From positions 1 to 35,613 of the forward strand of contig CADDZL010000005.1 in the NCBI GenBank assembly GCA_902812335.1: a DNA stretch of 35,613 bases, written 5' to 3'. Below, piece after piece: positions 1 to 35,613 of this stretch. The DNA is from Chloroflexota bacterium (lineage in GTDB: Bacteria; Chloroflexota; Anaerolineae; DSLN01). The notes under the pieces are model-generated. The model was not told where the DNA came from, searched no databases, and saw nothing but the letters and a program-made list of their open reading frames with translations. The position numbers were made by a program, and so were the translations under genes. Within the stretch, counting starts at the first letter, position 1. The number at the start of each line of letters is the position of its first letter.

Positions 1-992
1 CCGATTGTCACGGTCTGAAGGTGTAGTGGCAGGTGGAGCAACACAAACGCATTGTAGACTACGGCCATAATGCCTGCCCCGATGAGGGCACCATAGGCTG
101 TGCCCTCGCCACCAAACAGACTCGTGCCGCCAATGATCGTGGCTGCGATGACGGCCAGTTCGTCACCCACGCCCAGATTGGTCGCGGCGGTAGAGAGGAT
201 ACCCGCCCTCATGATGCCGGCCAGAGCACATAGCCCACCGACAGCAACGAAGGTGAACAACCGCACTTTGTCCACATCCACGCCCGACAGGCGTGCGGCC
301 TGCTCATTGCTGCCCGTCGCGTAGATCTGGCGTCCCAGCACTGTATTCGCCATGAACCAACTGAACACTGCCACCAGGACCAACATGATGATAGCTGCGA
401 AGGGCACCGGCCCGATGTAGCCTGCGCCCAGGAAATTCACACTCGGATCGCGCATGGGGATATTGCTGGCGACAGTGCCCTCCAGGCCCGTTGCCAGCAA
501 GAAGGTGAGACCGCGTGCGATGCTGAGCATACCCAGTGTGGTGATGAACGCATTGATCTTGACCTTGGTGATCACCAACCCATTGATCGCCCCCAGCGCC
601 AACCCCAGGCCAATGCCGGACAGCGCGGCCAGCCAGGGCTCAAAGTGATGGTAGGTCATCAACCGTGCCGTGAACATCGCGCTCACACCCAAGAGAGAGC
701 CCACCGACAGGTCGAGCCCGCCGGCTACCAGAACCATCGTCTCCCCGATCGCCATGATAGCGATCGTGGACATGGCCTGCATCACATTGAAGATATTCAG
801 TGGGGTCAGGAAGTAGGGGCTGGCAAAGGACATGAGCACGAACATGAGGATCAGGGCAGTCAATACGCCCATCTCCTTCACCTGATAGATCCGGACCAGC
901 CAGGCGGGAGCGGTGATCCTTCTAGCCTTCACTGGCATCTCGCGCTGTGTCGAGGCGACGTCTGTCTGAACAGGGTCCGTCTGCATGGTCAT
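1..992 (-). CDS. Sugar ABC transporter permease, RbsC/XylH type (partial, C-terminus off the left edge)
   Basis: Inner-membrane permease of a ribose/xylose-type ABC importer. The minus strand is open from an ATG at 992 to the window edge, 330 codons, without a stop. The translation shows the family signature AGGLDLSVGS after the second membrane helix, then SGVDVDKVRLFTFVAVGG and, near the cut end, AATIIGGTSLFGGEGTAYGA, all typical of BPD_transp_2 (RbsC) permeases. Three in-frame ATGs lie at 998, 992 and 986. The GAGGAG Shine-Dalgarno is 7 nt from the 992 codon, so that start is preferred. It begins 36 nt after the ROK repressor gene and closes the visible pentose operon; ATPase and binding protein are expected beyond the edge (inference). 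The exact sugar cannot be read from the permease alone, but the neighbours suggest xylose. Confidence 0.93.
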   Translation of the reverse strand, partial: MTMQTDPVQTDVASTQREMPVKARRITAPAWLVRIYQVKEMGVLTALILMFVLMSFASPYFLTPLNIFNVMQAMSTIAIMAIGETMVLVAGGLDLSVGSLLGVSAMFTARLMTYHHFEPWLAALSGIGLGLALGAINGLVITKVKINAFITTLGMLSIARGLTFLLATGLEGTVASNIPMRDPSVNFLGAGYIGPVPFAAIIMLVLVAVFSWFMANTVLGRQIYATGSNEQAARLSGVDVDKVRLFTFVAVGGLCALAGIMRAGILSTAATNLGVGDELAVIAATIIGGTSLFGGEGTAYGALIGAGIMAVVYNAFVLLHLPLHLQTVTI

Positions 993-1028
993 AGTCATTC
1001 TCCTCGGCGGGGCTACGTCCCCGCCTGA

Positions 1029-2336
1029 TCACAGAACGCTGGCTGCGAACGCCACACGACCTTCCAGGGGGACTTCTGGCGCCGGCTTGGGATACCAGGC
1101 GGCAGGGTTGTCCAGGATCGCCCGCAAAATCAAAGCCACCCCACCCATGACGCAGGCGTCAAACTTAAATGCCGACAAGGTGATCTCGACCCCCTGCCGT
1201 GCTGCCACCAATGCCCGCGCATCTACCTCCTGTTGAGCCCGCGGCAGGATGTAAGGGCCTGCCAGGCTGAGCACCCCACCCAGCACCACCAGGCTGGGGT
1301 TGAAGGCATTGATTAGATTGGCGATGCCGATGCCTAAATACCGACCTATCTCATCTAAGGCACTGAGAACCGCCGGTTCGCCCTGGGCTGCGGCCTGCAA
1401 TATGTGCTCCATCCCAATCGCATCAATGTCGCCGCCCGCCAACGCCAGCAGATTCTGAGCGCGCCCCTCGACCGCCGCCTGGCGCACCCGCCGCACAATA
1501 GCCGTAGGACCGACCAGCGTCTCCCAGCAGCCGCGATTGCCGCAATTGCACTGCGGACCCTCCGGCTCAAGCGTCATGTGGCCGACTTCGCCGGCAAAGC
1601 CACCCATACCGCCATACAGCTTCCCCTCGATCACCAGGCCACCGCCCAAGCCCACACCGGCGCTCAAGTAAACGAAGTTGTCCACCTGCCTGGCCACGCC
1701 CAACATCCGCTCTCCCAGCGCCGCCGCGTTCGCCTCATTTTCCACCACCACCGGCACGCCAAAGCGGCGCCCCCACAACTCGCGTAGCGGAACATTGCTC
1801 CATCGCAGGTTAGGGGCGAACAGGAGCGTACCGGTGGTGTGATCAACCAACCCAGGCACACCCAAACCAATGCCGAACAAGCGGCAGTCACAATTCGTGG
1901 CCTGCGAAATGGCTTCCTGCACCAGGCCCTCAGCCTGTTCCAGCACTTCCGCCTGGCTGGCGTCAGTGAGCCTCTTGCCTGCATCAGTCGTCTCAATCTC
2001 GCGCCGCCAGAGCACATTGGCCTTCATGTCGGTGACTACGACAGAGATGAAGCCCACGCCGATCTCGGTGCCGATCAGTCGCCCGGCATCAGGATTTACG
2101 TCTATCAACACGCCGGGGCGACCGGGCCGCTGACCGGATAAGCCGGTCTCTCTCACCAGGCCCCACGACTGCAACTGGGTCAGCAAACTGCCGACGGTGC
2201 TCTTGTTCAGACCACTGATCTCGGTCAGGTGGGCACGCGAAATCGGCCCCCCGGCCTCCCACAGATAGTTCAGCACGATCGCCAGGTTACGCTCACGCAC
2301 CCAGATCTGATCGCCGGTTCGGTAGCGTCGCTTCAC
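1029..2336 (-). CDS. ROK-family transcriptional repressor, XylR-like
   Basis: 435-aa sugar-responsive repressor of the ROK/NagC/XylR family. An N-terminal winged helix-turn-helix (about residues 20-80, with HLTEISGLNKSTVGSLL as the recognition part) is followed by a ROK sugar-binding domain. The domain carries the ROK zinc signature, seen here as EVGHMTLEPEG then CNCGNRGCWE. Its ATG overlaps the xylulokinase stop by four bases (ATGA at 2333-2336), so it is translationally coupled and probably autoregulated. The inverted repeat at 5082-5106 is the natural candidate operator. Length is normal for ROK repressors, which are longer than ROK kinases because of the HTH. Xylose or xylulose as the inducer is inference from the operon. 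Confidence 0.9.
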   Translation of the reverse strand: MKRRYRTGDQIWVRERNLAIVLNYLWEAGGPISRAHLTEISGLNKSTVGSLLTQLQSWGLVRETGLSGQRPGRPGVLIDVNPDAGRLIGTEIGVGFISVVVTDMKANVLWRREIETTDAGKRLTDASQAEVLEQAEGLVQEAISQATNCDCRLFGIGLGVPGLVDHTTGTLLFAPNLRWSNVPLRELWGRRFGVPVVVENEANAAALGERMLGVARQVDNFVYLSAGVGLGGGLVIEGKLYGGMGGFAGEVGHMTLEPEGPQCNCGNRGCWETLVGPTAIVRRVRQAAVEGRAQNLLALAGGDIDAIGMEHILQAAAQGEPAVLSALDEIGRYLGIGIANLINAFNPSLVVLGGVLSLAGPYILPRAQQEVDARALVAARQGVEITLSAFKFDACVMGGVALILRAILDNPAAWYPKPAPEVPLEGRVAFAASVL

Positions 2337-3862
2337 TGCGCCTCCGCCAGAGCCTGAAAGGTCGGTTGCAGCGCCGGATACAATGAGCGGTATAGAGGGT
2401 ACAGCCGCTGGTAACGCTGCACGTTCTCAGGAATGGGCAAGGTGCGATCGGTCACACGCACAGTCTGGGCCACCGCCTCCTGCACGTTGGCGAAAACCCC
2501 CGCCCCTACGCCCGCCAGCAACGCCGCACCGTAAGCCGCACCCTCCGTCACATTGACCAGCACCAACTCTGTCCCAAACACATCTGCCTGGATCTGCCGC
2601 CATAGCGGGCTGCGAGCGCCACCACCGGAGGCGCGCACCTGCTCGATAGGTATGCCCAGGCCCTTGATCAGTTCCAGGCTATCGCGCAACCCAAACGACA
2701 CGCCCTCGAGCACAGCCCGCACCAGGTGGCTCTTGCCATGCCGCACGGTCAGACCGACAAAAGCACCGCGCGCTTGAGGATCAGGGTATGGCGTGCGCTC
2801 GCCGGTGAGGTAAGGCAGGAAAAACAGTCCATCGCTGCCCGCCGGCGCGCGTGCCGCCTCGCGCGTCAACAGATCATAGGGGTCATCGCCGGTGAGCAGC
2901 GCGGTTGAGCGTTCTGGATCACCCAGGGTGTCGCGAAACCAGCGGAATGAGCCGCCCGCCGACAGCATCACACCCATCACATGCCACTTGCCGGGCACCG
3001 CGTGGCAGAAGGCATGCACTCTGCCCTGCGCTTCGGCGGCGAATTTCTCAGAGTGCGCGAACACCACGCCCGACGTGCCGGATGTGACCGAGATCACTCC
3101 GGCCTGAACCACGCCGCTGCCCACCGCCTGAGCGGCCTGGTCACCGCCGCCACCGACTACAGGTGTGCCGGGCTTCAGGCCGGTGGCTTGCGCCGCGGCC
3201 GCGCTCACCCTGCCGGAGACCTCCGGCGACTCGGTGCAGCGTGGCAACCAGTCGGCCGGGATATCCAGCAACTTCAACATCGCTTCCGACCAGCGCCGTC
3301 CCGCTACGTCCAGCAACGATGTGCCCGAAGCATCCGATACTTCCGTGGCGTACTCGCCTGTCAAGTGGTAACGCACATAGTCCTTGGGCAAGAGAACCTG
3401 GGCTGCACGCTCGTACACTTCCGGCTCGTTCTCCCGCACCCAGAGGACCTTGGGGGCAGTGAAACCGGGTAAGACCGCATTGCCGGTCAGTTCCAGCAGC
3501 CGCCCCAAGCCGCCAACCCTGTCGGTGATCTCGGCACATTGGGGGCCGGTGCGCTGATCGTTCCACAAGATGGCCGGGCGCAAGACCTGACCGCCCCGAT
3601 CCAGCAGCACCAGGCCATGCATCTGGCCGGTCAACCCCACCCCGCTGATGTCATCGCCCGTCAGACCGGCGCGCGCCAGCGTCGCCCGGATGCTGGCGCA
3701 CACACCCTGCCACCAGTCGGATGGCATCTGCTCTGACCACAGCGGGCGAGGCGCGTAAAGCGGATATTCGGTAGTAGCACTGGTCAGGACATTGCCCTGC
3801 TCGTCAATCAGCAGTGCCTTAGCCCCCGTCGTGGAGACATCCAAACCTAAGAGGTAGGCCAT
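2333..3862 (-). CDS. xylB: Xylulokinase (FGGY family)
   Basis: 509-aa FGGY carbohydrate kinase that phosphorylates D-xylulose to xylulose 5-phosphate for the pentose phosphate pathway. The N-terminal phosphate-binding segment reads LGLDVSTTGAKALLID. The xylulokinase-type LTGQMHGLVLLD motif follows, then the catalytic-base region GGGGDQAAQAVGSGVV, and the C-terminal FGGY signature region contains VRASGGGARSPLWRQI. Length matches XylB (about 480-510). A GGAGG Shine-Dalgarno overlaps the end of the upstream isomerase gene, 12 nt away. Other FGGY kinases (ribulokinase, gluconokinase) are less likely because of the MHG motif and the xylose-isomerase-like neighbour. Confidence 0.92.
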   Translation of the reverse strand: MAYLLGLDVSTTGAKALLIDEQGNVLTSATTEYPLYAPRPLWSEQMPSDWWQGVCASIRATLARAGLTGDDISGVGLTGQMHGLVLLDRGGQVLRPAILWNDQRTGPQCAEITDRVGGLGRLLELTGNAVLPGFTAPKVLWVRENEPEVYERAAQVLLPKDYVRYHLTGEYATEVSDASGTSLLDVAGRRWSEAMLKLLDIPADWLPRCTESPEVSGRVSAAAAQATGLKPGTPVVGGGGDQAAQAVGSGVVQAGVISVTSGTSGVVFAHSEKFAAEAQGRVHAFCHAVPGKWHVMGVMLSAGGSFRWFRDTLGDPERSTALLTGDDPYDLLTREAARAPAGSDGLFFLPYLTGERTPYPDPQARGAFVGLTVRHGKSHLVRAVLEGVSFGLRDSLELIKGLGIPIEQVRASGGGARSPLWRQIQADVFGTELVLVNVTEGAAYGAALLAGVGAGVFANVQEAVAQTVRVTDRTLPIPENVQRYQRLYPLYRSLYPALQPTFQALAEAQ

Positions 3863-3874
3863 GAGTGCCTCCGG

Positions 3875-5023
3875 TTATCTTTCCAGAGGAGGCAACGGGC
3901 TTAGCTTGTCGGGATGAGACGCACGCGCCCGGATCAGGTAGGCTTCCAGCCAGCCACGCGCCTTATCCGGATGCTCCACCGCCCACAGCACCTGCTCGTG
4001 GTCAAGGGAGTTGATGCGTTCATTCGCCGCCCGCAGTGCGTCCATGCTGTTCCGCAGCGCGATCTCCACCGGCATCCGTTCCGGGTTGATGTCGATGCCA
4101 AAGTAGCCCTGATAACCATACATCTTCAGGGTATATAGCGCAGCCTCAAGCTGCTCCGGTCCAATCACGCCCACATTCAGGTCCTGGTCATAGTTCCCCA
4201 GTGGCTGGCTATTCCAATGCGAATGGAACAGCCGCCCATACTCCATCACCAGACTGAAGGCATAGGCCAGGTCCTCATAGGCCATCAGCATATGCCCGAC
4301 TTCCGGGTTCATCCCCACCAGGGCATGTCCCTCGCTCAAAAGCTGCCGATTGGCCGGATTTTGTAGCAATGCCTCGACCTTGTGCCCCAGCAATACGCCT
4401 TCCGCCGTCGTGCCGTACAGGATATGCCCGCGTGGCTCATACGGCTTGGGCTCAAAAGCCACCCGCACCCCCGGCACCCCATCCATCGCCTCGGCCAGCC
4501 CCTGGGCAAAGCGGTCGCGGGCGGCATAGAAATTCTGGCCGAAGGGGTTCTCGTAGCCGTCAATGCCGGGCCAGACGACGGCGAAATCGGTGTCCAATTC
4601 TTTATTCAGCTCAAAGGCGCGTTTGGTGCGTTCGATAGCCATCATGCGGACGTGGGACAGAGGCGAACTGAGGGAACCCCATTCGAACGTGGCATCATAA
4701 AACAAAAGCGGGATGACCGTTAAGATGCGTATGCCGGTATCCCGCGCGAACTGCTGCCAGACCTCCAGATTGTCCTCGTTGATCTCGTTGGGGTAATGCG
4801 CCTCCATCGCGGCCAGGCCGTCATCTTTGAGCTTGGCAGCGATGTCGAGACGGGCCGGGATGTCGAGGGGGGGCGTATAGCGGTCGTGGAAGCGTCCCCC
4901 ACCTGGGGCGAAATACCAGATACCGGCTGAGAACTTGAGGTCTAATTCGAAGGTTTGCAGGTGCCTGAGAAGTTCGGTGTCACTGCGTCGAAGTGCCTGT
5001 GGACGGTGGTCAACCCAACCCAT
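3875..5023 (-). CDS. Xylose-isomerase-like TIM-barrel sugar isomerase
   Basis: 382-aa TIM-barrel protein aligned by eye with class I (actinobacterial-type) xylose isomerase. Matching landmarks are W36, H76 (catalytic His position), W151, the EPKPYEPRG block with E191 and K193, NPEVGH with E241 and H244, NYDQDL with D279 and D281, and GIDIN with D311. The block LFHIDLN of Streptomyces XylA reads LFHSHWN here, so the metal-1 ligand Asp is replaced by H269, and the Asp paired with the catalytic His is also not conserved. The protein therefore looks like an aldose-ketose isomerase with a different metal site, closer to rhamnose-isomerase/epimerase barrels at that strand. AAGGAG lies 6 nt before the ATG. 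It is the first gene of the operon with xylB, so D-xylose to D-xylulose is the best guess; another pentose is possible. Confidence 0.82.
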   Translation of the reverse strand: MGWVDHRPQALRRSDTELLRHLQTFELDLKFSAGIWYFAPGGGRFHDRYTPPLDIPARLDIAAKLKDDGLAAMEAHYPNEINEDNLEVWQQFARDTGIRILTVIPLLFYDATFEWGSLSSPLSHVRMMAIERTKRAFELNKELDTDFAVVWPGIDGYENPFGQNFYAARDRFAQGLAEAMDGVPGVRVAFEPKPYEPRGHILYGTTAEGVLLGHKVEALLQNPANRQLLSEGHALVGMNPEVGHMLMAYEDLAYAFSLVMEYGRLFHSHWNSQPLGNYDQDLNVGVIGPEQLEAALYTLKMYGYQGYFGIDINPERMPVEIALRNSMDALRAANERINSLDHEQVLWAVEHPDKARGWLEAYLIRARASHPDKLSPLPPLER

Positions 5024-5081
5024 GTTGTGCTCCTTTCTGTAGAGGACAAGCTGGCCCGCCCGACTGAGGGCCCTTCCCGGT

Positions 5082-5106
5082 TTAGTTTATCCAACCGCCA
5101 AACTAA
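5082..5106. promoter_or_regulatory. XylR/ROK-type operator (inverted repeat)
   Basis: Perfect 7-bp arms TTAGTTT (5082-5088) and AAACTAA (5100-5106) are separated by 11 bp. The arms match those of the Bacillus XylR operator half-sites (TTAGTTT...AAACTAA), recalled rather than searched. The site begins just downstream of the predicted transcription start of the xyl operon, where a bound repressor would block transcription. Confidence 0.75.
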
Positions 5107-5114
5107 TTATAATT

Positions 5115-5142
5115 ATTATAGTCAGGTCCTGTTCGATGTCAA
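5115..5142 (-). promoter_or_regulatory. Sigma70 promoter of the xylose operon
   Basis: On the minus strand, TTGACA (5137-5142) and TATAAT (5115-5120) are separated by 16 bp, both hexamers being perfect consensus. The predicted start is near 5108, next to the operator at 5082-5106 and about 85 nt before the isomerase start codon. Such a strong promoter fits a repressor-controlled catabolic operon. Confidence 0.85.
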
Positions 5143-5196
5143 TAGGGCGAACGTTTTTTTTAAGGGAATTGTGCCCCAAGGGGGATTAAACACAGC

Positions 5197-5227
5197 GCCC
5201 GGCCGGCCACTCAGCGGCCGGCCGGGC
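5197..5227 (-). terminator. Strong GC hairpin after the hydroxyacid dehydrogenase gene
   Basis: A perfect 12-bp stem (5197-5208 with 5216-5227, sequence GCCCGGCCGGCC) has a 7-nt loop. It lies 36 nt downstream of the minus-strand gene ending at 5263. The following tract (TGTTTAAT) is only weakly T-rich, so it is an imperfect intrinsic terminator. It also insulates the xyl promoter. Confidence 0.6.
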
Positions 5228-5262
5228 AGGCTTCATCTGGCTGGTCATCCTACCCTGCTCGG

Positions 5263-6132
5263 CTAGGACTGCCTGAGCACGTCAACAACACGAGCCAGAT
5301 CGGCTGTGTCGAGCCCCAGGTTGCCCGCCATGCGGTACATCTCGCGAGCAATCGCCACGGTGGGCATGGGGACACCCAGGTCGTCCGCCAGACGGAGGGC
5401 ATAGGTCAGGTCCTTACGCATCCAGCGTAAGGCAAAGTGGGTTTGGCTACGGTCACGAGCGAGCATGCGAGGGACCACGGCCTTGACGAACGGGCTGCCA
5501 GGGCTGCTGCTCGTAATCAATGAGGCAACCTGCTCCATGTTGAGGCCGGCCCGTTCGGCCAGCGTCAACCCCTCGGCCAGGCCGGTGGCCTGCACCGCGA
5601 CGATCAGATTGTTAACGAGCTTCATGACCGCACCCGACCCACCTGGCCCCATATGGTGGATTTCACGGCTGATTGCTTCCAGCACTGGCCGCGCCCGTTC
5701 GAGCGCCGCCGCATCGCCTCCGACCAGAATCTTTAAGTCCGCGGCCTCGGCCGCGTCTTTGCTGCCCAGGACGGGTGCGTCGAGCAGGGCAAGCCCCCGC
5801 GCTGCCGCCCGTTGGGCCAGTTCGCGCACCCATGCCGGCGAGAGTGTGCTGCACTCAACCAGGACGGCCTGCGGGGGCGCCCCGGCCAGCGCGCCTTCCT
5901 CACCCAGCCAGATCGCCTGCGAGGCGGCGTCGTCACCGACCATGCTGATGACGACATCAGCACCCTGCGCTGCCTGGCGCGGTGACACCGCGACCCGCGC
6001 ACCCTGCGCGGCCAATTCTTCAGCCTTCGCGCGTGTGCGGTTATAGACGGTAAGAGGAAATCCGGCCTTGAGGATGTTGCGGGCCATGGCGCTGCCCATG
6101 ATCCCCAGGCCAAGCAACGTTACGTTATCCAT
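5263..6132 (-). CDS. NAD(P)-dependent beta-hydroxyacid dehydrogenase (GLYR/GarR-like reductase)
   Basis: 3-hydroxyisobutyrate dehydrogenase superfamily oxidoreductase. A Rossmann GLGIMGSAMA motif sits at the very N-terminus, followed by the substrate-binding ECSTLSP and the catalytic-Lys block GSGAVMKLVNN. The segment APVLGSKDAAEAADLKILVGG resembles the glyoxylate/succinic-semialdehyde reductase branch (PVxGSKxxAE) more than classical 3-hydroxyisobutyrate dehydrogenases. Two starts are possible. ATG at 6159 overlaps the galT stop (ATGA) but adds nine residues without a good ribosome site. ATG at 6132 puts the glycine motif in the usual place and has GGGAG 10 nt upstream, and is used here (289 aa). 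It is coupled to galT, but a role in galactose metabolism is not evident; small semialdehydes or glyoxylate are the family's substrates. Confidence 0.85.
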   Translation of the reverse strand: MDNVTLLGLGIMGSAMARNILKAGFPLTVYNRTRAKAEELAAQGARVAVSPRQAAQGADVVISMVGDDAASQAIWLGEEGALAGAPPQAVLVECSTLSPAWVRELAQRAAARGLALLDAPVLGSKDAAEAADLKILVGGDAAALERARPVLEAISREIHHMGPGGSGAVMKLVNNLIVAVQATGLAEGLTLAERAGLNMEQVASLITSSSPGSPFVKAVVPRMLARDRSQTHFALRWMRKDLTYALRLADDLGVPMPTVAIAREMYRMAGNLGLDTADLARVVDVLRQS

Positions 6133-6155
6133 GTTGACTTCGCTCCCTAGTGTTC

Positions 6156-7253
6156 TCATAAGTTGTAGTTGTGTCCTGCATCTTCACCGACCCTCGCCGC
6201 CCGATAGTGCTGGTCACTTAGAACGCGCAAGCGTTCGGCGGCGGTTTCGGGCGTCAGATCGCGTTGGGGCATGGCCAGCATCTCGTAGCCGACCATGAAT
6301 TTCCTCACGGTGGCTGAGCGGAGGAGAGGTGGGTAGAAATGCGCATGCAAATGCCACTCGCTGTGCGCCTGGCCATCGCCGGGGGCTTGATGGAAGCCCA
6401 TCGAATAGGGGAATGAGGTCTCGAACAGATTGTCGTAGCGGGCGGTCACGCGACGCAGCAAATCGGCCAACCCCGTCACCTCGCTTGGCGTGAGGTCAGT
6501 GAGAGCGGCCACGTGACGATTAGACAGGACGAGGACCTCAAACGGCCAGACAGCCCAGAAGGGCACCAGGGCGGTAAAGTGCGGGTTGGCGACGACCAGG
6601 CGTTCGCTACTTCTTGTCTCGGCAGCCAGGACATCGCACAGCAGACACGACTGATGTCTGTGGAAGTATTCAGATTGAGCCCGGAGCTCTTTCGCCGGCT
6701 CGTTAGGAATATGACCGGACGCCCAGACCTGGCTGTGGGGATGCGGATTGGAAGCACCCATCAGCGCGCCCTTATTCTCAAACACTTGAACATAGCTGAT
6801 GAAGTCGCGTTCGCCGAGATCGCGGCTCTGATCGGCCCAGGTGCGGACGACGGCTTCCACTTGCGACTGAGATAGTTCAGGCAGATTGAGATCATGGCGG
6901 GGCGAGAAGCAGACTACACGGCAGATGCCGGGTTCAGCTTCGGCTACAAATAGGTTAGGACCGGGCTCAGTCGCGGCAGGCGTCGGCAAGCCGGAGGCTG
7001 GTGGCAGAAGTGCAGCAAAGTCGTTATCAAAGACAAAAGTGGAGGTGTAATGGGGATTCTGGGCACCACCGGCACGCTTATTACCTGGGCAGAGGTAGCA
7101 GTTCGGATCATACGCCGGCAGGCTTTCCGCAGGCACCTTCTCGACCTGGCCGAGCCACGGGCGTTGCGCACGTTGGGGGGAGACCAGCACCCATTCACCT
7201 GTCAAGAGATTGAGACGGCGGTGAGGAGAATCGAGTATATTATAAGCTCTCAT
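6156..7253 (-). CDS. galT: Galactose-1-phosphate uridylyltransferase
   Basis: Leloir-pathway enzyme exchanging UMP between UDP-glucose and galactose 1-phosphate. The hallmark [10 protein letters not shown] motif is at residues 169-177, with H173 in the position of the uridylylated nucleophile. A C52-x2-C55 pair (CYLCPGN) is the usual metal-site part, and the C-terminal [24 protein letters not shown] block is typical. An upstream in-frame start exists at 7292, but the ATG at 7253 overlaps the previous gene's stop (TGATG) and has GGAG 6 nt away, giving 365 aa, the normal length. It lies between a membrane protein and a hydroxyacid dehydrogenase in one overlapping operon. galK is divergent 1.2 kb away. 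Confidence 0.95.
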
Positions 7254-8476
7254 CAATAGCTCCGGGCGATCTCCGCAAACACCAGCAGCCATACAAGCAG
7301 TCCAAATGCGAAAACAGGCACTTTGATCCTCGAATTTGTACCCAGCAAGATGACGGCACCTAGGATATAGAACTCTGATAGAGCGCGCAAGAAAGCCCAG
7401 TCTTCAACCCAGATCAATCCAGTGAGCACTGACGCCAAACCGGCATAGAGCAGCCAGGCGAGCTTCACATGACGGCTGGCTGTACTTGAGCGCAGAGAGA
7501 AAAGGATGGAGACAGCGAATACCACAAGAAAGACCAGTTCGGTAAACCAACGTCGTTGCAAGGTCGTCTGGAGAGCCGCCGTGTAGCGAAAGAACGCGAT
7601 CAATCCAACGAACGGCCAGCCCAGAGCGCCACTACCTCCTAAAAGCCCGATCTGTCCCCAGCGCCCCAGCAGGATCAGTTGCCAGACCGCAAGGAGAACA
7701 CCCGGAACAATGAAGTAATGCCATGTGATCTGAGGAGCGCCTGTGCCTGCCCTGTCCTTAACCGCCCAGACACAGAACGCTGCCAGCGCCACAAGAACGG
7801 TAGTCTCCTTCGTGAGCACAGCCAGGGCAAGCAGGATAGTGGCCTGGGCTGATCGCTGCTGTCGTATCAGCCATAGGCTGGCAAGCACAAAGGAGAGCGC
7901 CATTACTTCGGTGAGATCCTTGGACAGGGTAAGCGCAAATCCCGCATAGAAGGAAAATACCAGACCCCATAGAGCATGTTGCTTCATGGACCGTGCATGT
8001 AGACCCCCAAGCCACGCCGTCAAGCACACAGCCGCATAATTGACGAGGATCATGACCGTGGATACAAGCTCAGCACGACCTAAAGATAGCGCCCACACCA
8101 GGAGTGGGTATACGATGCGCTGCTGACGATAGGCCGGGGTGTCAAGGGTGATGCCGAATTCCGTTCGTTCAGTCGTGAACGGGTCTAGAGCCAGGCGATA
8201 ATAGAACTGACCATCATAGCCCGCAGAGTGGTTCAGGACGATCAGATTCCTCGGAACAAGGTCTCGATTAGCGAACTGATCACCTGCCTGTACCAAATAC
8301 GAGGGGTCATACCCGTGTCTGCCGAGCACCGCCACCGTCAGGAGAAAGTAGGCTGCGGCTGCAATTCCCAAAGGAACCAGCGGAGAGTCGAGCCGACGCA
8401 CGGGATGGGCACTCGTCCTCAATGGCTTTGCCTGGCGGTCACCCGTACTGTACCACAAACTGGCAGAGTACACCAA
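7253..8476 (-). CDS. Polytopic membrane protein, possible GT-C type glycosyltransferase
   Basis: 407-aa integral membrane protein with about nine to eleven hydrophobic segments. A first helix at about residues 34-52 is followed by a long extracytoplasmic loop holding [14 protein letters not shown] and [11 protein letters not shown]. This loop pattern and the later [10 protein letters not shown] resemble lipid-linked-sugar (GT-C fold) glycosyltransferases of the GT39/GT87 kind, so that role is suggested but not shown. No ATG is available near the N-terminus: the start is TTG at 8476 (AAGG 8 nt upstream) or the adjacent GTG at 8473. Its stop overlaps the galT start by one base. Divergent from galK with only 68 bp between them. 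Confidence 0.7.
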
Positions 8477-8495
8477 AGAACTGGCCTTATGATCT

Positions 8496-8523
8496 TTGAG
8501 TCTTGGTGCGTTCGTGGTAATAT
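8496..8523 (+). promoter_or_regulatory. Putative galK promoter
   Basis: TTGAGT (8496-8501), 16 bp, TAATAT (8518-8523), placing the transcript start near 8530, about 15 nt before the galK ATG. A GAGG lies between, at a spacing of about 12 nt from the ATG. Reasonable but not perfect match. Confidence 0.5.
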
Positions 8524-8544
8524 GGAAAGAGGGAACACCTGCAT

Positions 8545-9717
8545 ATGACCTCTAAGCTTAGGTCGGGAAACGACTTGAGGCAGGCCTTCTCTGAAGCTTT
8601 CGGCAGCGCACCCGACATACTGGTGCGTGCGCCGGGCCGGGTCAACCTCATCGGCGAGCACACCGATTACAACGACGGCTTTGTTCTGCCGGTGGCCATT
8701 GACCGTGAAGTCCGCATGGCTGCACGGGCACGCAATGACCGCCTGGTCCGGCTGGTCGCGCTCGACTTTGGCCAGCGGACGGGGTTCGCGCTGGACAAGA
8801 TCGAGCGTGACGAGGCCGCGCCCTGGAGCAACTACCTCCGCGGCGTGGCGTTCTACTTGCAGGCTGCCGGTTTCGCACTGCGCGGTTTGGATGCGGTCAT
8901 CCAGGGCAATGTGCCTATCGGTGCCGGCTTATCGTCCTCGGCGGCGCTGGAAATGGCGGCGGCTCTGACGTTTCAGCTAGCCAGCGGCCTGGAGCTTGAC
9001 CGGCTGCGTCTGGCGCTCATCGGGCGTCAGGCGGAGAACGAGTTCGTCGGCCTCCGTTCTGGCATCATGGACCAATTTATCTCGGCTCTGGGGAAGCGCG
9101 ATCACGCCCTGCTGATTGACTGCCGCAGCCTGGAGCACCGGCTGGTGCCGCTGCCTCAGGGTGTGCGCATTCTCGTCGCCGATAGCGGCGTGCGGCGTGG
9201 GCTGGTGACCTCCGCTTACAACCAACGGCGGGCCGAGTGCGAAGAGGGCGTGCGTCGCCTGGCCGAGTACCTGCCGGGTATACGCGCTCTGCGCGATGTC
9301 TCCCTTGCGGACCTGGAAGCGCACCAACAAGCCCTGCCGGAACCAGTGAGACGCCGCTGTCAGCATATCGTCTATGAGAATCAGCGCGTTCTGGATGCGG
9401 TCGCGGCACTGGAGCGGGGCGACGTCGCGATGATGGGCCGGTTGATGGATGCCTCCCATGCGTCCTTACGCGATCTATACGAGGTCAGCGGGCCAGAATT
9501 GGACACCTTGGTTGACATCGCCCGCAGCACCCCTGGCTGTCTGGGTGCGCGGCTGACCGGTGCGGGCTTTGGTGGCTGCACTGTTAACCTGGTGGAGGAG
9601 GCCGCCGTCACCAGTGTGGCTGCAGCCATCGAGCGCGAGTACCCGGCCCGCACCGGGCGCACACCCCATCTGTATATCTGCAGTGCGGTGGACGGAGCGA
9701 CGCCGATCAACGAGTAA
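8545..9717 (+). CDS. galK: Galactokinase
   Basis: 390-aa GHMP-family kinase phosphorylating alpha-D-galactose at O1. The galactokinase signature GRVNLIGEHTDYNDG is at residues 31-45, the GHMP ATP loop GAGLSSSAALE at 126-136, the catalytic Asp in SGIMDQF (D176), and motif 3 LTGAGFGGCTVNLV near the C-terminus. Length is standard. It is divergent from the membrane protein-galT operon, so galactose entering here becomes Gal1P for GalT. The epimerase step could be served by the gene at 31503 or elsewhere. Confidence 0.97.
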   Translation: MTSKLRSGNDLRQAFSEAFGSAPDILVRAPGRVNLIGEHTDYNDGFVLPVAIDREVRMAARARNDRLVRLVALDFGQRTGFALDKIERDEAAPWSNYLRGVAFYLQAAGFALRGLDAVIQGNVPIGAGLSSSAALEMAAALTFQLASGLELDRLRLALIGRQAENEFVGLRSGIMDQFISALGKRDHALLIDCRSLEHRLVPLPQGVRILVADSGVRRGLVTSAYNQRRAECEEGVRRLAEYLPGIRALRDVSLADLEAHQQALPEPVRRRCQHIVYENQRVLDAVAALERGDVAMMGRLMDASHASLRDLYEVSGPELDTLVDIARSTPGCLGARLTGAGFGGCTVNLVEEAAVTSVAAAIEREYPARTGRTPHLYICSAVDGATPINE

Positions 9718-9984
9718 AGGCAAATCTTCTCTCGCCCCTTGGAATCTAACCTTTCTCAAAGCTACGCCCAGGAGCCATCTGTCTCTTACTGCCGAATCAC
9801 ACTCGTGGGTCGGCGGGCTGCCGTCAGCTTTCCGAAAAGTACGCGCCCCATCCCAGATGGGCCGATGATACGGAAAACGTTCGCCGATGAGAAGAACTCC
9901 TGTAGCGGAACAGATCCGCTGAGCGCGCCGAAAAACTCGCTAGCGGCTTCCGGTTTGCGGGCCAGCGCAGAGAACATCACCTGC

Positions 9985-10173
9985 TGTTCAATCGAGGAAC
10001 AGGCCCTCGCGCCGGAGTGGACCCCATCGGAAGCAATCGATTTTATGTGGACGATGCTTTTACTGCCCAATTGGGAGAATCTGACCATGCACTGCGGCTG
10101 GACAAATGAACAATACGCGAGTTGGATCAAAACAACGTTAAAGAAGATATTGGTAAGAGAGGAATGTTTATAG
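9985..10173 (+). pseudogene. C-terminal remnant of a TetR-family regulator
   Basis: The open frame from 9739 (TTG, no ribosome site) carries a recognisable piece only at its end. The segment EEQALAPEWTPSEAIDFMW, then GWTNEQYASWIKTTLKKIL, is the usual C-terminal end of TetR regulators (compare the frequent ending GWspeqYeaWladtLrrlL). No DNA-binding HTH is found upstream in any frame between galK and this point, so the 5' half is gone. The stretch 9718-9984 shows no other recognisable gene. Classification rests on pattern memory of the family. Confidence 0.5.
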
Positions 10174-10254
10174 CGCTTGAGGCCTGGCCCTGTAATTCAC
10201 TCGGCCGTAGACGGACAGGAAAAGGCCACCCAGCTTGACCTTCGCTTCTTTGTT

Positions 10255-10647
10255 CTAGGTTCGAACTACCGGGCGGAACTTGTAGCCGTAGACGATCATA
10301 CCGCGTGAGCCATCGGTGCGCAGCTTGCGCGTCACCATCTCGACAGGCATGCCGATGGTCGGCTCACCCTCCAGGTCGGTGAGCTGGGCCGTGACCAGTG
10401 GTCCCTCTTCCAGCTTGACCAGAGCAACGGTGTAGGGCGCGTACTCTTCATAGCCGGCCGGCGCTTCCTGCACACGGGTGAAGGAATAGACCTCGCCCCG
10501 GCCGCCGAAGGTGTACGGAGTCTTGGCAGGTGCCTGGCATTCCGGACACACATCACGCGGCGGAAAGAGCCTGGCCCCACAGTCGCACAGCTCTCCTACC
10601 AAGCCGTAACGTTGCTGATTGAGCCTCCAATGGCGCGGGACCTCCAT
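10255..10647 (-). CDS. DUF35 Zn-ribbon/OB-fold protein of the HMG-CoA synthase complex
   Basis: 130-aa protein with an N-terminal rubredoxin-like zinc ribbon (C21-x-C23, C34-x2-C37 in CDCGARLFPPRDVCPEC) and a C-terminal OB-like fold ending in MIVYGYKFRP. In archaea such DUF35 proteins bridge acetoacetyl-CoA thiolase and HMG-CoA synthase, letting acetoacetyl-CoA pass between the sites. Adjacency to both genes here supports the same role. A GGAGG lies 7 nt before the ATG. It is separated from the thiolase-like gene by 106 nt holding the conserved element at 10691-10721, so it can be transcribed independently. Confidence 0.88.
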   Translation of the reverse strand: MEVPRHWRLNQQRYGLVGELCDCGARLFPPRDVCPECQAPAKTPYTFGGRGEVYSFTRVQEAPAGYEEYAPYTVALVKLEEGPLVTAQLTDLEGEPTIGMPVEMVTRKLRTDGSRGMIVYGYKFRPVVRT

Positions 10648-10690
10648 GTGATAACCTCCATATATCTGTTTGATAACAACTGGACACAGA

Positions 10691-10721
10691 TTAGCACTAT
10701 AACCCTATCAAAAACTATCAA
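10691..10721 (-). promoter_or_regulatory. Conserved 31-bp element upstream of the DUF35 gene (copy 1)
   Basis: Read on the minus strand it starts TTGATAGTTTTTGA and ends GTGCTAA, with 10 bp between. Copy 2 is at 14502-14532, upstream of HMG-CoA reductase, with identical spacing and 25 of 31 positions identical. The end TGCTAAtcT looks like an extended -10. The TTGATAG...TTGATAG part is itself a direct repeat and may be a regulator site. Confidence 0.55.
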
Positions 10722-10753
10722 TCTGCCCTCACAGGCTCTCAATAGCCGCCAGA

Positions 10754-11920
10754 TCAACCCGATGGGGCCTCAAGGATATGCGTCACGGCCGTGGCGGCCA
10801 GGCCTCCCAGGTTCTGCGTCATGCCCCAGCGCGCCCCCTGGACCTGATTGGGGCCGGCTGCACCGCGCAATTGGGTGACGACTTCAACCACCTGGTAGAT
10901 GCCGGTCGCGCCCGCCGGGTCGCCTCGTGCCTTGAGCCCACCGAAGGTTGCGATCGGGATGTGCCCTCTGAGCCCAATGCTGCCGTCGGCCGCCAAGCGC
11001 ACGCCCTCACCCCGCCGGGCGAAGCCACACGCCTCCAGCGAGAGTGCCGCCAGAATGGTGAAGCCGTCATGCAACTCGAACACATCCACATCTTCGGCTG
11101 TAATCCCGGCCTGCTCGTAAGCCTGCCCGGCCGAGAGATTGGCGGCGGTTAAGAAGAGCGGGTCGTGCCGGTCGTGCAGAGCCAGCGTATCGGTGGCGAT
11201 GGCTGAGGCGGCGATGCGCACCGGCTGCACGTTGTAGTCGCGGGCGATGGCTGTCGGGCACAGGACGAGCGCCGCAGCGCCATCCGCAGCCGGGGCTGCG
11301 TCGAACAGGTTGATCGGCTCGGCCACCATCGGCGCTTTGATATAAGCCTCCAGGCTGATCTTATTGCGGTACATTGCGTTGGGATTGGTCGAAGCGTTCT
11401 GGTGAGCATTCACACTGAACGGCGCGAAATCGGATAGCTCCAGGCCATATTCGTGCATATAGCGGCGCATGAGCAAAGCCGCCAGCGTCACCGGCGTGAT
11501 GCCCTGCGCTGCCTCGTAATCGCTATCCGCGCCGGTCGCAACTGCCGCCTGCACCGGGCTGCCAATACGGTCGGTCATCTTCTCAACACCGACGACCACG
11601 ACGAAATCCATCAGCCCGCTGGCGACGGCGTTATAGGCCTGGCGCAGCGCCGCCCCACCGGACGCCCCTGCCGCCTCAACTTTAACCGCCTCAACACCGC
11701 GCAGGCCAGCGAAGTCGGCGATGAGCGCACCCAGATGCTCCTGGCCGGAGAGCTGGCCAGCCAGCCAGTTGCCCACGTACAGCCCATCCACACGCCTGAC
11801 ACCGGCGTCACGGAGCGCCATCTGGATCGCTTCCCAGGCCAGGTGGCGCAGCGAGGTATCCCAATGCTCACCGACCTTCGTTTGTCCAATGCCAATCACA
11901 CTGACCTCGCGCATGTTCAA
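10754..11920 (-). CDS. Thiolase-like protein of the archaeal HMG-CoA synthase cluster, catalytic residues altered
   Basis: 388-aa thiolase-fold protein aligning along its length with archaeal acetoacetyl-CoA thiolase (MREVSVIGIGQTK, SGQEHLGALIADFAGL, VGVEKMTD, LHDGFTI, MTQNLGG). At the nucleophile position the family has CASG; here it is GASG (G85). The GHPxGATG histidine is D334 (RGDPAGATG), while H284 of the HDxF motif remains. By sequence the protein should not perform normal Claisen chemistry. It may be a structural or CoA-binding subunit, or use different chemistry. The gene ends before the DUF35 gene and starts 3 nt after the HMG-CoA synthase stop, so it is surely in that operon. Family assignment is firm; activity is doubtful. 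Confidence 0.87.
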   Translation of the reverse strand: MNMREVSVIGIGQTKVGEHWDTSLRHLAWEAIQMALRDAGVRRVDGLYVGNWLAGQLSGQEHLGALIADFAGLRGVEAVKVEAAGASGGAALRQAYNAVASGLMDFVVVVGVEKMTDRIGSPVQAAVATGADSDYEAAQGITPVTLAALLMRRYMHEYGLELSDFAPFSVNAHQNASTNPNAMYRNKISLEAYIKAPMVAEPINLFDAAPAADGAAALVLCPTAIARDYNVQPVRIAASAIATDTLALHDRHDPLFLTAANLSAGQAYEQAGITAEDVDVFELHDGFTILAALSLEACGFARRGEGVRLAADGSIGLRGHIPIATFGGLKARGDPAGATGIYQVVEVVTQLRGAAGPNQVQGARWGMTQNLGGLAATAVTHILEAPSG

Positions 11921-11923
11921 CCT

Positions 11924-13018
11924 CTACTCCATCACCAGCTTGCCCCGGAAGCGGGCATAGGTGGCGTAATCAATAATCGTCTTGCGGGCGATGTAATCGC
12001 GCGTCTTCGGGGCGCGGTCACGCCGCTCCTCGATCAGCGACGTCACGGTCAGCGAGAAGGCATCCGAGCCTGCACCGGAACCGTACGATACCAGGAGCAC
12101 CCGGTCGCCGGGATGAGCCACATCCAGGATAGCTGTCAGCCCCAGCAGAGAGGAGCCGGCGTAGACGTTGCCCACCTCGCCGGATAACAGACCAGTCTGG
12201 TACTGCTCCGGGGTGAAGCCGAGCAGCTTGGCTGCCCGCTCCGGGAACTTGACGTTGGGCTGATGGAAGACAGCATAAGCATAATCGGACGGCTTCGTAC
12301 CCAGCGCCTCCATCAACCCCTTCGCCGCTGCCAGCGTGTGCTTGAAATAGGCCGGCTCGCCGGTGAAGCGGTCGCCGTGTGAGGGGTAAGTCTCATGGGC
12401 CCGCCGCCAGAAGTCGGGCGTGTCGGTCACGAAGGAGTATGAACCCTCGAAGAAGGCCAGGCTTTCCGCCTTCGGGCCGAGCAGGTAAGCTGCTCCACCA
12501 GCCGCCGCGGTATACTCCAGGGCATCACCCGGCCGACCCTGCGCCGTATCCATGCCGATCGCCAGCGCGTAACGGGCCATGCCGGAGCCGACGAAACCGA
12601 TGGCCGCCTGGATGGCCTCTGTGCCGGCCTTGCAGGCGAACTCCCAGTCGGCCGCCTGGGTATGGGGCACTGCGCCGATGGCTTCGGCCACGATGGTGCT
12701 GGTAGGTTTGACCGCATAGGGATGCGATTCGCTCCCCACCCATACCGCTCGGATGAGGGTAGGGTCAATCTGCGCCCGCGCCAGCGCGTTACGGGCGGCC
12801 TCAATAGACATGGTCACTACGTCTTCGTCCAGCCCGGCGACCGCCTTCTCCTTGATAGGCACACCGCCAGCGCCACCGGTCCAGATGCGGGCGACTTCGG
12901 AAGCGGGCAGGCGGTAGCGTGGCACATAGGCCCCATAGCCCACAATACCTACGTCTTGGATCGGGCGCAGCAATGCCCGCGCTGCCTCATTGAAGCCTTG
13001 CATCTCGTTTTCGCTCAT
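11924..13018 (-). CDS. Hydroxymethylglutaryl-CoA synthase, archaeal type
   Basis: 364-aa enzyme condensing acetyl-CoA with acetoacetyl-CoA in the mevalonate pathway. Archaeal-type landmarks are [16 protein letters not shown] at 23-38, [14 protein letters not shown] with the catalytic Glu region, the nucleophile C129 in [12 protein letters not shown], and H252 in FHQPNVKFP. The catalytic set looks intact, unlike the thiolase-like neighbour. The N-terminus is about 22 residues longer than archaeal homologues. The ATG at 13018 has a GGAG 6 nt upstream, provided by the inverted repeat that separates it from the reductase gene. Confidence 0.93.
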
Positions 13019-13030
13019 TCTACTCTCCGT

Positions 13031-13073
13031 GATGACGGAGGACGAAGGGCGGAAGCTATCCGTCCCCCGTCAT
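13031..13073. repeat. Intergenic inverted repeat built on GACGGAGGAC words
   Basis: The left arm 13031-13053 and right arm 13059-13073 pair imperfectly (ATGACGGAGGACG against CGTCCCCCGTCAT, with the extra AAGGGCG unpaired). The right arm contains the HMG-CoA reductase stop codon (13070-13072), and the bases just left of the hairpin give the ribosome site of HMG-CoA synthase. The arms consist of near-repeats of one short word. Confidence 0.65.
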
Positions 13074-14371
13074 TCGTTCTTCATCTCCTTCAGAATCTCC
13101 TGGGCCCGGTCGAGTCTTATAGTGTGTTCGGCGACCATCTGGCGAGCGACGGCTTCGACCAGGTCGCCGGTAGCCCCGGCCGCCAACGCGATCTGGCGGG
13201 CATGCAGGCTCATATGCCCACGCTGAATGCCCTCACTCACCAGCGCCCGCAGCGCTGCCAGGTTCTGCGCCAGCCCCACCGCCGCCAGGATCTCGGCCAG
13301 TTCCGCCGCCGTCTGCACGCCCAGAATCTTCAAGCACACCCGGGCAGTGGGATGTGAGCGCGTGGCCCCACCGACGATGCCGATGGCCAGCGGCAGCTCG
13401 ATGAAGCCAAGCAGATCGCCGTTCTCGGCCAGGTGCCAGTCGGTCAGCGCCCGGTAGCGGCCGGCGCGGGCGGCATAGGCGTGGGCACCGGCCTCGATAG
13501 CGCGCCAGTCGTTCCCTGTGGCAATGACGACGGCGTCAATTCCGTTCATGATGCCCTTGTTATGCGTCGCCGCGCGATACGGGTCGGCCAGTGCCAACGC
13601 ATTGGCCCGGAAGATGCCCTGCGCCACGGTCCGGCCATCCAGACCGTCTCGCCCCAACTGCTCGGCGGGGACGCGGGCCCAGGCCCGCGCCAATCGTCGG
13701 TCGGCCAGGTTAGACAGAATACGCAGGAGCGTGTGACCGCCGGTGATCTGCGCGATGAGCGGCGCGATGGCTTCGACGGCGGTGTTGACGGCGTTCGCCC
13801 CCATCGCGTCACGCACGTCGTAAATGAGATGCACGATCAGCATCGGGCCGGCGGGTGTATCAGGCAGGGGCCGGGTCTCCAGGTCAATAGCCCCCCCATG
13901 GAGACGAATGAGCATCGGGTCGTGGCGATTAGCCTCGGCCAGGATCTCCGCGCGGGCCGCTTGAACCGCCTCGACTGCCCGATCGAGATCGGGCAGGTCA
14001 ACCACCTGCACCTGGCCGATCATCAGCGGACGGTCGGCTTCAGCACGGAAGCCACCGCCTGCCCGCACCATGCGGGCGGCATAGCTCAGTCCGGCAACAA
14101 CGGAGGGCTCCTCGATGACCATCGGGATGAGCCGTTCGCGGCCGTTGACCAGGAAGTTGACAGCGATGCCCAACGGCAGAGCATATAGGCCGGCGACATT
14201 CTCGATCATCTGGTCGGCCTTATCCGGCTGCAGGCCGCCCGAACCCATTAGAATCGCCTGCTCTTCCGGCGTCAGCCCGGCCCACTGCGCCACAAGCCGG
14301 GCGCGCTCAGCCAGCGGCAATTCGTAGAAGCCCGGCAGACGTGAGGTCTTAGGTTGCTCTTCTCCCACCAT
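13070..14371 (-). CDS. Hydroxymethylglutaryl-CoA reductase, class II
   Basis: 433-aa class II HMG-CoA reductase making mevalonate (or the reverse reaction). Catalytic residues visible: E88 in EEPSVVAG, K271 in HNKGIMNG, D287 in GNDWRAIEAGAHAYA and H386 in RGHMSLHARQIA, at nearly the positions known for Pseudomonas mevalonii (E83, K267, D283, H381). The cofactor motif DAMGANAVN is at 188-196. The frame stays open upstream to an ATG at 14488, but those 39 residues are a translation of the inverted repeat at 14401-14477, so the start at 14371 (GGAG 10 nt upstream) is preferred. Its last codons and stop lie inside another repeat. Clustered with HMG-CoA synthase, thiolase and DUF35, a biosynthetic direction toward isoprenoids is likely. 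Confidence 0.93.
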   Translation of the reverse strand: MVGEEQPKTSRLPGFYELPLAERARLVAQWAGLTPEEQAILMGSGGLQPDKADQMIENVAGLYALPLGIAVNFLVNGRERLIPMVIEEPSVVAGLSYAARMVRAGGGFRAEADRPLMIGQVQVVDLPDLDRAVEAVQAARAEILAEANRHDPMLIRLHGGAIDLETRPLPDTPAGPMLIVHLIYDVRDAMGANAVNTAVEAIAPLIAQITGGHTLLRILSNLADRRLARAWARVPAEQLGRDGLDGRTVAQGIFRANALALADPYRAATHNKGIMNGIDAVVIATGNDWRAIEAGAHAYAARAGRYRALTDWHLAENGDLLGFIELPLAIGIVGGATRSHPTARVCLKILGVQTAAELAEILAAVGLAQNLAALRALVSEGIQRGHMSLHARQIALAAGATGDLVEAVARQMVAEHTIRLDRAQEILKEMKNE

Positions 14372-14400
14372 CGTCCGCGATCTCCATGTGACAAAAGACA

Positions 14401-14477
14401 CGACACCCATGTCTAACACGGATGCACGGATAGAGAGACGAATCCGTGCATCCATGTTCGCAATCCGCGTGGTGTCG
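14401..14477. repeat. Inverted repeat with ATCCGTG/CACGGAT words in the HMG-CoA reductase leader
   Basis: Inner arms GGATGCACGGAT (14420-14431) and ATCCGTGCATCC (14442-14453) pair perfectly around a 10-nt loop, extendable to 17 bp with one mismatch. Outer arms CGACACC (14401-14407) and GGTGTCG (14471-14477) also pair. It forms a large hairpin in the 5' leader of the reductase mRNA. Confidence 0.8.
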
Positions 14478-14501
14478 GCCTTGGTCACGCGTAGGCTAAT
14501 G

Positions 14502-14532
14502 TTAGCACGCGACCTCTGTCAAAAACTATCAA
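14502..14532 (-). promoter_or_regulatory. Conserved 31-bp element upstream of HMG-CoA reductase (copy 2)
   Basis: The minus strand reads TTGATAGTTTTTGA, 10 bp, GTGCTAA, the same layout as copy 1 at 10691-10721. It overlaps the stop codon of the upstream aminotransferase (14529-14531). TGCTAAcaT fits an extended -10. It probably marks the promoter or operator of the reductase-synthase-thiolase operon. Confidence 0.55.
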
Positions 14533-15716
14533 AGTGCCGCCACAAACTGGCTCAACCGTTCCAGCCCGGCCTGAAGATCGGCCGGGTTAGTCAGGAAGGA
14601 GAGGGCAATGTGGACCCCCGCTTCGTAGTCATAGAAATAGCCCGGATGAACGAAGACGCCGGTCTCTTTCATCAGGCCGATGACAAACTCCTCCTCGTCC
14701 AATCCGCGCCCGGCCTCGACTGCGGCCATCAGGTGGAAGCCCCCTTGGGGTGGATTGAACCGGATCCGGCGCGACTGCTGCAACAGGTGGATGGCCAGGT
14801 CGCGCCGGCGCCGGACCTCGGCCTGGTACCAGGAGAGAAACGGGCCCCCCTCGCGAAACAGGCGTGGCAGCGCCAACTGGATGGGCAGATGCGTCGAGAG
14901 AAAGGTGTCGGCGATGGTCTCCAGCATATCTACCGCCTGGGCCACCCGCAGGCTATCGCCGGTGACGGCGATCCAGCCCAGCTTCAGCGCCGGTAGCGCG
15001 AACATCTTCGAAATGCCGTTAAGCGTGAACAGAAGGCGCGGTCGGCTTACGCTGTTGATCCGCGGGAAGGCCGGCAGGTCAAAGATGAATTCGCTGTAGA
15101 CCTCGTCACTGATGATCGCCAGGTCATGGCGGTTGGCGACCTGTACGATCTCGCGGATCTGGTCCGCCGTGGTCACACTGCCCGTCGGGTTGTTCGGTGA
15201 GATCACGACGATGGCTCTCGTGCGCTCGTCTATCCGGCCGGCCAGGTCGGCCAGGTCCACTGCCCAGGCCCGGTCCTCCATCAGCCGGTAATGCCTCAAC
15301 TCGATGCGCGCCAGGCCGGCGATGTAGTCAAACAGCGGATAGCTGGGGTTGGGCGTCAGGATGTTATCACCGGGGCTGGCGATCAGACTGAAGATGTAGA
15401 AGAACGACTCACTTGTGCCGGAGGTCAGAATGATGTTCTCAGCCGCCACCGCTGAGCCCTGAGCGGCATAGTACTCCTGGATCGCCATGCGCGCGGCCGG
15501 GTCGCCCTTAGGGTCGGGGCGATAACCCGGCTGCGCGAAGTAGCGGGCGTATTCCTGGCTCAAGACCTCGCCGGGAAAGTGAATGCCATGTTCATTCGGA
15601 TTGCCGGAAAAAAGCCTGATCACCGGCCGGCCCTGTCGCAGCAACCGGCGATAGGTTTGCTCAATCGGGTTGATCGGCCCCTGGTCGGAGAAGAGGGAAG
15701 ACACCGTAGCGGCCAT
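14529..15716 (-). CDS. Class I/II PLP-dependent aminotransferase
   Basis: About 395-aa fold-type I aminotransferase. Cofactor and substrate residues are visible in SPNNPTGS (173-180), SDEVYSEF (203-210) and the Schiff-base Lys K237 in NGISKMFALPALKLGW. It resembles the aspartate/alanine/aromatic aminotransferase group, but the sequence does not fix the amino acid. The longer frame from 15740 is less likely because a TATAAT box lies at its N-terminus, 10 nt before the ATG at 15716, implying a nearly leaderless transcript. No Shine-Dalgarno is seen. It ends inside the element that precedes HMG-CoA reductase; a mevalonate link is not evident. Confidence 0.88.
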   Translation of the reverse strand: MAATVSSLFSDQGPINPIEQTYRRLLRQGRPVIRLFSGNPNEHGIHFPGEVLSQEYARYFAQPGYRPDPKGDPAARMAIQEYYAAQGSAVAAENIILTSGTSESFFYIFSLIASPGDNILTPNPSYPLFDYIAGLARIELRHYRLMEDRAWAVDLADLAGRIDERTRAIVVISPNNPTGSVTTADQIREIVQVANRHDLAIISDEVYSEFIFDLPAFPRINSVSRPRLLFTLNGISKMFALPALKLGWIAVTGDSLRVAQAVDMLETIADTFLSTHLPIQLALPRLFREGGPFLSWYQAEVRRRRDLAIHLLQQSRRIRFNPPQGGFHLMAAVEAGRGLDEEEFVIGLMKETGVFVHPGYFYDYEAGVHIALSFLTNPADLQAGLERLSQFVAAL

Positions 15717-15738
15717 TTGGCAGGTCATTATAGAACAC

Positions 15739-15773
15739 AAGCCCGGACAGCGCAGATCGCGCCATCCGGGCTT
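15739..15773 (-). terminator. Intrinsic terminator of the secreted-protein gene
   Basis: A 9-bp stem (AAGCCCGGA, 15765-15773 on the minus strand, with TCCGGGCTT, 15739-15747) encloses a partly paired interior. The following minus-strand run TTGTGTTCT is T-rich. It lies 58 nt after the stop of the gene ending at 15832. The TATAAT of the next gene follows at once. Confidence 0.65.
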
Positions 15774-15831
15774 ATAGGACTGTCCTTCCGCTCCCGCCGG
15801 CAGAGCTATTCAGGCTGGCCGGCCATAGCGT

Positions 15832-17406
15832 TTAGGGAGTTATGCCGGCGTTCCAGGTGCGCCAGTCAACGTTGGAGTTGTTTGTGCTGGCGACATTCCA
15901 CATGTTAGTGATCCACACCTGGCCTGCGTTTCCGTTCGTAGCAGCAGCCGGATCCGGGCTCGCGCCGGAGTAATCGCCCCAACGACAAACCGGCGTGCAG
16001 CTAAAGTCCACATTCTTGCCAGGTGACTGCTTGACGAGCACAAACCCCGATTGCGGGTTCGAGCCGATCTTGGATACGACCTGGATCGCGGAGAAAGTGC
16101 TCGCCGAGGAAGTGTTGAAGTTGACCACCATGTTGCTGCCAAAGGCCGTGGCCGAGCCATTGACCACGCGGTCTGACGAGATGGACGCATTGAAGACATA
16201 CAGCGAGGGGTCACTTACATCACCAGTCTGGGCCAGGCTGAGAGGGCTGGTATTGATCTCGTACCAGGTGGCCTTTGACCCTGCCCCGCCGGCAACCGTG
16301 TGGATGGCCCAGATGGCCATCTGGCCCAAGGTAGGATCCACAGCGGCCATGCCCTGCTCGAAGCGGCCATCCAGCGTATCGAGTGTGTCGCTGGTGCCGG
16401 ACTGCGGCGCTGATGGCGGCATCGAGAACGACGCGACGGGGATAGTCGCCGCCAGCGTAATGACCGCAGTGCCGGAACTGCTCTTTGTCACCTGGTAGAC
16501 GGTGATGTAGTTGCTGCTTGGGACCGTACTCAGGTCCTGCTGGCCTACAACCCAGCCGGTATGAGAAGAGTCAATCTCATGGGCGGGGACCGGTGTCGAG
16601 AGCAACGTGCCGTCGGCGTTCCTGAGGGCTTTCGCCACCCCCATCTTGAGCGTGCTCAGCGAGGGGCAGGTCGTGATAATGCCGGGCGCTGGCTTCGCGA
16701 CCCAGGCCACATCTGATCCCAGATACAAGGTCCCGGCCGCGTTGAAGCGGTTGACGCCGATCAAGATGAAGTCGGCGGTGTCGCCCAGCTTCGGGTAGTC
16801 GGGCAGGCCATTGGACCCGTAAGTTCGCCCAAAGGTACTTGCGTATGAGCACCAGTCGCTGCTGTTCGTAGTGGGTGCAGAACCTTTGCTGAAGCCGAAA
16901 GCGAGCCTCCAATTGGTCGCCAGGCTGTTGGCGTCAAGGAATGCATAGAAAAACCGACCCTGGTTCGGATCATAGATCATCTGGGGATCACTCACGAAGT
17001 CCGAGCTTGGTCGGCCTGAGAAGCCAGTCATGGTATTTTGAGACAGTAAGCTTCCATTCCGGCCATAGACGGCGATATTCGTGTTGATGAACTCGATATA
17101 CTCCGTCGTGCCGATCGCACCTGTCGAATCCGACGGCGTCAGGGTCGTGTTATTGATGCCCTGCCAGCTTACAAACGTGCCGGGCACCAGTGGACCGACA
17201 AGCGGGGCAGGCACCGGCATCAGGCCAGCCTGCGCGTTCGCCAGCGCCTTGGCTTGTGCGTATCCGGCCGGGTTGAGCGGCCTGAACGGTATCGCGTATG
17301 GCGCGCCGTTCGATGGGGCATCGGCGGCCTGAGTTGAGGCGATCGGTCCCAGTGCTGTCGAGAGCAGTACTACGGCGATCACAGGCAAAATCAGACGCGA
17401 TTTCAT
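15832..17406 (-). CDS. Secreted protein of unknown function, beta-propeller-like
   Basis: 524-aa exported protein. A Sec signal peptide (MKSRLILPVIAVVLLSTALG...TQA-AD, about residues 1-28) is followed by a single large domain rich in aromatic and Gly/Ser turns. Blocks that stand out are SDPQMIYDPNQGRFFYAFLD near residue 135 and, near the C-terminus, CRWGDYSGASPDPAA. The DP-x-x-x-R-F/W and WGDYS patterns are those of bacterial propeller-like exoproteins of unknown role; a hydrolase function is not shown. No C-terminal membrane anchor, so it is probably released. A Shine-Dalgarno (GAGG, 7 nt) and promoter (17536-17564) precede it, and a terminator follows, so it is monocistronic. Confidence 0.75.
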   Translation of the reverse strand: MKSRLILPVIAVVLLSTALGPIASTQAADAPSNGAPYAIPFRPLNPAGYAQAKALANAQAGLMPVPAPLVGPLVPGTFVSWQGINNTTLTPSDSTGAIGTTEYIEFINTNIAVYGRNGSLLSQNTMTGFSGRPSSDFVSDPQMIYDPNQGRFFYAFLDANSLATNWRLAFGFSKGSAPTTNSSDWCSYASTFGRTYGSNGLPDYPKLGDTADFILIGVNRFNAAGTLYLGSDVAWVAKPAPGIITTCPSLSTLKMGVAKALRNADGTLLSTPVPAHEIDSSHTGWVVGQQDLSTVPSSNYITVYQVTKSSSGTAVITLAATIPVASFSMPPSAPQSGTSDTLDTLDGRFEQGMAAVDPTLGQMAIWAIHTVAGGAGSKATWYEINTSPLSLAQTGDVSDPSLYVFNASISSDRVVNGSATAFGSNMVVNFNTSSASTFSAIQVVSKIGSNPQSGFVLVKQSPGKNVDFSCTPVCRWGDYSGASPDPAAATNGNAGQVWITNMWNVASTNNSNVDWRTWNAGITP

Positions 17407-17535
17407 TAGTTTCCTCGTTTCTCCTTCGTTTGGTTGAGTTAGTTCAACGGATTGACCAGCTTTCGTCCATTGCAGCCTCAGCCGACAATAGCGGGTGGGG
17501 GGTGAACCGGATCGGCGATATTGGCGACCTTATTA

Positions 17536-17564
17536 CTTATACTCCTAATTCCCTGATTTGTCCA
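17536..17564 (-). promoter_or_regulatory. Promoter of the secreted-protein gene
   Basis: On the minus strand TGGACA (17559-17564), 17 bp, TATAAG (17536-17541). About 130 nt before the start codon at 17406. The intervening 5' leader shows no clear riboswitch. Confidence 0.55.
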
Positions 17565-17653
17565 TCATCAGTTTTACGTATTTTGGGAGCCACAAGAGAG
17601 GAAGGGATGACCAGTTCAGCCCGCGCCTGTTGCCCCGGGCGGGAAGAAGGCCA

Positions 17654-18754
17654 TCAGAAGTTCCAGCCGAGTTTCAGGGCGAAGGAATCGAGCGTATCGC
17701 TATTGCGGATGCGCACCCGCTTCAACTCGTAGAGCCCATCGGAGGTGTGGATCGTGCCCTGCTGGGTCGTCACCGCGCCCCATAGACCGATCTCCTGCAC
17801 CACCTGAAGGACAGCCGCATCGTATCGGCCGGAAGGATAGGCGAAGAAGCGGGGGAAGTGACCGATATGGGCCTCGACCGTCTGGGCCGAGCCCAGAATC
17901 TGCCAGATGAGAAAGTCGTGGTCTCGCCCCCGCAGGTCGGGGTGGGTCTTGGTATGCGGCTCAATATCCATCCCGGCCGAATTCATCACATCCACCTCAC
18001 TCCATGCCAGATAGCCGGGGTAGTTCTGATCGATGAACTCGGTGATGACGAAAAACGTCCCCTTGAAACCGTACTTCTGCAAGAGCGGGAAGGCATTCTC
18101 ATAGGCATCGCGGTAGCCGTCATCGAACGTCAGGATGACCGGCCGGGGTGGCAGCGGCTTGCCTTGGGCCAGGGCGTAGACCAGGTCATACAGGCTAATC
18201 GAGGTGTAGCCATTTTGCGCCAGCCACTGAAGCTGTGCCTCGAAATCCGCCGGCGTGACGGACAGATCGCGTTCGATGGCATCGGCATCGGGCGGCGGCA
18301 CAGCGATGTGGTGGTACATCAGAATGGGGACACGCACCTGGCGCAGCAGGCTGTCCGGCGTGGGCCAGGGCGTCACGGTGGCCGAAGGGGTCACGGTTTG
18401 GGTTGGAGGCAGTGTGTCCGTCGCCGTAGCTGTCATTGTGGCGGTCGGCGTGGCGGAGGGCACGAGCGACGCCATCGTGGTAGCGGTCACGGCCGGTGTA
18501 GCCACCTTCACCAGGGCAGTGGGCGGCCTTATCTCATTCTGAGTGTAGAGAGAGGGTAGGTAGAGTTGCCGGTCTGCCCGGGGCGATCCGGTTACCGTCA
18601 CCGGAATCGCGCCGGAGGACGGTGATGGGATAGCTGCCCGACTCGTCACCCAGGCAACTGCCAGGACGAGTAGGGTGATCAGGGTAACAGCCAGGGCAAG
18701 CGGCACGAGATGCGGCTGCCGGTACGCTGCCGGAGCGCGGTAGGTCGGTGGCAC
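17654..18754 (-). CDS. Membrane-anchored polysaccharide deacetylase (NodB domain)
   Basis: 366-aa cell-envelope enzyme of carbohydrate esterase family 4, expected to de-N-acetylate peptidoglycan or another polysaccharide outside the membrane. An N-terminal helix (residues 16-38) acts as anchor. A Thr/Pro-rich linker (about 85-132) follows, then the NodB domain from VPILMYHHIA. Catalytic base and zinc ligands are visible: D210-D211 in LTFDDGY, and H266 and H270 in EPHTKTHPDL. The arrangement (anchor, flexible linker, catalytic domain) is normal for surface deacetylases. It starts 32 nt after the stop of the gene at 18787, with which it probably forms an operon of wall-related functions. Confidence 0.92.
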   Translation of the reverse strand: MPPTYRAPAAYRQPHLVPLALAVTLITLLVLAVAWVTSRAAIPSPSSGAIPVTVTGSPRADRQLYLPSLYTQNEIRPPTALVKVATPAVTATTMASLVPSATPTATMTATATDTLPPTQTVTPSATVTPWPTPDSLLRQVRVPILMYHHIAVPPPDADAIERDLSVTPADFEAQLQWLAQNGYTSISLYDLVYALAQGKPLPPRPVILTFDDGYRDAYENAFPLLQKYGFKGTFFVITEFIDQNYPGYLAWSEVDVMNSAGMDIEPHTKTHPDLRGRDHDFLIWQILGSAQTVEAHIGHFPRFFAYPSGRYDAAVLQVVQEIGLWGAVTTQQGTIHTSDGLYELKRVRIRNSDTLDSFALKLGWNF

Positions 18755-18786
18755 AGGTCAGAGTATACCGTCATCAGATGCCGCCG

Positions 18787-20316
18787 TCAAGGCCGATTGA
18801 AGAAGTCGTATGTCGCTTTAGTCAACTCGGTGACAAGCGGCGAACTGACCTCCCAGGGCAGGTACTCGTGTCGCCACACGAAGACGACGAAGACGTAGTC
18901 ACCGCCCGGAGAGAAGATGAGGCCGGCGTCGGCATGGGTATCGTTGGCCCAGGCTGGCCTGTGCGCCAGGCGTACCTGAGCCGGGATGCCGGTCTCGATC
19001 AGGTTGCCACTGTGAACGGTGGATAGCGCGTCGAGGATCTGGCGACACTCACTAAGGGTCAGGCGATCGGGAAAGGCCGCCAGGAGTGCGCCCCCGCCGT
19101 GCGCACACTGGTAGACCATCGCCAGAAGCTGGCCCATATCCTCCGGCGTCGTCTGGCGCAGAGGGTCGGCATCGGTCTTGACAATCGGATGACTATTCGC
19201 TGGGGTGACGACAGTCGGCGGTTGCCCGCCGGGTTTAGCGCCGTAAGGTAGAACGGTAAACGTGTTGACCAGGCCGAGGGTTTTCATCAGACTGGTCACA
19301 CGCCCCGCCCCAACGCTGGCTTCGCCATCGCCGATAAGGGCCAGCAGCGCGTCAGCCGCAGCGGTATCGTCCGCAGTCAGCGTGTCACTGATCAGCCGGC
19401 GCGTGGTCGCATCCGGCGGGGCTCCGAGTTTGCGATAAGCCTCAACCACGATGGGTAGCCTGAGCAAACCCATGCCACTGAAAGCCACGCTGCCGTTCAG
19501 CTCCATCTCCCGTCCAGTAGCCAGATCGAGGACATATAGCCCCACGACACCATCGAAGCCGGACAGGCGGCTTTGGAGCAATGTCCCCAGCGTCTGCAAC
19601 GTCGCTTCGGATGCAGAGTCGTGGCGCACGACCAATTCGGCACGCCGGTTCGAGGCCGAGCGTAGCGCAGCTTCCACCCGCGGCAGCGAGGCTTGAATGT
19701 CAAGCTGGCGCCCCGGCTCGCCGGGCAGGAAGCGCAGCGTGCCCGCCTCGAGTTGCGGCGGCTGGGCAACCCGATCCTGTGTCTGGGCGATACGCTGCAG
19801 GACGGCGACCAGTTGCTCTCGCGAATATGTGGATTGAAGCTCCAGCCCGGCCACAGCGGCGGGTTTACCGCGCACGTAATCCCAGAATCCGGCCCAGAAA
19901 TCAGTCGCATCGCGAGCCATCTCGGCTGCAGCCAGCGTCGCCTCACGATCCAGGCGGAAACTGACTTCGGCTGGATTGAGAGGGATGTGCTCTCCCTCAT
20001 AGGTCAGGTCCACGGGCGCAGCGAAGGCGATGGCCACGCGTTCGACGGCCTGTTCGGGCGTCAGCCCGCCCACATCTACACCGCCCAGGGTGAGGCCTAA
20101 CGGCAGGCGCGCCCGCATTGCACTGTAACGGTTGAGTTGAATGAGCAGGGCCGTGATAGCGATGACCGCCAGGGTCACCAGGCTCCACTCGATGATGAGA
20201 GCCGCATTGCGTCTGCGCACAGACAGATGACTATACCACAGCCATTCGGACATCGCCAGCCGCTGCATAGCCCATAGCCCCGACCGGGTGTATACCCAAC
20301 CGGGGGTGGTGGGCAT
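18787..20316 (-). CDS. Membrane-anchored class A beta-lactamase-fold protein, catalytic motifs lost
   Basis: 509-aa protein: cytoplasmic N-terminus, one helix (about 38-61), a YoaR/VanW-type peptidoglycan-binding-like region (about 72-230, twice LTPEQAV/EGEHIPLNPAEVSF-type), then a class A beta-lactamase-like domain (about 255-509; VVGLYVLDLATGREMELNG, HADAGLIFSPGGDYVFVVFVW). The active-site motifs differ from the family. The SxxK position reads GLLR (283-286), the SDN region reads ADDT, and KTG reads RPA (HRPAW, 452-456). A hydrolase is therefore unlikely; a wall-binding or sensing role is possible. Start uncertain: ATGs at 20316, 20271 and 20253 all precede the helix and none has a strong ribosome site. 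Operon partner of the deacetylase downstream. Confidence 0.8.
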   Translation of the reverse strand: MPTTPGWVYTRSGLWAMQRLAMSEWLWYSHLSVRRRNAALIIEWSLVTLAVIAITALLIQLNRYSAMRARLPLGLTLGGVDVGGLTPEQAVERVAIAFAAPVDLTYEGEHIPLNPAEVSFRLDREATLAAAEMARDATDFWAGFWDYVRGKPAAVAGLELQSTYSREQLVAVLQRIAQTQDRVAQPPQLEAGTLRFLPGEPGRQLDIQASLPRVEAALRSASNRRAELVVRHDSASEATLQTLGTLLQSRLSGFDGVVGLYVLDLATGREMELNGSVAFSGMGLLRLPIVVEAYRKLGAPPDATTRRLISDTLTADDTAAADALLALIGDGEASVGAGRVTSLMKTLGLVNTFTVLPYGAKPGGQPPTVVTPANSHPIVKTDADPLRQTTPEDMGQLLAMVYQCAHGGGALLAAFPDRLTLSECRQILDALSTVHSGNLIETGIPAQVRLAHRPAWANDTHADAGLIFSPGGDYVFVVFVWRHEYLPWEVSSPLVTELTKATYDFFNRP

Positions 20317-20419
20317 CTCGTGACAGCCTCATGCCACGCGCTGTGGAGAAAAAGCCAAGCCCCTCCTGAACCGAAGAGAACCTCGCCTTACCGTAATACA
20401 TGCCTTCCCTGAACCTGGT

Positions 20420-20448
20420 TTGACGCCGCATCAGAACGGGCGTACACT
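20420..20448 (+). promoter_or_regulatory. Promoter of the first kelch-like gene
   Basis: TTGACG (20420-20425), 17 bp, TACACT (20443-20448). The start ATG is 20 nt further, at 20468, with AGGGGG 4 nt before it. Confidence 0.6.
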
Positions 20449-20467
20449 CCGTCTCCCAGGGGGTACT

Positions 20468-21817
20468 ATGTCGGGCCAATTCTTCTCCACAGTGTTTAGC
20501 GGCCTCCTTCTCGTCAGCCTGCTCGTGGGCGCGGTGACACAGCCTGCTCTGGCGCAGTCGGCCACCACGAACGTTGATGGCCACGGTGGACCATGGCTGC
20601 CCGAGAATTGGGCATCTGGCCCGCCGACGACGTTCCCCGGTGACGGCGCTTGGGCCCGTTTCGACGGTGAGTACTTCCCAACTGACCAGAAAGTCTACTT
20701 CCTGGGCGGCCGCGGAGCCGGCGATGCCACCTATGGTGTCGTCTACTCTTTTGATCCGGCTACAGGGGTATACGCTCCCACGGGTGCTGTCATGCCCGTG
20801 CCAGTATCGAACTACGACATCGTCCTGCTTCAAGACAATATCGGCCTGGGCATGTATGTCTTTGGTGGGCGACCCTCCGCTGGTGGCACAACCAATACAG
20901 TGCAGGTCTATTATCCGGCCACCAACACAACCGCCAACCTGACCGCAACCGACCCCTGGCCGGGGCAGGTCGGGGGCGTGTCCGTTATGCCCAACGTGGC
21001 CACATACAACAACAAAGCCTACGTCTTCGGTGGTCTCCAGGTGAGCACCCCTCCCTACGTCTCAGCCGAGACATGGCAGTTCGATCCCCTGGCGCCGGCC
21101 GGCAGCCGCTGGACCAACCTGAACCAGCCGCTCCATCTGGCCCGGGGCTATATAGCCACGGCGGTGGTAGACGCGAAAATCTACGCGATCGGCGGCGACA
21201 CCTACGACGGTGTGACGTTGACATCACGAGCAATCGTCGAGCGGCTGGATACAACCAACCTCAACGCCGGCTGGGACGATGCGGGCGTGGCCGACCTGCC
21301 ACTCCCATCTTCGGGCATGCCGGGGTGCGATGAGTCGCGGGCCTTCGGCTTCAATGCCGTCTCGCCCTACGTCGGCATGAGTGGCACCATCGTCCTGGCA
21401 GGGTGCGGCCAATATCAGGGTGGTGGCAATAGCGCCCTGCCCGATGTATTCATCTACAGTGAGTCAACCAACCTCTGGACCATCTGGCCGAGCCTGAACC
21501 AGGCCCGCCGCAACTACGCCGGCGTGCTTTATCCGATCAGCAGGCAGGGCGCAGCAGGCACACCTGGCATATGGGTTTTCGGCGGCTATCTGCCCGACGG
21601 GCACACGACGACCACCAGTGTCGAATATAACCCACTGACTCTCCTGCCCCCCCCATCATCGGTACAGCTCAGCCGCTTCAGTGCTACGTCACAAGGAGAT
21701 ACCGCCGCAGGGATAACCGACCGGCTACGGCTGGCGGTCGTGGCAGGAGGAGCACTATTGGTGGCCCTGCTGGCCACCCGGCAGCTTGCAAGGAACAGAC
21801 GGCGATCAGCCACCTGA
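20468..21817 (+). CDS. Secreted kelch-like surface protein with C-terminal membrane tail
   Basis: 449-aa protein starting at the second in-frame ATG, since the longer frame from 20420 would begin inside the promoter. The signal peptide is MSGQFFS...PALAQ (about 1-30). The body contains several kelch-type blades, seen as repeated FGG/LGG/IGG turns (VYFLGGRGAG, YVFGGRPSAG, YVFGGLQVST, YAIGGDTYDG, WVFGGYLPDG) alternating with WxFDP or YxxxT segments, giving a beta-propeller. The tail SSVQLSRFSATS (397-408) precedes a membrane helix (about 420-437) and RNRRRSAT. That tail is shared with the genes at 21928 and 24760. Ligand unknown; kelch propellers usually bind proteins or glycans, and some are oxidases, but no oxidase motif is seen. 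Confidence 0.82.
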   Translation: MSGQFFSTVFSGLLLVSLLVGAVTQPALAQSATTNVDGHGGPWLPENWASGPPTTFPGDGAWARFDGEYFPTDQKVYFLGGRGAGDATYGVVYSFDPATGVYAPTGAVMPVPVSNYDIVLLQDNIGLGMYVFGGRPSAGGTTNTVQVYYPATNTTANLTATDPWPGQVGGVSVMPNVATYNNKAYVFGGLQVSTPPYVSAETWQFDPLAPAGSRWTNLNQPLHLARGYIATAVVDAKIYAIGGDTYDGVTLTSRAIVERLDTTNLNAGWDDAGVADLPLPSSGMPGCDESRAFGFNAVSPYVGMSGTIVLAGCGQYQGGGNSALPDVFIYSESTNLWTIWPSLNQARRNYAGVLYPISRQGAAGTPGIWVFGGYLPDGHTTTTSVEYNPLTLLPPPSSVQLSRFSATSQGDTAAGITDRLRLAVVAGGALLVALLATRQLARNRRRSAT

Positions 21818-21835
21818 GATCTACAGGGGCCAACT

Positions 21836-21864
21836 TTGACGTTATCCTAGAAAGATCGTATACT
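21836..21864 (+). promoter_or_regulatory. Promoter of the mini surface protein gene
   Basis: TTGACG (21836-21841), 17 bp, TATACT (21859-21864), a strong match. The leader is about 57 nt, and GAGG lies 5 nt before the ATG at 21928. Confidence 0.75.
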
Positions 21865-21927
21865 TGAATCATAGCTCGCAGGTGTGACCACGAGGGGGCG
21901 AGCTTATCTGGCTGAGAAGAGGATATC

Positions 21928-22272
21928 ATGTCCGGGCGGTTCTTCTCCATCGCGGCCAGTCTCCTGCTGTTGGCCGCACTCCTCGCCGGGCCAGCGCTGC
22001 CGGCCCTGGCACAATTGGGCACGCCGAATAGTGATAGCCCCAGGGGCGACCTGACAGACCCTAACAGCGCCTACTTCCGCTACACGATTACCACCGAGAT
22101 TACCCCAACTGAGCCGGTAACACTGGGGCCAACCTCCGTCAGGTTGGTGAATTTTAGCGCCTCATCCGGCGAGATCACGCGGCCGTGGGCCGGGATTGTG
22201 ATAGCGGTGGCGTTCCTGGCCGGCATCGCCCTCATAGGCCTGGCGATAGGCCTGAGTCTACAGCGGACCTAG
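21928..22272 (+). CDS. Small secreted/membrane protein with the same ends as the kelch protein
   Basis: 114-aa protein of unknown function. The signal peptide MSGRFFS...PALAQ (1-29) is closely similar to that of the preceding kelch gene. The mature part is only about 40 residues (NSDSPRGDLTDPNSAYFRYT...). The tail TSVRLVNFSASS (69-80), a membrane helix (about 87-109) and LQRT end match the tails of the two kelch proteins. It thus keeps export and anchoring signals without a propeller. Own promoter and ribosome site indicate a real gene rather than decay. It may be a deletion paralogue or a small partner of the larger proteins. Confidence 0.75.
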   Translation: MSGRFFSIAASLLLLAALLAGPALPALAQLGTPNSDSPRGDLTDPNSAYFRYTITTEITPTEPVTLGPTSVRLVNFSASSGEITRPWAGIVIAVAFLAGIALIGLAIGLSLQRT

Positions 22273-22435
22273 TCCTTTACCAACTTAAATCCGTAGAGTA
22301 TGGTAAGATAGCGGCATGAGCACACCGCTGGCTGACGAACACTTTTAACCCTGTTAGCAACGGATAGGCACATCAGTCGCAACTTCTGTCCAACTGCGCA
22401 CATGTTTGGGCAAGACCGGCTCTGGGTCTGACTGA
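22273..22435. other. Non-coding stretch after the mini protein
   Basis: No gene is recognised. On the minus strand the bases around 22333-22345 (TTAAAAGTGT, encoding VKSVR in one frame) resemble the end of the IS4-type remnant at 32534 (ALKSVRW), so this may be the distal end of the same element as 22436-22621. Weak evidence. Confidence 0.3.
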
Positions 22436-22621
22436 CTATCCAACTGACATGACACGCCCCCGGTAGATCAGACTTACCCGCACAATAACTAGGCGACCGG
22501 CCAGGGGAGTGATATCAATTGCCAGATAGAGGATACGACCGGTCCCAGCGGACAGCGCCGCCTGGATGAAGGGCTGGTACAGACCACAGGTGACGATAAC
22601 CTGGCTGTTGTAAGCCCGCCG
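22436..22621 (-). pseudogene. IS4-type transposase fragment (N-proximal part)
   Basis: The minus-strand frame encodes about 61 residues including GLYQPFIQAALSAGTGRILYL, then AIDITPLAGRLVIVRVSLIYRGR, closed by TAG at 22436. The pattern YxPfIqAAL, then LaxDtt, then vRvSLIYRGRavPL is that of IS4-family transposases just around the first catalytic Asp (D in AIDIT). A stop precedes the fragment and the rest of the gene is missing, so it is a dead remnant. It sits between the mini surface protein and the ROK kinase. Confidence 0.6.
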
Positions 22622-22690
22622 TCACGGGCGTCTGCAGCATCTTGGCTATTGACGACCTGGCAGCCGCCCTTGAGCGATCGCACTCCATTG

Positions 22691-23653
22691 CTAATGTGGA
22701 GCACCGATGGATTCGAGAGCGAGCGCTAGAGCGCCGAGCAACCCAACGTCGTCGCCCAGCGCGGCCGGGACGATGGGAGTGCGTTGCCAGTAGATGGGGT
22801 TCATGGCCAGTTCGCGCACGCGCGCCCGCACCGGCTCGAAGAGCAAGTCGCCGAGTTGCGACACGCCCCCGCCGAGGATGACGATTGACGGGTTGAAGAG
22901 GTGCAACAGCGTCACGATGCCCTGGCCGATATAGCGCCCCGCCTGTGTGACCAGGCCCCGCGCCACGGGGTCTCCCGCCAACGCTGCCCGACCTACGGTC
23001 TCCCCAGTCACTTGGGCGGGATCACCGCCGGCCAGTTGGGCAATGGTTGGCGCCTGACCGGTTCGAACGAGCGCAGCAGCCTCGCGCCCCAGGGCCGTGC
23101 CGGAGGCCAGTGATTCCAGGCAGCCGTGGCTGCCACAACCACAAAGCGGGCCATCGGGCACGAGGATCATGTGCCCCACTTCGGCCCCCAACCCATCCTG
23201 GCCCAAGACCATCCGGCCGCCGCTGATGATGCCACCACCGATGCCGGTGCTGATGGTCATATAGATGAGATCGTCGCAGCCCCGACCGGCACCGAAGCGG
23301 CGCTCGCCCAGGCCGGCCAGGTTGGCGTCATTGCCGACGTAGACCGGCCGGTTAAAGTGGGTGGCGATCAGGTCGCGCAAGGGGACATCAACCCAGCCAG
23401 GCATGTTCGGGGCATCAATAATAACACCGGTGTAGGGGTTGAGTGGGCCAGGAACGGCCAGGCTGATGGCGGCGACGTCGCTGGGGTCCTGCGGCATCAC
23501 GCTGGCGATCAGGTCGTACAGCCGTCTCAGGACGGCATCGCGTCCCTCGGCGGCGTGGGTCGGTACAACGGCGCGTTGGAGCATCTGGGCGTCAGGGGTA
23601 AAGCGCGCCGCCCGCAGATGGGTACCACCGATGTCAACGCTGATGATGACCAG
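22691..23653 (-). CDS. ROK-family sugar kinase (glucokinase-like), apparent CTG start
   Basis: ROK kinase without an HTH, probably glucokinase. The first ATG (23584) would remove the essential phosphate loop. The frame continues upstream and encodes SVDIGGTHLRAARFTPD, so the start must lie between that and the moaA stop. No ATG, GTG or TTG exists there in frame. CTG at 23653, 6 nt after GGGGG, is the only good candidate, giving 320 aa. Other landmarks are the catalytic Asp in VGNDANLAGLGE, the ROK zinc site EVGHM with CGCGSHGCLES, and STGIGGGII for sugar/phosphate binding. It follows moaA by two bases. The sugar is inferred from family only. Confidence 0.85.
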   Translation of the reverse strand: MVIISVDIGGTHLRAARFTPDAQMLQRAVVPTHAAEGRDAVLRRLYDLIASVMPQDPSDVAAISLAVPGPLNPYTGVIIDAPNMPGWVDVPLRDLIATHFNRPVYVGNDANLAGLGERRFGAGRGCDDLIYMTISTGIGGGIISGGRMVLGQDGLGAEVGHMILVPDGPLCGCGSHGCLESLASGTALGREAAALVRTGQAPTIAQLAGGDPAQVTGETVGRAALAGDPVARGLVTQAGRYIGQGIVTLLHLFNPSIVILGGGVSQLGDLLFEPVRARVRELAMNPIYWQRTPIVPAALGDDVGLLGALALALESIGAPH

Positions 23654-23655
23654 GG

Positions 23656-24636
23656 CTAACCCCCGATCTGTGACATGACCCGTTCCAGCGGGATAACGTC
23701 CTGGGCCAGGCCGTGTCCCCAGGGCTTGTGCCAGACACCGTCGCGAATGAGCGCCTTAATGTCGTCAACGGATGCGCCCTGACGCAACGGGGTGAGCAAG
23801 TCCACTTCTTTGTCGCGCAGCAGGCACAGCCGCAAGTGGCCGTCGGCGGTGAGCCGCGCGCGGCTGCAACTGGCGCAGAAGGGCTGAGTGACCGAGCTGA
23901 TGAAGCCCAGGGTGCCGACGCCATCCGGCAGGCGATAGAGGCGGGCCTCGCCATCCAAACGACCCCCATCTACCGGCTCAAGCGGCCCCAACGCGGCCGC
24001 GATACGGTCCATCATCTCTTGAGCCGTGACCACCGCCGACTGAGCGAATTCAGCCACATCGCCAAAGGGCATCATCTCAATGAAGCGTACCTGCCAGTCA
24101 TGATAAAGGGTCAACTGGGCCAGGTCCACGACATCCTCTTCGTTGTAGCCACGCACGACCACAGCGTTGAGTTTGATCGGTCCTAAACTGGCGGCCTCGG
24201 CCGCCTCGACGCCGGCCCACACATCCTCCAGTTCGCCCCAGCGGGTGATGCGCTTGAACTTGGCCGGATTAAGCGTGTCCACACTGATGTTGACGCGCAG
24301 GAGACCGGCCTGCTTGAGGGGACGGGCCAGCTTGCGCAGGAGTACACCATTGGTGGTCATGGCGACCTGGCGGATGCCGGGGGTGTGGGCAATAGTGTGG
24401 ACAATCTCGACAATGTTGGCGCGGACGGTCGGCTCGCCGCCGGTCAGGCGGATTTTATCGAAACCCAGGTCGGCGAAGGCGCGGACGAGCAGGAATACCT
24501 CCTCGTCCTGCATTAATTCCCGACGCGGCCGGAACGTCATATCCTCCGGCATACAATAGACGCAGCGTAGATTACAGCGGTCGGTAAGCGACACGCGCAG
24601 GTAGTGGATATCGCGTCCAAAGCGGTCGAGGGCCAT
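23656..24636 (-). CDS. moaA: GTP 3',8-cyclase MoaA (molybdenum cofactor synthesis)
   Basis: 326-aa radical SAM enzyme catalysing the first step of molybdopterin synthesis from GTP. The N-terminal cluster is C21-x3-C25-x2-C28 in DRCNLRCVYCMP, and the C-terminal cluster is CASCSRARLTADGHLRLC, with the conserved RxR in SRARL. The protein ends in Gly-Gly (SQIGG), the tail needed for activity in this family. No other moa gene is in the window. The promoter is so close that the transcript should be leaderless. The codons for the Gly-Gly tail form the GGGGG that precedes the CTG of the next gene. Confidence 0.96.
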   Translation of the reverse strand: MALDRFGRDIHYLRVSLTDRCNLRCVYCMPEDMTFRPRRELMQDEEVFLLVRAFADLGFDKIRLTGGEPTVRANIVEIVHTIAHTPGIRQVAMTTNGVLLRKLARPLKQAGLLRVNISVDTLNPAKFKRITRWGELEDVWAGVEAAEAASLGPIKLNAVVVRGYNEEDVVDLAQLTLYHDWQVRFIEMMPFGDVAEFAQSAVVTAQEMMDRIAAALGPLEPVDGGRLDGEARLYRLPDGVGTLGFISSVTQPFCASCSRARLTADGHLRLCLLRDKEVDLLTPLRQGASVDDIKALIRDGVWHKPWGHGLAQDVIPLERVMSQIGG

Positions 24637-24644
24637 ATAGTATC

Positions 24645-24673
24645 ATTCTAGCACCCGGCGGGACATTTGTCAA
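24645..24673 (-). promoter_or_regulatory. Promoter of moaA, giving a leaderless mRNA
   Basis: On the minus strand TTGACA (24668-24673), 17 bp, TAGAAT (24645-24650), with TGC just before the -10 (extended -10). Only 8 nt separate the -10 from the ATG (24636), so transcription should start within about two bases of the start codon. No Shine-Dalgarno. Confidence 0.85.
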
Positions 24674-24759
24674 CTGACGATCTTGTTTATTCGAGCAAGA
24701 CAAATCGGGGCGCAATAGGCGGGTGCCCTTGCGCCCATGCCTGCCCTCCCTGGATGAGA

Positions 24760-26019
24760 TCAGGTGCGCTTGCGCAAGACGAGCCAGCCTAGGGACAGGA
24801 TCACTACCGCTGGTGTCAGCCACAATACGACCTGTGGCCAGAGCTGCTCGGTTGTGCCGCTACCCTCGAACGTAGTCAGTTCGACCGAGGTAGCCGCAGT
24901 GGGAGTGGGCGATGGCGTGCTGGTGGGCGTCGCCGAGCCGGTCGGCGTCGGTGTGGGCGTGGCGGCGGTGACAAAGCGCTCCGCCGAGGTCAGACATCTG
25001 CCTGCCCAGCCACCTGCCGCGTATAACGCGTTGTCGGTTTCGTCCGAAGCATAGGCAAACGACCGGCGCGCCTGATTCAGGTAGGCGGCGGTGCTGTTCC
25101 ATGTCCCTGTCGTGCCCTGTAATGTGTCATAGGACTCGCAGGTGTTATAAGGCTGTGTCCAACCGCCCCCACATACCAAGAGCAGGGTACCGTTCAGCAG
25201 ATAAGCGCCGGAGCCGCCACGTGCCAGAGACATCGGGTTTGTGAATAGCGTCCAGGCATTCGTTGTCGGGTCGTAAACCTCGACCGAGTCCTTTTCATCG
25301 GATATTCCTCCCGTGCCCAAACCGCCCGCCACGTAGAACCTGTCCCCGATGGCCACACCACCAGCGTAGGTCCGTGCGATGTTCATGGGCGGCAGAGCCG
25401 TCCAGCGTGAGCCGGCCGGTGCTGCCGGGTCGTAGACATAGGCTGCTGGGCTGGCCCTGCCAGTGGTCGAGCCGCCAGCGATATAGAGCTTGCCGCCCAC
25501 CACGCCGCAGGTTTGCCCCCACATCGCCGTCGGGACCGGGTCGGTGGTCACCGTGGACCAGGTCAGGGTGGTGGCGTCCAGCACCTCCAGCCGATCGGTA
25601 CCGGATGAGTCATTGCCGGTCTGGCCGGCCGGAACGTAGATGTGGTTGCCAATGACGCCGGCGCACGTGTTGATCACATTGGTGGGCTTATCATGGGGGC
25701 CTATGCTCCAGGAGTCAGTTTCGGGATCGTAGATTTGCACGACACCGGTCAACTCGCCACCGATCCCCTCGCCGGAGATGAGGAAGAACTTGCCATTGGC
25801 GAACGCGCCGGGAGCCAGCATGACAGGCGTCGGCATGGGCTGGATGAATTGCCATTGACCCGGCTGAGATGGGGTTGCGGTGGGTGTGGGGCTATTCGTT
25901 CCGTTGGCCCTATCGGCGACCGCGGAGCCAGGTCGGTCGGCTGCTGCGGGCAGGATGGCGAAAAGCGCGACCAGGATCATGGCTGCCACACAGGCAGTAG
26001 CCAGTCGCTTGTTGATCAT
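24760..26019 (-). CDS. Secreted kelch-repeat protein with C-terminal membrane tail
   Basis: 419-aa exported protein. Signal peptide/helix (about 8-27) is followed by a Thr/Pro linker. Kelch blades are visible as KFFLISGEGIGG, HIYVPAGQTGN, KLYIAGGSTTG, RFYVAGGLGTGG, TLLLVCGGGW and ALYAAGGWAG, alternating with VYDPxTxxW segments; six repeats make one propeller. A second Thr/Pro-rich linker (about 353-375) leads to TSVELTTFEGSG (377-388), a membrane helix (about 395-414) and RKRT. A GGAGG sits 8 nt upstream of the ATG. Probably displayed on the cell surface on a flexible stalk. Ligand unknown. Confidence 0.85.
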   Translation of the reverse strand: MINKRLATACVAAMILVALFAILPAAADRPGSAVADRANGTNSPTPTATPSQPGQWQFIQPMPTPVMLAPGAFANGKFFLISGEGIGGELTGVVQIYDPETDSWSIGPHDKPTNVINTCAGVIGNHIYVPAGQTGNDSSGTDRLEVLDATTLTWSTVTTDPVPTAMWGQTCGVVGGKLYIAGGSTTGRASPAAYVYDPAAPAGSRWTALPPMNIARTYAGGVAIGDRFYVAGGLGTGGISDEKDSVEVYDPTTNAWTLFTNPMSLARGGSGAYLLNGTLLLVCGGGWTQPYNTCESYDTLQGTTGTWNSTAAYLNQARRSFAYASDETDNALYAAGGWAGRCLTSAERFVTAATPTPTPTGSATPTSTPSPTPTAATSVELTTFEGSGTTEQLWPQVVLWLTPAVVILSLGWLVLRKRT

Positions 26020-26168
26020 AGGATGATTCCTCCCTCGTCAGGATCAGGCCTGGCCTAGCTTTCACCCAGAACGGAGGGTCGTAGGGTGTCAGACATCGGC
26101 ATGTGGTGCCCCTCTGTTAATATAGACTACACAGGTCTTTTGACGAATGAGGGCAGGCACAACGGCCT

Positions 26169-26184
26169 TATCCTAATTAGGATA
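26169..26184. promoter_or_regulatory. Perfect 16-bp palindrome TATCCTAATTAGGATA
   Basis: AT-rich palindrome in the 287-bp gap between the kelch gene (26019) and the SCP-2 gene (26307). It is about 150 bp before the kelch start codon. It has the shape of a dimeric repressor site, but no regulator is known. Confidence 0.4.
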
Positions 26185-26210
26185 TTAAGATAACACACAT
26201 ATTAGTAAAG

Positions 26211-26233
26211 CACCAAATGGTATGAATTTGGTG
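26211..26233. promoter_or_regulatory. Inverted repeat CACCAAAT-7-ATTTGGTG
   Basis: Perfect 8-bp arms (26211-26218, 26226-26233) around GGTATGA. It lies 74 nt after the SCP-2 stop and may be either a weak terminator or an operator; no T-run follows on the minus strand. Confidence 0.4.
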
Positions 26234-26306
26234 TAACGCCCGATAGATATGGTAAAACGGCCGGTTGGCAAGTAGGCACCGGCGGAACGTCAGGGATAGC
26301 CGACTC

Positions 26307-26645
26307 TTACGTTGGGTCGCGCTGGAAGAGATTCTGTAGTTGCAGCAACGCTGCCAGGTCTCCCTGGATGCGGACGCGGCCCTGCATAAACGCGGCCACG
26401 GGGTTGAGGTCGCCGTTGATCAGCGCTACATAGTCATGGGCTGCCATGCTGATGGTCGCGTTGGCGGTTGGGGCGGGGCCGGTGTTGACCGTGCACTGCC
26501 GGTCGGCGATGCGGACGTGCCAGATGCCGCCACCCTCCCCGCTGAGCTCGACCTGAATCGTCATATTAACACCATCCGCCCGTTCCGGGACGAATTGTGC
26601 CGGCATCGCAGCAAATATCTCGTCTGGATTGGTGGCTTTAGCCAT
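26307..26645 (-). CDS. SCP-2 sterol-carrier-domain protein
   Basis: 112-aa single-domain protein of the SCP-2 lipid-transfer family: amphipathic first helix (NPDEIFAAMPAQF), a beta-sheet with VQVELSGEGGGIWHVRI-type strands, the acidic PTANATISMAAHDYVALINGDLNP turn and the helix GRVRIQGDLAALLQLQNLF. Such proteins bind fatty acyl or other hydrophobic ligands. It begins 23 nt after the ferredoxin-NADP reductase stop, with GAAGGG 3 nt before the ATG, so they are co-transcribed. Ligand not predictable. Confidence 0.88.
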   Translation of the reverse strand: MAKATNPDEIFAAMPAQFVPERADGVNMTIQVELSGEGGGIWHVRIADRQCTVNTGPAPTANATISMAAHDYVALINGDLNPVAAFMQGRVRIQGDLAALLQLQNLFQRDPT

Positions 26646-26668
26646 GGTCCCTTCTTCGTTAGAGCTTC

Positions 26669-27694
26669 TTAGAGCCGCATCTCACTGGAGTGACCAGGGA
26701 AGACTTTGGCCTCTGGGTGAATGAAAGTATAGGCGTAGTTCACAGCGATAGCGGCCTGAGCGTAACCTGTAGCGATGAGATTCAGGGGCTCGACATCTGG
26801 TTGAGCCGCGACATCGCCAGCCGCATAAACGCCGGGGATGCTGGTCTCCTGGCGATTGTTCACCTTCAGATAGCGCTTGGCTTGCTGTTCAAGGCCCCAC
26901 TCCTTAATCGGTCCCAGGTCGGCCTTGAAGCCCAGGTTCAGCAGGATATAGTCCACATCCAGGGTGGTCTCGGCCTTGGTGCGGTTGTCATAGACCACTG
27001 CACTCTCGATATGGTTGTCGCCTCGGATCTCTTTGAGTTCGTGGTAGAGCATAACGTGAACCGGCGAACTCATCAGTTCGGTCACGCTGGAGGGATGGGC
27101 GCGGAACTGGTCACGACGGTGTATCAGGGTGATTTCTTTGGCATAGTCTTTGAGGTTAAGTGCCCAGTCCACAGCCGAGTCGCCGCCGCCGACAATGAGC
27201 AGGCGCTTACCCCGGAAAGGGGTCTTATCCTGGACGAAGTAGTACACGCCGCGTCCCTCAAAGCGGTCGACCGTCTCATTCTTGAGTTTGTTGGGCGAGA
27301 AGGCGCCGACGCCAGCACAGATGATCAGGGTGCGGGTGTAATGCACACCTTTGTCGCTCTCAAGCACCATGATGCTATCTTCGCCGATGCGCAGCAGATT
27401 AACGCGCTCATCCAGGCATAGCCTGGGGTTCCAGCGTGCGGTCTGCTCCCAGAGGCGCTTGACCAGGTCTTTGGCCAGGATCTTGGGGTAGCCCGGCGCG
27501 TCGTAGATCCATTTCTCCGGGTAGAGGACGGCCAACTGCCCGCCCACCTCCGGCAACGCCTCGATGATCTTGCAGCTCATCTCACGCATGCCGGCATAGA
27601 AAGCGCCGAATAACCCTGCGGGTCCGGCGCCAATAATCGTCACATCGTAGATACCGTTGGCTGGAGGGTTGTGATGCGGCATGTTTTCAGGCAT
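26669..27694 (-). CDS. Ferredoxin-NADP(+) reductase, thioredoxin-reductase-like (YumC type)
   Basis: 341-aa FAD flavoprotein moving electrons between NADPH and ferredoxin/flavodoxin. The FAD motif GAGPAGLFGAFYAG is near residues 22-35, the VGGQLAVLYPEKWIYDAPG segment is typical of this subfamily, and the NADPH motif VGGGDSAVDWALNL plus HRRDQFRAH give NADP preference. The CxxC redox pair of true thioredoxin reductases is absent, which separates it from them. The C-terminal FAD motif is GVYAAGDVAAQPDVEPLNLIA. A strong promoter lies upstream, and SCP-2 follows. Confidence 0.93.
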   Translation of the reverse strand: MPENMPHHNPPANGIYDVTIIGAGPAGLFGAFYAGMREMSCKIIEALPEVGGQLAVLYPEKWIYDAPGYPKILAKDLVKRLWEQTARWNPRLCLDERVNLLRIGEDSIMVLESDKGVHYTRTLIICAGVGAFSPNKLKNETVDRFEGRGVYYFVQDKTPFRGKRLLIVGGGDSAVDWALNLKDYAKEITLIHRRDQFRAHPSSVTELMSSPVHVMLYHELKEIRGDNHIESAVVYDNRTKAETTLDVDYILLNLGFKADLGPIKEWGLEQQAKRYLKVNNRQETSIPGVYAAGDVAAQPDVEPLNLIATGYAQAAIAVNYAYTFIHPEAKVFPGHSSEMRL

Positions 27695-27766
27695 ACGTGC
27701 TTAGTCTCCTGGGGTCGGTGATGAGTAAGTCAATTCGGTGTATTCCTATCCAAAACGTGCAGCAAT

Positions 27767-27795
27767 AGTATAGTGGTTTGTGAAGCTTCTGTCAA
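27767..27795 (-). promoter_or_regulatory. Promoter of the ferredoxin reductase-SCP2 operon
   Basis: On the minus strand TTGACA (27790-27795), 17 bp, TATACT (27767-27772). The leader is about 65 nt, with AGGAG before the ATG. Confidence 0.85.
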
Positions 27796-27938
27796 TGCCG
27801 GCGGTCGTGATGTGGGATTGTCAACCCTGTGGCACCGGCCGCTGCTGCCGGGCGCGGGCCGTGGTGAGGAGTGGCCGGCGGCCCCGACGGGTGATTGGAC
27901 ACCCTCACCAATTTGGAGTATCCTTTCGGGAAGTACGC

Positions 27939-27959
27939 TCATTACCCACACCGTAATGA
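27939..27959. promoter_or_regulatory. Inverted repeat upstream of tpiA
   Basis: TCATTAC (27939-27945) and GTAATGA (27953-27959) with a 7-nt spacer, 40 nt before the tpiA start. It is placed where an operator would act. No regulator identified. Confidence 0.4.
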
Positions 27960-27999
27960 ACACTGACCAAACGGTGCGGCTTCACCAAGGAGGCTTCAC

Positions 28000-28767
28000 G
28001 TGCGCGTTCCCATTATTGCTGGTAACTGGAAGTGCTACAAGACGGTAGCCGAGGCCGTCGCACTGGTACGAGAGCTGCGCCAGGGACTGATGAATATCAA
28101 GGGCGTCGAGGTAGTGTTGTGCCCATCCTTCGTCGCCCTGGCTCCCGTTGCCGACCTACTCAAGCCGACCGGCATCGGCCTGGGGGCACAGAACATGTTC
28201 TGGGAGGATCAGGGCGCATATACCGGAGAGGTTTCGCCTCTGATGCTCAAAGAGTTATGCCAATACGTCATCCTGGGGCACTCGGAGCGACGCCAGTACT
28301 TCGGCGAGACGGATGAGGGTGTCAACCGCAAGGTCAAGGCGGCCTTGAGACATGGGCTCAAGCCCATCGTATGTGTCGGCGAGAACCTGGCCGAGAATGA
28401 GGCCGGGCGCACAGCCGAGGTGGTGGAGCGGCAGTTGCGTGCTGCCCTGCGCGATATTTCGGCCGAACAGGTTCGCAGTCTGGTCATTGCTTATGAACCC
28501 GTGTGGGCCATTGGAACGGGCCGGCCAGCCACCGGCGCCGGCGCTAACGCCGTCATTGGCCAGACCGTACGGGGTACCCTGGCCGAACTGTATGGCAAGG
28601 CGCTGGCTCAGGAGGTCCGCATTCAGTACGGCGGCAGCGTCAATCCCAAGAACATCGCCGAGTTCATGACCCAACCCGATATAGATGGGGCACTGGTTGG
28701 TGGCGCGAGCCTGAAAGCGGCCGACTTCGTCGCCATCGTGCAAGAGACCGTGCGCGCCAAGCAGTGA
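28000..28767 (+). CDS. tpiA: Triosephosphate isomerase
   Basis: 255-aa TIM barrel interconverting dihydroxyacetone phosphate and glyceraldehyde 3-phosphate. Catalytic residues are K11 in AGNWKCYKT, H93 in LGHSERRQYF and E165 in AYEPVWAIGTG, with phosphate-binding YGGSVNPKN and GALVGGASL. The start is GTG, 6 nt after an excellent AAGGAGG. It stands apart from other glycolytic genes. Confidence 0.97.
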   Translation: MRVPIIAGNWKCYKTVAEAVALVRELRQGLMNIKGVEVVLCPSFVALAPVADLLKPTGIGLGAQNMFWEDQGAYTGEVSPLMLKELCQYVILGHSERRQYFGETDEGVNRKVKAALRHGLKPIVCVGENLAENEAGRTAEVVERQLRAALRDISAEQVRSLVIAYEPVWAIGTGRPATGAGANAVIGQTVRGTLAELYGKALAQEVRIQYGGSVNPKNIAEFMTQPDIDGALVGGASLKAADFVAIVQETVRAKQ

Positions 28768-28823
28768 GCCGGGGGTAGCGGTCAGGCGTTGTGTGCGATG
28801 ACTCTTCAGCCCAGGGGTGAGGG

Positions 28824-29564
28824 ATGTGGTTATCCCTGTTTTGGCTACTGCTGACGCTATTGCCCCTGTTGGCCTTCGAACGTTGGTTGCGCCAGCATCT
28901 GTTTGGGCTGGGACTGATCCTGAGCGGCAGCCTGCAGGTTGCTGAATTTATCTATTTCCTGGTGTTACTGCCGGGCGTCGTGATACATGAACTGAGCCAT
29001 TGGCTGGCTGCCTGGCTTCTGGGCGTGCCGACCGGCCACGTTTCGGTTTGGCCGGCGCGGCAGCGCGATGGCAGCTTACGCCTGGGCTATGTCGAGACCG
29101 GGAACGCGGGTCCGCTGCGAGAGGCGCTGATCGGCGTAGCGCCCCTGTTCAGCGGCGCCCTGCTGGTCCTGCTCATCGGCGAGCGGGCTTTGGGCGTCGC
29201 CAATCTGGGTATGGCGCTGGTGGCCGGTGACCTGGCCGGTGTGCTGCGCGGGTTGGCCGGAGCGCTGCAGGCGCCGGATGTGTGGCTGTGGCTGTATCTG
29301 ATTTTCGCCCTGGCGAACGCGATGTTGCCCAGCCCCTCTGATCGGCGCGCCTGGCCGCTGGCCGTTCTGGCCGGGTCGGGAGCGGCTGGCGCTCTGGCTC
29401 TGGCCGGTCTTGCGGCCGGTCTGGCCGAGCTGGCCGCTGCTGCGCTGCGCTCGCTGGCAGCGGCTTTCACGTTCGCGATTGCTGCTGATGGGGTAGTAGT
29501 CGTGGTGGTGTGGCTCGCCGAGGCCGTTTTGGGGCGGTTACTGCCACGGCAGGTTGAGCATTGA
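28824..29564 (+). CDS. M50-like membrane zinc metalloprotease
   Basis: 246-aa polytopic protein with about five to six hydrophobic helices. The zinc motif HELSH (H55, E56, H59) lies at the end of the helix FIYFLVLLPGVVIHELSHWLAAWLLG, as in site-2-protease-related membrane peptidases. The usual downstream NPDG metal motif is not evident, so the third ligand is uncertain. The C-terminal half is an Ala/Leu-rich set of helices. It starts 56 nt after tpiA. Substrate unknown; it may also be an inactive transporter-like relative. Confidence 0.65.
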   Translation: MWLSLFWLLLTLLPLLAFERWLRQHLFGLGLILSGSLQVAEFIYFLVLLPGVVIHELSHWLAAWLLGVPTGHVSVWPARQRDGSLRLGYVETGNAGPLREALIGVAPLFSGALLVLLIGERALGVANLGMALVAGDLAGVLRGLAGALQAPDVWLWLYLIFALANAMLPSPSDRRAWPLAVLAGSGAAGALALAGLAAGLAELAAAALRSLAAAFTFAIAADGVVVVVVWLAEAVLGRLLPRQVEH

Positions 29565-29572
29565 TGCGGTCG

Positions 29573-29601
29573 TTGTGCCTTTTGTGTCTCGATGGTAGAA
29601 T
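29573..29601 (+). promoter_or_regulatory. Promoter before the Uma2 remnant
   Basis: TTGTGC (29573-29578), 17 bp, TAGAAT (29596-29601). The start codon at 29623 follows an AGAGGG ribosome site. Confidence 0.5.
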
Positions 29602-29622
29602 GAATATGCAAGAGGGATGGAG

Positions 29623-29898
29623 ATGGCTGTAACCAAGACGTTAAAGATGCCTGATACCGTGCGTGCCCCTGATATCGCCTTCGTCGCGGCGACGCGGCTG
29701 CCGGCCGGGGAGCTGCCTGAAGCCTATTTCCCCCTGACGCACGACACGCGCCTGGTGTGGGCCGTTGATCCACGTGCACGCACGATCCACGTCCGCCGCC
29801 GCGATGGTGCTGAGCAGCTATTGCGCCCGGGTGATGGGCTTGGCGGCGAGGATGTCGTCCCCGGCTGCTCGCTGGCCGTAGCCGAGCTATTGGGCTGA
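29623..29898 (+). pseudogene. Uma2-family (DUF820) nuclease-fold remnant with internal deletion
   Basis: 91 residues (ATG at 29623, AGAGGG 6 nt upstream) against about 190 in the family. The first part, RAPDIAFVAATRLPAGELPEAYFPL, corresponds to the PDvafv..rlp..gy segment. It jumps directly to TRLVWAVDPRARTIHVRRRDG and GLGGEDVVPGCSLAVAELLG, which form the family's C-terminus. The middle, with the catalytic Asp-Glu-Lys region (PDLvvEvlSP...K), is absent. It could still be expressed as a short protein because the frame is intact, but it cannot be a nuclease. Confidence 0.6.
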
Positions 29899-29978
29899 CA
29901 GTGTCCCCCTCGTCCGCTCAATGTGGTCCCCGAATCCGCTAACAGCCATCTGTTGACTCCATCCAGAGGGAATTGCCG

Positions 29979-31424
29979 ATGAGAATTCGCCAAGAGCCTG
30001 GCCTGACCTTCGACGACGTACTGCTCGTACCGCAACGCTCGCCGGTAGCCTCACGCCAGGATGTGGATACCTCTACCCGTTTTTCCCGCCACATCACGCT
30101 GCACATTCCTATCGTCAGCTCCAACATGGACACGGTGACCGAGGCGCGCATGGCGATTGCGATGGCGCGTGCCGGCGGCATCGGCGTCATCCACCGCTTC
30201 CTGCCTGCCGCCCGCCAAGCGGCCGAGGTTACCCGCGTCAAGCGTGCCGAGAGCTTCATCGTCGAGGACCCCTTCACGCTGCCGCCGGAGGCGACGGTGG
30301 CTTTCGCACGCGCCGAGCTGGCAAACCGGGGGATCGGTGGCGTCGTCATTGTGGACGGCGAACGCCGACCGGTGGGTATTCTGACGACCCGCGATGTATT
30401 GTTCGCGCCCGAAGCCACGCAGCCGGTCAGCCTGGTGATGACGCCCCGTGAGCGGCTGGTGACTGCTCCGCAGGGCATCTCGCTGGAGCAGGCCAGGGCG
30501 CTGCTCCATCAGCACCGCATCGAGAAATTACCTCTCCTCGATGTCCAGGGGCGATTGGCCGGGTTGATTACCGCTCAGGACATCGTCAAGCTGGCGCAAC
30601 ATCCCCATGCCTCGAAGGACGCTAAAGGGCGGCTGCGCGTCGCCGCGGCTGTCGGTGTGCGCGCAGACGAAATGGAGCGGGCGCAGATGCTCGTGGCCGC
30701 CGGAGCCGACGCCCTGGTGGTGGATATTGCCCACGGTCATTCTGACCATACGATTGAGATGGTGCGGCGCATCCGCCGTGAGTTAGGCGATATTGAACTG
30801 GTCGCCGGCAACGTTGCTACCGCTCAAGGCGTGCGCGACCTGGCCGAAGCGGGCGTAGATGCGGTCAAAGTAGGCGTGGGGCCGGGAAGCATCTGCATCA
30901 CCCGGATCGTGGCCGGCTCGGGTGTACCTCAGTTGACCGCGATCGCTGAGTGTGCCGAAGCAGCTCGCCAGTTCGATCTGCCTATCATTGCCGACGGTGG
31001 CATCCGCACCTCCGGTGACATCGTGAAGGCCTTGGCGGCGGGCGCGGCGAGCGTGATGCTGGGCAGTCTGCTGGCCGGGACCGAGGAAAGCCCTGGGGCG
31101 ACGGTCATCCGCGAGGGGCAGAAGGTCAAGGTCACGCGAGGCATGGCATCGCTGGGGGCGACGATGGGCCGCGAGCTGGCCGAACGCGGGGAAGATACGT
31201 TCGATCAGGATTGGGAGAAGGTGGTGCCTGAGGGAGTCGAGGCGGTTGTCCCCTACCGGGGTGCGGTGGCCGAGGTGCTAGAGCAACTCGTCGGTGGTCT
31301 GCGCTCCGGCCTGAGTTACTGTGGCGCTCGAAACATCGCCGAGATGCAGGCGAGGGCCGAGTTCATCCAGATGACCCCCGCCGGGATGCGCGAGAGCGGC
31401 CCGCACGACGTGAAGCCACTATAA
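29979..31424 (+). CDS. guaB: Inosine-5'-monophosphate dehydrogenase
   Basis: 481-aa enzyme oxidising IMP to XMP, the committed step of GTP synthesis. The N-terminal [13 protein letters not shown] is the IMPDH signature. Two CBS domains occupy about 95-205 (ITAQDIVKL). The catalytic loop GPGSICITR has C306, followed by the IMP-phosphate loop ADGGI and the [14 protein letters not shown] and flap-region GMASLGAMG-like block. The more upstream TTG (29973) has poor spacing, while ATG at 29979 is 8 nt from AGAGGG. Length is standard. Confidence 0.97.
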
Positions 31425-31447
31425 TACCCCTGACCCCGATAGAACTG

Positions 31448-31465
31448 TGCCAGCGCCGCCTGGCA
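31448..31465. terminator. Small hairpin between convergent genes
   Basis: Stem TGCCAG/CTGGCA around CGCCGC, located between the ends of guaB (31424) and the epimerase gene (31503). No T-run; weak candidate for a two-way terminator. Confidence 0.3.
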
Positions 31466-31502
31466 GATCGAGAGAGGAGGCGGACGGCGGGTAACCGTGA
31501 AT

Positions 31503-32456
31503 TCAGGGGCTGGGCGAGCGCGATCGCGCCCGCTGACTGAATTGCGGGTCGCGTTCGAGTGTCAGCCGCAGGCCTTCCTCCAGGCTGACCTTCGGGCGAT
31601 AGCCTAATTTTTCGCGGGCGAGTGACAGGTCGGCGCACAGTTGCGCTACGCCGGGGCTTTCGCCAGTCATATACAGCGGTTCGATGGACCGGCCGATGAC
31701 CCGGCCTATGGTAGCTGCCAGTTCATTGATGCTGGTCTCCCGCCCGCTGCCCACATTGATTACCAACCGATCTACGCCGGCTGCGGTCGCAGCGGCGACC
31801 AGTGCATCGGTCACATCGTCTATGTAAACGAAATCGCGCGTCTGGCGGCCATCACCGAAGATGACGAGCGAGCCGCCGCCGAGAGCCTGTTTGAGAAAGC
31901 GCGGGATGACCGGCGCGTGTGATGCCGGAATGGATTGGCCGGGGCCATAGGCGTTGAAGACACGCAGGGATACGGTCTCGATGCCCCATAGGGTACCGAT
32001 GGTGCGAACGTAATACTCGGCGGCCAGCTTGCTCACTGCGTAAGGCGAATCGGGGTTAGGCGGCAAGTCCTCATGGACCGGTTGGCGGGCCTGGTGGCCG
32101 TAGACCGCGCCCGACGAGGTGAACACCACCCGCTTGACTCCGGCGTCGCGCATGGCCTCCATGACGCTCACCGTCCCGCCCACGTTGACGGCGTTGTACT
32201 CGCGGGGGTAGAGGATGGATTGGGGCACGGAGACACGCGCTGCCAGATGGTAAACACAGTCAATGTCCTGGAGCAGCGTCCACAGCTTGGGGATGTCGGT
32301 GACATCGCCACGGGTGAACAGGACTTCGGGGATCAAGCGGGCCGTGTCGCCAGTGCTGAGATCGTCAATCACGCGGACCTCATGGCCGGCCTGAGCCAGG
32401 CGATTGGATAGGGCTGAGCCGAGAAAGCCTGCTCCGCCGGTGATCAGAAAGCGCAT
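31503..32456 (-). CDS. NAD-dependent epimerase/dehydratase, UDP-glucose 4-epimerase-like
   Basis: 317-aa extended short-chain dehydrogenase acting on a nucleotide sugar. Rossmann motif GGAGFLGS at 7-14, catalytic SSGAVYG with Ser, Y139-x3-K143 in SPYAVSKLAAE, and the DFVYIDDVTDAL domain motif are present. The ATG at 32456 directly follows an extended -10 box and is preferred over the upstream codon at 32474. It could supply the GalE step missing from the gal block, or a cell-wall sugar; the sequence alone does not decide. Confidence 0.87.
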   Translation of the reverse strand: MRFLITGGAGFLGSALSNRLAQAGHEVRVIDDLSTGDTARLIPEVLFTRGDVTDIPKLWTLLQDIDCVYHLAARVSVPQSILYPREYNAVNVGGTVSVMEAMRDAGVKRVVFTSSGAVYGHQARQPVHEDLPPNPDSPYAVSKLAAEYYVRTIGTLWGIETVSLRVFNAYGPGQSIPASHAPVIPRFLKQALGGGSLVIFGDGRQTRDFVYIDDVTDALVAAATAAGVDRLVINVGSGRETSINELAATIGRVIGRSIEPLYMTGESPGVAQLCADLSLAREKLGYRPKVSLEEGLRLTLERDPQFSQRARSRSPSP

Positions 32457-32462
32457 AATTCC

Positions 32463-32471
32463 ATTATAGCA
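32463..32471 (-). promoter_or_regulatory. Extended -10 promoter of the epimerase gene
   Basis: Minus strand TGCTATAAT, 6 nt before the ATG at 32456, with no Shine-Dalgarno and no clear -35. It predicts a leaderless mRNA, as at moaA. Confidence 0.65.
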
Positions 32472-32533
32472 CACCTCAGGCCGGGCGGCTATCCACAGAA
32501 ACAGTTCGGTTAGGGCTGATTCATTCTCATAAA

Positions 32534-32790
32534 TTCACCACCGGACACTTTTTAAGGCGACGATCTTGGACCAGGCCGGCGCGGGCTGGAAGGCCACCGG
32601 AATAGGCTCAAATCACAGCGGTCAGTGCGATGAATCACGCTACGTCAGTGCGTGCGCGCAACCAACGCGCCCAAGTAGATCAGCCACAGATACGCCAATT
32701 AGCCGCGCCAGCCGGGCGGGGTTAGCTAGATGGCTCTTGTGCAACTGAAAGCTACGCGACTTCTGGTCGGATGAGAATGGATCAGCCCCA
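32534..32790 (-). pseudogene. IS4-type transposase C-terminal remnant, frameshifted
   Basis: The minus strand encodes FSSDQKSRSFQLHKSHL, then ANPARLARL, a typical IS4-family end (FSDQKSRGFHLHKSHLsdPeRLsRL). After a frame change it continues as LAYLWLIYLGALV, a stop, then VIHRTDRCDLSLF, and in the third frame IPVAFQPAPAWSKIVALKSVRW with a stop at 32534. All pieces are in family order, so this is one gene broken by at least two frameshifts and a stop. The 5' part is missing, cut where the promoter at 32810 begins. Confidence 0.85.
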
Positions 32791-32809
32791 GATTGCACCA
32801 GGCGCCCGC

Positions 32810-32838
32810 TTGACAGCCCCATTATCCCCACTTATAAT
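32810..32838 (+). promoter_or_regulatory. Perfect consensus promoter in a gene-free stretch
   Basis: TTGACA (32810-32815), 17 bp, TATAAT (32833-32838), exact consensus with optimal spacing. There is no start codon with a ribosome site soon after it; predicted start near 32845. Confidence 0.8.
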
Positions 32839-32844
32839 GAAGCC

Positions 32845-33035
32845 AGAAGGCGTGATGAACGCTGTTGAGGCTGTGTCCCGTGTATCCATTCCCAGTATTC
32901 CAGCGGGGCGCGCTATCGCTGCCAGCGCGCAGAGCCGGCCAGGCAGCAACCGAGCCCATCTTCCCACCGCGCGGCTATCCAGCACATCCGCGCTGGCTAA
33001 ACCTCCGTTGCCTGCGCCATCCTCCCCCCTTTCTT
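32845..33035 (+). ncRNA. Candidate structured non-coding RNA, 6S-like in layout
   Basis: About 190 nt from the predicted start to a C-run followed by CTTTCTT. Distant segments pair: 32849-32852 GGCG with 33015-33018 CGCC, 32858-32861 AACG with 33006-33009 CGTT, and 32867-32870 GAGG with 33002-33005 CCTC. The result is a long irregular closing duplex with internal loops. Apical hairpins are 32908-32930 (GCGCGCT/AGCGCGC) and 32979-32996 (CCAGC/GCTGG). No convincing ORF. Length, strong promoter and long interrupted duplex recall 6S RNA, but no conserved 6S sequence is recognised. It could also be a leader of the aminotransferase gene at 33220. Confidence 0.4.
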
Positions 33036-33074
33036 GAACGCCCTCCACAAGCCGGTCGCCCAACGGACTTTTCA

Positions 33075-33149
33075 GACCACTAAGACACTAAGACGAAAGG
33101 CCCTGGGGTTGATTCACAACTTGCTACGCGTCTTCGTGTGCTTGTGGTC
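33075..33149. repeat. Inverted repeat with CACTAAGAC words
   Basis: Left arm 33075-33095 (CCACTAAGACACTAAGACG core) and right arm 33129-33149 match at 17 of 21 positions when one is reversed, with a 33-nt loop. The arms contain a tandem word (ACTAAGAC twice). It lies between the candidate ncRNA and the aminotransferase gene. Confidence 0.7.
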
Positions 33150-33219
33150 AGGAATCGGCCATCATCATCTGGACACTTACCTGGGGTATTAACTCGTTAG
33201 TCAAGAAAGGATGTGAATC

Positions 33220-34593
33220 ATGAGCACCAAGAAGACGTTACCCGGGCCGAAGGCGCAGGAATTCGTCGCCCGGGATGCTGCCCATATTTCGCCCTCATAC
33301 ACCCGCTCCTATCCCTTCGTGATGGCTAAAGGACGGGGCTCCGAGGTCTGGGATGTGGATGGCAATCGCTTTATTGACTTCAATGCCGGCGTTGCCGTCG
33401 TCTCCACCGGCCACTGTCACCCAGAGGTGGTGGCGGCCATCAAGGCTCAGGCCGACCAGTTCCTGCACATGTCGGGCACCGATTTCTACTACCCGCCGCA
33501 GATCGAACTGGCCGAGGTGCTGGACCGCATCGCCCCCTTCGATGAGGACGCCCAGGTCTTCTTTACCAACTCCGGCACCGAGACCATCGAGGCAGCCATC
33601 AAGCTGGCACGCTACTACACCGGCCGCAATCGCTTCATCGGCTTCTATGGCGGCTTCCATGGCCGCAGCATGGGCTCACTCGCCTTTACCGCCAGCAAAG
33701 CCATCCAGCGCGAGGGCTTCTCGCTGGCGATGCCCGGCGTCAGTCACGTGCCCTTCCCTAATCCTTATCGCCCGGTCCTGGCGATCAAGGATGGCGACGA
33801 CTATGGTGACGCTGTGGTGGACTACATCGAGCAGGTTCTGTTCGCCACGGCTGTCCCGGCGAGTGACGTGGCCGGCATCCTGGTCGAGCCGGTCTTGGGC
33901 GAAGGCGGCTACGTCTGGCCTGCGCCGCATTTCTTCCCCCGCCTGCGGCAGTTGTGCGACAAGTACGATATCTTGCTGATCGTGGACGAGGTCCAGTCGG
34001 GGATGGGACGCACCGGCAAGTGGTGGGCCATTGACCATTACGATGTCCAGCCGGACATCGTATGCGCGGCCAAGGGCATTGCCTCCGGTATGCCGCTGGG
34101 TGCCATGATCGCCCGCAAGTCGCTGATGATCTGGGGGCCAGGCTCGCACGGCAACACCTTCGGTGGCAATCCCCTCTCATGCGTGGCCGCTTTAGCCACC
34201 ATCCGATTGATCGAGAACGAGTACATGCAGAACGCCGCCGAGATGGGCGAGCACATCCTGGACGCGCTGGCAGAGATTCGCCCGCGCCACCCCAGCATCG
34301 GCGACATTCGCGGCAAGGGATTGATGATCGGCATTGAACTGGTCGAGGACCAGCAGACGAAGACCCCGGCACACGATCTGCGTGACGCAGTAGTCTATAA
34401 AGCCTTCGAGAAAGGTCTGCTGCTGCTGGGGGCCGGCACGAGCACCATCCGACTCTCGCCGCCCTTGAGCATCACCCGTGACCTGGTGGATGAAGGCCTG
34501 GCGATCTTCGATGCGGCGCTGAGCGAGGCCGAGGAGGAGATGATGCCCCGGGCCAAGGCGGTACCGGCAGGTGCTATAGAAGCCGGTTCATAA
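33220..34593 (+). CDS. Class III PLP-dependent aminotransferase (GABA/ornithine type)
   Basis: 457-aa omega-aminotransferase of the acetylornithine/4-aminobutyrate group. NSGTE at 117-121 and the GGFHGRSMG loop hold the phosphate, LIVDEVQSGMGRTGKWWA has D256 for the pyridine nitrogen, and K285 in CAAKGIASGMPLG is the Schiff-base lysine. TFGGNPLSCVAALA follows. The C-terminal part (LLGAGTSTIRLSPPLSI) resembles GABA or archaeal-type lysine/ornithine transaminases more than ArgD. AAAGGA lies 8 nt before the ATG. Stands alone, ending at a terminator. Confidence 0.9.
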   Translation: MSTKKTLPGPKAQEFVARDAAHISPSYTRSYPFVMAKGRGSEVWDVDGNRFIDFNAGVAVVSTGHCHPEVVAAIKAQADQFLHMSGTDFYYPPQIELAEVLDRIAPFDEDAQVFFTNSGTETIEAAIKLARYYTGRNRFIGFYGGFHGRSMGSLAFTASKAIQREGFSLAMPGVSHVPFPNPYRPVLAIKDGDDYGDAVVDYIEQVLFATAVPASDVAGILVEPVLGEGGYVWPAPHFFPRLRQLCDKYDILLIVDEVQSGMGRTGKWWAIDHYDVQPDIVCAAKGIASGMPLGAMIARKSLMIWGPGSHGNTFGGNPLSCVAALATIRLIENEYMQNAAEMGEHILDALAEIRPRHPSIGDIRGKGLMIGIELVEDQQTKTPAHDLRDAVVYKAFEKGLLLLGAGTSTIRLSPPLSITRDLVDEGLAIFDAALSEAEEEMMPRAKAVPAGAIEAGS

Positions 34594-34646
34594 TGCGCAA
34601 CTGAACCCATACTGAGGGCTGCAACCTCACGACAAGCACATCGTCA

Positions 34647-34669
34647 GGGGCCGAGATCAACTCGGCCCC
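34647..34669. terminator. Hairpin between convergent genes
   Basis: Perfect 9-bp stem GGGGCCGAG/CTCGGCCCC with loop ATCAA, between the ends of the aminotransferase (34593) and the response regulator (34737). Only weak T-runs; it could serve both strands. Confidence 0.6.
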
Positions 34670-34736
34670 GTTGATTCTGGTGGAGGATAGGATGTCGTCA
34701 CTCGAAGACCGTGTTCCCACTCCCGGCAGCGCTCGT

Positions 34737-35426
34737 TTAGTTCTCCCCAGGCCCACCTGAACCTAATGTATATCCGACGCCGGGTACCGTCTCGATGTAG
34801 CGCGGGGTGCCCGGGTCCGGCTCGATCTTCAAGCGCAGGCGGCGGACAAGCTGCTTGAGGGCCGAACGGTCACCGCTGTCGCCGTAGCCCCACACATACT
34901 CGATGATCATGTCACTGGGCAACACCTGGCCTTGATTGACGAACAGGTAATGCAAGAGACGGAACTCCAAGGGCGTGAGTTTGATGACCTCTCCGCCCGC
35001 ACGCCGCACCTCCTGGCGGTCCACGTCCAGGGTCAGGTCATCGAAGGTCAGATCGGCCGGTGGCTGTTTTCCGCTGCGGCGGAGCACTGCCCGGATGCGG
35101 GCGAGCAGGTTCTTGGGGCTGAACGGCTTGGCAATGTAATCATCGGCCCCCAGGTCCAGCCCCCGCACCATGTCATCTTCCTCATCCCGCACCGTCAGCA
35201 TAATGACGGGTGTTAGGCCCGCCGCGCGGATCCGGCGTAGGACCTTGTAACCATCCAGGCGGGGAAGATTAACATCCAAGATGACCAGGTCGGGTTGCTG
35301 CGCTTCCCAGGCGGCCAGGGCTGCCTCGCCATCGGCCGCCTTGATGACCTCGAAGCCCTCGCGCCGCAGGGTAAAGGCGATTAGCGCCGCCAATTGCATG
35401 TCGTCATCTACAACAAGGACGCGCAT
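34737..35426 (-). CDS. OmpR/PhoB-family response regulator
   Basis: 229-aa two-component regulator. The receiver domain (1-120) has the acidic pair in VVDDD, the phospho-acceptor D51 in VILDVNLP, Thr in MLTVRDEEDD and K100 in DYIAKPFSP. The C-terminal winged helix (about 130-222) has KLTPLEFRLLHYL and LVRRLRLKIEPDPGTPRYIETVPGVGYTL, typical of OmpR regulators. It follows the histidine kinase gene by 55 nt, a gap filled by the inverted repeat at 35438. GAGGAG is only about 2 nt before the ATG. Target genes unknown. Confidence 0.95.
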   Translation of the reverse strand: MRVLVVDDDMQLAALIAFTLRREGFEVIKAADGEAALAAWEAQQPDLVILDVNLPRLDGYKVLRRIRAAGLTPVIMLTVRDEEDDMVRGLDLGADDYIAKPFSPKNLLARIRAVLRRSGKQPPADLTFDDLTLDVDRQEVRRAGGEVIKLTPLEFRLLHYLFVNQGQVLPSDMIIEYVWGYGDSGDRSALKQLVRRLRLKIEPDPGTPRYIETVPGVGYTLGSGGPGEN

Positions 35427-35437
35427 GGCTCCTCACG

Positions 35438-35506
35438 TGAAGCGTCAAACGACAAACGTAATTTGCCAGAGTGCGTCACTTCTAACGTTTCGCGTCTGAC
35501 GTTTCA
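35438..35506. repeat. Inverted repeat with AAACGTCA words between kinase and regulator
   Basis: Left arm 35438-35461 and right arm 35483-35506 are complementary at 19 of 24 positions (TGAAgCGTCAaACG... against TGAAaCGTCAgACG...), with a 21-nt loop. The right arm contains the last codons and stop of the kinase gene, and the left arm ends next to the regulator's ribosome site. Confidence 0.75.
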
Positions 35507-35613
35507 GGCGCGGCCAACGGCAGGGTAAACCAGAAAACCGTGCCGTGCCCATCGCTCTCCACGCCGACCCGGCCATGATGCCGTTCGACGATCGTCTTCA
35601 CGATGGACAGGCC
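35482..35613 (-). CDS. Sensor histidine kinase (partial, C-terminal end only)
   Basis: The last 43 residues of a histidine kinase enter from the right edge: GLSIVKTIVERHHGRVGVES, then DGHGTVFWFTLPLAAPETSDAKR, stop at 35482. This is the G2 box and final strand of the HATPase_c domain (GLxIVKxIVExHGGxixVES...GTxFxFxLP). It pairs with the response regulator downstream. The final eight or so residues are encoded by the inverted repeat, so the original end has probably been replaced by repeat sequence. Confidence 0.9.
   Translation of the reverse strand, partial: GLSIVKTIVERHHGRVGVESDGHGTVFWFTLPLAAPETSDAKR

Follow-up and report, generated by a model that had tools for sequence, protein, structure and literature searches.

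Across the bacterial class to which the analysed Chloroflexota genome belongs, exported proteins with different bodies were found to share a C-terminal tail composed of an 11-residue motif, a linker, a single membrane helix and a basic end. The tail is confined to the C-terminus, is spread across the class and occurs independently of the body that carries it; no enzyme family tested was co-distributed with it. We consider it probable (about 0.6) that the tail is a lineage-specific three-part surface-anchoring signal recognised by a partner.

Three neighbouring proteins share a C-terminal tail

In the window (the whole stretch of DNA analysed, 35,613 nucleotides), the initial annotation had reported a common C-terminal tail on two kelch proteins and a 114-aa protein; we found the tail where it had been placed, and the likeness exceeded chance expectation. 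Kelch protein 1 (20468..21817, plus strand; ATG at 20468 read) and kelch protein 2 (24760..26019, minus strand), both supported by the ORF list and by Pfam kelch matches, begin with a signal-like N-terminus that leads into the kelch body and end with the tail, which in kelch protein 2 follows a Pro/Thr-rich linker. The 114-aa protein (21928..22272, plus strand; ORF list) consists of a signal-like N-terminus, a short linker and the tail, and a search for a domain in Pfam and NCBIfam returned 0 matches. Pattern and profile matches located the 11-mer motif at 21653..21685 on the plus strand in kelch protein 1 (PSSVQLSRFSA, SSVQLSRFSATS), at 22129..22161 on the plus strand in the 114-aa protein (PTSVRLVNFSA, TSVRLVNFSASS) and at 24862..24894 on the minus strand in kelch protein 2 (ATSVELTTFEG, TSVELTTFEGSG). 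In all three translations the 11-mer is followed by a linker, a single hydrophobic helix and a basic end. The helix of kelch protein 1 covers approximately 21731-21778, with limits estimated from hydrophobicity, and its basic end 21779-21805 (together 21731..21805, plus strand). Helix and basic end together occupy an estimated 22186..22269 (plus strand) in the 114-aa protein, whose short end (QRT) contains one Arg only, and an estimated 24763..24843 (minus strand; RKRT) in kelch protein 2. The latter lies on the opposite strand from the other two tail proteins, with two other reading frames in between. The tail was unrecognised by Pfam and NCBIfam in all three proteins.

The view that the carriers were otherwise unrelated held for the 114-aa body, the only truly different one, and failed for the kelch pair, whose bodies are related to each other at 29% identity (E=1.5e-10). 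Recent copying of one gene was rejected as the source of the tails, the DNA similarity among them not being meaningful. The signal peptides of the 114-aa protein (21928-22050) and kelch protein 1 (20468-20590) are weakly alike (46% over 41 aa, MSG[QR]FFS...), and the 114-aa protein may therefore be a copy of the kelch gene minus its body. Reading of the sequences showed hydrophobic, signal-like N-termini on these three proteins and also on the six carriers found in the two-genome sample described below.

The tail recurs as a suffix across the class

A whole-genome pattern scan, read back into protein, revealed a fourth tail protein in this genome, a kelch protein on contig C182 (TAVKLARFEGQNESSGPPLWLLAGGAAALGLGRWLQRRRTRAL); a profile built from the four tails found no fifth, leaving n=4 proteins with the full tail build. 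Profiles grown in two steps, followed by extraction of the loci, yielded 99 distinct tails, nearly all from relatives in the same class. Scarcity of the tail, which would have spoken against a sorting signal, was thus true of this genome with its four proteins and untrue of the class. The consensus of the 99 tails reads P-T-A-V-x-L-x-x-[FL]-x-A, after which come 3-17 linker residues, a single membrane helix and an end rich in Arg; P was found in 90, T in 91, A in 87, V in 87, L in 86 and the last A in 76 tails, frequencies that are partly built in because the tails were selected by profile. The distance from motif start to C-terminus was 38-57 residues (median 44), the best 18-residue helix window began 3-17 residues (median 9) past the motif, and at least two R/K residues were present in 97 of the 99 ends.

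The 11-mer is conserved between near-random neighbours: mean pairwise identity reached 54% within it and fell to 8% over the preceding 11 residues and 12% over the following 11. Pfam assigned carrier bodies to kelch, subtilase, pullulanase-type C-terminal domain, GEVED, MG2 and carboxypeptidase-regulatory-like families, and several carriers had a body without any Pfam match. Many carriers were therefore homologous in the tail only, as also seen from the 8% identity of the preceding flank, and the differing bodies mark the tail as a suffix rather than a component of any single family. The 99 tails showed the order of motif, membrane helix and C-terminal basic cluster. The three-part build proposed in the initial annotation was borne out class-wide, being confined to the C-termini of differing exported proteins.

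Among the matches listed, down to about E=3e-4, tails occurred in at least approximately 32 of the 120 class genomes and in 16 families; G059 was dropped from this count because its match sits inside a multi-pass protein. A tally of 70 of 120 genomes at E<=0.02 includes helix-only matches and is unfit for use. Most matches in one genome were found in G084 (22 at E<=0.02, draft genome), and G093 had 17. A phylum-wide sample of 201 genomes contained a single genome outside the class with real tails (G258); the remaining outside matches were helix-only, some of them LPXTG-like (LPTTGGEE, LPATSEG). A degenerate DNA pattern run against the named genome collection matched mostly unrelated phyla, and none of these matches was a tail by frame and length. 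LPXTG-like tails (LPTTGGEE, LPSTATG, LPATSEG, LPSPGSS) were observed in other phylum members (loci L391, L393 and L399) and in G117 (C40:101939-103499), where such a tail stands beside PTAV tails, so that two kinds of C-terminal tail coexist.

Motif matches are not explained by chance or profile bias

As a decoy, the first 11-12 residues of each alignment row were reversed and the same 120 genomes were searched. Nearly all decoy matches started past the motif, and 1 among the matches listed started in the first four positions, versus all but one of the matches listed for the true model. Matches at E 0.001-0.02 with the decoy were often to the helix only; E-value alone was rejected as a tail criterion, and a match was therefore required to start within the motif. 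A profile-free test drew on 661 proteins predicted from 730 kb belonging to two other genomes. They contained the strict motif 6 times, in 6 of 6 cases within 60 residues of the C-terminus, although the last 60 residues make up 14.6% of positions (p about 1e-5); the expected number was 0.15 anywhere and 0.023 within the last 60 residues. Fourteen proteins of this sample combined a signal-like N-terminus with one helix at the C-terminus and a basic end, and six of them carried the motif. Both genomes had been picked as tail-rich, which makes this frequency not general and leaves the location test unaffected.

The motif resembles the first strand of an FN3-like domain

A near-identical 11-mer, P[LT]AVxLAxFxA, opens an FN3-like domain of the class, where it is followed by VxVxWxTxSExxNxGFNxYRS. 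The domain is common in secreted proteins of the class (L300, L314, L330, L344 and others) and has a predicted FN3 fold and no Pfam model; a Pfam search gave no match, nor did a sequence search of the PDB with the single example tried. The structure predicted for it with 12 related sequences as input (mean pLDDT 88) is a sandwich of seven strands in which the first 11-mer forms strand A (residues 4-13). In a Foldseek search the best-matching solved structures included FNIII domains and an Fn3-like protein, at modest scores. The second, standalone copy of the motif, between domain and helix, was modelled strandless with a pLDDT of about 53-70. The tail directly followed the FN3-like domain in 11 of the 14 domains found, a fraction biased upward because the loci were gathered by tail.

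The tails contain the strand-A 11-mer only, with neither the seven-strand sandwich nor the B-strand Trp that lies past strand A. Their residue preferences also differ, tails favouring T at position 5 and S at 7-8 and domain strands A at 7, and the two-genome sample contained no motif followed by the FN3-like domain, though tails were present. The possibility that the motif belongs to an ordinary FN3-like domain was thus correct as to the identity of the first strand and incorrect in that the tails carry this strand alone. The likeness makes a structural origin plausible, and tail motif and FN3 strand A are probably of common origin; the motif has been retained by itself at the C-termini of proteins that lack the domain. 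A separate FN3-like-domain protein, encoded on the minus strand of locus L062, ends in QILFIPLMIR without a membrane helix and is perhaps another C-terminal ending in the class.

Five tested enzyme families do not follow the tail

Among the 120 class genomes we compared 33 with tails (G059 included) to 87 others. None of five families tested (exosortase, sortase, the HELSH protein, rhomboid and CPBP) was co-distributed with the tails, and the co-occurring membrane protease or transpeptidase that a sorting system had led one to expect did not emerge from them. Exosortase (PF09721) was detected in 40 genomes (15/33 with tails vs 25/87 others, p=0.09), with no match at E<=1e-5 in the present genome. 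Sortase (PF04203) was present in 109 genomes, including two copies in this one, and showed no association with tails (p=0.29); in G093, a genome with 17 tail matches, none reached E<=1e-5. Rhomboid (PF01694) was encoded by 105 genomes and undetected in the tail-rich G107 and G038, while CPBP (PF02517) was encoded by 118. Draft genomes may hide genes, and single absences are therefore inconclusive. Exosortase, sortase, rhomboid and CPBP were rejected as the tail enzyme for want of any useful association; a CPBP subfamily or a wholly different family is a possible candidate. BLASTP clustering of the regions around tails (20 loci and the window) gave one recurring family, an apparent response regulator by sequence, and no other gene recurring beside tails.

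The HELSH membrane protein of the window (28824..29564, plus strand) has HExxH in a membrane setting and a weak PF02163 match (E=0.11), with no Pfam match above cut-off. It is single-copy in 106/120 class genomes (31-47% identity for most), and represents an unnamed, conserved metalloprotease-like membrane family of the class. It occurs in 30/33 genomes with tails vs 76/87 without (Fisher p=0.76), and was not found in G084, the draft genome with 22 tail matches.

Alternative explanations

That profile searches merely gathered helices with a coincidentally similar motif would fit the many helix-only matches at E 0.001-0.05 and the one listed match inside a multi-pass protein (G059); the decoy control, the profile-free location test and the identity contrast contradict it and reduce its probability to almost nothing. 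Cleavage of the tails by the HELSH metalloprotease, the candidate named in the initial annotation, drew on its position within 3 kb of kelch protein 2 and on its HExxH in a membrane setting. As a near-universal single-copy core gene it is present irrespective of tails, it is not recurrent beside other tails, and it was not found in G084 (a draft) despite the many tails there, all of which makes this role very improbable. Most of these genomes encode sortases, and the tails could instead be non-canonical signals for them, given the same overall build as in LPXTG tails, the two copies here and the LPXTG models that match the helix-plus-Arg part. We regard this as unlikely: an LPXTG-like pentapeptide is absent from the tails, sortase presence fails to separate genomes with and without tails, G093 lacks a sortase detectable at the cut-off, and one genome holds an LPSPG tail beside PTAV tails.

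A more serious alternative is an ordinary C-terminal membrane anchor, its outer segment being a leftover FN3 strand that domain shuffling distributed and that no partner recognises. The near identity of the 11-mer to the first FN3-like strand, the strand-A position of the first copy in the predicted model, the domain often directly ahead of the tail (11/14) and the empty enzyme search all agree with it. However, kelch, GEVED and other proteins bear tails in the absence of the domain, the strand persists in 16 families between near-random flanks with the rest of the domain gone, its preferences differ from those of the domain strands, and the two-genome sample has tails and no motif-plus-domain. 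A partnerless anchor is thus conceivable, but we doubt it. A signal recognised by a partner is the reading that we prefer.

Proposed mechanism and implications

In the mechanism that we propose, the carrier would be exported through its signal peptide, and the C-terminal helix and Arg-rich end would stop transfer and hold the protein in the membrane with the body outside, as expected from the positive-inside rule. The 11-residue strand PTAVxLxxFxA would then lie outside the membrane on a flexible linker, where a class-specific envelope partner would recognise it; such recognition is suggested because the 11-mer is conserved amid near-random neighbours. A processing or transpeptidation enzyme would be a likelier partner than a cell-surface docking protein, and cleavage of the tail is possible. 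More tentatively, the tail might be the substrate signal of a new class-specific sorting or transpeptidation system, neither sortase, exosortase nor rhombosortase, with an enzyme that reads the FN3-strand-A-like 11-mer.

The LPXTG, PEP-CTERM, GlyGly-CTERM and MYXO-CTERM tails each led to a membrane-associated enzyme for surface display. With subtilases, glycosidases, kelch and GEVED proteins bearing a distinct tail that no known enzyme matches, the class may possess a surface-display route of its own, and the tail may point to a mode of surface attachment not yet described. From the tail model alone, part of the surface proteome can be predicted in these genomes, and the model also offers a clean profile for an enzyme search.

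Comparison with known C-terminal sorting signals

Published three-part sorting signals consist of a motif, a helix and a basic end at the C-terminus (PMC1569441, PMC3237569, PMC11980579), and the tail conforms to this build. No NCBIfam (June 2026) or Pfam model covers the present motif. The NCBIfam models LPXTG, GVDTG, LAVTG, LAETG and MYXO-CTERM match some tails weakly, and in the ten matches examined the alignment begins past the motif core (PTAVxLxxF) and spans the linker, helix and Arg part, through which alone several LPXTG-model matches exceed the cut-off. The comparison upheld the original impression that the motif differs from all catalogued signals; in the literature searched, the string PTAVTL was not found, nor anything linking this group to such a tail.

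The tail is similar to the LPXTG signal (TIGR01167) of sortases in its C-terminal place, motif-helix-basic end order and exported carriers, but its motif is 11 residues long, strand-like and without an LPXTG-like pentapeptide in the consensus, and one tail-rich genome has no detectable sortase. It has in common with the PEP-CTERM/exosortase system the build, the many unrelated carriers per genome and the patchy distribution. Unlike PEP-CTERM, it has no PEP motif, and no exosortase was detected in this genome or in many tail-rich ones; moreover, the PEP motif sits at the membrane interface, whereas the tail motif is set back by a variable 3-17 residues from the helix. The Arg-rich end and build are those of MYXO-CTERM (TIGR03901) and its CPBP-family myxosortase; in contrast, the invariant motif Cys is absent and the 99 tails contain no conserved Cys. 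GlyGly-CTERM and rhombosortase offer the same build and suffix-like occurrence, yet the tail consensus lacks a Gly-rich motif by the helix, and no rhomboid was detected in G107 and G038. The motif itself and the missing enzyme therefore place the tails outside the LPXTG, PEP-CTERM, MYXO-CTERM and GlyGly-CTERM classes. The 11-mer is nearly identical to strand A of the FN3-like domain of the class, but in the tails the linker and helix come directly after it and the rest of the domain is missing. The overall build is already known; relative to NCBIfam (June 2026), Pfam and the literature searched, the novelty lies in the motif, which is of strand-like length, stands off from the membrane and is akin to FN3 strand A, and in the missing enzyme.
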